Source of the DNA: an uncultured Opitutaceae bacterium
GTDB taxonomy: Bacteria > Verrucomicrobiota > Verrucomicrobiia > Opitutales > Opitutaceae
Direction of reading: 5' to 3'
DNA: 52,740 nt
Assembly (NCBI GenBank): GCA_903929355.1
Contig: CAIYUN010000029.1
Span: forward strand, 1-52,740
The position numbers were made by a program, and so were the translations under genes. Within the stretch, counting starts at the first letter, position 1, and each line of letters starts with the position of its first letter. Below the pieces are notes generated by a model. The model was not told the origin of the DNA and did not search any database. It saw only the letters and a program-made list of their open reading frames with translations. Positions 1-52,740 of this stretch are shown piece after piece.

Positions 1-79
1 GCGAGACGGGGTGGAAAGCCGCTGGCGGGCGTCTGAGTAGTTGCGCGCCGCCCGCAGACTCATCTAGTCTCCAACAAAC

Positions 80-382
80 GTGACACCCGCCCGCGCCGCC
101 AACACCCTCCCGCAGACCGAGACCACCACCGAGACCGCCCTGACCGGTCCGTGGCGGGTGGTCGTCCTCAACGACCCCGTGAACCTGATGTCCTACGTCG
201 TGGCCGTGTTTCAACGCGTGCTCAGCTTCGACGAACCGACCGCGCGCAAGCACATGCTGGAAGTGCACGAACAAGGGCGCTCGGTGGTCTGGAGCGGCCT
301 GCGCGAACGCGCCGAACACTACGCCTTCGTGTTGCAACAATGGCACCTCACCACCATTCTGGAGTCCGATGAAACGCATTGA
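80..382 (+). CDS. clpS: ATP-dependent Clp protease adaptor ClpS
   Basis: A 100-residue protein starting at GTG. ClpS binds the N-terminal domain of ClpA-type unfoldases in the cytoplasm and delivers N-degron substrates. Residues about 25-95 carry the family core: WRVVVLNDPVNLMSYVV followed by the helix FDEPTARKHMLEVHEQG, which matches the NDxxxxxxYV and MxxVHxxG signatures of ClpS. The first 22 residues are the usual disordered extension. Its stop overlaps the start of the next gene by 14 bp, so the two are probably translationally coupled. No clpA gene is in the window. Confidence 0.93.
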   Translation: MTPARAANTLPQTETTTETALTGPWRVVVLNDPVNLMSYVVAVFQRVLSFDEPTARKHMLEVHEQGRSVVWSGLRERAEHYAFVLQQWHLTTILESDETH

Positions 383-830
383 GGTGAAACTGAGCCTGCC
401 CGCCATCGCGCCGCTGCTCGACGTGATCAAGGCGATGGCCGACACGCTTGATTCCGCGCTGGCCGCGCCCCTGCGCCTGGAGGGGCTCGACGAGGAGTTT
501 TTCGCGGCCTGGCAGGCGGAGCTGGTGGACGCGCAGAACACCGACGTGCGGGCGTTGCTCGCGATGTTTGACCGGGAGTTTTTCAGCACGGGCATTGTCG
601 CCCTCGACGAGGCCAACGCCGAACCCGTGGTGCGAGCCTGCTCGGCCTTGCGGTTGCGGCTGCGGAGCCGCGCGCTGGCAGAGCTGCCCGACGAGGTGCT
701 CGAAGGCGGCGCGGTCGAACTCGCGGAACTGGCGGAGCCCGTGCGCCGCGCGTTCATGGCCTACGTTTTCCTGGCGACCTTGCAGGATTTGATCCTCAGC
801 CATCTCGATACGGCGATCAAAGGCGCGTGA
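369..830 (+). CDS. ClpS-coupled hypothetical protein (DUF2017-like?)
   Basis: A 153-residue, acidic, largely helical protein without signal peptide or membrane segment. It starts at an ATG inside the end of clpS, indicating one operon. Genes of the DUF2017 family are known to sit beside clpS in actinobacteria. The C-terminal part (RACSALRLRLRSRAL, then VRRAFMAYVFLATLQDLIL) has a similar layout, but I cannot confirm homology by eye. A role linked to Clp proteolysis is inferred only from the overlap. No catalytic motif is visible. Confidence 0.72.
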   Translation: MKRIEVKLSLPAIAPLLDVIKAMADTLDSALAAPLRLEGLDEEFFAAWQAELVDAQNTDVRALLAMFDREFFSTGIVALDEANAEPVVRACSALRLRLRSRALAELPDEVLEGGAVELAELAEPVRRAFMAYVFLATLQDLILSHLDTAIKGA

Positions 831-909
831 TGGAATCGCGGGGTGCGCCGGACAGTGGGCGAACCGGTGATTTCAAGCTAAAAACTTCGCGTCAATTTGG
901 CTGTTGCCG

Positions 910-937
910 TTGACCGCGGGCCGGACGCCCCTAGCTT
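910..937 (+). promoter_or_regulatory. Putative sigma-70 promoter of the 6S RNA
   Basis: TTGACC (910-915), 16-bp spacer and TAGCTT (932-937). Transcription would begin near 943, exactly at the 5' side of the 6S RNA closing stem. The -35 is good and the -10 matches at three of six positions. The agreement with the RNA end is the main support. Confidence 0.45.
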
Positions 938-939
938 CC

Positions 940-1135
940 GAGGCGAAGACACCCTGTGGTGTTCGTGAACTTTCAATAACTGCTCTTTGCCTTTGAGTCA
1001 TTCCGGGAGCCGCAATCGGCGGTGGCTGCTAGGCCGTCCATCGGACAGCAAAAGCCGCCTGGTGGCGCCCACCTTAACCTAAAAAGGTCCTGAGCCTTTG
1101 GGTTTGCGGCACAGGCGGGGTGTCTTCGCTTCCCT
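940..1135 (+). ncRNA. ssrS: 6S RNA (SsrS)
   Basis: A structured RNA of about 193 nt in a 413-bp gap between protein genes. Positions 940-954 and 1118-1132 pair as a 15-bp closing stem (core GCGAAGACACCC with GGGTGTCTTCGC, one G-U outside it). Overall length, a long rod broken by a central bubble, and the 3' half (CACCTTAACCT...GGTTTGCGGCACAGGCGG) resemble E. coli 6S RNA (CACCUUGAACC...GGUUACAGCCUGCGGCGG). 6S RNA mimics an open promoter and binds housekeeping RNA polymerase in stationary phase. Exact ends are inferred from the stem. A covariance-model search would settle the call. Confidence 0.82.
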
Positions 1136-1243
1136 CTTTCCGTAATTCGATCTCCTTCTCTTACTCTTTCACGAAATCTTTTGGCTTCGATTTTTGGACA
1201 AGCAGGAGAACGAGAACGATTTTCGGCCCATCCCCCTTCCCGC

Positions 1244-1609
1244 ATGCCATCCTCCATTCCCTCCAGCGAGCTGACCTCCCTGCTCATCACCCACGTCTTC
1301 GGGGTGCTCGTGCTCCTCGGCACGGTGTTTTATGCCAGCGCGGGCGCACCGGAGTCGCGTAAAAAGGTCCTCATGTGGAGCGGCATCGCCAGCCTGCTCG
1401 TGCTGCTTACCGGCGGGCGGCTGTGGATGGTGCTCAAGCCCACATTCGTGCAACAGGGCTGGCTCGTCGTGAAGCTGGTGTGCTGGCTCGGCCTGTCGGC
1501 GTTTGGCGGTTTCGCCTACCGCTGGCGCGACCGGGCTTGCCTCTGGCTCTCCCTCTCGCTTGTTCTCGCCCTGGTCGCCCTCGTGATGGTTTTCGTGCGG
1601 CCGTTTTGA
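1244..1609 (+). CDS. Small integral membrane protein, unknown function
   Basis: A 121-residue protein with about four transmembrane segments (roughly residues 10-30, 42-60, 70-88 and 97-118) joined by short loops, so it is almost entirely within the inner membrane. The ATG at 1244 is preferred to an in-frame ATG at 1181, because the upstream extension is polar and lies in C/T-rich leader DNA. The basic loop (SAGAPESRKK) suggests cytoplasmic orientation there. No family recognised. It follows the 6S RNA and is monocistronic. Confidence 0.72.
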   Translation: MPSSIPSSELTSLLITHVFGVLVLLGTVFYASAGAPESRKKVLMWSGIASLLVLLTGGRLWMVLKPTFVQQGWLVVKLVCWLGLSAFGGFAYRWRDRACLWLSLSLVLALVALVMVFVRPF

Positions 1610-1624
1610 GCGGAGCCGGGCCGA

Positions 1625-1728
1625 AGTTGCGCAGGCTTCCAGCCTGCTTCCGAAGGTAGGGCGGGACCGCCGGGCCCGCCGCTCCGAGGGGGATTGATCG
1701 ACGCAGCGCAGGTTTCCCGCCTGCCTCT
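1625..1728. repeat. Cluster of GC-rich palindromic repeats
   Basis: Three short palindromes lie together in the gap after the membrane protein: GCAGGCTTCCAGCCTGC near 1630, GGCGGGACC/CGGGCCCGCC near 1658-1681, and GCAGGTTTCCCGCCTGC near 1709. The first and third are variants of one unit (GCAGG-TTYC-CxGCCTGC). They look like REP-type extragenic palindromes and could also act as terminators, although no T-run follows. Confidence 0.55.
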
Positions 1729-1780
1729 TTTACAATGGCTGGCAGGGATACTAGCGCTACCATCCGCCCATCCTACTTTC

Positions 1781-1830
1781 CGCATTCCCTACGTCGCATT
1801 TCGCGTTCCGTAATCCGCAATCCGCAATTC
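1781..1830 (+). repeat. CCGCAAT-type leader repeat, copy 1
   Basis: Short-period repeat of the word TTCCGYAATT/CCGCAATCC that ends one base before the ATG of the dienelactone hydrolase gene. A second copy in the same relation to its gene lies at 6249-6312 on the minus strand. It replaces any Shine-Dalgarno sequence. Confidence 0.6.
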
Positions 1831-1831
1831 C

Positions 1832-2623
1832 ATGACCATCCTCGATTCCGAATTCACCGATGTGCCGACGCCGTCGGGGCCGATGCGCACCTCTGTTTTC
1901 CGGCCCGCCGCGCCGGGGCGGTATCCGGGGCTGCTGCTTTATTCGGAGATTTTTCAGGTCACCGGCCCCATCCGCCGCACCGCCGCCCTGCTGGCGGGGC
2001 ATGGTTTTGTCGTCGCGGTGCCGGAGATTTACCACGAGTTCGAGCCGGCGGGCACGGTGCTGGCCTACGACACGGCGGGAGCGGAGCGGGGCAACGCGCT
2101 CAAGACGACGAAGGAGCTCGGTGGCTACGACAATGATGCGCGCGCCGCGCTCGAGTTTTTGCGCACGCATCCCCATTGCACCGGACGGCTGGGCGTGATC
2201 GGCATCTGCATCGGCGGGCACCTGGCCTTTCGCGCAGCCATGAACCCGGGCGTGGCCGCTGCGGTTTGCTTCTATGCGACCGACCTCCACAAACGTGGGC
2301 TCGGCCGGGGCATGAACGACAACTCGCTCGACCGGGTCGCGGAGATCAAGGGCGAGTTGCTGATGATCTGGGGCCGGCAGGATCCGCACGTCCCGGCGGA
2401 AGGCCGCGCCAGGGTTCACGCCGCGCTGGCCGCGGCCGGGACGCATTTCACCTGGCACGAGTTCAACGGGGCGCACGCGTTCCTGCGGGACGAGGGGGCG
2501 CGTTACGACCCCGAGCTCGCGTTGCTCTGCTACAACCTCGCCCTCGGCCTTTTCCGCCGCAAGCTCGGCGAGGGCGACCTGCGCGTGGCGGCAGTGCCAG
2601 CCGCGACGGAAACCAAGCACTGA
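1832..2623 (+). CDS. Dienelactone hydrolase family protein
   Basis: A 263-residue cytoplasmic alpha/beta-hydrolase with no signal peptide. The dienelactone hydrolase signature is clear: the nucleophile elbow GICIGG gives Cys126, WGRQDPHV gives Asp184, GAHAF gives His215, and the accessory Glu39 lies in YSEIFQVTG. Known family members hydrolyse dienelactone in chlorocatechol degradation. Many homologues act on other small lactones or esters, so the substrate here is open. The ATG is fixed by the domain start and directly abuts a CCGCAAT repeat. It converges with the GH31 gene downstream. Confidence 0.9.
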   Translation: MTILDSEFTDVPTPSGPMRTSVFRPAAPGRYPGLLLYSEIFQVTGPIRRTAALLAGHGFVVAVPEIYHEFEPAGTVLAYDTAGAERGNALKTTKELGGYDNDARAALEFLRTHPHCTGRLGVIGICIGGHLAFRAAMNPGVAAAVCFYATDLHKRGLGRGMNDNSLDRVAEIKGELLMIWGRQDPHVPAEGRARVHAALAAAGTHFTWHEFNGAHAFLRDEGARYDPELALLCYNLALGLFRRKLGEGDLRVAAVPAATETKH

Positions 2624-2644
2624 TCCTAAATTCAGCAGTTGGAC

Positions 2645-2815
2645 ACGGAGATCACAGAGAAAAAACCCGAGTTCACAGAGCAGAAACACATCAGAAGGAG
2701 AGAAGATTTGGGTGTCACCCGGCGGGTGCGGGTATTGCAGCCAGCATGGAATCTTTAAGTGGTTTGCTCTGTGAACTCTGCGTCTGCACTCTGTGTTCTC
2801 TGTGTAATCCTTCTG
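2645..2815. repeat. CTCTGTG-type paired-arm intergenic repeat
   Basis: Between two convergent genes. Two arms built from the word CTCTGTG/CACAGAG face each other around a core at about 2696-2759. The perfectly matching inner arms are GAGTTCACAGAGCA (2669-2682) and its reverse complement (2765-2778). The outer parts also mirror each other (CAGAAGGAG against CCTTCTGCG). The transcript could form a long hairpin and might serve both genes as a terminator. Confidence 0.75.
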
Positions 2816-2827
2816 CGCATTTTAGGC

Positions 2828-5683
2828 TCAGGGGGCCAGCTTCGTTTCAACCGCCGTGCCGTTGTATTGGATGGTCGTAGTGTTTGTTGGGCTGAACGAG
2901 AAACCAACCGGGTGACCGGGGCTCACCAGGACGACATTGAAGCTGCGGCCGGACACCATCCCGGGGAAAGAGCCCATCCTTTGACCGATGGTCAGGGTGT
3001 GCGTGGCGTCGTTCCAGGTGAGGGGAATGCGGGCAAAAGAACCGTTCTCATATTTGTAGGAGAGGCCGTCGTCCTCATAGAGGGTGAATTTCCCGTCGGC
3101 CCCGGCATACACATAAAGGGTGAGGGGGTCGGCGGCCTTTTCGCCGATGTATTGGACGGACGGGCCGGTCGAAATGATGGAGCCGGCCCGGAGATAAACC
3201 GGCATCGAGTCGTAGGGGGCGGGGGCATCGAGGGTCGCGCCGCCCTGCACCTGCGCGCCGGTCCAGAAATCATACCAGGTCGTGTCGGCCGGCAGATAGA
3301 CCGACCGGTTGCGGGCCTGGTAGGTGGTGACAGGTGCGACGAGAAACGCCGGGCCGAACATATATTCGTCGGTGAGCTCGCGGGCGGTGTGGTCGGCCGG
3401 GAAATCCATCACCAGGGGCCGCATGATGGTGCCGCCATCCTGCGTGACGCCGCCGGCCAGGGAGTAGATGTAGGGGAAGAGCGCGTAGCGCAGTTGGTCG
3501 AATTTCAACTCGGACTTGAAGATGGCACTGTTCTCGTCGCCCAGGTTGAACATCTCGCGCAACTGCTGCTGGCCGTGGACGCGGAGGACGGGGCAGAAAG
3601 TGCTGAACTGGAACCAGCGGTCGTTGAGCTCGAGAAAACTGGCCAGGTTCTCCGGGGTCGGGTTGTTCGCAAATTTGGTTTGCATGATGTAGCCGCCGGT
3701 GTCGGTCGTCCAATAAGGCATCCCTGCGATGGAGAACCCAAGCCCGGCGGGGATCTGCTTGCGCAGGGCCGTCCAGGTCGAGGTGACATCGCCCGACCAG
3801 GTGAGGGCGCCATAGCGCTGCTCGCCGGCGAAGCCGGAGCGGGTCAGGATAAACACACGCTGGTCCGGCGCAGCCGCACGCTGGCCCTCATAGACTCCCT
3901 TGGCGGTCATGAGCGCGTAGCCGTTCTGCATCCGCGAGCCCGAGCCCATGCCGTTCGGAGTGGTGTGGGCGGCGTAGTTCTCCTGGCTGGGGGGAGAGAC
4001 GATCTCCGGCTCGGTCGCATCCATCCACCAGGCGTCAATCCCTTTGCTGAAGAGGGCGGTGTTGATCTGGTCCCAGAACATCTTGCGCGCGCCGGCCTGG
4101 AAGGGGTCGAAGTAGGTGTAGCGCTTGTTGTCGCGGAGCAGGCCCTCCTTCAAGGTGGATTGGAAGAGGTAGCCGGCCTGGTTCAGGGCGTTGAAGTTGG
4201 CGGTGCCTTCGTAGAATTTGCCCCAGACGGAGATCATGATGTGGGCATGCGCGTCGTGGACCGTCTTGATCATGTCCACCGGGTTGATCGGCGAGGTCGT
4301 GCCGTCGGTATTGTGCACGACCGAGTAATCCACGCTGAACTGGTGCGAGCCCCAGTCGTTTTGGTCCGGACGGACGTTCCAATACTGCCAGTCCTGCACG
4401 ATGTTGTCCAAGGGGATCTGCTTGGCGCGAAAAGTCTTCAGCACATCGAGCAACTGCCCGGCGCTGGTGTAGTGGTCGCGCGACTGCCAGAGACCGAAGG
4501 CCCATTGGGGCAGCATTGTGGCCGCGCCGGTGAGCGTGCGGAAACCCGCGATGACCGTGTCGAGGGCCGGCCCCTGCACAAAATCATAGTCAATCCCGTC
4601 GCCCACGTTGGACCAGAGGGCGGTGGTGTTGGCCTCGGCGGCCGGGCGCGGGGTCTTCCAGAGCAGGCGCAGGACGTTGGACCGCTCGCCGTCCGTCTCG
4701 ATTTTCAGCGCGTATTTTTTGCCGGCCTCGAGCGAGACCTTGATCTGGTCGTATTCGGGCAGCCAGTCCTGGCGCCAGTGGTCCATGATGGGCTGGCCGT
4801 CGAGCCAGACCTTGATGCCGCCGTTGGAATAGGCGCGGAACTGGTATTCGCCGGTGACAGGGGCGACGATCGAGCCCTCCGTGCGCGAGGCGGGGTGGAG
4901 GCCGTAGACGCTCATGCTGCCGCCGCCGCCCTTGCTGCTAAACCCGATGGTCGGGGAGGTGACGGGGCTCTGCCATTCGCCGGTCGCGGTCAGGTTGCCG
5001 GTGGTGACGCCACCGGGCTGGCCCGCGGTGTCAAGCAGTGCGGTGGCGGGGATCTCCTCAAACGGACGGAGGTCGCCAAAGCGGGTGTAGGACGGGTTGT
5101 CCCACAGGATGCCGTAGCCACGGCTGGAGACGAGGAACGGCACGGTCACGTTGGTGTTGCGCTGCCAGAGCTCTAGGTCGTAGCCCTTCACATCAACGGT
5201 GCCGAGCTGCTGCTGGCCGAGACCGTAGAGGGACTCGTCGTCATGGCCGAGCCATTGCTGGCGGACGTGGAAGGTTTTTTCACCCAGCACGTCGGCGGCC
5301 TCGATCGTGCGGCCGGCGCTTTTTTCCGCGAGGATGACTTGGCCCGTCGAGTCGAGAAAGGTGATGGCGCCGGTGGCATTATCCACGCGGGCTTGGAGGG
5401 AGGCGGTGGAGAGAACAATGGTGCCGTTGATTGTGGCCACCTTCCAAGTCGGCGGACTGCCGGCCGGGAGGACGGCAATGCTCGGATGGTCGAAGAAGGC
5501 CCGATCCTGGGCGAAGGCGACGTGGACGATGTTGGCTGAACGAGGCTCAAGCTTCAGGAAACCGCCGTTGACCGGCAGCACGATGCCATCGGGCCGCAAA
5601 TCGAACTTGGGGGCGGTTTGCGCCAGGGCGGAATAGCCGCAGATCAGAGCGGCCGGTACAAGGACAAGGCGGAGGTATTTCAT
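2828..5683 (-). CDS. GH31 family alpha-glycosidase (alpha-xylosidase-like) with PA14 insert
   Basis: A 951-residue exported enzyme with a signal peptide at residues 1-21 (cut after ALAQ). Order: N-terminal beta-sandwich (about 25-225), PA14 domain (about 225-355, with YQFRAYSNGGIKVWLDGQ), GH31 (beta/alpha)8 barrel (about 375-720) and C-terminal beta domains. The nucleophile is Asp555 in WWMDATEPE and the acid/base is Asp632 in TWSGDVTSTW. The PA14 insertion before the barrel is the layout known from xyloglucan-active alpha-xylosidases of Cellvibrio and Bacteroides, so alpha-xylosidase is the best guess; alpha-glucosidase is possible. It stands alone, with no TonB-dependent transporter or sibling glycosidases nearby. 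Confidence 0.92.
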   Translation of the reverse strand: MKYLRLVLVPAALICGYSALAQTAPKFDLRPDGIVLPVNGGFLKLEPRSANIVHVAFAQDRAFFDHPSIAVLPAGSPPTWKVATINGTIVLSTASLQARVDNATGAITFLDSTGQVILAEKSAGRTIEAADVLGEKTFHVRQQWLGHDDESLYGLGQQQLGTVDVKGYDLELWQRNTNVTVPFLVSSRGYGILWDNPSYTRFGDLRPFEEIPATALLDTAGQPGGVTTGNLTATGEWQSPVTSPTIGFSSKGGGGSMSVYGLHPASRTEGSIVAPVTGEYQFRAYSNGGIKVWLDGQPIMDHWRQDWLPEYDQIKVSLEAGKKYALKIETDGERSNVLRLLWKTPRPAAEANTTALWSNVGDGIDYDFVQGPALDTVIAGFRTLTGAATMLPQWAFGLWQSRDHYTSAGQLLDVLKTFRAKQIPLDNIVQDWQYWNVRPDQNDWGSHQFSVDYSVVHNTDGTTSPINPVDMIKTVHDAHAHIMISVWGKFYEGTANFNALNQAGYLFQSTLKEGLLRDNKRYTYFDPFQAGARKMFWDQINTALFSKGIDAWWMDATEPEIVSPPSQENYAAHTTPNGMGSGSRMQNGYALMTAKGVYEGQRAAAPDQRVFILTRSGFAGEQRYGALTWSGDVTSTWTALRKQIPAGLGFSIAGMPYWTTDTGGYIMQTKFANNPTPENLASFLELNDRWFQFSTFCPVLRVHGQQQLREMFNLGDENSAIFKSELKFDQLRYALFPYIYSLAGGVTQDGGTIMRPLVMDFPADHTARELTDEYMFGPAFLVAPVTTYQARNRSVYLPADTTWYDFWTGAQVQGGATLDAPAPYDSMPVYLRAGSIISTGPSVQYIGEKAADPLTLYVYAGADGKFTLYEDDGLSYKYENGSFARIPLTWNDATHTLTIGQRMGSFPGMVSGRSFNVVLVSPGHPVGFSFSPTNTTTIQYNGTAVETKLAP

Positions 5684-5752
5684 GGGGTAGGGGGGAAGGC
5701 CGATGATGCGGCGGCACGCCGGAATTGTCCAGCCCGGCAGGAGGAGAGGTAC

Positions 5753-5894
5753 GATTGCTTAATGGTTATTGGCTAACGCTTATTGGATCAATTCGGAGGG
5801 CACCGGGGAGGCATCAATTCCGGCGCAATCCGCCCACGCACAAGCCTCTGGCCATATCCCAATGAGCAATAAGCAATAACCTATAAGCAATAAC
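5753..5894. repeat. TTATTGG-type paired-arm repeat, copy 1
   Basis: The left arm 5753-5786 (repeating word CTTATTGG/TTATTGG) and right arm 5859-5894 are imperfect reverse complements around a 72-bp GC-rich core. The right arm abuts the ctaF stop codon, and the left arm lies about 70 bp upstream of the GH31 start. The same architecture recurs at 11311-11453. Confidence 0.75.
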
Positions 5895-6248
5895 TCACGG
5901 CTGATACGTCAGCGGGATGCTGGCCGTCATCTTGAAGAGCGTGAGCAGCGCGGCCATGGTGCCGCCGCCGAGGATCAGGCCGATGAAGAACAGAATCGTG
6001 CAAAACACCTTGTCCCAACGCAGGTGCATGAAAAAGAAAATGACGAACAGGAACTTCACGGCCGAGAGGGTCACGAGGACGGTGACGACCACCCAGGGCG
6101 CAAAGGGCAGGAAGACCATGAGAATTTCCACCCCGGTGATGACCGCGAGGGTCATCGCAATCTGCACATAGGTGTGAAACCGGCTCGGGTGGGCGTGGGC
6201 CTCGGCGGGCGCGGGCGAATGGGAGTCGGCGGTGGCGGCGGCGGACAT
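5895..6248 (-). CDS. ctaF: Cytochrome c oxidase subunit IV
   Basis: A 117-residue inner-membrane protein with three transmembrane helices (about 29-48, 53-76 and 83-107). This topology and the motif KFLFVIFFFMHLRWDK are typical of the prokaryotic subunit IV of caa3/bo3 oxidases. It is the last gene of the operon ctaC-D-E-F and lies 81 bp after ctaE, with a CCGCAAT repeat directly in front of its ATG. It stabilises the oxidase and is not catalytic. Confidence 0.88.
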   Translation of the reverse strand: MSAAATADSHSPAPAEAHAHPSRFHTYVQIAMTLAVITGVEILMVFLPFAPWVVVTVLVTLSAVKFLFVIFFFMHLRWDKVFCTILFFIGLILGGGTMAALLTLFKMTASIPLTYQP

Positions 6249-6312
6249 GGGGAAAGTGCGGATTGCGGAAGGCGAATTACGGAAGGTCGAACGCGGAGGG
6301 CGGAGGTCGGAG
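6249..6312 (-). repeat. CCGCAAT-type leader repeat, copy 2
   Basis: Read on the minus strand, this 64-bp segment is a run of CCTTCCGTAATTCGCCTTCC-like words ending in CCGCAATCC, directly in front of the ctaF start codon. It matches the segment at 1781-1830 in sequence, orientation and position relative to the gene. Confidence 0.6.
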
Positions 6313-6329
6313 GAGAACGAGGGTGGAAC

Positions 6330-7175
<846 letters not shown>

Positions 7176-7191
7176 GTCGGAAAGTCTGGAA

Positions 7192-7203
7192 GGGGGGGGG
7201 GGG
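7192..7203. repeat. Homopolymeric G12/C12 tract in the ctaE leader
   Basis: Twelve uninterrupted G on the plus strand between ctaD and ctaE, so C12 in the leader of ctaE. Tracts of this length are prone to slipped-strand changes. Here it would alter leader length or structure, not the reading frame. Confidence 0.9.
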
Positions 7204-7226
7204 AGGGGCCGGATAGGACGACGGCA

Positions 7227-9215
7227 TCAATGCGAGCCGTGGTCCTCGGTGGCGTTGCCGTCCTTGTCGAGGTGGATGTGGTAGCCGCCGGGACCCTCGA
7301 GGGCCCACAAATAGGAGCCGAACATCACCAGCGCGAGGCCGACCAGGGCGACCGGCAGGTGATAGGTGGCGAACCCGAGGCCACCGAGGAGCATGCCCAG
7401 GGCGGCGATGAACGGGAACCAAGACTGGTCGGGCATGTGGATGCCGCCATGGGAGGATTCGGCCTTGATGGTGGCGGCCACGTCCCGGGCGGTCTCCTCG
7501 CGGTGAGTTTTCTCATACCACCAGGCGTCGCGGTCGTGGACGACCGGAATGGCGGCGAAGTTGTGCTCGGGCGGCGGCGAAGGGATGCTCCATTCGAGCG
7601 TGCGGCCGTCCCACGGGTCGTTGCCGGCCTTCTCGCCGTTGAAATAACTCCAGACGATGTTGGCGAAATAAACCAGGATGCCGAGGCCGAGCAAGTAGGC
7701 GCCCAGCGTGCAGAGGAGGTTGAGATCGTTCCAGCCCATGTTGGAATCGTAGGTCCAGGTGCGGCGCGGCATGCCGTTGAGGCCGAGGAAGTGCATCGGG
7801 AAGAACGTCACATTGAAGCCGATGAAAATGAGCCAGAAGGAGAGCTTGCCGATTTTGTCATTGATCATGCGGCCAAAGAACTTGGGAAACCAAAAGGTGA
7901 TGGCCGCCAGCAGCCCGAAAGTCGCGCCGCCGATCAGCACATAGTGGAAGTGGGCGATGACGAAGTAGCTGTCATGCTGCTCCGCGTCGGCTGGCGCCGC
8001 GGCGTGCATGATGCCGGAGAAGCCGCCGATCATGAACATCCAGATGAACCCAAGGGCGAACAGCATGGGGGTGCGCATCACCAGCCGGCCGCCCCAGAGC
8101 GTGCCGATCCAGTTGAAAATCTTCACCCCGGTCGGCACCGCAATGGCCATGGTGGCGAGTGAGAACGCGGCCGTGGCGACCGCGCCCAGTCCGGTCGTGA
8201 ACATATGGTGGCTCCAGACGCCGAACCCGATGAACCCGATGGTCACCCCCGAGAACACCACCACCGGGTAGCCAAAGAGCGGTTTGCGCGAGAAAGTGGG
8301 CAGGATTTCCGACACATAGCCCATGGGGGGCAGGATGAGAATATAGACCTCGGGATGGCCGAAGACCCAGAACAAGTGCTGCCAGAGGATCGGCTGCCCG
8401 CCGCCGGACACCTCGAAGAAATGGGTGCCAAAATGCCGGTCAAAGATCACCTCGACCAGCGCGATGGCGATGGCCGGCATGGCTAGGACCAGCAGGAAAC
8501 TGGTGACGAGCGACATCCAGGTAAAAACCGGCAGCCGCATCATTGTGAGGCCGGGGGCCCGCAGGTTGATGATCGTGACAATGAAGTTGAGCGACGCCAC
8601 GATGGACGACACGCCGAGCACCTGGAGGCCGAGCGTCCACAGGTCGGTGGAGATGCCGGGGGTGAAAATCTTGGAGGTGAGGGGCGAGTAGCCGAACCAG
8701 CCGATGTCGGGCTCGTGGATGTTGAACAACAGGCCGTGGCCCGTACGGGCGGCGATGGCGTCAATCGCCCCCGTCACCCAGCCGATGTTGAGGATGATCG
8801 CGCCCGCCACAAACACCCACAGGCTGAACGCGTTTAGGCGGGGGAAGGCCACATCCCTAGCGCCGATCTGCAGCGGGATCAACAGGTTGAAGAACGCGGC
8901 GTTCAGCGGCATGACGGCGAGAAAGATCATCGTCGTGCCATGCATCGTGAAGAGCTGGTCGTAAAACTCCGGGGTGATGAAATGGTTGTTCGGGACGATC
9001 AACTGGGTGCGGATGCCCAGCGCCTCGAGGCCGCCGATGAGGAAAAAGCAGATGGCGAAAGCGGCGTAGAGGATGCCGATCTTCTTGTGGTCCACCGTGG
9101 TGAGCCAGCCGACCAGCCCGGTCTTGGTGGTCGGGCGCGGAAACAGCAGGCCGGGCTTCGCCGCGGCGGGCACCTCGTGCGTGAGGAGGGCGGGTTTAAC
9201 CAGTGCTTCGGCCAT
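7227..9215 (-). CDS. ctaD: Cytochrome c oxidase subunit I
   Basis: A 662-residue heme-copper oxidase catalytic subunit with twelve core transmembrane helices. WQHLFWVFGHPEVYILILP holds the CuB histidine and the cross-linked His-Tyr. HDSYFVIAHFHYVLIGG supplies the heme a3 and heme a ligands. It begins TVDHKKIGILY, the usual subunit I start. The C-terminal ~110 residues go beyond the core and add two more hydrophobic segments and a His/Asp-rich tail (DHGSH). Such extensions are common in caa3-type oxidases. It reduces O2 to water at the inner membrane and pumps protons. Confidence 0.97.
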   Translation of the reverse strand: MAEALVKPALLTHEVPAAAKPGLLFPRPTTKTGLVGWLTTVDHKKIGILYAAFAICFFLIGGLEALGIRTQLIVPNNHFITPEFYDQLFTMHGTTMIFLAVMPLNAAFFNLLIPLQIGARDVAFPRLNAFSLWVFVAGAIILNIGWVTGAIDAIAARTGHGLLFNIHEPDIGWFGYSPLTSKIFTPGISTDLWTLGLQVLGVSSIVASLNFIVTIINLRAPGLTMMRLPVFTWMSLVTSFLLVLAMPAIAIALVEVIFDRHFGTHFFEVSGGGQPILWQHLFWVFGHPEVYILILPPMGYVSEILPTFSRKPLFGYPVVVFSGVTIGFIGFGVWSHHMFTTGLGAVATAAFSLATMAIAVPTGVKIFNWIGTLWGGRLVMRTPMLFALGFIWMFMIGGFSGIMHAAAPADAEQHDSYFVIAHFHYVLIGGATFGLLAAITFWFPKFFGRMINDKIGKLSFWLIFIGFNVTFFPMHFLGLNGMPRRTWTYDSNMGWNDLNLLCTLGAYLLGLGILVYFANIVWSYFNGEKAGNDPWDGRTLEWSIPSPPPEHNFAAIPVVHDRDAWWYEKTHREETARDVAATIKAESSHGGIHMPDQSWFPFIAALGMLLGGLGFATYHLPVALVGLALVMFGSYLWALEGPGGYHIHLDKDGNATEDHGSH

Positions 9216-9254
9216 GGGCGTGGATTTTGGAAATCAGGTTACGGGACAGAGGGA

Positions 9255-10565
9255 TCATTTCAAGCTTTGCAGATACGCGACCAGGGCGGTGACGTTGGCG
9301 TCCGAGAGGGAAATCTTCCGGTCGGCGCCGGGGTTGGTCGGGTCGATGTAGCCGCCGTTGAACATTTTGTCGCCGGGCTTCCAATGCTGGGGGTCGGTGA
9401 TCCAGTCGCGCATCCGCTGGGAGGAGTTTTCCAGCACGCCGGCGGCAATGGTCGAGCGCGAGCCGACATGGGTCAACTCGGGCCCCGTGACCCCCACGCC
9501 TTCCTGGCCGCGGATCGTGTGGCAGCCGATGCAGGTCTTCTCCTTGAACAGGCGGCGGCCCTCGGCGATCAGCGCGGGTGTCTCCTGCGCGGCGACCGGC
9601 GCCTGCCGGGCCTGCCAGGCGGCAAACGGGTCGTGGTTGAAGATGTCGGAACCGGACAAGGCCTCGCCGGACGGGCGGCCGGTGAGATCGAGCATCGCCA
9701 GCTCAATCTTGCTGTTGGGCAGGGGATTGGCGGGGGCGTCGGCCATGGCGGCGACGGTGCGGGCCGGCAGCTTCTGGTTCACCAGCCAGGCGGCGAAGTC
9801 CGTCGCGCTGAGCGCGATGACGCGGAAACGCATGAGCGAGTGGTCCTCGCCGCAATACTGCGCGCACTGCCCGTAAAAATAGCCCGGCTCGTCCGCCTGC
9901 AGCCACATGCGGTTGGCGCGGTTTGGCATCATGTCCACCTTGCCCGCCAGCTTGGGCACCCAGAACGAATGAATGACATCCACGGTGCGGAGGTTGATGT
10001 GCACAGGCCGGCCCGCCGGAATGACAAGCTCGTTGGCGGTGGAGAGGGGGGCGTCCTCCAGTTTGTGCGAGACCGGGTTCAGCGTCTTGGCGGTCTCTCC
10101 CGGGTAATCGAACTTGAACCACCACTGGTAGCCGGTGGCGGTGATCTCGTAGGCCTCGCCCTTGCGTTCGGCCGGCACATCGTCGGTGAACCAGATGGCC
10201 TTCAAGGTCGGCACCGCAATGATGACCAGGCAGAGGATGGAGGCGATGGTGATGCCGAGCTCCACCATGGGGTTGCCATGGGACTGCGGCGGCGGGGCGG
10301 CGCGTTCATCGGCCTCGGTTTTGGCGCGGAATTTCCACGTGGCGTAGGCCAGCAGCCCGCCGACCACGATGAAGAGGACGAGTGTCACCCAGAACGTGAC
10401 CATGAACAGGTTCAGCTGGGATTGGGCGACCGGACCCTTGACGTCAAAGGTGGACTGGGGGCCGTCAAGCTGCCACAGACCGAGGGTGGGCAGGGCCAGC
10501 GCGGCGACCGCCAGCGCGCGCCAGGCGCGGGACGGAAAGGAGCGGAAGAGGGCGGTGAAACGCAT
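9255..10565 (-). CDS. ctaC: Cytochrome c oxidase subunit II with fused cytochrome c domain
   Basis: A 436-residue protein from the ATG at 10565; a TTG start at 10616 would add 17 residues and looks less likely. It has an N-terminal signal/TM segment and two TM helices (about 55-80 and 95-120). The cupredoxin domain has the CuA motif GQCAQYCGEDHSLMRFRV, and the C-terminal class I cytochrome c has CIGCH with a downstream Met in PGDKMFNGG. This fusion defines caa3-type oxidases, which take electrons directly from soluble cytochrome or cupredoxin donors. First gene of the operon; 39 bp separate it from ctaD. Confidence 0.96.
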   Translation of the reverse strand: MRFTALFRSFPSRAWRALAVAALALPTLGLWQLDGPQSTFDVKGPVAQSQLNLFMVTFWVTLVLFIVVGGLLAYATWKFRAKTEADERAAPPPQSHGNPMVELGITIASILCLVIIAVPTLKAIWFTDDVPAERKGEAYEITATGYQWWFKFDYPGETAKTLNPVSHKLEDAPLSTANELVIPAGRPVHINLRTVDVIHSFWVPKLAGKVDMMPNRANRMWLQADEPGYFYGQCAQYCGEDHSLMRFRVIALSATDFAAWLVNQKLPARTVAAMADAPANPLPNSKIELAMLDLTGRPSGEALSGSDIFNHDPFAAWQARQAPVAAQETPALIAEGRRLFKEKTCIGCHTIRGQEGVGVTGPELTHVGSRSTIAAGVLENSSQRMRDWITDPQHWKPGDKMFNGGYIDPTNPGADRKISLSDANVTALVAYLQSLK

Positions 10566-10752
10566 GATAGGGCCGGTGAGATGGGCGACGCCCGCGGCAA
10601 GCGGGCGCAACCGCAAGGGAGACTTCCCAAGCCCCCGGCCATTTCAAGCACGAACTGGGCCGCGGGCGGCTATTAAATCCGCGCGCCCGACCCATAAGCA
10701 CACATGCAGTTTTTCCCGCCGGAGTTGCCCAGGTGCCGGGTACCCCCCTAGC

Positions 10753-11298
10753 ATGCCCCCCATGCGCCTTCCGCCCGCCTTTTTCTGCCTCGCCATCGCC
10801 CTTGGGCTGGCCGCCTGCGCCCCCAAGGAGGCCGCCCCGACTGCCGCGGGGGCGGCACCGGCCGCGCCTGGCCGGCGGGTGATAGAGATCATGACCGGCG
10901 ACAACATGAAATACAGCGTCCCGGAGATCGATGCCGCCCCCGGCGAGGAGCTGAAGGTGGTCATGAGCAGCAACAGCAGCCAGCCCCGCGAGGTGATGGC
11001 GCACAATTTTGTGCTCTTGGACAAGGACGCCGACCTCGTGGACTTCATCCAAGCCGCCTCCACGGCCAAGGCCGACGGTTATCTGCCGACCGAGCTCATG
11101 GGCGAGGTGATCGCGCACACCAAGCTCCTCGGGGGCGGCCAGAGCGACGAGGTGGTATTCAAGGCCCCGGCGGCTCCGGGTGAATACCCCTATTTCTGCA
11201 CGTTTCCCGGCCATTATCTCACCGGGATGCACGGGACGCTCGTGGTGAAGGCGGCGGCGGGGGCCACCCCAGGGGCCGCCGTGCCGGCGGCCCATTGA
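10753..11298 (+). CDS. Azurin-like cupredoxin lipoprotein
   Basis: A 181-residue exported protein; ATG codons at 10753 and 10762 are both possible. The signal peptide ends in the lipobox LAAC, so the mature protein would be lipid-anchored. The core is an azurin/plastocyanin fold with type 1 copper ligands: His in AHNFVLL, then Cys, His and Met in YFCTFPGHYLTGMHG. Linkers on both sides are Ala/Pro-rich. It is divergent from the caa3 operon across about 190 bp, which suggests it is an electron donor to the oxidase. That role is inferred. Confidence 0.9.
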   Translation: MPPMRLPPAFFCLAIALGLAACAPKEAAPTAAGAAPAAPGRRVIEIMTGDNMKYSVPEIDAAPGEELKVVMSSNSSQPREVMAHNFVLLDKDADLVDFIQAASTAKADGYLPTELMGEVIAHTKLLGGGQSDEVVFKAPAAPGEYPYFCTFPGHYLTGMHGTLVVKAAAGATPGAAVPAAH

Positions 11299-11310
11299 GG
11301 GGGGGCGGAT

Positions 11311-11453
11311 TTCTTATTGGTTATTGGTGATCGCTTATTTGGTTATTTTCGGAGATAGAAAGGCATTATGCATGTCGGTCATGGGCACGGCCTGCCCGCA
11401 GGTGTTTTCCGACCATGGCCCAATCAGCGATAGCCATTAGCCAATGCGCAATT
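11311..11453. repeat. TTATTGG-type paired-arm repeat, copy 2
   Basis: The left arm 11311-11349 and right arm 11419-11453 are reverse complements with about 22 of 30 positions matching, around a 69-bp core. The words (TTATTGG, ATCGCTTAT) are those of the copy at 5753-5894. It fills the gap between the cupredoxin gene and the histidine kinase. The right arm is open in frame with the kinase gene, which can mislead start prediction. Confidence 0.75.
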
Positions 11454-11471
11454 CTCCCGTCCCACCCCCCG

Positions 11472-12671
11472 ATGGCGTCCAAGAAAACCACCTCGCTTGA
11501 CCGCATGCTGGGCCGGCTCGACACGCTCGACCCGGTCAATCTCACCAACTTGGTGCAGCGCCTCGCGCGGGAACGCGGTCTGTTCGAGGAAATCTTCCAC
11601 ACCTTGCAGGAGGGCATCCTGGTCATCACCGCCGACGGCGAGATCGATTTCGCCAACTCCGCCGCCCAGCGCCTGCTCGACCCGGGCGGCGGCGAGCTCA
11701 CCGGCCAGACCCTCTGGCGCCTGGTTCCGGGCCTGCGCCCGTCGCTGGGGGCCGCGCTCGATGACGCGGCGGCCGCCCCGGACGCCGCCCCCGCGACGTT
11801 CATGGCGCGGGAGTTCGAGCTGACCTATCCCGACCCGCGCGCGGTGCGGCTCTACATGGTGCCGTTTCACGGTGAGGGCGGCCGGGCCGCGCGCCGCTTT
11901 GCCGTCATCCTCTCCGATGTGACGCGCGAGCGGCAGACCACCGCGCGTCGCATCGAGGACGAGCGCGCCGCCTCCATCCGCCTGCTGGCCGCCGGGGTGG
12001 CGCACGAGCTCGGCAACCCGCTCAACTCGCTCACGATCCACCTCCAGCTGATCGGCCGGAAGCTGAGGAAGCTCAAGGTCGCCAAAGACCAGGACACCGC
12101 CGCGCTGGCGGAGTCCATCCTCGTCTGCGAGGAGGAGGTCGCGCGGCTCGACGGCATCATCGCGAACTTCCTCGAGGCCCTGCGACCCCGCCCGCCCGAC
12201 CTGGCCGAGACGAATCTCGCCGAGGTCCTGGCCGAGGTGCTCAAGTTCCAGCGGCGGGAGTTTGCCGACCGGGGCGTGGTGGTCGAGGCCGAGACCCCGG
12301 CCGAGCTCCCGCCCGTCATGGCCGACCGCAACCAGCTCAAACAGGTGTTTTTCAACCTGACCAAGAACGCCCTGGAGGCCATGCCGCCCGGCGGTCGGCT
12401 CAAAATCCGCTCGCAGGCGGACGACGACCACGTGTATCTCCTGTTTGGTGACAACGGGGCGGGCATCAAACCGGCGGACCTCGCGCGGCTGTTCGAGCCC
12501 TACCACACCACGAAACCCGGCGGGCACGGCCTCGGGCTGATGATCGTCCAGCGCATCATGCGCGACCACGGCGGCCATGCCGGCATTGAGAGCAAGGAGG
12601 GGGTGGGAACCGTGGTCACACTGCAGTTCCCCCGCAAGGACCGGCGGGTGCGGATGCTGGAATCCGGGTGA
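11472..12671 (+). CDS. PAS-domain sensor histidine kinase (NtrB-like)
   Basis: A 399-residue soluble kinase without transmembrane segments. Order: PAS domain (about 38-150), HisKA with phospho-acceptor His178 in VAHELGNPLNSL, then HATPase_c with N box FFNLTKNALEAMPPGG, G1 DNGAGI and G2 GGHGLGLMIV. The ATG at 11472 is chosen because an upstream in-frame ATG would translate the neighbouring repeat. Architecture and E-x-G-NPL motif recall NtrB/AtoS-type kinases that act with sigma-54 activators. No response regulator is adjacent, so the partner is unknown. Confidence 0.92.
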   Translation: MASKKTTSLDRMLGRLDTLDPVNLTNLVQRLARERGLFEEIFHTLQEGILVITADGEIDFANSAAQRLLDPGGGELTGQTLWRLVPGLRPSLGAALDDAAAAPDAAPATFMAREFELTYPDPRAVRLYMVPFHGEGGRAARRFAVILSDVTRERQTTARRIEDERAASIRLLAAGVAHELGNPLNSLTIHLQLIGRKLRKLKVAKDQDTAALAESILVCEEEVARLDGIIANFLEALRPRPPDLAETNLAEVLAEVLKFQRREFADRGVVVEAETPAELPPVMADRNQLKQVFFNLTKNALEAMPPGGRLKIRSQADDDHVYLLFGDNGAGIKPADLARLFEPYHTTKPGGHGLGLMIVQRIMRDHGGHAGIESKEGVGTVVTLQFPRKDRRVRMLESG

Positions 12672-12897
12672 GTTTCCGGTTTGGTCCGAGGTCGAGCGCC
12701 GCGCCCCCGCCGCGCTCCGAACTCGGCGGGGTGTCGCGTTCCACCCGTGGATCAGAACGGCAAACACGGACCCACGCTGGCGGGTGCCGCGCAGTTTTTG
12801 GACAGGATGGGTCGAAACCAGGGTGCGTTCACCCAAACGGAGAAAAATGCGTGACATCCGCCGGGTTGGACGCCCGAATTCCCCCACCCGCCCCCCT

Positions 12898-15063
12898 ATG
12901 CTGCCCCTCCCTCTGTTGGTGACATTGCTTGCGCAAGTTCCCGCCCCGCCATCGGCGGCGGCACCCGCCCCGGTGGTCGCGGCTTCGGCCACGCCGGAGG
13001 CCGGCCCGGCCTTGCCGCCCAATGTGGTGTCCGTGTCCGACCACGGCTGGATCCCGCTCTTTAACGGCAAAAACCTCGACGGCTGGTACCCCTTCCGGGC
13101 GCGCGATGGCAAAAACAACGACGTGGAGCATGTCTTCAAGTTCGAGCAGGGCGTCATCCATGTCCTCGATGTGCCCGACATCACCGTGGCCCAGCCCAAC
13201 GGCTATCTGGCGACCAACGAGGAGTTCCGCAATTACCGCATCCGCCTCGAATACCAGTGGGGCGTGAAGAAATTTGCCGTGCCGCGCCACCCGCTCGGCC
13301 TGCCGCGCGACGGGGGCCTGCTCTACCATATGACCGGCCCCGACCAAGTCTGGCCGCTGTGCGTGGAATTTCAAATCGACGAACACACCACCGGGGATGT
13401 TTTTCTCCTCCCGAACAATCCGCCCAATCCTTCCGCCGATTCCACGGTGGCGGCCGATGCCAACGGCAATCCGGTCCAGTCCGGACGCGGGGTCTATACT
13501 TTTCAGGAGGGGGGCGTGCCGGTCACCGACCGCGGGCAGCGCCTCATCCGCAGCCAGCAGTTCGACACCATGGCGGGCTGGAACACGGTGGAAGGATTCA
13601 TCTCGGAAAACAGCGGGGTGCATGTGACCAACGGCCACGTCAACAACTGGGTGCGCAATCTCCAAAAACCCAACAACGGCGGCCCGATGGTGCAGGGGAA
13701 GATCCTGCTGCAGGAGGAGAACAACGAATTGTTTTACCGCAAGGTGGAGCTCAAGCCGCTCTTCGCCGACCGCTATGGCGGGCCGGCCTACCAGGTGCTC
13801 GTCTTCTGGGATCCCAAAACGGCCGTTGCTCCGTCCGGCGCGGAGGTGGCGGCGGTGCAGGAACTCGGCCGGGAATCCAACTTCACCGTTGCGGCCACCA
13901 GCCGCCCGGACGATTTCACGGACCAAGTGCTTGGAAAATACCAGGTGGTTGTTTTTCTGAATACGAATGGCGCAGCCCTGAACGCTACCCAGCGCCAGGC
14001 GTTCGAGCGCTTTGTGCATGCCGGCGGCGGATTTGTCGGCGTGAATGCCGATCCGGATCCCGCCTCCGGCTGGGACTGGTTTGCCCGGCTCTTCGGCACC
14101 ACCAGGGTCGGCCGGTTACCGCAGATTGCCAGCACCGGCAGGCTCAATTTGGACGATCCCAACCATGCGGCGACCAACTCCCTGCCCCTCGACTGGTCGG
14201 TCGCCGAACGGTGGCCGGTGTTCAGTCCCCCCTTGGGCGCCTCCGTGCATCTCGTCGCGACCTTGCAGCAGTCCCCGGCCGATATCCTTGGTGCTGGCGG
14301 CCCCGTTCCCTTGGTCTGGTGTCGCGATGACGAAGGCGGCCGGACTTTTTTCACCGAGCTGGGCTCGACCAAGGAGGACTATGCCAACCCGCTTTTCCTG
14401 ATCCACCTCCTGGGGGGCATCGCCTATGCCGCGGGGGCCGATGGCACCGCCCCGGCCGGAGCGACGATCCTGTTCGACGGCCAGGACTCCTCCCACTGGC
14501 TCGGCCGGGACGGCCAGGCCTGCCCGTGGACGGTCCGCGACGGCGGGCTCGCGCCGCCCCCGGCCGCCCCCGCCCCGGCGGGTGACATCCGTTCCCGCGA
14601 GGTCTTCGCCGATTTCCAGGCGCACCTTGAGTTCAAGGTCCCCGGCACGAAACTGACGGGCGCACCGGATGGCCCCGGCCGCAACGGGGTGTATTTGCAA
14701 GGACGATACGAGATCCCCGTGCGCAACAGCTACGACCAGCCGGCCGGAGGCCTGGACGGGACCGGCGCGATCTTCGGGGTCCGGGCGGCGGCGGTGAACG
14801 CCAGCTTCCCCGCCGAGGTCTGGCAGAGTTGCGACCTCACCTTTCATGCCGCGCGCTGGCAGGGGGGTAAAAAAATCACCCCGGCCCGCGTGACCCTCTA
14901 TCTCAACGGCGTGCTCGTCCAAAACGACACGGCGATCCCCGGGGCCACCGCGGGCAGCCCCCTGCCGGAGGGTCCCGAATCCGGTCCCCTCGTCCTGCAG
15001 GACCGCCGCAACGCCGTGCAATACCGCTCCGTCTGGGTCCAGCCGCTCCCCGCCACGAAATAG
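12898..15063 (+). CDS. Secreted DUF1080-ThuA-DUF1080 protein (3-keto-glycoside hydrolase-like)
   Basis: A 721-residue protein; the ATG at 12898 gives a short signal-like start (LPLPLLVTLLAQVP). Residues about 45-300 form a DUF1080/3-keto-disaccharide hydrolase domain (GWIPLFNGKNLDGWYPF). Residues about 300-520 resemble the ThuA/trehalose-utilisation flavodoxin-like fold (VVVFLNTNGAALNATQRQAFERF, GGGFVGVNADPD). Residues about 525-720 are a second DUF1080 domain (ILFDGQDSSHWLGRDGQ). DUF1080 proteins of Bacteroidetes and Verrucomicrobia act on 3-keto-sugars. Two copies flanking a ThuA unit suggest a periplasmic glycan-processing enzyme; substrate unknown. Confidence 0.85.
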   Translation: MLPLPLLVTLLAQVPAPPSAAAPAPVVAASATPEAGPALPPNVVSVSDHGWIPLFNGKNLDGWYPFRARDGKNNDVEHVFKFEQGVIHVLDVPDITVAQPNGYLATNEEFRNYRIRLEYQWGVKKFAVPRHPLGLPRDGGLLYHMTGPDQVWPLCVEFQIDEHTTGDVFLLPNNPPNPSADSTVAADANGNPVQSGRGVYTFQEGGVPVTDRGQRLIRSQQFDTMAGWNTVEGFISENSGVHVTNGHVNNWVRNLQKPNNGGPMVQGKILLQEENNELFYRKVELKPLFADRYGGPAYQVLVFWDPKTAVAPSGAEVAAVQELGRESNFTVAATSRPDDFTDQVLGKYQVVVFLNTNGAALNATQRQAFERFVHAGGGFVGVNADPDPASGWDWFARLFGTTRVGRLPQIASTGRLNLDDPNHAATNSLPLDWSVAERWPVFSPPLGASVHLVATLQQSPADILGAGGPVPLVWCRDDEGGRTFFTELGSTKEDYANPLFLIHLLGGIAYAAGADGTAPAGATILFDGQDSSHWLGRDGQACPWTVRDGGLAPPPAAPAPAGDIRSREVFADFQAHLEFKVPGTKLTGAPDGPGRNGVYLQGRYEIPVRNSYDQPAGGLDGTGAIFGVRAAAVNASFPAEVWQSCDLTFHAARWQGGKKITPARVTLYLNGVLVQNDTAIPGATAGSPLPEGPESGPLVLQDRRNAVQYRSVWVQPLPATK

Positions 15064-15082
15064 TTTTCGGGCGCCACCCGCC

Positions 15083-18000
15083 TCAGGGTTTTTTCGGCGG
15101 GTCCGGCACGCCGAAGTCGAGGTCGTTCTGCGTGCCGATGGCGCGGATGATGACGTTGTCCTTCAGGTACACCTGCGGATCGCTGCGAGGCCCGGCCACC
15201 TCGAAGCCGATGCCAAAATACTCGCCCTCCGCATAGACCTTCTCGTCCTTCAGTCCGTAGCGCGCAGAGCCGAGGTTGAGGTTGAGCAGGCCCGAGGCCG
15301 CAAAGGTCAGTTTCTCCACGCCGACGGCGCTGTCGTTCAGGTAAAACCGGCCGGCCGAAAGCTCGTGGACCAACGGCTTCACCTGCATCGACTGTTTCGT
15401 GCGCAAGGCCAGCAGTTGGAGAATGATCGGTGGCTGGGTGATGGTGGTGTCGCGCAGCGTGAACCGGCCGTCGAACAGTTTGGCCGGTTCGGCCGACCGC
15501 AGGTCGCCGGCGACCTCCAGCTTTCCGCCGGCCAGGATGACCGGGATCTTCTCCACCTGCGCGGCCAGGTTGGCCAGGTTGCCGGGGGGAAGCGCCAGCC
15601 CGCGCAATGGCGCGGTGAGCGCGCGCAGCCACGCCGGCACATCCCCAATGCTGAGCGCGACCGTCTGGTGGTCGCCGGCGGGGGTGAGGGTGAACGACAG
15701 GTTGTTCGCCCCGCCCTCGCGGCCGGTGAGCGAGACGGAGACCGGCCGGCCGTCACGGAGCTCGGCGCCCAGGGCCAGGTCGTGCGCCGCCAGGCCGTCA
15801 CCGAGGGTGATCTCGGTGAGTTTCACGGCCGCGGTCAGGGAAACCGGGGCGGCGGCCGGCAACGACCCTGAAGCCGCCGTGGATGGAACTGGAGTGGCGG
15901 CGACCTCGCCGCCGGGTTTGGAGGTGCGCGGCGAGGTCGCCACGCCTCCAGTTGGAGAAAGCAGGTCAGGCAGAAAGGGCGCGGCCAGCGCGAGCAGGCC
16001 GGGCACGTCCAACTGGTCGCCGGTCACGCTGATCTCATAGCGGCCGGATCCGGGGTTGCCGGCCTCGGCCCGCAACGCCGTGCGGCCGTATTTGAACTCG
16101 GTGAGGCTGATGCGCCCGAATCGCGCCCCGGCCTGGTCCATCGTGGCGTTGCCCGCGATCGCGAGCGGTGCGCCGAGCACGTTGTCCGATTGGGCGGAGA
16201 AGGCCATCTGCGGTTGGGCTTGGCGGAGCCACCCGGTGAACCGGGCCTCCATCGCCACCGGCGCGAGGGGCGGCAGCGCCGCCCCGCCGGCCAGGAGCAG
16301 CCGGGCCCCCGGCGCGTTGAACAAAAGCTTGGCGGTGATCTGGTCATTGGCGACCGAGGCACCCGCCTGCAGGGTCAGGCTCGCCGGACCGCTGAGCACG
16401 CCCGGCACCGCGAGTTGGAGGTCCTTCCAGTCAATCCGGGCGGAATAGGTTCCCGTCACCGCGGTCGCCTCGAGGGTCAGGTCGCCCTGACCGAGCTCCC
16501 GGCCGGGCTGCGTGAATGGCACCACCAACCCGGCCAGCCGCGCGGAAAATTCGGCGCGCAGCGTGCCCGGGTTGAAGGGAAACGCCAGCGGGGCGGTGGC
16601 GTGCAGATGTCCGCTGGCATGGCCGGCGAGCCTGGTCAGATCCACCGCGCCTCCCGACGGCGGCGAAACCTTGAGCGCGGAGAGCCAGGCCGGCACTTGG
16701 TCGAGCGCGGTCGTGTAGTCGGTGGTGATCTCGGCCTGCGGTTCGGGTTGGTCGAGCGCGGTGAGGCTCACCGTGGCCGACGGGGCGGTGAGGCCGGGTG
16801 CCGCCAGCCCCGTGGCCGTCACCGTCGCGTGGGGCCAGGCCACATTGAGCGTCAGCTCCTGCAGGCTCACGGGTCCGGGTGCCTGCGGCGGGGTGGCGCG
16901 GAGATGGGCGAGGGTCAGGCCGCCCGTCAGCTCCGTCGGGCGCGTGGCGGCGGGTTTCGCGGGGTCGAAGGGCGTGGCGAAGGTGAACGCGGCGCGTGTC
17001 AGCTCGCCGTCATTCAGCATCGGCGCAAGCTGGGCGCGGACGGCGGGCAGCAGATCCGCCGGCCACCACGAGAGCACGCGGGCGGTGGTGAGGTGTTCCA
17101 GCGTCACGGTGCCGGTCGCATGCGAGGGGGTGCCGGCGGCACCGACGGTAAGTTTCAACTGGCTGGTTCCGATGCGGACGCCGTCCAGGTCGAGCGCGAG
17201 CGTGTCGACCGTGAGGTTCTGCATCGCACCATCGGCGGTCGCGTCGAGGCTGAGCGCGGTGACCGGGACCTCGGTGGCGAAATATTTGTTGGCGTGAACG
17301 ACCCCCGGGCCGCCCTCAAGGTGGGCCGCGATGGCCGAGAGTTGGCCCGCAGTGGTGGCGGTCACGCGGGCGTGCAGTTGCACCGGCACATCCCACGCGG
17401 CCAGGGGCGGGTCCCCTGGAATTTTCAGGTGGAAGCGGGAGGGGTTCATGCGGGCGAGGTCGAGCGTGGCGGTGAGGTTGGGTCCGGCCAGCGCGACGTC
17501 CACGCCGAGGGCCAGCGGCTGGTCCTGCAGTTGCGCGCGCACCTGCCCTTGGAAGGTCGCGGCCTCCGGCGGGACGCCGGGTGCGGCCCGGACGGTGAAG
17601 GCGCCGGTCAGTTGGTCGAGCCGCAGCTCGGCCGGCGCGAGACCGAACCGGTCGAGCGGCGCGAGCGTCCCTTGGGGCAGCTGGTCGGCGAAAAACCCGC
17701 CGGGCACGTTTTCCACGGTGAGCCTGCCCGTGACTTGCACCGGGCCGGACCGCGCGGGCGGGAGTTTGGCGGTGAGCTCGCTCAGGGAAATTTTCGGGCC
17801 CGCAAGATCAAGCGCCAGGGTTCCGATTTGGACGGTGCGGCCGGCGTCGGGGGTGGCCGCCGCCAGGGTGAACGCCCGCACGGGCACTTCGTGGGCGAGC
17901 GGGCCGAACGCATGCACGATGCCCGGCGCGGTGGCGGCGACATCGAGTTTGGCGGTCCGCCATCCGCCCTGGGGGGTTGCCGTGACCTCGGCGATGACCT

Positions 18001-19441
18001 GCAGGGGCACGTCCAGCGCCGCCGCCTCCGGCCAGGGCTTCAGCACCGCCAGCCCGGCCAGAGCGGAGAGCCGGACCTCGGGCAGTTCCAGGCGGGCCGT
18101 GACCAATTGGTCCGGCGCGGCCAGCCCGGCGCTGAAGCGAAGTGGCAGCCTTTGCGGGCCCAGGACGAGGTTCAGCTGGCCGGAGAGATGAAAAGATTGC
18201 ACGCTGGCGCCGACCAGCGAGGCATCGGTGAGCCCGGCGTCGAGGTCGGCGTCGAGACTGGCCAGCCCGAGTTCCTGCAACGCCGCGGCCGGGAAGGGGA
18301 GCGACTGGGCGAGGCCGGCCGGGAGCCACGCCACGAGGTCGCCACCGGCGGGACCGGTGAAGGCGAGATGGGTGCGCAGCGCGGGGGTTGCCCCGGTGGT
18401 GAGGGTCGTGTGGGTGGCGGCGAGATGCACGCTGTCGACCGCGAGGTCGAGCGTGTCAAAGGTGATGTTCTGGGCGTTGTCCGTCGCCCGGCCGGCGGCT
18501 TCGAAATGGTGCAGGATGACCACCCCGCCGGGTTTGACCGCGGGCAGGTTGAGCTCGCCGTTGTCGGCGAGCAGATGGAAGTTCAGCAAGGGCAGCGCGA
18601 CGTGCTCGAGGTCAACGGTGCCGTCCACGTCGAAACCCAGGCCGCGCAGCTTCGCGGGCGGCAGGGCGGAGGCGTCGACGGGCAGCGGCGGCAGGTCCTC
18701 GGTGCTGAAAGAGGGGACATGGGCGGAAAACTGGAGCGTGCGGGCGGCGAGGCTGCCCGACACCTGGGCCTCGAGCCTGACCGGTTTGGCGCCGGGCTTG
18801 AGACCCGCGAGCCCGAGGGCGAGGTCGAGCCGGAGGTTGTCGCCCTCGCGAACCAAGGTGGACGTGATGGGCTGAAAGCCCCAGGTCACCGTGCCCTTGG
18901 GGGCGTGAATCTCGACGGTGAAGCCGTTCACGACGAGCGCGAACGGCACCCCGGGTCCGGGCAGCAAAGACTGGAGCGCCGCGAGGCCGGCCGGGGAGGG
19001 GGCGGTCGGGGCCGGCACCGGGGTGGCGGCGGCGGCCCCGGGGGTTTGGTGCGGCCAGCCCGGGCCGTTGAAGTCGAGGGCGAGGCGCGGCTGCTCCACC
19101 TCGACCCGCGAGGGCAGCCAATGGTGGGCGAAGAGCGCGGCCTTGTTGAAGACCAGCCGGATGGACGCGGCGTGGACGAGCGGCCCGCCGCCGGCGGTGC
19201 GGGCGGCCGGGGTGGCGAGGCTCACTTCAAGTTCAGGCGAGCCGAAGTGCCAGCGGAAGGTCGCGGCCCCCACCTCGGCCTGGAGCGCACTGGGCGCGGC
19301 GCGGCGGGCGGCCCAGTTGACCGCCCAACCGAGTGGCACGGGCAGGAAGAGGAGCCAACCGAGCAGCAGCGCGGCCAGCGCCAGCGCGGCCAGCGCGAAG
19401 CGCAGGAGCCAGCGGCGGAGGCGGCGCGGCGGTTCTGCCAT
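15083..19441 (-). CDS. Giant AsmA-like envelope protein
   Basis: A 1452-residue protein with one N-terminal transmembrane anchor (about 10-34) and a long beta-rich periplasmic region of repeated AsmA/DUF-type modules (recurring LDLDGVRIG- and VTVDTLALDL-like strands). The C-terminus (RYGLKDEKVYAEGEYFGIGF, then GPRSDPQVYLKDN) matches the AsmA-like C-terminal region. Known members (YhdP, TamB, YdbH) form bridges that carry phospholipids to the outer membrane, so lipid transport is likely. A REP-like inverted doublet lies in frame at 15888-15950, in a Pro/Gly/Thr-rich linker. Converges with the DUF1080 gene. Confidence 0.85.
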   Translation of the reverse strand: MAEPPRRLRRWLLRFALAALALAALLLGWLLFLPVPLGWAVNWAARRAAPSALQAEVGAATFRWHFGSPELEVSLATPAARTAGGGPLVHAASIRLVFNKAALFAHHWLPSRVEVEQPRLALDFNGPGWPHQTPGAAAATPVPAPTAPSPAGLAALQSLLPGPGVPFALVVNGFTVEIHAPKGTVTWGFQPITSTLVREGDNLRLDLALGLAGLKPGAKPVRLEAQVSGSLAARTLQFSAHVPSFSTEDLPPLPVDASALPPAKLRGLGFDVDGTVDLEHVALPLLNFHLLADNGELNLPAVKPGGVVILHHFEAAGRATDNAQNITFDTLDLAVDSVHLAATHTTLTTGATPALRTHLAFTGPAGGDLVAWLPAGLAQSLPFPAAALQELGLASLDADLDAGLTDASLVGASVQSFHLSGQLNLVLGPQRLPLRFSAGLAAPDQLVTARLELPEVRLSALAGLAVLKPWPEAAALDVPLQVIAEVTATPQGGWRTAKLDVAATAPGIVHAFGPLAHEVPVRAFTLAAATPDAGRTVQIGTLALDLAGPKISLSELTAKLPPARSGPVQVTGRLTVENVPGGFFADQLPQGTLAPLDRFGLAPAELRLDQLTGAFTVRAAPGVPPEAATFQGQVRAQLQDQPLALGVDVALAGPNLTATLDLARMNPSRFHLKIPGDPPLAAWDVPVQLHARVTATTAGQLSAIAAHLEGGPGVVHANKYFATEVPVTALSLDATADGAMQNLTVDTLALDLDGVRIGTSQLKLTVGAAGTPSHATGTVTLEHLTTARVLSWWPADLLPAVRAQLAPMLNDGELTRAAFTFATPFDPAKPAATRPTELTGGLTLAHLRATPPQAPGPVSLQELTLNVAWPHATVTATGLAAPGLTAPSATVSLTALDQPEPQAEITTDYTTALDQVPAWLSALKVSPPSGGAVDLTRLAGHASGHLHATAPLAFPFNPGTLRAEFSARLAGLVVPFTQPGRELGQGDLTLEATAVTGTYSARIDWKDLQLAVPGVLSGPASLTLQAGASVANDQITAKLLFNAPGARLLLAGGAALPPLAPVAMEARFTGWLRQAQPQMAFSAQSDNVLGAPLAIAGNATMDQAGARFGRISLTEFKYGRTALRAEAGNPGSGRYEISVTGDQLDVPGLLALAAPFLPDLLSPTGGVATSPRTSKPGGEVAATPVPSTAASGSLPAAAPVSLTAAVKLTEITLGDGLAAHDLALGAELRDGRPVSVSLTGREGGANNLSFTLTPAGDHQTVALSIGDVPAWLRALTAPLRGLALPPGNLANLAAQVEKIPVILAGGKLEVAGDLRSAEPAKLFDGRFTLRDTTITQPPIILQLLALRTKQSMQVKPLVHELSAGRFYLNDSAVGVEKLTFAASGLLNLNLGSARYGLKDEKVYAEGEYFGIGFEVAGPRSDPQVYLKDNVIIRAIGTQNDLDFGVPDPPKKP
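15888..15950. repeat. REP-like inverted doublet inside a coding sequence
   Basis: Two inverted copies of a unit of about 24 bp (15888-15911 and the reverse complement at 15927-15950), both of the form CTGGAG-n-TGGCGACCTCGCCGC. They lie in frame in the AsmA-like gene and encode a low-complexity linker. Related single units occur at 26763-26796 and 44741-44774 outside genes. The arrangement is that of a REP doublet (REPIN). Confidence 0.8.
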
Positions 19442-19477
19442 GACGGGAGAAAATCAGGCGTGCCGCCGTCGGGAAAC

Positions 19478-19508
19478 AAAAAAGGCGGCCCCGTTTTGCG
19501 GGGCCGCC
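19478..19508 (-). terminator. Rho-independent terminator after the outer-membrane protein gene
   Basis: On the minus strand, a 10-bp GC stem (GGCGGCCCCG with CGGGGCCGCC, near-perfect) with an AAAA-type loop is followed by six T (19483-19478). It lies 20 bp past the stop of the barrel protein gene and just before the AsmA-like gene. Confidence 0.88.
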
Positions 19509-19528
19509 GGGGGCAAGGATGGCGCGGT

Positions 19529-20773
19529 TCAGAATTTCCAGGCGGAGGACAGGCCCAGCGACCAGTCGGTGTATTGGGGACCGGTGTCGTAGTTTGCCCC
19601 CACGGTGACGTTCAACTTCTGGGTGAGGTGGTACGAAAAGGAGGTGCCGAAGGTGGTGTAATTTTTGATGGCGGCGGCCTTCAGGAAATTGGTCTCGATG
19701 ATAAAACCGTCCATGATGAGCCGCGAGGTCAGCGGGGTCACGGCGCGCACGCCGTTCTTCACGATCTCCTGGTCGACCTGGGGGTCGAACTTGTAGCTCG
19801 AGTATTTCACCGCAATGCTCTTGTCGTAGCTGATCTGGCTCACGAGGCCGAGGATGAGCTTGGAATTCACGCGGTAGTCGAACGTGTTGGTGAGCCCGGG
19901 CGACCAGATGACGCCGCCTCCGGCGAGATCCTCCGAGCCGCGGGCGGAGATGCCGACAAAGGGGGTGAGGCGCCAGTTCAGCGGGTTGTCGTGGTCCATG
20001 ATCTGGATCCGCACCGGCACGGCCAGGTTGAAGCCGATGCCGTAGATCTTGGCGCCTTCCACATCCAGGTAGTTGATCGGAATGCTGGCGGCCAGCGAAA
20101 CCCGGTCGGTGAGACGGTAACCGAAGGGGATCGACATGTCGCTGTTGTTGCCCTTGATGCCGCCGGCCTTGAACTGGCCGCTGTCCAGGCCGATTCCGAG
20201 GCCGGTGAAGCGCGAGGTGGAGCCGCCCGTATTCGAGGCGGTCGAGACCCCCTCAAACGGCAGCTCACCCGTGGGGGTGAAGCCCTGGCTGTAAAAGGTG
20301 CTGCTGGCCATGGCCGCGGTGGAGGAGTTGGGGTTGCCGTCGGTCACGGCGACGGCGGACTGCTTCGCGATCGCGGCCAGAAAATTCCCGACCACGCTTG
20401 ATCCGTTCTGCAGGAAAAAATTCTTGATCTGCGTCTCGACATCGGAACGGGTCGGGCCGTTGAACGACTGGCTGAAGCCCGTGATCGGAATCTGCAGGTT
20501 CACCGAGGTCCCCGCGCTGTTGGAATTGGCCTGCACCGCGTTGGGGACGCCGAGAAAGGTGACCTTGGCGTTGAAATTGGTGCTCGCGAAGTTGACGAAG
20601 GGGCCGTTGGCATTCAGCACATCGCTGAGCAGGGACGGGAAGCTGCTGTAGCCCTGCGTCACGGTGGGCACCGTGGTCGACGTGACCGTGACATCAAAGG
20701 GCGAGGCGGCCCGGACCGGTGAGAACAGGGCCAGCGCGGCGCTGGCGCAAACGGTGAGAAGGATTTTTTTCAT
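19529..20773 (-). CDS. Predicted outer-membrane beta-barrel protein
   Basis: A 414-residue exported protein from the ATG at 20773: signal peptide MKKILLTVCASAALALFSPVRA, then Ser/Thr/Asn-rich amphipathic strands. The second half has alternating strands ending in an aromatic-terminal strand (DWSLGLSSAWKF), as in outer-membrane barrels. Phrases such as DRVSLAASIPINYLDVEGAK and KLNVTVGANYDTGPQ suggest a transport-like barrel. The family is not recognised and the cargo is unknown. It has its own terminator and is divergent from the NlpC/P60-like gene. Confidence 0.8.
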   Translation of the reverse strand: MKKILLTVCASAALALFSPVRAASPFDVTVTSTTVPTVTQGYSSFPSLLSDVLNANGPFVNFASTNFNAKVTFLGVPNAVQANSNSAGTSVNLQIPITGFSQSFNGPTRSDVETQIKNFFLQNGSSVVGNFLAAIAKQSAVAVTDGNPNSSTAAMASSTFYSQGFTPTGELPFEGVSTASNTGGSTSRFTGLGIGLDSGQFKAGGIKGNNSDMSIPFGYRLTDRVSLAASIPINYLDVEGAKIYGIGFNLAVPVRIQIMDHDNPLNWRLTPFVGISARGSEDLAGGGVIWSPGLTNTFDYRVNSKLILGLVSQISYDKSIAVKYSSYKFDPQVDQEIVKNGVRAVTPLTSRLIMDGFIIETNFLKAAAIKNYTTFGTSFSYHLTQKLNVTVGANYDTGPQYTDWSLGLSSAWKF

Positions 20774-20921
20774 GGTGGTTGAGGCGGGATTCGGAAACTT
20801 CGGCGGAGAGTGGCAATTTTTCGCGCGATGCCCAGAAAAAATATTTGCGCCAATCGCTTGCAATCGGCTGGCTTTGCTTATCGTCGTGTAACCATCTTTC
20901 TCCCTCACTTTTCCGCAAGTC

Positions 20922-22136
20922 GTGCCCGACCCAATTCTCCTCGTGCCCTGGCAAAATACTTTTTCACGCACTCTGGCCATACTGGTGCTGGCGGGCACGG
21001 CCCTGCCCGGGGCGTGGGGTGACGCCAGTCCCGGATTCAAGGAATGCCAGCCGGGCCCGTGGGGCCGGATTGAGTATCAGACCATGTATCTCTCGGCCCC
21101 CGACGCGATCCTCGAGGAGTTTCCCATGCCCAATCCGGAGCCGCGCTGGTGTTTCGCCGACTGCTCGCCGGAGGCCGTGCGCGCGACGTTGACTGGGGCC
21201 GGGCTGGATCCCGTCGTGCGCGACCAGCTCTTCGCCGACCCGCGCGCCAAGCGCGACGAGGAGGGCGTCTTCACCGTGTTCCCCACGGTGGCCGAGGTGG
21301 ATGCGCTCAAGCCCGCAGTGCGCACGGCCATCTACCACGAGCTCGCGAAATACCCACAGAACCCCTATCATTACGAGCCGATCGTCGTGCCCGACGGCGA
21401 CGTGGACGCCTGGTTGCACGGCACCGGCCTGACCGACAGCGTCGTCAGCCTCATCCGCTCGGCCACCTACCGCGACGGCGACGCCCTGCTCTTCAGCGAT
21501 TTCCGGTCGCTCATCAGCCACGCCGCCAACGACAACGAGGCCCGCCGCTGGATCAAGGCCCTGACCCGCACCCGTACCGTCGTCGCCTACCTGCGGGTGG
21601 ACGAGACCGACGACCTGCCGGCGCTCCGCCGGTATTGGAGTGCCAACTACCACCGCAAGGACTCGCTGCCGATGCTCAACGCCGCGGCCGATCTGGCCGG
21701 GGGCGGCCGGCTCGACCTCGACCACCTGCTGCCGCCGCTGCCGCGCCGGTTGCTCGACTCGTACACCACGCCCGAGCTCGAGCGCAACGGCCAGACCCCC
21801 AACTGTCACTGGACCTCGCTCAATTTCTTCAACTACACCGAAAAAAATGTGTTTCTCGACCTCCGGTTCGCGGCCAGCAAGGTGCTCGCGGATTACGACA
21901 AGGTGACCGGGCCGGCCTCCTTCGGCGACGTGCTTTTTTTTCTGGATGAGAAGGGGGACGCCTTTCACTCCTGCGTCTTCCTCGCCGACGATCTCGTCTT
22001 CACCAAGAACGGCGGCAATACGGTCATGCCCTGGATCATCAGCAGCCTGGCCGATGTGAAGCAGCTCTACCTGCACAACAAGCCTGGTGCCACCGTCGCG
22101 GGCTACCGCCGCCGCTGGCCCGAGGAGGACAACTGA
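20922..22136 (+). CDS. Exported NlpC/P60-like cysteine peptidase, putative
   Basis: A 404-residue protein with a GTG start and an N-terminal hydrophobic export signal (about 12-33, ending GAWGD). The first 270 residues are not recognised. The C-terminal ~130 residues have the order of an NlpC/P60 domain: a Cys at the start of a helix (NCHWTSLNFFN), then GDVLFFLDEKGDAFHSCVFL with a conserved-looking His, then VFTKNGG. Such enzymes cut peptidoglycan stem peptides in the periplasm. Assignment rests on motif order only, and activity is unproven. Confidence 0.78.
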   Translation: MPDPILLVPWQNTFSRTLAILVLAGTALPGAWGDASPGFKECQPGPWGRIEYQTMYLSAPDAILEEFPMPNPEPRWCFADCSPEAVRATLTGAGLDPVVRDQLFADPRAKRDEEGVFTVFPTVAEVDALKPAVRTAIYHELAKYPQNPYHYEPIVVPDGDVDAWLHGTGLTDSVVSLIRSATYRDGDALLFSDFRSLISHAANDNEARRWIKALTRTRTVVAYLRVDETDDLPALRRYWSANYHRKDSLPMLNAAADLAGGGRLDLDHLLPPLPRRLLDSYTTPELERNGQTPNCHWTSLNFFNYTEKNVFLDLRFAASKVLADYDKVTGPASFGDVLFFLDEKGDAFHSCVFLADDLVFTKNGGNTVMPWIISSLADVKQLYLHNKPGATVAGYRRRWPEEDN

Positions 22137-22160
22137 GCCTAACGCGTCCGGGCCGGTCGC

Positions 22161-22194
22161 AAAAAACGGCGCCATCCCGCGAGGGATGGCGCCG
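22161..22194 (-). terminator. Rho-independent terminator after glutamine synthetase
   Basis: Perfect 12-bp stem CGGCGCCATCCC/GGGATGGCGCCG with a 4-nt loop at 22167-22194. It is followed on the minus strand by a run of T (22166-22161). It lies 30 bp after the glutamine synthetase stop and also separates the convergent NlpC/P60-like gene. Confidence 0.93.
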
Positions 22195-22224
22195 TGGTCA
22201 AACGGGTCGGCGGATGCGTCCGGC

Positions 22225-23259
22225 TTACTTGGTCGGGACGCTCTGACAGGTCTTCACGATGCGGCCGGCGACCAGATACGGGTCGGCGGCGGAGTTCGGC
22301 CGGCGATCCTCGAGATAGCCCCGGTAGCCGTTGGCGATGAAGTTGACCGGCATGCGGATCGAGGCGCCGCGGTCGGACAGGCCGTACGAGAACTTGTCGA
22401 TGGACTGGGTCTCGTGCAGGCCGGTGAGGCGCAGATGGTTCTCCGGTCCGTAGACGGCGATGTGCTCGTCGATGTTCTTTTTGAAGGCGGCCATGAGTTT
22501 CTCGAAGTATTCCTTGCCGCCCTTGTCGCGCAGGAACTTGGTGGAGAAGTTGGAGTGCATGCCGGAGCCGTTCCAATCGAGCGGCTGGTCAAACGGCGCG
22601 AGGATGGGCTTGCAGCGCCACTCGATGTCGATGCCGTAGCTTTCGCACAGGCGGGCGAGGATGTAGCGGGCGACCCACATCTGGTCGGCGGCGTTCTTCG
22701 AGCCCTTGCCGAAGATCTGGAACTCCCACTGGCCCTTGGCGACCTCGGCATTGATGCCCTCGAGGTTGATGCCGGCGTCGAGACAGATGTCGATGTGCTT
22801 CTCGACGATCTCCCGCGCAACACAGCCGACGTTTTTGTAGCCCACGCCGGTGTAGTAGGGGCCCTGCGGGCCGGGATAGCCGCCCTTGGGGAAGCCGAGC
22901 GGCGAGCCGTCCTTGAAGAAGAAATACTCCTGCTCGAAGCCGAACCAGGTGTCCGGATCATCGGGGATGCTGGCGCGTGAGTTGGAGGGATGCGGCGTCT
23001 TGTCGTCCGGCATGTAGACCTCGCACATCACCAGCACGCCGTTCTTCCGGGTGCTGTCGGGATAGACCGCGACCGGGTGCAGCTTGCAGTCGGAGGTTTT
23101 GCCTTCGGCCTGCTGCGTCGAGCTGCCGTCGAAGCCCCAGATGGGTAGGTCGGCGAGCTTGGGGAAGCTGGAGAATTCCTTGATCTGCGTTTTGCTGCGG
23201 AGGCTCGCGAGCGGCTTGTAGCCGTCGAGCCAGATGTATTCCAGTTTGTATTTGGCCAT
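22225..23259 (-). CDS. glnII: Glutamine synthetase, type II (eukaryotic-like)
   Basis: A 344-residue cytoplasmic enzyme making glutamine from glutamate, ammonia and ATP. It is the short GSII form: IWGFDGSSTQQAEGKTSDC near the N-terminus, FGFEQEYFFF (metal ligands), GINAEVAKGQWEFQIF, the NGSGMHSNFSTK segment, and GASIRMPVNF near the C-terminus. GSII forms an octamer or decamer and lacks the adenylylation loop of GSI. A sigma-54 promoter and an upstream palindrome lie in front of it and a strong terminator behind, so expression is probably nitrogen-controlled. Confidence 0.97.
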   Translation of the reverse strand: MAKYKLEYIWLDGYKPLASLRSKTQIKEFSSFPKLADLPIWGFDGSSTQQAEGKTSDCKLHPVAVYPDSTRKNGVLVMCEVYMPDDKTPHPSNSRASIPDDPDTWFGFEQEYFFFKDGSPLGFPKGGYPGPQGPYYTGVGYKNVGCVAREIVEKHIDICLDAGINLEGINAEVAKGQWEFQIFGKGSKNAADQMWVARYILARLCESYGIDIEWRCKPILAPFDQPLDWNGSGMHSNFSTKFLRDKGGKEYFEKLMAAFKKNIDEHIAVYGPENHLRLTGLHETQSIDKFSYGLSDRGASIRMPVNFIANGYRGYLEDRRPNSAADPYLVAGRIVKTCQSVPTK

Positions 23260-23305
23260 GGTAGCTTGGGTTTTGTGTCAGGTTGTGAGGTGTGGAAAAG
23301 CGCCT

Positions 23306-23321
23306 GTCGGCCCGGGCCGAC
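23306..23321. repeat. Perfect 16-bp palindrome in the glnII leader
   Basis: GTCGGCCCGGGCCGAC lies between the predicted transcription start and the ATG of glnII. It could be an operator or a leader hairpin. No protein partner can be named from sequence. Confidence 0.5.
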
Positions 23322-23346
23322 GCTGAGGCGGTGGAATGGCGAAAAA

Positions 23347-23362
23347 AGCACTTCCTGTGCCA
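23347..23362 (-). promoter_or_regulatory. Sigma-54 (-24/-12) promoter of glutamine synthetase
   Basis: On the minus strand: TGGCAC (23362-23357), 5-bp spacer AGGAA, GTGC (23351-23348), followed by a T-run. The sigma-54 consensus is TGGCAC-N5-TTGC. The invariant GG and GC have the correct spacing, and one base of the -12 element differs. Transcription would start near 23336, 77 nt before the glnII ATG. Sigma-54 control of glutamine synthetase is well known in proteobacteria. Confidence 0.8.
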
Positions 23363-23455
23363 GTGGCAAAGGGAATCTTTTTGGACGGGTTCCCAGGGGG
23401 GAGCGCGCTGCCGTACCCGCCGAAGCCTTGCGCGAAGGCCGGGACCCAACGCGCT

Positions 23456-23478
23456 GAACCGGTTGGGTCAACCGGTTC
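23456..23478. promoter_or_regulatory. Palindromic upstream activating site candidate
   Basis: Perfect 10-bp arms GAACCGGTTG and CAACCGGTTC separated by GGT. The centre lies about 131 bp upstream of the predicted glnII transcription start, where enhancer-binding proteins for sigma-54 promoters usually bind. It is also 157 bp before the kinase-like gene on the other strand. Sequence differs from the enteric NtrC site. Confidence 0.6.
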
Positions 23479-23493
23479 CACCTGCTGACAACA

Positions 23494-23564
23494 CGACGGG
23501 GGCGTCGCGTCCCCAGTTTCCGGAGTCCGGCGGTCTGGAAGATGGAGCCGCGACGCCCCCGTCG
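23494..23564. repeat. GC-rich inverted repeat (CGACGGGGGCGTCGCG)
   Basis: Perfect 16-bp arms at 23494-23509 and 23549-23564 separated by 39 bp, ending 59 bp before the kinase-like gene. The arms continue as imperfect matches (TCCCC against TGGAGC). Either a REP-type element or an attenuator-like hairpin in the leader of the kinase-phosphatase pair. Confidence 0.75.
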
Positions 23565-23623
23565 CGGTCTGCCCGACAGGCCTTGCCATCGACCCCGGAG
23601 TCGCGGACTCTGCGGTCTTTCCC

Positions 23624-24091
23624 ATGCACGAAATGAAGGACACCGTCCGCGCGCTGGTGCGAATCGGCTATGACGGTCGGGTGCACAAGACTTTTCGCGG
23701 CCACCTCGCCCGGGAGCGGTTTGAGAACGAGGTGCGCATGCTCCGCCATCTGGAGGACCGCGGCTGCAATTTTGTGCCCCGGCTCCTGGAGGTTCATCCT
23801 GCCGAGCTGAAGATCATCACCACCAACTGCGGCTCCCTGGTGGAGCATCTCGGCGCGGAGCACATGCGGGAGCTGTTTGCCGAGCTGGCACAGTTTGGGG
23901 TCCGCCATGACGACCCGTTCATGCGCAATGTCACCTACCGCCAGTCCGACGGCCGCTTCTGCATCATCGACTTCGAACTGGCCACGCTGCTCGAACCCGC
24001 TCCGCCACCCGGCCCGCCCGCGCCCGGCGGTTCGCCGGGAAAGTCCACCCCCGCCCCGCCCCATGCCCGCCCGCCCCGCCCCGCCCATTGA
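23624..24091 (+). CDS. Minimal protein-kinase-like protein
   Basis: A 155-residue soluble protein. Residues 1-125 show a shortened kinase fold: a beta-strand pair ending VHKTF (possible ATP lysine), a helix FENEVRMLRHLEDRG (possible alpha-C glutamate), then HDDPFMRN aligned with HRDLKPEN and IIDFELA in place of DFG. The catalytic Asp and the metal-binding Asn and Asp are present, but the C-lobe after DFE is missing and replaced by a Pro/Gly-rich tail. Closest known relatives would be small LPS/Kdo-kinase or RIO-like kinases. Its 3' end overlaps the PP2C gene by 29 bp, suggesting a kinase-phosphatase pair. Confidence 0.8.
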   Translation: MHEMKDTVRALVRIGYDGRVHKTFRGHLARERFENEVRMLRHLEDRGCNFVPRLLEVHPAELKIITTNCGSLVEHLGAEHMRELFAELAQFGVRHDDPFMRNVTYRQSDGRFCIIDFELATLLEPAPPPGPPAPGGSPGKSTPAPPHARPPRPAH

Positions 24092-24947
24092 TCCCGCCGC
24101 CGCCCCGCCGCCGCGCCTGCGGTGGTCCGCCCTGACCCACCGCGGCCACGTGCGGCCGGAAAACGAGGACGCATTTCTCGGGCTCGCCTTCAACGGCCAC
24201 GAGGTCCTTCACCTCGGGAAGACCGGCGAGTCGGACTTCGCGGCGCACGATTTTGTGTTTGCCGTGAGCGATGGGATGGGCGGCGCCAACGCCGGGGCGT
24301 TTGCCAGCCGCATCACCGTGGACCGGGTTACCCGGCTGCTGCCCCGGGCCTTCCGGCTCAAGGCCGCCGGTTTCACGGGCGGCTCCGCCGACCTGCTGGG
24401 CGAGCTGGTGGACTCGATTCACCGCGACCTCCTCCAACTGGGCTATGCGTACGAGGAATGTGCCGGCATGGGGGCCACGCTCAGCCTCGCCTGGTTCACG
24501 CCCGGGCGGATGTTTTTCGCCCACGTTGGTGACAGCCGCATCTACCAGTTTCCGCGGGCGGGCGGGCTGGTGCAGTTGACGCACGACCACGGCCATGTGG
24601 GCTGGTTGCGTCGCCAGGGCCGGATCAACGAGCGCGAGGCCCGGTCGCATCCCATGCGCCACGCCCTCCACCAGGCGCTCGGGGGCGGACAGCAACAGCT
24701 GGAGCCGCAAATCAGCGCGGTGGCGCACGAGCCCGGCGATGGATTTTTGATCTGCTCCGACGGGTTGATTGACGGCCTGTGGGACCGCCAGATTGAGGAG
24801 CTCATCCGCGAGCCCGACGAAATCGGCGCCCGCCTGCCCCCCGCCCAACGGCTGGTGGAGGCCGCGTTGAACAATTCCGGCCGGGACAACATCACCGCCC
24901 TGATGGTCGAGCTGCCGGCCGCCGGCGGGCCCCCGCCGCATCGGTAG
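24063..24947 (+). CDS. PP2C-family protein serine/threonine phosphatase
   Basis: A 294-residue soluble phosphatase. PP2C motifs in order: THRGHVRPENEDAFL (metal Asp), AVSDGMGGANAG, GATLSLAW, HVGDSRIYQF, LTHDHGHVGW, ICSDGLIDGL and GRDNITALMV. All metal-binding Asp residues are present, so it should be active on phospho-Ser/Thr with Mn/Mg. The ATG at 24063 follows a C-rich leader inside the end of the kinase-like gene. In bacteria such phosphatases usually oppose a Ser/Thr kinase; the upstream gene is the obvious partner. Confidence 0.93.
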   Translation: MPARPAPPIDPAAAPPPRLRWSALTHRGHVRPENEDAFLGLAFNGHEVLHLGKTGESDFAAHDFVFAVSDGMGGANAGAFASRITVDRVTRLLPRAFRLKAAGFTGGSADLLGELVDSIHRDLLQLGYAYEECAGMGATLSLAWFTPGRMFFAHVGDSRIYQFPRAGGLVQLTHDHGHVGWLRRQGRINEREARSHPMRHALHQALGGGQQQLEPQISAVAHEPGDGFLICSDGLIDGLWDRQIEELIREPDEIGARLPPAQRLVEAALNNSGRDNITALMVELPAAGGPPPHR

Positions 24948-24988
24948 CCAGCCCGGTTCCCGACGCCCCGTCGGTCCGTGGCGGCCCC

Positions 24989-26416
24989 TCACAGGAGGGG
25001 CGACAGCGGCCGGAGCGCGGCTTCGGCGAATTTCTGCCGGAAGGGCCGTCGCGCAAAGACCGCCGGATCAATTTCCTGGCAGAGGCCAAAATCGTGCTCC
25101 AGAATGCACGCGAGCTCGGCATTGGCCGTCCGGCAGTGGAAAAGAAGATTGAGTTCGAAGTTCAATCGCAGCGACCGGTAGTCGAGATTGGCCGAACCGA
25201 CCATGACCCACTGGTCGTCGGCCAGCGCGATTTTCGCATGGTGGACGCCGACCGAGTATTCGAAGAGGCGCACGCCGGAGTCGAGCAACTGGCCATAGTA
25301 CGAGCGGCCCACGGTCACCAGCCAGCGGCGATCGTTTTTCTCGGAGATCAGCAGCCGCACATCCACCCCCCGGCTGGCGGCCAGTTCCAGCGCGGTGAGC
25401 ACCGTGTCATCGGGCACGAAGTAGCCGGTGGCGATCCAGGCCCGGTGGCTCGCCTCGTTCAGGAGGCTCACGATGGACTTGCTGACCGGCTCATTCCGGC
25501 GGTCCGGCCCCCCCAGCACAATATGGGCGGGCTGCCGGGGTGGCCCGGGATGGGGCGGGAAAAAGCGGGGATGGGAGATTTTTTCGCCGGTGGCAAAGAA
25601 CCAGTCGTCGGCAAAAACCTCCTGCAGTTCGCAGGCCACGGAGCCGGTGGCCTCCACCTGCACATCGCGCCAGGGGCCGGGCACGGCCTCAAGGTTCTCG
25701 TGTTCGCGCCCGATGTTCATGCCCCCCACAAAGGCGATGGCCCCGTCAATGATCTGGAGCTTGCGGTGGTTGCGCAGATTCATGAAAAAGCGCAGCCGTT
25801 TTGGATCCAGACTTTGGAACCAGGAGAACTGTCCGCCCGCCGCCGTGAATTCTGCCAGGCGGGCCCCCGGCAGGTGGTACGAACCCACGCCATCGAGCAA
25901 CAAGCGCACGATGACACCGCGCCGCGCGGCTTCGGTCAAAAGCTGGAGGAACCGCGCCCCCGTCGGGTCGTCCTGCCAGATATAAAACTCGAGGTGGACA
26001 TGGTGGACCGCCTCCCTGATCCGTGTCTCCAGCGCCGGATAAAAGCTCTCCGCGTTGCACAACAGGCGGATGTTCGAGGTGGAGCTGAGGGGCAGCTGGT
26101 TGATCCGGGACAGCAATTGCAGGAACTGGCGGTCGCGGAGCGGCAACTTCTCCAAGAGCAAGGCGGTGGCGTCATCCGTCGTGCTGGCGGGAACCGGCTG
26201 GCGCGAGGCCCGGGCGGAAAAAAGCGACCGCCGCTTGAGCCGCCGCCGCTTGAGCCGGTCGGTGCCGATGGCGAAAAAAGCGACCGCGCCCAGCAGCGGG
26301 ATGAAGAGGATGGCCCACAGCCAAGCCAGCGTGGCGGCAGGGCGCTTTTTGAGCAGCAGCAACGGAGGGATGAATCCCCACGTCGCAAAATAGCACAGAA
26401 ACAGCCACGTTTTCAC
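24989..26416 (-). CDS. cls: Cardiolipin synthase
   Basis: A 475-residue membrane enzyme joining two phosphatidylglycerols. Two N-terminal transmembrane segments (about 3-22 and 30-50, the PLDc_N region) are followed by two phospholipase D domains. Both HKD motifs are intact: NHRKLQIID with His217 and HHAKIALAD with His393, each followed by GG/GS-N (FVGGMN, MVGSAN). The start codon is GTG. It converges with the PP2C gene and is independent of it. Confidence 0.93.
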   Translation of the reverse strand: MKTWLFLCYFATWGFIPPLLLLKKRPAATLAWLWAILFIPLLGAVAFFAIGTDRLKRRRLKRRSLFSARASRQPVPASTTDDATALLLEKLPLRDRQFLQLLSRINQLPLSSTSNIRLLCNAESFYPALETRIREAVHHVHLEFYIWQDDPTGARFLQLLTEAARRGVIVRLLLDGVGSYHLPGARLAEFTAAGGQFSWFQSLDPKRLRFFMNLRNHRKLQIIDGAIAFVGGMNIGREHENLEAVPGPWRDVQVEATGSVACELQEVFADDWFFATGEKISHPRFFPPHPGPPRQPAHIVLGGPDRRNEPVSKSIVSLLNEASHRAWIATGYFVPDDTVLTALELAASRGVDVRLLISEKNDRRWLVTVGRSYYGQLLDSGVRLFEYSVGVHHAKIALADDQWVMVGSANLDYRSLRLNFELNLLFHCRTANAELACILEHDFGLCQEIDPAVFARRPFRQKFAEAALRPLSPLL

Positions 26417-26507
26417 CGCCGGTGATTGCTGACAGAATCAAGCGTGGACGCAAGGCCGACCCGTCCAAGGCGGGAGGCCGCGAGACCGAATCGGGCTGGG
26501 CCGACGG

Positions 26508-26663
26508 TCAGTTTTTCGCGCGCCAGCCACCGAACAACCAGACGATCAGGCAGATTATCAAAATCAGGCCAAGGCCGCCGCCGCCATAGGCGGGGCCACC
26601 GAAGTAAAAGCCGCCGCCGCCGAACAGGAAGAGCAGGATGAGGATGAGGAGGATTGGGTTCAT
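26508..26663 (-). CDS. Small glycine-rich membrane protein (DUF3309-like)
   Basis: A 51-residue protein consisting of two hydrophobic segments (about 3-15 and 31-45) around a Gly/Tyr-rich turn (GGGGFYFGGPAYGGGG), ending WRAKN. This is the pattern of the DUF3309 family of tiny membrane proteins with unknown function. It lies 91 bp upstream of cls on the same strand. Confidence 0.7.
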   Translation of the reverse strand: MNPILLILILLFLFGGGGFYFGGPAYGGGGLGLILIICLIVWLFGGWRAKN

Positions 26664-26762
26664 GGCGACAAGGTAGCCGATCGCCCATGCCGCCACTATG
26701 GGGCCTTTCCCGACCATGGGACAGATGGCGCTCGGGTGCGACCGCCCTGTCGCGCCACTCCC

Positions 26763-26796
26763 GGCTGGAGCTGCGGCGACCTCGCTGCAGTCGGGG
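26763..26796 (+). repeat. REP-like unit (TGCGGCGACCTCG), single copy
   Basis: GGAGCTGCGGCGACCTCGCT-type unit in the leader of the PSD1 gene. It is related to the unit at 44741-44774 and to the doublet at 15888-15950. It can fold as a small hairpin (CTGC...GCAG). Confidence 0.55.
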
Positions 26797-26906
26797 ACCG
26801 CCGGCCGCGCCGTCCGGGCCCGGCCAGCAACCGAGAAGCGTCCAAAAACCCCACACCCCGGGAGCGCCCCCTTTCCCGGCTTGCCAGCCCCGCTTTTTTC
26901 TGGCGG

Positions 26907-29813
26907 ATGGTCCAAGTGAAATGCCCCCCGATTCCCCTTCGGTTTCTCCTGAGTTTGGCCGTTCTGACCTTGGTCCGTTTCACCGCCGCGGCGGCCGGCC
27001 CGTCCCACGCTCCCGCGCCCCCACCGGCTTCGGCTGCGCTGGGCGCCAGCAACCTCCTGGATGCCGCCATGTTTGACGCCAAGGTCCGGCCGCTGCTCGT
27101 CAAATACTGCTACGACTGCCACAGCGGCGAGGTCGGCAAGGGCGACGTGAAGTTTGATGCCTTCAAGACGGCCGCCGATGTGCTCGCCGGCCGCAAGACG
27201 TGGGAGACCGTGCTGCACCATGTCTACACCCGCGAGATGCCGCCGGCCGACGCCGACCTCTTTCCGTCAACGGCGGAGCGCGAACTCATCGTCACCTGGA
27301 TTGAGAAAAACCTGCTCCACTTCGACGCCGCCCGGCCCGATCCCGGCCACGTGACCTTCCGCCGGCTCAACCGCTCGGAATACAACAACACCGTCCGCGA
27401 CTTGGTGGGCGTGGACTTTCAGCCGGCCGAGGATTTCCCCGCCGACAACTCCGGCTTCGGCTTCGACAACATCGGCGACGTGCTCTCGCTCTCCCCCCTG
27501 CTGATGGAGAAGTATCTCACGGCGGCGGACCGCATCTTCGACCAGGCCATCGCGACGGAGACCATCCCGAGCACCAAGCGGCGTTACCCCGCCAATATGC
27601 TGGAGTTCGGCTTCAACGCCGACGGCGACAGCGGCGACGGATGGATGCCGCTCGGCGCGCTGGAGGAGGATGGGCTTTCGATCCGCGTGCCGGTCAGCGG
27701 CGGCGACTACATGGTGCGGGTGCAGGCCTATGTGAAGGGCGGCGGCCCGCTCAAGCTGACCTGCATGATCGACGACGCGATCACCACCGTCTGGGCCGTG
27801 ACGGCCACGACGAAGGACCAGCCTGGGGTCTATGAGGCCCGCGTGGGCGTGCCGTCGGGCAAACACAAATTCTTTGTCGTCAACCACCGCCTCCGTGGCG
27901 GGGCCAACGAGCTCCTGATGAAGAACGGCCGCATCGGGCTGGAACAGCGGGGCAACATCATGGTCAAGTGGCTGGAGATCGAGGGCCCCCTGCCGACCGC
28001 AACCTGGCGTTTTCCGGCCCCACAGCTCGAGACGACCGGACCGGGGACGGCCGACCCGGCCGGGGCGCGGATTCTGGGCGGCAACGGCGAGGTCGCGGTC
28101 AAGTTCACCGCGCCCCACGAGGGCGACTACCTCCTTCGGGCGACCGCCTATGCCCGCCAGGCCGGCGACGCGCCGGCCAAGATGGAGTTCCGCGCGGGCG
28201 GCCACGCCTTGCACGCCTTTGACGTGCTGGCGCCCGCCACCTTGGTGGCGATCGAGGGGCAGCGGGTGTTCTCCCCCGTGCTGCTGAACGCGCAGCCGCA
28301 GGTCTATGAGACCAAGGTCCATCTGCCCGCGGGCGAGCAGCGCTTGTCGGCGGCGTTCATCAACGCGTTCGCGGACCCGTCGGCCAAGAACCCCAACCTG
28401 CGGGTGCGTGAGCTCACGATCCAAAACCTGGAGATTGCCAGCCTGACCGAGCCGCAGGTGCTGCCGGCCAAACCCGCGCCCATCCAGCACCTGTTCGCGT
28501 CGGCCGACGCCGCGCTGGCCGGCCAACCCGCCGTCACCCCGGTCGACCGCGCCCGCGTGATCGTGGCGGATTTCACCCGCCGGGCCTGGCGCCGGCCGGT
28601 GCAGCCGGCGGAGCTCGACCAGTTGTCGGCGCTGTTTGCCCTCGGGCAGCGGGATGGGCTCTCTTTTGACCAAAGCCTGAAGCTCCCGCTCGAGGCCGCG
28701 CTCGTTTCGCCGTATTTCCTTTTCCACGGCGAGGTCACCCCCGCGGTGGCGGACGTGCCGGCGAAGGACGGCGCGGTGTCCCTCAGCGAATTCGCGCTGG
28801 CGGCGCGGCTCTCGTATTTTCTCTGGAGCTCGATGCCGGACGACGAGCTGCTCGACCTCGCCGCGCGCGGACAGCTGCGCGCCAACCTCGGCGCGCAGGT
28901 GTCCCGGCTGCTCGCCTCGCCCAAGTCCCAGACCTTTGTGGAGAATTTCGCCGGCCAGTGGCTCGAGCTGCGCAACCTCAAGTTCATCGCGCCCGACCAC
29001 GAGCTGTATCCTGACTTTGACGAGAACCTCCGCCGCGCGATGGAGCAGGAGACCGACCTGTTCTTCGGCTCGATCATGCGCGAGGACCGCAGCGTGTTGG
29101 ATTTCCTCAACGCCGACTACACCTTCGTGAACGGTCGCCTGGCGAAGCATTACGGCATTGCGGGCGTGACCGGGGAGGATTTCCAGCGGGTGTCGCTCAA
29201 GGACACCCCGCGACGCGGCGTGCTCACGCAGGCCAGCGTCCTCGCCATCACCTCCAATCCCACCCGCACCTCGCCGGTCAAGCGCGGCAAATGGGTGTTG
29301 GAAAACCTCCTGGGCGACCCGCCGCCGCCGCCGCCGCCCAATGTCCCCGAGCTCAAGAACGACGGCCAGCCCACGGCCGCCACCTTGCGCGCCCAGATGG
29401 AGCAGCACCGCGCCGATCCGGTCTGCGCCTCCTGCCATGCGCGCATGGACCCGCTGGGTTTCGGCTTGGAAAACTTTGACGGCATCGGCGCCTTCCGCGC
29501 CAAGGAGGGCGATTTTGCCGTGGACTCATCGGGCAAGCTCGCCACTGGGGAGAGCTTTCACGGGGCCGTTGATCTCACCGGCATCCTCGCCGGGGCGAAG
29601 CGCGACGCCTTCATCCGCACGCTGACCGAAAAGATGCTCACCTACGCCCTCGGACGCGGCGTCGAGTATTACGACCGCCCGGCGGTCGAAAAGATCACCG
29701 CCAGCCTGTCGGCCCACGAGCTCAAGTTCTCGGCGCTCATCCTGGGCATCGTGCAAAGCCAGCCGTTCCAGATGCAGCGCGCGGCGGAGACCAAGGTCGC
29801 CGCCGAACCATAA
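26907..29813 (+). CDS. PSD1/DUF1592-type planctomycete cytochrome c protein
   Basis: A 968-residue exported protein; the ATG at 26907 precedes a signal peptide (LRFLLSLAVLTLVRFTAAAAG). Order: planctomycete cytochrome c domain with CYDCHSG (about 70-135), DUF1587 (FRRLNRSEYNNTVRDLVGVD), a carbohydrate-binding-like insert (about 250-480), DUF1595/DUF1592 (EFALAARLSYFLWSSMPDDE), DUF1588 with a second heme motif CASCHARMDPLGFGLENFD, and DUF1585 (LTYALGRGVEYYD). Such proteins pair with DUF1552 proteins in Planctomycetes and Verrucomicrobia. Periplasmic redox or polysaccharide processing is suspected but unproven. Confidence 0.93.
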   Translation: MVQVKCPPIPLRFLLSLAVLTLVRFTAAAAGPSHAPAPPPASAALGASNLLDAAMFDAKVRPLLVKYCYDCHSGEVGKGDVKFDAFKTAADVLAGRKTWETVLHHVYTREMPPADADLFPSTAERELIVTWIEKNLLHFDAARPDPGHVTFRRLNRSEYNNTVRDLVGVDFQPAEDFPADNSGFGFDNIGDVLSLSPLLMEKYLTAADRIFDQAIATETIPSTKRRYPANMLEFGFNADGDSGDGWMPLGALEEDGLSIRVPVSGGDYMVRVQAYVKGGGPLKLTCMIDDAITTVWAVTATTKDQPGVYEARVGVPSGKHKFFVVNHRLRGGANELLMKNGRIGLEQRGNIMVKWLEIEGPLPTATWRFPAPQLETTGPGTADPAGARILGGNGEVAVKFTAPHEGDYLLRATAYARQAGDAPAKMEFRAGGHALHAFDVLAPATLVAIEGQRVFSPVLLNAQPQVYETKVHLPAGEQRLSAAFINAFADPSAKNPNLRVRELTIQNLEIASLTEPQVLPAKPAPIQHLFASADAALAGQPAVTPVDRARVIVADFTRRAWRRPVQPAELDQLSALFALGQRDGLSFDQSLKLPLEAALVSPYFLFHGEVTPAVADVPAKDGAVSLSEFALAARLSYFLWSSMPDDELLDLAARGQLRANLGAQVSRLLASPKSQTFVENFAGQWLELRNLKFIAPDHELYPDFDENLRRAMEQETDLFFGSIMREDRSVLDFLNADYTFVNGRLAKHYGIAGVTGEDFQRVSLKDTPRRGVLTQASVLAITSNPTRTSPVKRGKWVLENLLGDPPPPPPPNVPELKNDGQPTAATLRAQMEQHRADPVCASCHARMDPLGFGLENFDGIGAFRAKEGDFAVDSSGKLATGESFHGAVDLTGILAGAKRDAFIRTLTEKMLTYALGRGVEYYDRPAVEKITASLSAHELKFSALILGIVQSQPFQMQRAAETKVAAEP

Positions 29814-29873
29814 ACGTTTCACGAATGATATATAAACTAATGATCATGAGATATAAATCACTTTTGAAAACCC

Positions 29874-29963
29874 GGATTAAAACTTTTCGAACGCTCGGAT
29901 TCAACCACTAATGGCCACTGATGAACACTAATTATGAGGATCGGATTAGTGTAAATTAGTGTT
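29874..29963 (+). repeat. CACTAATG-type intergenic repeat, copy 1
   Basis: A 90-bp element that matches 37394-37306 (opposite strand) at about three quarters of positions, including blocks TAAAACTTTTCGA and GAGGATCGGATTAGTGTA. It overlaps a long hairpin: AACCACTAATG (29903-29913) pairs with CATTAGTGGTT (29964-29974), and AACACTAATT (29924-29933) with 29954-29963. This 305-bp gap between the PSD1 and DUF1552 genes otherwise holds only AT-rich DNA and the repeat at 29985. Confidence 0.8.
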
Positions 29964-29984
29964 CATTAGTGGTTAAAATTCCGC

Positions 29985-30016
29985 CCTCTGCGTCTTCGCG
30001 CCTTTGCGTTAAATTC
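29985..30016 (+). repeat. CTTTGCG-type short-period repeat
   Basis: CCTCTGCGTCTTCGCGCCTT followed by TGCGTTAAA: an array with a period of about 8 bp (word CTTTGCG/TCTTCGCG) directly after the CACTAATG element. It belongs to the same class of short-word intergenic repeats. Confidence 0.5.
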
Positions 30017-30118
30017 CCCTCTTACCGACAACCGGCTTGCCAAGTCTACCCTCCCGCGCCTACCCTCGCCGCGCTTTCATCTTCCGCACCCGCCCGCCTG
30101 TTTCGTCTCCCTCATCCT

Positions 30119-31480
30119 ATGAGCAAACCCTGGCTTCTTCCCCGTCGGACATTTCTGCGCGGACTCGGCACGATGATGGCCCTGCCGGTCCTTGAGGCCA
30201 TGATTCCCGGCGCGCGGGCGCGCGCGGCGACCGCCGCCGCCGGCACCACCACGGCCGCCGGTTTCCCCAAGCGCATGGCGTGGGTCTACGTGCCCAACGG
30301 CAAGAACATGAAGACCTGGGGGCCGACCGGCACCGGGGCCGACTACAAACTTTCGCCCACCCTCGAGCCGCTCGCCGCCTACAAGCAGGATTTCTCCGTG
30401 CTCACCGGGCTCACGCACAAGAACGCGTTCGGCATGGGCGACGGCGGCGGCGACCACGCCCGCGCCTGCGCCACCTACCTCACCGGCAGGCACCCGAAGA
30501 AATCCGCTTCCGACATCCATGCCGGCATTTCCGTGGACCAGGTCGCCGCCAACGCGGTGGGCGGCCAGACCCGGCTGCCCTCGCTGGAGCTGAGCTGCGA
30601 CCGCGGCCAGGAGGCCGGCTCCTGCGACAGTGGTTACAGTTGCGCCTACCAGTTCAACATCTCCTGGCGATCCGAGACCCAGCCGATGAATCCCGAGATC
30701 GAGCCCAAGACGGCCTTTGAACGGCTGTTTGGCGTGAACGCGACGCCGGAGGAGAAGGTGGCCCAGGCCCGGCGCGACCATTACAACACCAGCATCCTCG
30801 ACACCGTGCAGGACCAGGCGAAGCGCCTGCAGGGCAGCCTCGGCACGGTCGACCGCGGCAAGCTCGACGAGTATTTCACGTCGATCCGCGACCTTGAGCG
30901 CCGCATCCAGCAGAACGGTCTCCAGCCCGCCGTGGTTCCCGCCGGTGCCACGCCGGACTTCAACGCGGAATACTCCTTTCAAAACCACCTGCGCCTGATG
31001 TTTGACGTGATGACCCTCGCGTTCCAGACCGACACCACGCGCATCGCGACCTTCCTTGTCTCGCACGACGGCGGCAACCGGCCCTATCCCTTCATCAACG
31101 TCGCCCAAGGGCACCACCACATCTCGCATCACCGCAACAATGCGGACAGCCTCGCGCGGCTCGCCCTCATCGACAAGTTCCACGTCACGCAGTTTGGCTA
31201 TTTCCTGGAAAAGCTGAAGGCGGTGAGGGAAGGCGACGGCACACTGCTGGACAACAGCATGATTGTGTATGGCGCGGGCATCAGCGACGGCAACGAGCAC
31301 TCGCACGACAACCTGCCGACGATCCTCGCCGGGCGCGGCGGTGGCACCCTCACCCCGGGCCGGCACCTGGAATACAAGGAAACACCGATGACCAACCTTT
31401 ACCTCTCCATGCTGCACCGCCAGGGCGTGAAGGCGACAAGCTTCGGCGACAGTACCGGCGTGCTGACAAACATCGCCTGA
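30119..31480 (+). CDS. DUF1552 domain-containing protein
   Basis: A 453-residue exported protein with a Tat-type signal (PRRTFLRGLGTMMALPVLEAM). The rest is DUF1552: MAWVYVPNGKNMKTWGP, GGDHARACATYLTGRHPKK, TRLPSLELSCDRG, and ISDGNEHSHDNLPTILAG near the end. The His/Asp-rich loops recall the alkaline-phosphatase/sulfatase-like superfamily, to which the related DUF1501 proteins belong, but no catalytic Ser/Thr/Cys can be named. It follows the PSD1 gene on the same strand, the usual pairing, with a repeat-filled gap between them. Confidence 0.93.
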   Translation: MSKPWLLPRRTFLRGLGTMMALPVLEAMIPGARARAATAAAGTTTAAGFPKRMAWVYVPNGKNMKTWGPTGTGADYKLSPTLEPLAAYKQDFSVLTGLTHKNAFGMGDGGGDHARACATYLTGRHPKKSASDIHAGISVDQVAANAVGGQTRLPSLELSCDRGQEAGSCDSGYSCAYQFNISWRSETQPMNPEIEPKTAFERLFGVNATPEEKVAQARRDHYNTSILDTVQDQAKRLQGSLGTVDRGKLDEYFTSIRDLERRIQQNGLQPAVVPAGATPDFNAEYSFQNHLRLMFDVMTLAFQTDTTRIATFLVSHDGGNRPYPFINVAQGHHHISHHRNNADSLARLALIDKFHVTQFGYFLEKLKAVREGDGTLLDNSMIVYGAGISDGNEHSHDNLPTILAGRGGGTLTPGRHLEYKETPMTNLYLSMLHRQGVKATSFGDSTGVLTNIA

Positions 31481-31548
31481 GCAGGCTGCCGGCTTGGGCA
31501 TGACCGAAGGAAATATAAAACATTAAAACCTGACCCCGTCGGACTATC

Positions 31549-31722
31549 ATGTCCCCGGACAATCTGTCACCTAGGTCCCCGGATCATACCATCTGGCATA
31601 CTGCGTCCCCACCGGCTGCGCGGGCCCGGCTTGATCTCACATCGGGCCGCGCCGTGGTCACGCCGCCGTGGGGCACCGCCAAAGTGACCCACGAGGACTT
31701 GCGCGCCGCCCTCTACGACTGA
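31549..31722 (+). CDS. Doubtful 57-codon ORF in a gene-free stretch
   Basis: The 387-bp gap 31481-31867 contains one small open frame, ATG at 31549, ending LTSGRAVVTPPWGTAKVTHE...LYD. Amino acid use in its second half looks protein-like (DLRAALYD). The first half is Pro/Ser-rich and overlaps two TGTCCCCGGA/GTCCCCGGAT words that could be a degraded transposon end. It may be the tail of a lost gene. No family recognised; nothing else is visible in the gap. Confidence 0.22.
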   Translation: MSPDNLSPRSPDHTIWHTASPPAARARLDLTSGRAVVTPPWGTAKVTHEDLRAALYD

Positions 31723-31867
31723 GGGCACGCGGCGGCGGTCTCGTTGCAGGTGATGACCTCCGCGGCGGACGTTTCCTCGGCCGCGCAGACGACATTGCCC
31801 CGCCCCGCGCACGGGTTTTGCTTTCTTACCCGGCGAATCCCTGTCATGCGTGGTTCATCCATTTCCC

Positions 31868-33457
31868 ATGAGCACCTCCCGTCCGCCCGTCCTCCTCGTC
31901 ATCCGCGATGGCTGGGGCCAGAATCCCCATCCCGAGCAGGACGCCGCCAACGCCGTCCACCTCGCGCGCAAGCCGTGCGACGACATGCTGCACGCCCGCT
32001 ACCCGCGCACCCTCGTCGCCGCCAGCGGCCTCGATGTCGGCCTGCCCGATGGCGTGATGGGCAACAGCGAGGTCGGCCATGAGAACATCGGCGCCGGTCG
32101 CATCGTGGACCAGGAACTCGTGCGCCTGAACAAGCTCTTTTCGGAAAAGCGGCTCGCCACCAACCCGGTCTGGCGTGCAGCCGTCGCGCGGGTGAAGGCC
32201 CGCCCCGGCGCCAAGCTTCACCTCATGGGCATCGTGAGCGACGCCGGCGTGCACGGCATGCTGGAGCACCTCTACGGCATCTTGCGGCAGGCCAAGGAGG
32301 ACGGCCTCACCGCCGGGCAGGTCTTCATCCACGCGTTCACCGACGGCCGCGACACGCCGCCCTCCAGCGGGGTGCGCTATGTGGGCGAGGTGGACGCGCA
32401 GTGCGAAAAGATCGGCGTGGGCCAGATCGCCACCGTCTGCGGGCGCTTTTGGGCGATGGACCGCGACAACCGCTGGGACCGTGTGCAGAAGGCCTATGAC
32501 CTCCTGACGGGTCGCGCCGCTGTCGCCACCGCGACCAGCGCCGAGGCCGCGGTCAAAAACTACTATGCGCACCCGCTCACCGCGACCCAGAACGGCGACG
32601 AGTTCGTCGCGCCGACCGCAGTGGTCGGGCCCGATGGCCAACCGCTCGCGGTCATCGGCGACGGCGACGCGGTGCTGTTTTACAACTACCGGGGCGACCG
32701 CCCGCGCGAGATCACCAAGGCCTTTGTGCTCGACGATTTCCCGGGCTTTGACCGTGGCCGGAAGCTCGACCTCTATTACGCGACCATGACGGAATATGAG
32801 GCGGGCCTGCCCGTGAACGTCATCTCGCCGAAGCCGGAGAAACTCAAAAACATCCTCGGTGAGGTCGTGGCGGCGGCGGGTATCGGGCAGTTCCGCTGCG
32901 CGGAGACGGAGAAAAACCCACACGTCACTTTTTTCTTCAACAACTACCGCGCCACCCCCTTTCCCGGCGAGGAACGCGCCTGCCCGGCCAGCCCCAAGGT
33001 GGCCACCTACGACCTGCAGCCCGAGATGGCCGCCGCCGAGGTGACCGCGCTGGCCAAGGCCGCGATCCTCTCCGGCCAATACGGTTTCATTGTCGTGAAC
33101 TTCGCCAACCCGGACATGGTGGGCCACACCGGCTCGCTGCCGGCTGCGATCAAGGCCGTGGAGACGACCGACACCGGGGTGGGAGAGTTGCTGACCGCGC
33201 TGGACAGGGTCGGCGGCCGGGCTGTGATCCTCGCCGACCACGGCAATTGCGAACAGATGTGGGACTATGAGAACAACTCGCCCCACACCTCGCACACGCT
33301 GAACCTGGTTGAGGTCTTTGTGGTCGGCGACGGTTACATCGCGGGTCAGACCCGGATGCGCACCGGCGGCCGCCTCGCCGACATCGCCCCGACCGTGCTC
33401 GCGCTCATGGGCCTGCCCAAGCCGGCGGAAATGACCGGGACCAGCCTCCTGGCCTGA
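31868..33457 (+). CDS. gpmI: 2,3-bisphosphoglycerate-independent phosphoglycerate mutase
   Basis: A 529-residue glycolytic enzyme interconverting 3- and 2-phosphoglycerate with two Mn ions. Asp14 (IRDGWG) and the phospho-acceptor Ser67 (GNSEVGH) are present, as are FTDGRDTPP, FYNYRGDRPRE, VNFANPDMVGHTG and ADHGNCEQM, completing the metal and substrate sites. The segment after the serine reads GHENIGAGR where GHLNIGAGR is usual, a small oddity. The ATG at 31868 (MSTSRPPVLL) is set by homology. It is followed 10 bp later by the glycosyltransferase gene. Confidence 0.95.
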   Translation: MSTSRPPVLLVIRDGWGQNPHPEQDAANAVHLARKPCDDMLHARYPRTLVAASGLDVGLPDGVMGNSEVGHENIGAGRIVDQELVRLNKLFSEKRLATNPVWRAAVARVKARPGAKLHLMGIVSDAGVHGMLEHLYGILRQAKEDGLTAGQVFIHAFTDGRDTPPSSGVRYVGEVDAQCEKIGVGQIATVCGRFWAMDRDNRWDRVQKAYDLLTGRAAVATATSAEAAVKNYYAHPLTATQNGDEFVAPTAVVGPDGQPLAVIGDGDAVLFYNYRGDRPREITKAFVLDDFPGFDRGRKLDLYYATMTEYEAGLPVNVISPKPEKLKNILGEVVAAAGIGQFRCAETEKNPHVTFFFNNYRATPFPGEERACPASPKVATYDLQPEMAAAEVTALAKAAILSGQYGFIVVNFANPDMVGHTGSLPAAIKAVETTDTGVGELLTALDRVGGRAVILADHGNCEQMWDYENNSPHTSHTLNLVEVFVVGDGYIAGQTRMRTGGRLADIAPTVLALMGLPKPAEMTGTSLLA

Positions 33458-33467
33458 AGAAGGCGCG

Positions 33468-34613
33468 ATGCGCGTCCTGGTCCTCACCTCCAGCACGGGC
33501 GGCGGGCACAACACCCGGGCGCGCGCCTTTGCGGCCTGGGCGAAACGCGAGCCGGACCTCGGCCTCGAGGTCGTCATCCATCAGGCACTGGAGCAGACGC
33601 ACGGCCTCTATCGTTTTGGCGTCGGGCTCTACAACTGGATCCAGCGCACCGCCCCGCGGCTGCACCACCTGTATTTCAATTTTCTCGAGGTCGCCGGCGC
33701 GTGCAAGTCGCCGGCGATGATGCTCGGCGTCGAACGTTTCCGCGCCGTCCTCCGTGAGGTCCGGCCCGGCGCGGTGCTGAGTGTCCACGGCTCGCTCAAC
33801 CACGGTTTTTTTGCGGTGGCGCGCGAGACCTTGCGCGACCCGAAGCCCCGTTGCGTGACCTATTGCGGCGAGCTGTTCGGCGGTTACGGTTTCAGCCGGC
33901 ATTGGGTCAACCCGCAGGCCGACCTGTTTCTTGGCGCGGTGCCGGAGACCGTGGCCGCCGCCCGCCGGTGGCGGATGCCGGAGGAGCGCGCGCGCGCGGC
34001 GGGGTTTTTGCTCGATCCGGCGTTTTACGCGCCGCGGATGGACGAGGCCGCGCGCCGACGCTGCCTGCGGGAGCGTTACGAGCTCGATCCCGACCGCTGC
34101 ACGCTCCTGCTCACGACCGGGGCGGTCGGGGCCAACAACCATGTGGCCCTGCTCAACGTCCTGCTGGCCTCGCCCCACCGGCCGCAGGTCATCGTCCTGT
34201 GCCGGCCGCAGTCTGTCTGGCAGGAGGTCGCGAGCTGGGCGACCGTCCACCCGGAGCTGCCGGTGCGGCCCCTTGAATACACCGACCGGATGGCCGAGCT
34301 GCTCCAATGCGTCTCGGCCGTCGTGGCGCGGCCGGGCACGGGCACGACCAGTGAGGCGCTGCTCAGCGGCTGCCCGATCCTATTCAACGGGTTGGGCGGG
34401 GTCATGCCGCAGGAGGGCATCACGCTGAAGTTTGCCGCAGCGCATGGGTTTGGGGGTGTTTTGCGGCGCGCGGCCGACCTGCCGGCACGGTTGGAGCCGT
34501 GGCTGCGCGAGCCCCACCGGTTGGTCGAGGAGCGGGGGCGGATGGCCCGGGCGTGCCCTGCAGGCACCCCTCGCGGCGTGCTTGAACTGGTTTCGGCCCG
34601 TCCCATGCTGTAA
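33468..34613 (+). CDS. GT28/MGDG-synthase-like glycosyltransferase
   Basis: A 381-residue GT-B glycosyltransferase. The N-terminal TSSTGGGHNTRARAF is the motif of monogalactosyldiacylglycerol synthase and UgtP-type diacylglycerol glucosyltransferases. The C-terminal half has VARPGTGTTSEALLSGCPI and NGLGGVMPQE for sugar-nucleotide binding. No transmembrane segment, so a peripheral inner-membrane enzyme adding a sugar to a lipid is likely. An AAGAAGG stretch before the ATG is one of the few Shine-Dalgarno-like sites here. It is followed by SCP2-like and aminotransferase genes, which suggests glycolipid synthesis. Confidence 0.85.
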   Translation: MRVLVLTSSTGGGHNTRARAFAAWAKREPDLGLEVVIHQALEQTHGLYRFGVGLYNWIQRTAPRLHHLYFNFLEVAGACKSPAMMLGVERFRAVLREVRPGAVLSVHGSLNHGFFAVARETLRDPKPRCVTYCGELFGGYGFSRHWVNPQADLFLGAVPETVAAARRWRMPEERARAAGFLLDPAFYAPRMDEAARRRCLRERYELDPDRCTLLLTTGAVGANNHVALLNVLLASPHRPQVIVLCRPQSVWQEVASWATVHPELPVRPLEYTDRMAELLQCVSAVVARPGTGTTSEALLSGCPILFNGLGGVMPQEGITLKFAAAHGFGGVLRRAADLPARLEPWLREPHRLVEERGRMARACPAGTPRGVLELVSARPML

Positions 34614-34622
34614 CCGCGTCCG

Positions 34623-35174
34623 ATGAAAAAACCGATCCTTCCCACCGTCTATCTCCGCTTGCTGGCGGGCGCGGTGCTGCCGGCGTTTCGCGAGGCCTTC
34701 GCGCTGCGCCGGGCGTCCGTCAAGCGGCCCCGCCCGGGCCTGTTCCGCATGCTGATGCCGCGGGCGCCGGACCTGAAGTGCGACACCACGGCGCGGGCGC
34801 ACGTCGGGCTCGGGTTTGGCACGGCCCTGCGGGGCGCGGTCATCCTGGCCGCGCATGATCCCGTCGGTCACGCGGTCGGCGCCCATCCGCCCGACGGGTT
34901 GGCGCGCTTCCAGATACCCGAGGTTGGCTTCGACGGCTGGCTGCGGTTTGCGGGGGGATCCCTGGAGGGCGGCCATGGCGAACCGCCCGCGCCGGCGGAT
35001 GTGACCGTGTGCTTTCCCCATTTCCGCACGGCGCTGTTGGCGTTGCGCGACGAGCTCGATACGATGGCCGCCATCGGCACCGGCGAGATGCTCGTCACCG
35101 GGAGTCTCCCTCTGGCCGAGCGACTTAATGTTGTGTTGGAGCGGATGTCCGACTACTTTCCGCCCAAAAAATGA
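34623..35174 (+). CDS. SCP2-like lipid-binding protein, putative
   Basis: A 183-residue protein, N-terminally basic, no export signal. Residues about 60-175 follow the sterol-carrier-protein-2 layout: strands (ARFQIPEVGFDGWLRF), an ADVTVCFPHFRTALLALRDE segment, then the DTMAAIGTGEMLVTGSLPLA turn and a final helix (ERLNVVLERMSDYF). SCP2 domains bind lipids in a hydrophobic tunnel. It lies 9 bp after the glycosyltransferase gene and overlaps the next gene by 4 bp (ATGA), so it probably handles the lipid substrate of this operon. Confidence 0.72.
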   Translation: MKKPILPTVYLRLLAGAVLPAFREAFALRRASVKRPRPGLFRMLMPRAPDLKCDTTARAHVGLGFGTALRGAVILAAHDPVGHAVGAHPPDGLARFQIPEVGFDGWLRFAGGSLEGGHGEPPAPADVTVCFPHFRTALLALRDELDTMAAIGTGEMLVTGSLPLAERLNVVLERMSDYFPPKK

Positions 35175-36496
35175 GCGCCACCTCCAACCCGCCCGGCCTC
35201 CCGGCCCGGGCGGGGTCCGACTTCAGCCCCGTTATTCCGCCCCCAGCGGCCAACGGCATCTCGGGTCACCATGGCTATGCGGAGTCGCGCCGGCTGTTTG
35301 CGCGGGCCAGCCGGGTCACGCCGGGGGGCATCTACGGCCACACCAGCCCCGCGCTCACGGTGCCCGGCGATTTTCCCTATTATGCCGCCCGGGCCGAGGG
35401 GGGGCGGTATTGGGATGTCGATGGCAACGAGTACATTGACTACATGTGTTCCTACGGTCCGGTGGTGCTCGGGCACCACCATCCCGAGGTGGAGGCGGCG
35501 GTGGACCGGCAGCGGCGCGACGGCGACTGCTTCAACCACCCGACGGAGGCGATGGTGGAGCTCGCGGAGCGGCTGGTGGACCTGGTGGATTTTGGCGACT
35601 GGGCGGTGTTTGGTAAAAACGGCTCCGACATGACCACCTGGGCGATCCGGGTGGCGCGGGAGTTCACCGGGCGCAAGATCATCCTCCGGGTCCGCCACAG
35701 CTACAACGGTTCGCATGCCTGGTGCTCGCCCGGCCATGGCGGGCTCGTGGCGGAGGACCGGGTGCATGTGCAGGCCTTTGATTGGAACAACCTCGACAAT
35801 TTCCGTGATCTCGTGCGCCGACACCGGGGGAAGGTGGCGGCGCTGATCGCCTCGCCGTTCCATCACCCGTCGTTTGGCGACTCGGTGATGCCGGCGCCCG
35901 GCTTCTGGGCGGGGGTGCAGGAGACGTGCCGCCAGGAGGGGATCGTGCTCATCCTGGATGATGTGCGCGCGGGCTTCCGGCTGCACCTGGGCGGATCGCA
36001 CCGGGTGTTTGGGTTCGAGCCGGACCTGATCTGCTTCTCCAAGGCGCTGGGCAACGGTCACGCGATCGCGGCGACGGTCGGTCGCGCGGAACTGAAGGTC
36101 GCGGCCTCGCGGGTGTTTCTCACGGGCAGCTTCTGGTTCAACGCGGTGGCGATGCGCGCGGCGCTCGCCACGCTCGCGGTGCTGGAGCGCGACGACGGCA
36201 TCGGCCGGATGCGGCGGACCGGTGAGCAGCTCATGGCCGGACTGCAGGAGCGGGCGCTGCGGCACGGGCTCAGGGTGATCGCCTCCGGCCCCCCGGCGGT
36301 GCCCTTCCTGCGCTTTGCGGATGAGACCGACTGGCGGCGGCAGCAGTTGTTCTGCGCGGAGATCGCGCGCCGGGGGGTGTTTTTCCATCCGCACCACAAC
36401 TGGTTTGTCTGCGCCGCCCACACGGAGGCGGATGTCGCGGAGACGCTGGCCGCCGCCGACGCGGCGTTCGCGGTGGTCAGCGACGCGACGGCCTGA
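35171..36496 (+). CDS. Class-III PLP aminotransferase (glutamate-1-semialdehyde aminotransferase-like)
   Basis: A 441-residue PLP enzyme of fold type I. Landmarks: FARASRVTPGGIYGHTSPAL, DVDGNEYIDYMCSYGPVVLG, FGKNGSDMTTWAIRVAREFT, ILDDVRAGFRLHLGG, and the PLP lysine in CFSKALGNGHAI. It resembles HemL, but lacks the housekeeping context and HemL-like N-terminus. Such paralogues often aminate sugars or lipid head groups. Its ATGA overlap with the SCP2-like gene points to work on the same lipid or glycolipid. Substrate not determined by sequence. Confidence 0.85.
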   Translation: MSATSNPPGLPARAGSDFSPVIPPPAANGISGHHGYAESRRLFARASRVTPGGIYGHTSPALTVPGDFPYYAARAEGGRYWDVDGNEYIDYMCSYGPVVLGHHHPEVEAAVDRQRRDGDCFNHPTEAMVELAERLVDLVDFGDWAVFGKNGSDMTTWAIRVAREFTGRKIILRVRHSYNGSHAWCSPGHGGLVAEDRVHVQAFDWNNLDNFRDLVRRHRGKVAALIASPFHHPSFGDSVMPAPGFWAGVQETCRQEGIVLILDDVRAGFRLHLGGSHRVFGFEPDLICFSKALGNGHAIAATVGRAELKVAASRVFLTGSFWFNAVAMRAALATLAVLERDDGIGRMRRTGEQLMAGLQERALRHGLRVIASGPPAVPFLRFADETDWRRQQLFCAEIARRGVFFHPHHNWFVCAAHTEADVAETLAAADAAFAVVSDATA

Positions 36497-36533
36497 CCGG
36501 GGTGCAGGGCGAACCTGCCTGGGATAATTGGAA

Positions 36534-37151
36534 TTACGCCCAGGCGTAGTTGAAGCTGATGCTGATGCGCTCGCCGGCGGCCTGATTGGCGGCGACCTCG
36601 TGGCGCAGCCAGCTCTCAAAGAGGATCACATTGCCGGCCACGGCGGGGTAGGTCACATGGGTGCGCTGGGCGGGGCGCGCCGTGGCGAGTTTCGGCGGCG
36701 CGGCCATGAACTTGCTCAGGCGCGGGTCCTCAAATTTCAGGCCGGGGCAGCCGGCCGGGGTGCGCACATAATAGGTCCCGCTGATGAAGGAGAGCGGGTG
36801 CAGGTGCAGGGAGTGGGTGGCCGTGGGGGGCATGATGTTCACCCAGCAGTCGGTCATCCGCACGGTCCGGCCGCGGAGGTCCAGATCCAGGGCGCGGGCG
36901 AAGGTGCGGACATGGCGCGTGAGCTTCTGCTCCAAGCCGGCGAACGTGCTGGAGAACTTGTGCAGCTCGTTGAGCGAGGCGTAGCTGGTATAGCCGCCGG
37001 GGTAGTTCTTCGCGGACCATCGCCGGCCGGCGGCGTCAAAGTCGCGCAACTGTGCGCACTCGGTGGCGAGCTCGTCGTTGAAGCGGGTGAGGCCGCTCGC
37101 TTGCAGCGGCTGGCAGTGGATGAGGGTGGGAAACCAGGCGCGGACAGGCAT
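36534..37151 (-). CDS. 2OG-Fe(II) oxygenase family protein (TIGR02466-like)
   Basis: A 205-residue protein from the ATG at 37151 (MPVRAWFPTLIH); a start 24 codons upstream is possible but low-quality. The Fe(II)/2-oxoglutarate jelly roll is visible: HLHPLSFISGTYYVRTPAG with the first iron His, then LKFEDPR, then AGNVILFESWLRHEV with the second His, and ERISISFNYAW at the end. Members of this conserved family are uncharacterised; hydroxylation of a protein or small molecule is expected. Converges with the aminotransferase gene. Confidence 0.85.
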   Translation of the reverse strand: MPVRAWFPTLIHCQPLQASGLTRFNDELATECAQLRDFDAAGRRWSAKNYPGGYTSYASLNELHKFSSTFAGLEQKLTRHVRTFARALDLDLRGRTVRMTDCWVNIMPPTATHSLHLHPLSFISGTYYVRTPAGCPGLKFEDPRLSKFMAAPPKLATARPAQRTHVTYPAVAGNVILFESWLRHEVAANQAAGERISISFNYAWA

Positions 37152-37305
37152 GGGGCCGACGATGGGCTGGCAGCCGCCCCGGCTCAACCGTGTTTTACGG
37201 CGATGAGGCTGGCGGAGGCTCATTCACGAAGAATAAAACCTTGAGGTTGCGAGGGCAGGGCATTCACCAATGACCTCGCAGAACAAATGCCTGTACTAAC
37301 TTATT

Positions 37306-37394
37306 AACAATAATATACACTAATCCGATCCTCCGAATCAGTGCTCAGCAATGCCCATGGTGGTTAATCTCCGACGGCTCGAAAAGTTTTATCC
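37306..37394 (-). repeat. CACTAATG-type intergenic repeat, copy 2
   Basis: Inverted relative to the copy at 29874-29963, 7.4 kb away. Strongest shared blocks are TAAAACTTTTCGA and GAGGATCGGATTAGTGTA. It lies in the 427-bp gap 37152-37578 between the divergent oxygenase and SulP genes. I see no further gene there; the rest is C/T-rich leader toward the SulP start. Confidence 0.8.
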
Positions 37395-37578
37395 CTACGC
37401 CCCATCCGGTTTGCGCCTTTGGTCTGCCACGCCGAAGCCTGGTCTTCGGGCGGCCAATTCCTCCGTACGCCTCCCCTCAAAATTACCCGTATTAGTCGCG
37501 GCACTTACCGCGTTTCGGCCCGCTCCCGGCCTTGTTCCGTTGGCACGGTTGGTGCAGCTTCGGGGGTCTCGCTTCCCG

Positions 37579-39255
37579 ATGAAAATCGCCGGTGTTCCTT
37601 TTTCGTTCCGTCCGCGGCTGATCGATGCCCTCCGGGGTTATACCCGGGCGCGGTTGGTGGCTGATGTCCGGGCCGGGCTCACTGTCGGGGTCGTGGCGCT
37701 GCCGTTGGCCATCGGACTCGGCATCGCCTCGGGGGTTTCGCCGGGGGCCGGGCTGTACACGGCGATCATCGGGGGCTTCATTGTCTCAGCCCTCGGCGGA
37801 TCGCGGGTGCAGATTGGCGGACCGGCCGGCGCCTTCGTCGGTTTGGTGTACGCGGTCATCACCCAGTATGGCCTGCCCAATCTGCTGATCTGCACGGCCA
37901 TGGCGGGCGTGTTCCTCTTCGCCCTGGGCGCGGCGCGGCTGGGCACCCTCGTAAAGTTCATCCCTCATCCGGTCACCACCGGCTTCACCTGCGGGATCGG
38001 GGTGACCATCATGCTGACCCAGGTAAAAGATTTCCTCGGTCTCCGGCTGGCCGCGGTGCCGGCCGAGTTTTTCGCCAAGATCGACGCCCTCGCCCATGCG
38101 CTGCCGACCCTGCGGTGGCTGACCGTGGGCGTCGGACTGGCGACGGTCGTGGCCATCGCGGTGTGGCCGAAGCGCTGGGCGCGGTACCTGCCCGGCTACA
38201 ATGTCGCGGTCGTGGCGGTGTCCTTGGTCGTCTATCTGTTCAGATTGCCGGTCGACACCATCGCGAGCCGGTTTCCCACGGGGGCGTTTCCCGACGGCCT
38301 GCCCAAGTTCCAGGTCCCCGCGTTTGACTGGGTGCAGTTGCCCGAGCTCATGGGGCCGGCGCTGGCGATCACCGTGCTCGGGGCCATCGCCGCGCTGCTC
38401 TCGGCCGTGGTGGCCGACGGCATGATCGACGACCGGCACGACTCCAACCAGGAATTGATGGCGCAGGGGATCGCGAATTTCGTGGCCCCGTTTTTTGGCG
38501 GCATTCCGGTAACCGGCGTGATCACCCGCACGGTGACCAACATCCGCAACGGCGCGGGTTCGCCCATCGCCGGCATGGTGCACGCGCTCACCCTGCTGTT
38601 GATTGTGCTGTTGGCCGCCCCGCTGGCCAAGTTCATCCCGCTCGCCGTGCTCGGCGGGGTGCTCATCGTGGTGGCCTGCAAGATGGTGGAGTGGGACGAG
38701 TTTGTGCTGATCGGCCGGCAACCATGGGGTGACGCGGCCGTGTTTCTGGTGACTTTCGCCCTCACCACCTGCTTTGACCTGACGGTGGCGGTGAAATACG
38801 GCCTCATCCTGGCCGCAGCGCTCTTCATCAAGCGCGTGGCCGACACCACGCAGGTGGCCGCGCACGATGAGGCGGCGCTGGCGGGGCAGGGCCACGAACG
38901 GGTGGGGGTGGTGCCGCCGGGGGTGATTGTGTACCGCGTGTTCGGCGCGCTCCTGTTTGGGGCGGCGGACAAGCTGGACACCGTGATCCGGCGGGCCGGT
39001 GGCGACACCCGCGTGATCATCCTGCACCTGGCGGCGGTGACGGCAATGGATTCGACCGCCCTCCATTCGCTGGACCTGCTGCACGAAAAACTCCGCCGCC
39101 ATGGCCGGCACCTGATCCTGAGCGGGCCGCACACCCAGCCCTATTTCGCCATGGACAAGGCCGGGTTTCTCGACGCCGTGGGGGCCGACAACATAGTCGC
39201 CGACCTGCCGACGGCGATCACCCGGGCGCAGGTGCTGCTGGGTCGGATGGAATAA
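37579..39255 (+). CDS. SulP-family anion transporter with STAS domain
   Basis: A 558-residue inner-membrane protein. The ATG at 37579 starts the normal SulP N-terminus; the frame is open further up only through leader DNA. Residues about 25-420 hold ten to twelve helices with the family segments LTVGVVALPLAIGLGIASGV, GGFIVSALGGSRVQIGGPAG and DRHDSNQELMAQGIAN. Residues about 435-555 are a STAS domain (VIILHLAAVTAMDSTALHSL). SulP members move sulfate, bicarbonate or carboxylates, often with H+ or Na+; the substrate cannot be told. Confidence 0.93.
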   Translation: MKIAGVPFSFRPRLIDALRGYTRARLVADVRAGLTVGVVALPLAIGLGIASGVSPGAGLYTAIIGGFIVSALGGSRVQIGGPAGAFVGLVYAVITQYGLPNLLICTAMAGVFLFALGAARLGTLVKFIPHPVTTGFTCGIGVTIMLTQVKDFLGLRLAAVPAEFFAKIDALAHALPTLRWLTVGVGLATVVAIAVWPKRWARYLPGYNVAVVAVSLVVYLFRLPVDTIASRFPTGAFPDGLPKFQVPAFDWVQLPELMGPALAITVLGAIAALLSAVVADGMIDDRHDSNQELMAQGIANFVAPFFGGIPVTGVITRTVTNIRNGAGSPIAGMVHALTLLLIVLLAAPLAKFIPLAVLGGVLIVVACKMVEWDEFVLIGRQPWGDAAVFLVTFALTTCFDLTVAVKYGLILAAALFIKRVADTTQVAAHDEAALAGQGHERVGVVPPGVIVYRVFGALLFGAADKLDTVIRRAGGDTRVIILHLAAVTAMDSTALHSLDLLHEKLRRHGRHLILSGPHTQPYFAMDKAGFLDAVGADNIVADLPTAITRAQVLLGRME

Positions 39256-39388
39256 TTTTACACCAACGTCCCTTAAGATAAACACCATGAGGGGATGTCT
39301 GAAGGCAGGGCGCGCCGTCGGAGCGCGTCGGCCGATTTTTCACCCTAAAACTATAAAACCACGGACCGGTGGCGTTACACTAACGCAA

Positions 39389-39431
39389 AAGAGCGCGAAG
39401 GTGGAGGAGGGGGGCAGGGCTTCGCGCTCTT
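39389..39431 (-). terminator. Probable terminator after the SHD1 protein gene
   Basis: Perfect 12-bp arms AAGAGCGCGAAG (39389-39400) and CTTCGCGCTCTT (39420-39431) with a 19-nt loop. They are followed by TT on the minus strand, making a T4 run. The loop is long, so efficiency is uncertain. Confidence 0.6.
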
Positions 39432-39500
39432 GGCGATCTTCTGTAAGAACCTCTGGTTGGAACATTCAGGCCCCGGGTGTGCCCAAGATGAGGGACCGCG

Positions 39501-40253
39501 TCAGGGGGCGGGGGCGGCCGTCTTGGCCGCCGGTTTCCTTTTGGCGGCGGCTTTCGGTGCGGGGGTGCCGCCAAGCCAGCCTTCCTTGCGGTAATCTTCC
39601 GACGAGACGTATTCGCCGATCATCTGGTCGTTCTCGTAGACTCTCACCCAGATGCCCTCGAACTTGGTGTTCACGTAGGTGCCGCTGTTGAGGACGGTCC
39701 AATATCCTTCCCGAAGTTGTTGCGTGGTGATGGCGACCGTCGAGGTGTGGAAGCTGACCGCCTTCCTGGGGTCGAGGGTGTCGAGCGGCTCGGTGCCGGT
39801 TTGATGGGTCAGCGGCTGCGTCGCCAGGTCGTCGCCCATCTTTTTTGTGCGGCGGTAGTAGAGCACATAGTCGGCGCGCAGATTTCGGCCGGTCAGCAGT
39901 GTGGTGTTGGTGAGATTAACGTTGAAACCCCAGTCATCCACAAAGGTGGTCATAGTTGCGGTTTCGGTCCGTTTGGTCGTGAATTTGGAGCGGCTGGCGT
40001 CGATCGTAACTATGATGGGTTTGGCCGCCTGGGCCTTGTCGGCAAAGGCGAGATCGTCGGCGGAGAGGGACGTGCGCAGGAGGTGGGCGACGGTGCCATC
40101 AGACCGACGCACGATGACCTCCTGCCCGTTGGCCTCGACAAACGTGCCGGTGAGCGTCCGGCCGAATTGGTCGGTCCAGGTGCGCATCTCCTCCTCCGCC
40201 GTCAACGCGACGACCGCCAACATCCACAGCAGCAGGAGCAAGGGGCGCTTCAT
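39501..40253 (-). CDS. SHD1-domain exported protein
   Basis: A 250-residue protein with signal peptide MKRPLLLLLWMLAVVALTA from the ATG at 40253. Residues about 23-70 match the SLA1 homology domain 1: RTWTDQFGRTLTGTFVEANG, then VIVRRSDGTVAHLLRTSLSADD. This domain is frequent in exported proteins of Verrucomicrobia and Planctomycetes. Residues 75-225 are a beta-rich region of unknown family, and the tail is Ala/Pro/Lys-rich. Function unknown. Confidence 0.82.
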   Translation of the reverse strand: MKRPLLLLLWMLAVVALTAEEEMRTWTDQFGRTLTGTFVEANGQEVIVRRSDGTVAHLLRTSLSADDLAFADKAQAAKPIIVTIDASRSKFTTKRTETATMTTFVDDWGFNVNLTNTTLLTGRNLRADYVLYYRRTKKMGDDLATQPLTHQTGTEPLDTLDPRKAVSFHTSTVAITTQQLREGYWTVLNSGTYVNTKFEGIWVRVYENDQMIGEYVSSEDYRKEGWLGGTPAPKAAAKRKPAAKTAAPAP

Positions 40254-40393
40254 GACGGAAGGAGGCTTGCCAAAAGGGCGGATGGCTGCAATCTTTGTTT
40301 TTGCTTGCGGCGCAAGCCAAAGCAACGCCCGCACTTGCACTAAAGGTGCGACAGAGAGGGAGCCGAAAAAGCAGCATGCCCGCGCAACGGGAG

Positions 40394-41620
40394 TCACCGC
40401 AGCGCGGCGGTGAGGCGGGCGAGGGCGGTCTCGACATTTTCCCGCGAATTGAACGCGCTGATCCGCACATGGCCTTCACCACATTTGCCGAAGCCGGCCC
40501 CGGGGGTGCAGACGACCTGCGCGCGCTCCAGCAACAGGTCGAAAAACCCCCAGGAGTCGCGGCCCACGTTGATCCAGATGTAGGGCGCGTTGTCGCCGCC
40601 GACGCACTTGAAACCGAGCTTGGTGACCGCGGTCCTGATCAGCGCGGCGTTGCCCAGATAAAAATCGGTCATCGCCCGCACCTGCCGCTGGCCTTCGTCG
40701 GTGAAGACGGCTGCGGCGGCCTTTTGGATGGGATACGCGACCCCGTTGAACTTCGTGGTGTGGCGCCGGTTCCACAGCGCGTGAATCGGGTGTGCCTGGC
40801 CGGCCGCGTCATAGCCCATCAGCGATTTCGGCACGACGGTGTAGGCGCAACGGGTCCCGGTGAAGCCCGCGGTCTTGGAGAAGCTGCGGAACTCGATCGC
40901 GACCTCGCGCGCCCCCGGGATCTCATAGATGCTGTGGGGGATGGCCGGGTCGCGGATGTAGGCCTCATACGCGCTGTCGAACAGGATGACGGCGCGGTTG
41001 GCCTTCGCGTAGGCGACCCACGCCGTGAGCTGTTCGCGGGTGGCCACCGCCCCGGTCGGGTTGTTGGGGAAGCAGAGATAGATGAGATCCGCGGGGACCG
41101 ACGGCACGGCGGGTACATAACCGTTGGCGGGCGTGCTCTCGAGGTAGGTGACGCCGGAGTAGCGGCCGTCCACGTTCGGACCCGTGCGTCCCGCCATGAC
41201 ATTGGTGTCGATGTAGACCGGATACACGGGGTCGGGGATGGCGAGGCGCAGGCCCTCGGTGGCGAAGATTTCCTGGATGTTGCCGCAGTCGCACTTGGCG
41301 CCGTCGGAAACGAAGATCTCGTCGGCCTCGACCGGGCAGCCCCGCGCCGCGTAGTCGTGCTGCTGGATGGCCTCGCGCAGGAACGCATACCCCTGCTCGG
41401 GGCCGTAGCCCTTGAAGGTGGCCCGCGCCGCCATCTCGTCGGTGGCGGCATGCAGCGCGGCCACGCACACGGGCGGCAGCGGCTCCGTCACGTCGCCGAT
41501 GCCGAGGCGGATGACCGGCTTCGACGGGTTCGCGGCGACATAGGCGCCCACGCGCTTGGCGATGTCGGAGAAGAGGTAGCTGGCCTTGAGCTTCAGGTAG
41601 TTTTCGTTGATGCGGATCAT
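40394..41620 (-). CDS. dapL: LL-diaminopimelate aminotransferase
   Basis: A 408-residue PLP enzyme converting tetrahydrodipicolinate to LL-diaminopimelate in one step, feeding lysine and peptidoglycan. The start [20 protein letters not shown] is the DapL signature. [35 protein letters not shown] and the PLP lysine in [12 protein letters not shown] follow. The ATG at 41620 is preferred over an upstream ATG that lies in an inverted repeat. DapL is typical of Verrucomicrobia, Chlamydiae, cyanobacteria and plants. Divergent from panC. Confidence 0.96.
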
Positions 41621-41647
41621 GGGAGGGTGAAAGGGTTGGGCGAAAAA

Positions 41648-41681
41648 CTTGAACAAACCCCGGCGGATGGCTTTGTTCAAG
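41648..41681. promoter_or_regulatory. Inverted repeat between dapL and panC
   Basis: Perfect 10-bp arms CTTGAACAAA (41648-41657) and TTTGTTCAAG (41672-41681), 14-bp spacer, in the 127-bp region between divergent start codons. The position suits an operator for one or both genes. Confidence 0.5.
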
Positions 41682-41747
41682 CTTGGCGTTTCACCCCGGC
41701 CGGTGGTTCATTCCCCGCCACCCCGCCCCTTTGTCCCCCCATCCACC

Positions 41748-42590
41748 ATGCAAACCATCACCTCGGTCACGGAAATGCAGACCCGCGCGGAAAATTTGCG
41801 CGGGGAGGGTCGGCGCGTCGCGCTCGTGCCGACCATGGGCGCGCTCCACGACGGGCACCTCAGCCTCATCCGGCTGGCGGCCGAGCGCGGGGACACGGTG
41901 GTGGTCTCGATCTTTGTCAATCCCGCCCAGTTTGGTCCCAACGAGGACTTCGCCCACTACCCGCGCGAGCTCGACGCGGACCTGAAGAAATGTGAGGCGG
42001 CCGGCGTCAGCGTGGTGTTTGCCCCGTCGTCCGAGGAGATGTACCCGAAGGGCTACTCGACCTACCTCGCCGAGGAGGCCGTCGCCCGGCCGCTGGAGGG
42101 CGTGTCGCGCCCCGCGCATTTCCGCGGCGTCATCACGGTGGTCGCCAAGTTGTTCAACATCATCCGCCCGGCGGTCGCGGTGTTCGGCCAGAAGGACGCG
42201 CAGCAGGTCGCCGTCATCAAGAAAATGGCGCGCGACCTGCACCTCCCGGTGGAGATTGTGACCGCCCCGACGCTGCGTGACGCGGACGGCCTTGCGCTGA
42301 GCTCGCGCAACCGGCACCTGACGCCGGCCCAGCGGCAGGACGCGCTTTCGCTCAGCCAGGCCCTGCGGCGCGCGCAGGCCATGGTCGCCCAGGGGGAGCA
42401 CCGCACCGACCGCCTCGTCGCCGAGGCGACCCACATCCTCAGCCAGCACCGCCGCGTGCGCGTGATCTACGCCGCCCTCGTGGACCGGGAGACCATGGAG
42501 GCCGTGCGCGAGGTCCGAGCCGGCCGGACCCTCCTGGTCCTCGCCGCCTGGGTCGACGAGGTGCGCCTGATCGACAACGAGATCCTGTGA
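41748..42590 (+). CDS. panC: Pantothenate synthetase
   Basis: A 280-residue cytoplasmic enzyme joining pantoate and beta-alanine with ATP. Family motifs: VPTMGALHDGHLSLI (HIGH-type nucleotide site), FVNPAQFGPNEDF, FGQKDAQQVAVIKKMARDL, and LALSSRNRHLTP. Length is normal. Its stop overlaps the nadB start (GTGA), so both are co-transcribed; beta-alanine and aspartate link the two pathways. Leader is C-rich with no Shine-Dalgarno. Confidence 0.96.
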   Translation: MQTITSVTEMQTRAENLRGEGRRVALVPTMGALHDGHLSLIRLAAERGDTVVVSIFVNPAQFGPNEDFAHYPRELDADLKKCEAAGVSVVFAPSSEEMYPKGYSTYLAEEAVARPLEGVSRPAHFRGVITVVAKLFNIIRPAVAVFGQKDAQQVAVIKKMARDLHLPVEIVTAPTLRDADGLALSSRNRHLTPAQRQDALSLSQALRRAQAMVAQGEHRTDRLVAEATHILSQHRRVRVIYAALVDRETMEAVREVRAGRTLLVLAAWVDEVRLIDNEIL

Positions 42591-44176
42591 CCAAGACCTT
42601 CGACGTCCTCGTCATCGGGAGCGGGATCGCCGGCCTGAGTTTTGCGCTCGATGTCGCGAAGCGGGGCCACTCGGTGGCGATTCTCACCAAGAAAACCAAG
42701 GCCGACTCCAGCACCAACTGGGCGCAGGGCGGCCTGGCCGCGGTCACGGCGCAGACCGACGATTTCAAGGCCCATGTGCGCGACACGCTCGCCGCCGGCG
42801 CGGGGCTGTGCGATCCGCGCGTGGTCCGCGCCATTGTCGGCGCCGGCCCGGAGTGCGTCCGCGAGCTGGCCGATTGGGGGGTGCGGTTTTCGCGCGACGC
42901 CACCGGCGGCTACGATCTGGGCCGCGAGGGCGGCCATGGCAAACGGCGCATCCTCCACGTCAAGGACATGACCGGCCGGGCCATTGAGGTGGCGCTGCTC
43001 AAGGCCCTCGCGCGGGAGCCCCGGATCGCGGTGTTCGAGCATTGCTTCGCCATTGACGTGATCCGGCGACGCCGGCGGCACGGGGGCGCGGGCGACCGCG
43101 TGCTCGGCGCCTATGCGCTCGATGTCCGCGACGGACGGGTGCACACGTTTTGCGCCCCAGTCGTCATGCTCGCCACGGGCGGCGCGGGCCAGGTGTATCT
43201 CTACACCACCAATCCCGACATCGCCACCGGCGACGGCATCGCGATGGCGTGGCGCGCGGGCGTCGAGGTGCGGAACATGGAGTTCATTCAGTTTCACCCG
43301 ACCGCCTTGTACTCCGCGACCGGACGGCGCTTTCTCATCAGCGAGGCGGTGCGCGGCGAGGGGGCCGTGCTGCGCAACGCGGCCGGGGAGGCCTTCATGC
43401 GCGCGTATCACCCCATGGGCGACCTTGCGCCGCGGGACATCGTGGCCCGCGCCATTGACACCGAGATGAAAAAGTCCGGCGCGCCCCATGTGTGGCTCGA
43501 CATCACCCACCGCAGCGAGGCCTTCCTGCGCACCCGCTTCCCGCAGATCTTCAAGACCTGCCGCCAACTCGGCCTCAACCTCGCCCGCGACCTGGTCCCG
43601 GTGGTGCCCGCCGCGCACTATGTCTGCGGCGGCGTCGCCACCACCATCGCCGCCGAGACCTCGCTCCCGGGGCTTTATGCCTGCGGCGAAGTCGCCTGCA
43701 CCGGGCTCCATGGCGCGAACCGGCTGGCGAGCAATTCCCTGCTGGAGGCGGTGGTCATGGCCCGCCGTGGGGCGGATTCCGTGGACCGCTATCTCCGCGC
43801 CGAACGCGGCCGACCCGCCCCCGCGATCCCCGACTGGGTGGACCTCGGCGGCGGCGATGGCGACGAGCGGGTGGTCATTTCGCACAACTGGGACGAGCTG
43901 CGCCGCACCATGTGGGACTACGTCGGCATCATGCGCACAACCAAACGCCTCGAGCGGGCGCGCACCCGCATCTCCAACCTCGCACGTGAAATCCACGACT
44001 ATTACTGGAATTTCTCCGTGGATCCCCGCCTGCTTGAGCTCCGCAACATGATCCAAGTGGCCGAACTGATCGTGGCGTGCGCCCTGCAACGCCAGGAAAG
44101 CCGCGGCCTGCACGCCATCGCGGACTATCCGCAGCCGTTGCGGAAAGCCCGGGATTCCCGTCTGAGTCAGACCTGA
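42587..44176 (+). CDS. nadB: L-aspartate oxidase
   Basis: A 529-residue flavoprotein that oxidises aspartate to iminoaspartate, first step of de novo NAD synthesis. FAD motif VIGSGIAGLSFALDVA at the N-terminus, then SSTNWAQGGLAAV, a segment MEFIQFHPTALY, the VVPAAHYVCGGVATT and GEVACTGLHGANRLASNSLLE signatures, and the C-terminal helical domain (RRTMWDYVGIMRT). GTG start overlaps the panC stop. nadA and nadC are not in the window. Confidence 0.96.
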   Translation: MTKTFDVLVIGSGIAGLSFALDVAKRGHSVAILTKKTKADSSTNWAQGGLAAVTAQTDDFKAHVRDTLAAGAGLCDPRVVRAIVGAGPECVRELADWGVRFSRDATGGYDLGREGGHGKRRILHVKDMTGRAIEVALLKALAREPRIAVFEHCFAIDVIRRRRRHGGAGDRVLGAYALDVRDGRVHTFCAPVVMLATGGAGQVYLYTTNPDIATGDGIAMAWRAGVEVRNMEFIQFHPTALYSATGRRFLISEAVRGEGAVLRNAAGEAFMRAYHPMGDLAPRDIVARAIDTEMKKSGAPHVWLDITHRSEAFLRTRFPQIFKTCRQLGLNLARDLVPVVPAAHYVCGGVATTIAAETSLPGLYACGEVACTGLHGANRLASNSLLEAVVMARRGADSVDRYLRAERGRPAPAIPDWVDLGGGDGDERVVISHNWDELRRTMWDYVGIMRTTKRLERARTRISNLAREIHDYYWNFSVDPRLLELRNMIQVAELIVACALQRQESRGLHAIADYPQPLRKARDSRLSQT

Positions 44177-44428
44177 TTGGCTCCGCTGTGAATAACCTGT
44201 CAGGAAGGTGTCGGACGTCCGGGGCCGGGCGCCGGGCGACCCGGATATCATCTTTACAAGTAATTGAATTAAAGTGGCTAGCAAATTAAGTCGGGTAAAT
44301 TGTATTGGGTGGGATGTGACAATGACGTTACCTCATGACTGTGAACAGTTCCGCCGAACCGGGGCAAAAGGACACAACCGACACATTGTCCGGGAAATGG
44401 CTCGAGCCTTGCTATAGGGGAAGGCCCG

Positions 44429-44722
44429 TTGCCGACACCCAACACCATCCCGCCCATTCTCGACAGCCGCAAGCTGCTCACTTTTGTGACGCTGGCGCGG
44501 CTGGAGAGCTTTACGCGCACGGCCGGGGAGATGGCGATCACCCAGTCAGCGGTCAGCCATGCGATCAAGGCACTCGAGCGGGAGGTCGGCTGCCGTCTGT
44601 TTGACCGGCGGGGCCGCCGGGCGGCGCTGACGCCAGCGGGTGAGCAGTTGCTGGCCCATGCACACCGGATTCTGACGGAGATGCAGTCGGCCTACGCCAG
44701 CTTGGAAGCCTTGGTGAAGTAA
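44429..44722 (+). CDS. LysR-type regulator reduced to the HTH domain
   Basis: A 97-residue protein holding only the winged helix-turn-helix of LysR regulators (LLTFVTLARLESFTRTAGEM, QSAVSHAIKALEREVGCRLF, LTPAGEQLLAHA) and the start of the linker helix. The effector-binding domain (~200 residues) is absent; the gene ends in a clean stop. TTG start with a good ribosome site (AGGGGAAGG) 4 bp upstream, unusual here. It may be a stable stand-alone DNA binder or a truncated relic. The following DNA contains a REP-like unit and no sign of the lost domain. Confidence 0.75.
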   Translation: MPTPNTIPPILDSRKLLTFVTLARLESFTRTAGEMAITQSAVSHAIKALEREVGCRLFDRRGRRAALTPAGEQLLAHAHRILTEMQSAYASLEALVK

Positions 44723-44740
44723 CGGAAGGATCCGCTCTGA

Positions 44741-44774
44741 CTTGGAGTTGCGGCGACCACGCCGCAGTTTCCCC
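44741..44774 (+). repeat. REP-like unit (TGCGGCGACCACG), single copy
   Basis: GGAGTTGCGGCGACCACGCC followed by GCAGTTT: a unit with arms TGCGGCG...CGCCGCA. It is related to the units at 26763-26796 and 15888-15950. It starts 19 bp after the LysR HTH gene. Confidence 0.55.
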
Positions 44775-44849
44775 TCTGGTTCCCGGTAGATGCGCTGTGA
44801 ACTCGGCTCTTAACTCGGTGGTCTCCGTGACCAACTCCGGAAACCAAAC

Positions 44850-45149
44850 TCACCGAGCCTGCCCATTGACCCCGCCCTCCGGGTTCAGTCGGTCGACCTT
44901 GACCGGCAACGGTGAATTGGTGTTTCCAGTGGAAACGCGGCGGGTGGCGCGCCAGCCCTCCCGGTGTTTGCGAATCCAGTCCAACAACGCCCGTTCAAAG
45001 CCGATATCCTGCCCCAGACGCTCGGACTCCAGCCATTTGTGCCTCAAGATCTCCTCCCGCTCGGCCAGAAATTCCTGGTAAAGGCTCGACTGCTTCATGA
45101 AGTCGGGCGAAACGGCCGGGTTTTGCTCCGGGGAGGGTTTGGACGACAT
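44850..45149 (-). CDS. Small hypothetical protein (DUF4032-like segment?)
   Basis: A 99-residue, charged, soluble protein. The centre is helical: YQEFLAEREEILRHKWLESE, then LGQDIGFERALLDWIRKHRE followed by GWRATR. This pattern recalls a conserved segment I associate with DUF4032 and related small bacterial proteins, but that is from memory and uncertain. The ATG at 45149 is chosen. It could be transcribed from the promoter at 45352-45379 together with the upstream short ORF. Confidence 0.65.
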   Translation of the reverse strand: MSSKPSPEQNPAVSPDFMKQSSLYQEFLAEREEILRHKWLESERLGQDIGFERALLDWIRKHREGWRATRRVSTGNTNSPLPVKVDRLNPEGGVNGQAR

Positions 45150-45179
45150 GAGGGCCACGGTGATTTCTGGTTGCTGGCG

Positions 45180-45335
45180 TTAAACGGTACAGGCCGGCCA
45201 CGATTCGACGCCCAAACGGAAGGCTTTGGTTGCGACCGTTTGGCCAACGAGCCCAAATTTCAGGTTACAAACGGGTTGCTCGGAGTCCTCGCAGGCGCGC
45301 AGGAGGGCGAAAACCGTTTCGTGAGTGAGCACCAT
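45180..45335 (-). CDS. Possible 51-residue ORF, weakly DUF59/MIP18-like
   Basis: Starts at an ATG only about 10 nt after the predicted start of a near-consensus promoter. The text LTHETVFALLRACEDSEQPV followed by NLKFGLVG vaguely follows the DUF59/MIP18 pattern (A-L-x-x-V-x-D-P-E...LGLV), which is also the N-terminal domain of the neighbouring mrp product. Too short for a full domain and with the key Asp-Pro changed. It may be a relic or a chance ORF. Confidence 0.3.
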   Translation of the reverse strand: MVLTHETVFALLRACEDSEQPVCNLKFGLVGQTVATKAFRLGVESWPACTV

Positions 45336-45351
45336 GGTTGAGGGTCGGGAT

Positions 45352-45379
45352 AACATAGAGATTTGCGGCGCCATGTCAA
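45352..45379 (-). promoter_or_regulatory. Strong sigma-70-type promoter
   Basis: On the minus strand: TTGACA (45379-45374), 16-bp spacer, TATGTT (45357-45352). Predicted start near 45345. It drives the 51-residue ORF and/or the hypothetical gene at 44850-45149. It lies 20 bp past the mrp stop on the same strand. Confidence 0.55.
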
Positions 45380-45398
45380 TGCCTGTCATGCGGTGATT

Positions 45399-46490
45399 TC
45401 ATCGACCGGCGGCGGGCACCGGTTTGGGGGTGACCCGGGCCAGCAACGTCTCGCCGATGGCGCGGAAAACCCGGGCGGCCTCGCCGTCGGGCGAGCTGAC
45501 CACGACCGGCTCGCCGGCGTCGCCCCCGGCGCGGATCTCCGGGAGGAGGGGCACCTGACCGAGCAGGATCGTGCCGAGCGAGTCGGCGGTCTTCTGGCCG
45601 CCGCCTTCGCCAAACAGGGTGTGCCGGTTCCCTGCCGGATCGAGAAAGTAGCTCATGTTTTCGGCGACCCCGAGGAGGGGCACATTGACCTTTTGGAACA
45701 TGAGGCCCCCTTTGCGGGCGATGTTGGTCGCGGCCAGCTGGGGGGTGGTCACCAAGACCGCGCCGTCGAGAGGGAGGGTCTGCACCAGCGAGAGTTGCGC
45801 GTCGCCGGTGCCCGGCGGCAGGTCAACCAAAAGCAGGTCGAGCTCGCCCCACCGCACGTTTTGGACGAACTGCTGGATGGTCTTCATGATCATCGGGCCG
45901 CGCCAGACGACCGGGGTGTTGTCGTCCACGAGGAAGCCCATGCTCATCACCTTCACCCCGTGCTTTTCGAGCGGAATGAGGATGTTGCCCTCCGCGACCT
46001 CGGGCCGCCCGCCGCCCAGGCCGATCATCAAGGGGACGCTGGGCCCGTAGATGTCGCAGTCCATCAGTCCGATCCGGCCGGGCCGGCCTTTGGCCGTGAG
46101 ATGCTGGGCGAGCGCGCAGGCGAGGTTCACGGCGAAGGTGCTCTTGCCGACGCCTCCCTTGCCCGAGGCGATGGCGACGGCCAGTGCGATGGTCTTGGGC
46201 GTGCCCGCCGTGCCGGCGAGATTGCCGCCCGCCGCCGGGGCCGCCCGCGCCGGCGCCACGGCGATCTCGATCACCGTGTCGTTCACCCCGGGCAGGGCGC
46301 GCAGGCATTGGTCCACCTCGCGCTTGAGCTGGGCGGGAACCTTGGGATCCGAGGTGGTAAGCGCGAGGCTGACCCGGGCCGTGCCGTCGGCAAACGCCGC
46401 CGCGCGCACCAGGCCGAAGGACACGATGTCACGGCTGAAGCCGGGATACTTCACCTGCTTGAGGGCGGCATGGATCGCTTCGGTGGTCAC
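45399..46490 (-). CDS. mrp: Mrp/ApbC/NBP35-family Fe-S cluster carrier ATPase
   Basis: A 363-residue cytoplasmic P-loop ATPase that carries Fe-S clusters to target proteins. Residues 1-75 are a DUF59/MIP18 domain (IHAALKQVKYPGFSRDIVSF, GLV). Residues about 110-360 are the Mrp ATPase: deviant Walker A SGKGGVGKS, GLMDCDIYGPSVP, WRGPMIMKTIQQF, and VDLPPGTGDAQL. The GTG at 46490 is chosen because upstream frame is leader DNA overlapping the divergent promoter. Divergent from the TolB-like gene by 64 bp. Confidence 0.92.
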   Translation of the reverse strand: MTTEAIHAALKQVKYPGFSRDIVSFGLVRAAAFADGTARVSLALTTSDPKVPAQLKREVDQCLRALPGVNDTVIEIAVAPARAAPAAGGNLAGTAGTPKTIALAVAIASGKGGVGKSTFAVNLACALAQHLTAKGRPGRIGLMDCDIYGPSVPLMIGLGGGRPEVAEGNILIPLEKHGVKVMSMGFLVDDNTPVVWRGPMIMKTIQQFVQNVRWGELDLLLVDLPPGTGDAQLSLVQTLPLDGAVLVTTPQLAATNIARKGGLMFQKVNVPLLGVAENMSYFLDPAGNRHTLFGEGGGQKTADSLGTILLGQVPLLPEIRAGGDAGEPVVVSSPDGEAARVFRAIGETLLARVTPKPVPAAGR

Positions 46491-46518
46491 GGCGTGGGAA
46501 AAGTGGGCACGGGAGGTT

Positions 46519-46549
46519 TTGACATTGAGATTCCGAGCCCTGCTGTAAA
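46519..46549 (+). promoter_or_regulatory. Candidate promoter of the TolB-like gene
   Basis: TTGACA (46519-46524) and an extended -10 TGC-TGTAAA (46541-46549). The 19-bp spacer is long. Predicted start falls at or next to the ATG at 46555, implying a leaderless or very short-leader mRNA. Confidence 0.4.
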
Positions 46550-46554
46550 TAAGA

Positions 46555-47817
46555 ATGCCCATGCGACTCCCTTTTTTCTCCCGGATGGCGGCGATGCTGG
46601 GTGGCCTGTTGGTCCTGCCGGTTCGGTTGGGGCCGGAAAGCATCTGGACCGCGCTGGCGGTGCTGGCAATACCCCTTGCGGCGGCCGCGCAGCCGTTCAA
46701 TGCCGGTGAAGTCCAAGTTACGTCCACCGCCCCGCCGATCACGGTGAGTGTTACAGGCAGCACGGCGGATTTGAACAATCTCGCCAATCTCGCTTTTGCG
46801 GCGCACGGCCGCTACCAGCGGGTCGCGGGCGGCGCGAAGTTCGACCTGCGCTTCACCGCGGTCGCGCCCAACCAGGTACGGGTGGAGGTGACGGGCGGAG
46901 GCGCCCCGCTGCTCAGCCAGGTGGCCACGGGCACAAGCGACCACAACGCCCTCCTTCGTGCCGCCGACCTCGCGGTGAAGGCGACGAGCAGCCTGAATGG
47001 GTTTTTCGCGTCCCAGGTGGCGTTTGTCAGCGACCGCACGGGCCGGGAGGACATTTACACCACCGACCTCTTTTTCACCGAGGTCCGGCAGGTCACTTTC
47101 AGCGGAGCCTCGGTGCTCCGGCCCCGCTGGTCCCCCGACGGCCGGAAACTCATCTTCACGAGCTATGCCAAGGGCTTCCCCGACATCTATCTCCTCGACT
47201 TGCCCTCCGCGCACACCAGCACCTTGGTGAGCCTGAAAGGGAGCAATCTGAGCGCCCGGTTCAGCCCCGACGGGCGTGAGGTCGTGATGGTTCTCACCGG
47301 CGAGGGTCCCTCGGAGATTTACACCAGCGACGCGCTGGGTCGCGGCATCACGCGGCGCACGCGCTCCGACACCGTGAAATCATCCCCGGCGTGGTCGCCC
47401 GACGGCTCCCGGATCATCTTTGCCGGCGACCCGGGCCCGCAGCTCCAGGTCATGCCGGCGGCGGGTGGCCCACCACAACGCCTGGCCACCGGCGGCCTCA
47501 GCACCTATTGCGCCGAGCCGGACTGGAGCCGCGGCGACCCCGACAAGATCACGTTCACCGTGCGGGTCGGCAAGGCCTATCAGGTCGCCATGTGTTCGCT
47601 GTCGGGCAAGGTGCCGGCCAAGATCGTCTCGAAGAACGTGCCCGCCGCCGACGCCCTTGAGCCGGCCTGGCTGGCGGACGGACGCCACCTCATCTGCACC
47701 GCGCGCATGGCCAACGTCCGCGTGCTCTACCTGGTGGACACTGAGACGGGCAAGGCCACGCGCCTCAGCCCTGCCAGCCTCCGGGAATGCGCGCAGGCCA
47801 GCGTCTGGGGGCCGTGA
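46555..47817 (+). CDS. TolB-like beta-propeller protein
   Basis: A 420-residue exported protein with a hydrophobic signal at about 30-46 (cut near AAAAQ); start ATG at 46555, 46561 or 46585. Residues 50-145 resemble the TolB N-terminal domain. Residues about 160-415 are a propeller of PD40 repeats (FVSDRTGREDIYTTDL, RWSPDGRKLIFTSYAKG, RFSPDGREVVMVLTGEG, AWSPDGSRIIFAGD). In Tol-Pal, TolB is the periplasmic link to the outer membrane, but no tol or pal genes are nearby, so the exact role is open. Confidence 0.87.
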   Translation: MPMRLPFFSRMAAMLGGLLVLPVRLGPESIWTALAVLAIPLAAAAQPFNAGEVQVTSTAPPITVSVTGSTADLNNLANLAFAAHGRYQRVAGGAKFDLRFTAVAPNQVRVEVTGGGAPLLSQVATGTSDHNALLRAADLAVKATSSLNGFFASQVAFVSDRTGREDIYTTDLFFTEVRQVTFSGASVLRPRWSPDGRKLIFTSYAKGFPDIYLLDLPSAHTSTLVSLKGSNLSARFSPDGREVVMVLTGEGPSEIYTSDALGRGITRRTRSDTVKSSPAWSPDGSRIIFAGDPGPQLQVMPAAGGPPQRLATGGLSTYCAEPDWSRGDPDKITFTVRVGKAYQVAMCSLSGKVPAKIVSKNVPAADALEPAWLADGRHLICTARMANVRVLYLVDTETGKATRLSPASLRECAQASVWGP

Positions 47818-47892
47818 GGAGGACGAGGTTCGACGCTTTTGCCGTCGGCAGGTTTGGGGCCGGGCTGGCAGCCAGGAAAACCGGAGCGGATG

Positions 47893-47959
47893 AATCTGGA
47901 ACTCAGGAAATCAGGAATTGGTTTCGTCGGCCTGAACCTGAGTCCCTGATTTCCAGATT
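47893..47959. repeat. ATCAGG-type paired-arm repeat between convergent genes
   Basis: Left arm 47893-47921 and the reverse complement of 47931-47959 match at 22 of 29 positions without gaps; both consist of the words CTCAGG and AATCAGG. The core is 9 bp. Located between the TolB-like and superoxide dismutase genes, it may serve as a two-way terminator. Confidence 0.75.
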
Positions 47960-47988
47960 AAAACCATCGGGCGAGTTCGCCACATCGC

Positions 47989-48621
<633 letters not shown>

Positions 48622-48814
48622 GGGAAGCGTGGGATTGAGGTTGGAGGAAAACGGAGCGGAGAGCATGTCGCAGATGCGCCCCGCCGTCAACTGCGGGCTG
48701 CTGTTACCGTGGATTTGAATCGGCGAAAGGGGTCAATTCAGAAGCCATGCAGCCAAGATCCGGGAGGAGATTTCGTGTTCCAATTTTCGGTTTCATGGCT
48801 TCTGCATCCCTTCC

Positions 48815-49336
48815 TCATTCACCTTCGCGGCGCTTCGCGCGGAAGAACCCCTGCAACAGCTCGCGGCATTCGGACTCCAGCACGCCGCCGGCGGTCAGCT
48901 CGACATGGTGGTTCACGCGCGGGAGGTCGTTGAGGTTGGTCGCGCCGCCGAGGCAGCCCATCTTGGGGTCGGGCACGGCGTAGCAGACGCGTTTCACACG
49001 CGCCATGAGCATCGCCCCCGAACACATCGGGCACGGTTCCTTGGTCACATAGACGGTTGCGCCCGTGAGCCGCCAGTCGCCGAGCCGGCCGGCGGCCTGG
49101 GTGAGGGCGAGCATCTCGGCGTGGGCGGTGGGGTCGCGCGCGCTTTCGACGGTGTTGTGCGCCGCGCCGATGATCTCGCCGGCCAGCTCGATGACCGCAC
49201 CGATGGGGGCCTCGTCCGCGCGCCAGGCGTCAACGGCCTGATTGTAGGCCAGACTCATGTAAAACGCGTCGTCGCGCACGAGCTGCGATGGGAAGCGTTT
49301 TTCAAACGGGCAGGGTGGGGAAGTGGGTGGGGGCAT
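48815..49336 (-). CDS. tadA: tRNA-specific adenosine deaminase
   Basis: A 173-residue zinc deaminase converting A34 to inosine in tRNA-Arg(ACG). Zinc ligands and proton shuttle are in TAHAEMLAL (HAE) and [11 protein letters not shown] (PCxxC). The segment [20 protein letters not shown] and [15 protein letters not shown] matches TadA. Start ATG at 49336 leaves about 20 extra N-terminal residues, so a downstream start is possible. A run of ten G (C on the coding strand) lies 8 bp before this ATG. Confidence 0.92.
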
Positions 49337-49343
49337 GAGGGCC

Positions 49344-49353
49344 GGGGGGGGGG
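49344..49353. repeat. Homopolymeric G10/C10 tract upstream of tadA
   Basis: Ten G on the plus strand, C10 in the tadA leader, 8 bp before the ATG. It occupies the place of the ribosome binding site and could vary in length. Confidence 0.8.
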
Positions 49354-49537
49354 ATGCATCTCAAGACCGGACCGGGGTCGGCGACCCCGGCGACAACACG
49401 GCAGCCAAGAAACTGCGAATGCACCCCTGATAAGGAAAGCCTTGACATGCCAGCGGAACCGCATTCTTACAAGCGGCTTTCACCCGCCTCCCACGCATGA
49501 CCCACCCCCGCCATCCCGGCCTCACCCCCGCCTGACC

Positions 49538-49807
49538 ATGTCCGACGGCAAAATGATCGAGGTCGAGGGCAAGATTGTCGCCGTGCTTCCGGGCACGATG
49601 TTCAAGGTGCAGCTCAACAACGTGACCAAGCACGTGGTGCTGGCACACATTTCCGGCAAACTGCGGAAGAATTTCATCAAGATCGCCGCAGGCGACGGGG
49701 TGAAAATGGAGATGAGCCCGTACGACCTCGACAAGGCGCGTATCACCTACCGGATGAAGGACAACGCGCCGCCGCCGCCCGGCGCGCCGCGCCGCCGGCG
49801 GTATTGA
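49538..49807 (+). CDS. infA: Translation initiation factor IF-1
   Basis: An 89-residue S1/OB-fold protein that binds the ribosomal A site during initiation. It starts [19 protein letters not shown] and has the IF-1 core [40 protein letters not shown] and [11 protein letters not shown]. It differs from the usual 72 residues by a Pro-rich, Arg-rich tail ([12 protein letters not shown]). Monocistronic with its own terminator. Confidence 0.96.
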
Positions 49808-49814
49808 GCAGTTT

Positions 49815-49838
49815 GGGCGCAGCAAGACTGCGCCCTTT
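49815..49838 (+). terminator. Rho-independent terminator after infA
   Basis: Perfect 8-bp stem GGGCGCAG/CTGCGCCC (49815-49822, 49828-49835) with loop CAAGA, followed by TTT and a T/C-rich run. It begins 8 bp after the infA stop. Confidence 0.88.
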
Positions 49839-50032
49839 CATTCTCTTTCCTTTTTCTCTTTCTCTTTCGCGCCGGAGCCTGGGCGGAGGCGGATTTTTCG
49901 TCAGGCGACTGAGCAGGCGCATTTTGGTGGGGGCGCCTCTCGAGGCGTTCGCGGACGGCTCGGAGAGCCATCGCTACCGAACAGTCCTAGTACCTGATTG
50001 CGCCAGGCTTCGATCTCGCCCTTGCTTGGCCC

Positions 50033-50986
50033 GTGCCCGCGCCCGACCGCAAATTTCCTGAGACCAACGCCGCTCCGTTGCCGCCGGCCTTGGACGATGC
50101 GATCACGGACTTCGGCAATTCCCTCAGCCTCGAGCGCGGCCGCTCGCCCCGCACCCTGGAGGCCTATGAGAACGACCTGCGACAGTGTGCCCGTTTCCTC
50201 GCCGCGCGTGGCGTCCGCCGCTGGGCGGCCGTGAAGCCTGCGCAGGCGGCGGCGTGGCTGCGCTCGCTCGACGACCGCCACCTCGCCGCGTCGAGCGCGG
50301 CGCGCAAGCTGTCGGCGCTGCGGATGTTTTCTCGCCACCTCGTCCAGGCACGGGAGCGCGCGGACGATTTCACCACGCTGCTCACCGGGCCCAAGCTCCG
50401 CCGCCCGCTGCCCGCGACGCTCACCCCGGCCGAGGTCGGGCGCATCCTGGCCGCGCCCGCGGGCGGCGACGCCCACGCGTTGCGGGACCGCGCTATCCTG
50501 GAGTTGTTTTACTCGAGCGGATTGCGGGTGTCGGAGCTGGCGGGGCTGATGCTCCAGCAAGTGGACCTGGAAAACGGCTTCGTGCGGGTCTTTGGGAAGG
50601 GAGCCAAGGAGCGCGTCGTCCCGCTGGGGGGCAAGGCCCGCGACGCGCTGGCGGTGTGGCTCACGTCGGGCCGGCCGCAGTTGGTGCGGACGAAGAAGAC
50701 CGGCAGCCAGTTTTTCCTCAGCCGGCGTGGCACGGCGCTCTCGCGGCAGATGTTGTGGGTGCTGGTGAGGAAGTTCGCACAACGGGCGGGCATCACCCGG
50801 ACCGTGAAGCCGCACCTGTTGCGCCACTCGTTTGCCACGCACCTGCTCGGCGGCGGGGCGGACCTGCGGGCGATCCAGGAGATGCTGGGCCACGCCAACA
50901 TCTCGACCACGCAGATCTACACGGCGGTCGAGGGCACGCGCCTGGTGGAGCACCACGCGAAATTTCACCCGCGGAACCAATCGTAG
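50033..50986 (+). CDS. xerD: Site-specific tyrosine recombinase XerC/XerD
   Basis: A 317-residue recombinase resolving chromosome dimers at dif. The SAM-like N-terminal domain (about 20-110) is followed by a catalytic domain with all residues: Arg165 (SSGLRVSEL), Lys189 (FGKGAKERVVP), His261/Arg264 (HLLRHSFATH), His287 (LGHANISTTQIY) and Tyr296. GTG start. Length and absence of phage neighbours fit the housekeeping Xer rather than an integrase; C versus D cannot be separated by eye. Confidence 0.93.
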   Translation: MPAPDRKFPETNAAPLPPALDDAITDFGNSLSLERGRSPRTLEAYENDLRQCARFLAARGVRRWAAVKPAQAAAWLRSLDDRHLAASSAARKLSALRMFSRHLVQARERADDFTTLLTGPKLRRPLPATLTPAEVGRILAAPAGGDAHALRDRAILELFYSSGLRVSELAGLMLQQVDLENGFVRVFGKGAKERVVPLGGKARDALAVWLTSGRPQLVRTKKTGSQFFLSRRGTALSRQMLWVLVRKFAQRAGITRTVKPHLLRHSFATHLLGGGADLRAIQEMLGHANISTTQIYTAVEGTRLVEHHAKFHPRNQS

Positions 50987-51060
50987 GGGCGGCGCTCGTC
51001 GGCGGAAAATCCTCGATCCCGGAACACCTTGTGGCTAGGTTTTATCCGTCGATCCCGCCC

Positions 51061-51252
51061 ATGACCGCCCATCCCGATGTCACGCCGGCGGATGCTGCCG
51101 GAACGGCCCCAGGGCCCGGTCGGTGGCTGGGCGGGCTGTTGCTGTACGGGCGGGGCTGGAGCCGTGCGGCGGTCGGCGCGTTTTTCTTCGTGTTTGCCGC
51201 GGTTTTGACGGCGGCACTGTGGTCCACCCTATGCGCAACCCGGTTGTTGTAA
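51061..51252 (+). CDS. Small single-span membrane protein, hypothetical
   Basis: A 63-residue ORF with an Ala/Pro-rich N-terminus and one hydrophobic helix (about 36-56, AAVGAFFFVFAAVLTAALW). ATG at 51061 follows a C-rich leader as in other genes here. No family recognised. It lies between xerD and the insertion sequence and could be real or chance. Confidence 0.42.
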   Translation: MTAHPDVTPADAAGTAPGPGRWLGGLLLYGRGWSRAAVGAFFFVFAAVLTAALWSTLCATRLL

Positions 51253-51414
51253 ATTCCCGTCTGGTTTTGGAAGAATTCGCAGACGTTTAAGAATGCAGGG
51301 GGTGCCGACGTGTGGAAAGCAGGGGGAGGGCCGTTGTGACCTGCCCCCGGAAAACTGGACACAGGGAGGTTGAGGGTTGGGCGGGAACGGTCCACAACCT
51401 GAAAGGACCGAACC

Positions 51415-51681
51415 GTGAAAAAGAACCGAATCAGTCAGGAGCAAAAGATCTATGCCTTGAAGCAGGTGGATGCCTGCAGCAAAGTCGTCGAGGTTTGTCG
51501 ACAACTTGGCGTGAGCGTGGCCACCTTTTATGTCTGGAAGCGAACCATGGGCAGCATGGGGATCAGCGAGCTCAATGAGCTGCGCGTGCTGCGCGACGAG
51601 AACCTGCGGCTGAAGCGGCTGGTGGCCGATCTGACATTGGACAAGCACATCCTGCAGGAGGTGCTGTCAAAAAAAGGCTGA
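51415..51681 (+). CDS. IS3-family transposase OrfA
   Basis: An 88-residue DNA-binding protein with an N-terminal helix-turn-helix ([20 protein letters not shown]) and a leucine-zipper-like helix ([18 protein letters not shown]). GTG start with a purine-rich ribosome site (GAAAGGA) ten bases upstream, unlike the host genes. It ends SKKG after the A7 stretch 51669-51675, where -1 slippage would fuse it to OrfB. Confidence 0.92.
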
Positions 51682-51710
51682 GGCCTGCGCGACTACGGGA
51701 ACTCGTTCCG

Positions 51711-52517
51711 GTGCTGCGGGAGCATTACGGGGTGAGTGTCGTGCATGCCTGCGAGCTGATCATGCTGGCCCGCTCAAGTTATTATCATCGGGGCCGACCG
51801 CGCGATTACACCGCCTTACGGCAAAGGCTGCGAGAGCTGGCTGGCTTGCGGGTCCGCTATGGCTATCGGCGGCTGGGGGTGTTGCTGCGCCGGGAAGGCT
51901 GGCCGGTGAATCACAAGGTGATCTACAAGCTCTATCGGCTGGAAAACCTCGGGGTGCGCCGCCGGACCCGGAAAAAACGCGCCGCCCAAGCGCGGGTGCT
52001 GCCAGCGGCAGCCCGGCGAGCCAACGAACGCTGGTCGATGGACTTTGTGACCGACCGGTTGGAAACGGGTCAGCCGTTCCGGATCCTGACGCTCGTCGAC
52101 CAATACACCCGGGAGTGTCCGTTATTGGAGCCGGGCATCGCCCTGACGGGCAAAAAAGTGGCGGCTTGCCTTGACCAAGTGGCCGCGACCCGGCCACTGC
52201 CCCAATCCATCACCGTAGACAATGGATCGGAGTTTGCCGGCCGAGCCTTGGACACCTGGGCCTATCAGCGCGGCGTCAAACTCGACTTCATTCGGCCAGG
52301 CAAGCCCGTGGAAAACGGGTTCATCGAGAGTTTCAACGGGAAGCTGCGCGATGAGTGCCTCAACTCCGAGGTCTTCTTCAGTGTGGAGGACGCGCGGGAA
52401 AAGCTTGAACACTGGAGGGCCGACTATAACCATCTTCGCCCGCACAGCTCGCTGGCAAATCGGCCTCCGGCCGAGTTTGCCAGCGAGCTGTGCGCTCTTC
52501 CCAACCCGGATCGTTAA
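51711..52517 (+). CDS. IS3-family transposase OrfB (DDE integrase)
   Basis: At least 268 residues; the frame is open back to the A7 slip site at 51669, so the functional product is probably the OrfAB fusion of about 367 residues made by -1 frameshifting. An HTH_21 region ([20 protein letters not shown]) is followed by the rve catalytic core: Asp in SMDFVTDRL, Asp in TVDNGSEF, Glu in [16 protein letters not shown]. All three acidic residues are present and no stop interrupts it, so it looks active. Confidence 0.93.
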
Positions 52518-52589
52518 CGCCCAATCCCGGCTTCGCCGCTTTCCAATCGTTGGGGGCAGGTCAACCATAACTAAAAACTACGCCCAAAC

Positions 52590-52614
52590 TGTCCAACGTT
52601 TGGGGTCCACCTCA
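52590..52614. repeat. Remnant of a second IS3-type end
   Basis: The 25 bp TGTCCAACGTTTGGGGTCCA-CCTCA, read in reverse, matches the left end of the neighbouring IS at 16 of 25 positions, including TGGACA at the same distance. It suggests an older, related element here before the present IS. Confidence 0.45.
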
Positions 52615-52621
52615 AATCTAC

Positions 52622-52740
52622 ATGAAACAATTCCCCGATTCCCTCCGCGCCGCGACGCCCGTCGACGGCCACGCCCTCGCCCGCCAAATGGCCGAGTTCG
52701 CGCTCGCCGAGCGCAGCACCTCGCAACGTGACATGGCCGC
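52622..52740 (+). CDS. N-terminal part of an unknown gene, cut by the window edge
   Basis: ATG at 52622 opens a frame MKQFPDSLRAATPVDGHALA... that is open for 39 codons to the end. No family can be named from this fragment. It lies 8 bp after the IS-end remnant, so its natural promoter may have been replaced by insertion. Confidence 0.4.
   Translation, partial: MKQFPDSLRAATPVDGHALARQMAEFALAERSTSQRDMA

Follow-up and report, generated by a model that had tools for sequence, protein, structure and literature searches.

The type II glutamine synthetase (GSII) gene of an uncultured Opitutaceae bacterium raises the question of whether sigma-54 control of glutamine synthetase, which is well described in Proteobacteria, also operates in the Verrucomicrobiota and, if so, where its activator might act. 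The gene lies in a 52,740-nt stretch of DNA analyzed here at its full length (the window), which constitutes contig C29 of a 3.80-Mb draft genome that is 96% complete. This gene, glnII (22225..23259, minus strand), codes for a 344-aa protein with Pfam Gln-synt_N and Gln-synt_C domains. Its top NCBIfam model is GlnII (NF041605), matched over nearly the full length at 377.5 bits, below the cut-off of 500; the assignment to GSII is made because of its 71.9% identity to the GSII of S. meliloti 1021 (pSymB) and not because of that cut-off. The nearest named relatives of the protein come from Opitutae/Opitutaceae MAGs, and it is 96% identical to the product of one related locus, L008. An ORF at 20922-22136 is convergent with the 3′ end of glnII, which is therefore probably transcribed alone as a monocistronic message. 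Between the two convergent ends lies a perfect 13-bp inverted repeat with a 4-nt loop (22166-22195), possibly a terminator shared by both genes.

A profile search of the genome with PF00120 (Gln-synt_C) retrieved a single place, which is this GSII. For 60 family genomes, we assigned the matches to classes from their scores and frame lengths (GSII, about 30-68 bits; GSIII, 74-89; other types, 278-467). GSII-class matches stand alone in 39, the genome of the window included, and one genome (G008) returned no glutamine synthetase match. If the promoter lacks basal activity, most members of the family would depend on sigma-54 to make glutamine, and where it drives the sole glutamine synthetase, rpoN should be essential unless glutamine is supplied.

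An initial annotation of the locus had proposed a sigma-54 promoter on the minus strand, one base off the -24/-12 consensus and correctly spaced, followed by a leader of 77 nt. We recovered this element, TGGCACAGGAAGTGCT (23347..23362, read from 23362 to 23347 on the minus strand), with one mismatch from TGGCAC-N5-TTGC, and the distance from the predicted +1 (position 23336, about 12 nt behind the GC of the -12 box) to the ATG at 23259 is indeed 77 nt. Matches to this consensus with at most one mismatch number 5 in the window versus 4.4 (SD, 1.7) in 20 shuffles, and those with up to two mismatches number 44 versus 66. Since shuffled versions of this GC-rich window have them as frequently, a single match proves nothing, and it is position and conservation that carry the case. 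From 577 confirmed candidate glnII loci, the best 80 were taken, all but two of which (L060 and L061) include upstream sequence, leaving 78. In the 79 upstream regions formed by the window and these 78 relatives, TGGCAY-N6-TGCW occurs 51-200 bp before the ATG in 73, against a mean of 0.11 and a maximum of 2 over 79 regions in 100 dinucleotide shuffles, and it is kept in 20 of the 24 regions that remain once BLAST-similar ones are removed. The exceptions are L016, with the same motif at -55, outside the range, and L066, L071, L076, L079, and L086, which are about one base off. Within the 47 Opitutaceae-like regions (the window, L008-L050, and L052-L054, a set defined by hit rank and not all titled Opitutaceae), TGGCA and TGCT are invariant in every one, and across all 79 sites the GG and GC are 12 bp apart; both counts come from an alignment of the best-scoring site within 150 bp, a choice that favors the motif and of which the shuffle test is independent. 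The expectation that the element recurs upstream of glnII in relatives is thus borne out, and, judged by this conservation, it is real and a conserved promoter of the sigma-54 type.

The predicted 5′ leader of the glnII mRNA (23260..23336, minus strand), placed by its spacing from the -12 box, also has a folding excess. It contains a predicted 5′-proximal stem-loop (23301..23330, minus strand) with a minimum free energy of -16.9 kcal/mol, the z score of the whole leader being -1.49. In 50-nt windows placed at the predicted +1, the mean z is -2.02 in the 47 Opitutaceae-like glnII loci, -1.57 in the 32 other glnII loci, and -1.14 in 14 amt/glnK transcripts, and it falls to near zero 30 nt to either side of that position (0.18 at both -30 and +30 in the 47). 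A folding excess that begins at the predicted +1 lends indirect support to that start; its presence in the amt/glnK leaders as well means that mRNAs of this kind may have it in general. In the 10 rhizobial-type leaders considered below it is weak, with z below -1.5 in 3. Leaders aligned by sequence, in sets of 46 and 12, yielded no consensus structure from which covariation of the hairpin could be read, and two alignments of four leaders gave one doubly changed pair each, one of them including the stretch of L059 taken from a wrong start. A structure drawn from one of four Akkermansiaceae-type leaders has 2 pairs changed on both sides, a number reached by 129 of 500 shuffles, and 79.8% of its cells paired, a value reached by 4 of 500 on a measure that favors a structure taken from a row. 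The leader hairpin is thus predicted from its excess of stability. An Rfam scan of 23100-23700 gave two matches, both far below their gathering scores.

As such a promoter requires, the genome encodes rpoN (TIGR02395, 405 bits, above the cut-off), and across the family rpoN is present in 165 of 171 genomes of at least 90% completeness; the 6 in which it was not found are all draft assemblies with about 130 to 580 contigs. A PF00158 profile search of the same genome returned six places, three of which are complete response-regulator activators of sigma-54 with a REC-AAA-HTH architecture (L002, L003, and L004, with GSFTGA or GAFTGA loops); of the others, L005 has, by reading, no GAFTGA loop, and two are weak matches. 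The best NtrC match is L002 (G000:C22:9223-10827), an orphan NtrC-like response regulator with the REC-AAA-HTH arrangement and a GSFTGA loop, which aligns with TIGR01818 over its full length at 482.8 bits, below the cut-off of 558.6. A homologue with at least 62% identity is found in 39 of 41 family genomes, including that of the window, and G022 and G103 have distant homologues only. Beside L002, no NtrB or histidine kinase gene was recognized in 14 kb of ORFs inspected by reading rather than with HMMs.

The motif also precedes other genes of nitrogen metabolism. The 3.8-Mb genome has four PII genes, two of them in tandem (G000:C81:40828-41643, C36:21992-22327, and C38:64799-65134). A genome scan for TGGCAYRNNNNNTGCW returned 14 places, versus 17 in a backwards control, and hence there is no genome-wide excess; 3 of the 14 precede nitrogen genes, namely, glnII, the amt-glnK operon on C36, where the motif stands 238 bp before the Amt ORF, and the tandem PII pair on C81, where it stands 144 bp before glnK. 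The third amt-glnK operon, on C38, lacks a site ahead of amt, the highest score there being 16.2 of 23.4, and C38 as a whole has no strict match. We further analyzed 20 glnK-upstream stretches from 19 family genomes, which are best-matching loci and not a random draw. In 12 of them, an Amt-like or GlnK ORF is preceded, at a distance of 31-187 bp, by a site scoring at least 19.5 of 23.4, against a shuffle expectation of 0.59 in 20 stretches of 200 bp, and the other 8 have no such site before a nitrogen gene. The Amt-like ORFs of L189, L198, and L199 are ammonium transporters by Pfam, and the remaining ones were named by reading. Together, rpoN, the four PII genes, the three activators, and the motif before amt-glnK and glnK suggest a sigma-54 nitrogen regulon, and the glnII, amt-glnK, and glnK operons look like its members. 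With the 73 of 79 glnII regions, rpoN and these amt and glnK sites also support the annotated control of the GSII gene by a sigma-54 promoter. A further one of the 14 places in the genome scan (L132, G000:C40:17846-17861) is a sigma-54-like site 27 bp upstream of an ORF whose product, by reading, resembles a flagellar basal-body rod protein.

The same annotation had placed the activator of this promoter on a perfect 10-bp palindrome about 131 bp upstream of the start. The inverted repeat itself, GAACCGGTTG-N3-CAACCGGTTC (23456..23478), is present and centered 131 bp upstream of 23336; this distance would suit an enhancer, and a perfect dyad, even one that is a repeat, could be recruited as an activator site. 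Against such a role, it behaves as a dispersed sequence. At up to 3 mismatches, it is found at 7 places in the genome versus 1 for a reversed control; at up to 2 mismatches, it is found at 5 places here and at 4 in one of five congeners (G172), with none in the other 55 of the 57 genomes searched. Of the six other copies in the genome, five (L119, L120, L121, L122, and L124) have the 3′ end of a long ORF no more than 65 bp away, and the position of L123 is ambiguous. Among the 78 relatives, no 400-bp glnII upstream region matches the palindrome with fewer than 7 mismatches, so that the conservation expected of an activator site failed to appear. Nor is a palindrome of this kind rare in the window, which has perfect inverted repeats (arms, ≥9; gap, ≤8) at 8 distinct places. 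That the sigma-54 activator binds the palindrome is, in our estimate, extremely improbable, and we rejected this repeat as an enhancer on account of its dispersed copies and its lack of conservation upstream of glnII. The conserved sequence around the -24 box poses a different problem. In the Opitutaceae-like loci, conservation runs on upstream of that box as TTC-N3-TTGCC-N-C (23363..23375, minus strand), which the window has at 9 of 9 informative positions. Of the 47 Opitutaceae-like glnII regions, 42 have at least 7 of the 9 informative letters, a number that none of the 32 remaining glnII regions and none of the 14 amt/glnK promoters reaches; by these counts, it is an element new here and specific to Opitutaceae-like glnII. 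Since its TTGCC resembles a -35 box, the conserved sequence could be taken for an operator or a sigma-70 promoter and not for a sigma-54 promoter. We regard this as very unlikely: GG and GC keep their 12-bp distance in all of the best-scoring sites, even allowing for the choice that favors it, the same sigma-54 motif stands before amt and glnK without the upstream TTGCC part, and the column counts, by reading, show nothing like a TANNNT -10 box 16-18 bp away from TTGCC. An overlapping sigma-70 promoter was likewise rejected for want of a fitting -10 in these counts.

Within our preferred reading of a sigma-54 promoter, TTC-N3-TTGCC-N-C is probably the operator of a further regulator specific to glnII, a prediction drawn from its distribution. 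A promoter that combines sigma-54 with such a second regulator would add to the preferred reading and is compatible with it; we hold this combination as a tentative proposal whose chances we put a little short of even. The second regulator might perhaps maintain basal expression of the sole glutamine synthetase or keep the promoter blocked when nitrogen is in excess. The confinement of the element to Opitutaceae-like glnII favors it, as does the standing of GSII as the sole Gln-synt_C match in the genome and, by score class, in 39 of 60 family genomes. Against it, no protein is known to bind the element, and its conservation in one family may partly reflect shared descent, although columns -17 to -31 in the 47 regions are near random, with some conservation again at about -32 to -34. 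Searches for the site of the activator itself gave little. The known NtrC motifs TGC-N11-GCA and GCAC-N-GTGC show no enrichment above shuffles upstream of glnII, the former being present in 2 of the 47 Opitutaceae-like regions versus 3.4 in shuffles, with none in the window. A search for known NtrC sites and dyads ahead of glnII, amt, and glnK brought up a single signal clearly above shuffles, a CATG dyad found in 11 of the 47 Opitutaceae-like glnII regions.

The palindrome is more readily accounted for by the history of the intergenic region. It is part of a stretch with partial copies elsewhere in the genome by BLAST (23393..23484) and is followed by a second inverted repeat of a dispersed GC-rich family (23490..23570), recovered by inverted-repeat search and BLAST. 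When 23378-23623 was compared with the genome by BLAST, it had 65 matches, the self-match among them, which cover both the palindrome stretch and the inverted repeat at 23494-23564. On the far side lies a divergent, kinase-like gene of 155 aa (23624..24091, plus strand; Pfam APH at 29.5 bits, just over the cut-off of 23.2), and a motif search finds such a gene at this place in 47 of the 79 regions, comprising 42 of the 47 Opitutaceae-like ones, the window included, and L055-L059. CTTGCCA (23582..23588, plus strand) may be a -35-like box of this gene; TGGCAAG is aligned in L008, L009, L026, L050, and L053, and a similar 7-mer is found somewhere upstream of the -24 box in 29 of the 47 Opitutaceae-like regions. 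The starts of glnII and of the kinase-like gene are 364 nt apart in the window versus 244 nt in L008, and the extra sequence aligns over the repeats. In our reading, the palindrome region arose when repeats were gained, specifically in this lineage, between two divergent promoters. In its short palindromic units, several dispersed copies, and one tandem array, the repeat presumably resembles the REP/REPIN elements. The tandem array, at L152 1273-1420 (G000:C25:4272-4419), has four copies of a 37-bp unit with the AACCGGTTGAGGTCAACCGGTT palindrome.

We return to the preferred reading, which we consider highly probable: glnII has a sigma-54 promoter that would answer to an NtrC-type nitrogen-responsive activator within a regulon shared with glnK and amt-glnK, and the palindrome is a bystander repeat. 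As a mechanism, sigma-54 RNA polymerase would transcribe glnII from about 23336, driven by an NtrC-type activator whose response to nitrogen status we infer and for which L002 would be the likeliest candidate. The glnK and amt-glnK operons would be part of the same regulon, a further glnII-specific regulator would probably act at TTC-N3-TTGCC-N-C, and the palindrome would lie by chance, as a dispersed repeat, between the two divergent promoters. Overall, this appears to be a sigma-54 nitrogen promoter outside Proteobacteria, ordinary in kind and solid in evidence, for which the enhancer had been mistaken. The sole-synthetase setting and the new element by the -24 box are the parts most worth an experiment.

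The enteric sigma-54 nitrogen regulon consists of glnA-ntrBC and glnK-amtB. As in that regulon, the genes under the motif here are those for a glutamine synthetase, PII, and an ammonium transporter; unlike in that regulon, the synthetase is GSII instead of GSI, no ntrB was recognized among the ORFs read beside the NtrC-like gene, and there are no enteric-type NtrC sites. In literature covered at title and abstract level, with most subscription journals outside it, we found no account of glnII being transcribed from a sigma-54 promoter in Verrucomicrobiota. The main text of a comparative sigma-54 study has no occurrence of Verrucomicrobi-, Opitutus, or Akkermansia (PMC3162934), and excerpts of a report on a verrucomicrobial methanotroph with GSI mention ntrB and several ntrC genes (PMC5623727).

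A closer parallel is offered by the rhizobia, where, according to excerpts of two sources, glnII of S. meliloti is NtrC regulated (PMC10746234 and PMC8829014). The GSIIs of ten plasmid loci, nine alphaproteobacterial records and one labelled Roseateles, have 69.0 to 72.5% identity to that of the window. Nine of these 10 rhizobial-type glnII loci have a strong -24/-12 site at 92-113 bp upstream of the start, and none was found at the tenth, L227, or at the actinobacterial L224. The window is thus like rhizobial glnII (S. meliloti and R. leguminosarum) in having a -24/-12 element at the same distance and a GSII that is 69 to 72% identical. It differs in its kinase-like divergent gene, in the extra element at the -24 box, and in having no recognized NtrC site; further, GSII is the only glutamine synthetase found here, whereas S. 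meliloti also has GSI, as stated in part of PMC8829014. Because the same promoter stands at the same distance in rhizobial glnII, it probably shares descent with the gene, and on these comparisons glnII and its promoter are probably of common descent in rhizobia and Opitutaceae, which bears on the origin of rhizobial GSII.

As to the direction of transfer of GSII between the phyla, a tree with no outgroup groups the 10 alphaproteobacterial-type sequences as one clade among the verrucomicrobial ones (SH-aLRT, 97). When one actinobacterial outgroup is added, its own branch being very long (2.75), the root comes to lie among the rhizobial sequences, and the 76 Verrucomicrobiota rows form one side of a branch (96). 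Excerpts of a published analysis place alphaproteobacterial GSIIB within Verrucomicrobia (PMC2978018). A wider proposal is that Verrucomicrobiota and Alphaproteobacteria share GSII together with its sigma-54 promoter as a single inherited unit, to which Opitutaceae, where GSII is mostly the sole glutamine synthetase, would have added the operator by the -24 box and the structured leader, making that synthetase wholly sigma-54 dependent. We think this conceivable and lean against it; if true, the textbook rhizobial glnII circuit and that of Opitutaceae would have a common origin. At the position where the window has the divergent kinase-like gene, R. leguminosarum has gstI, which excerpts of one source describe as an inhibitor of GSII translation (PMC8829014).
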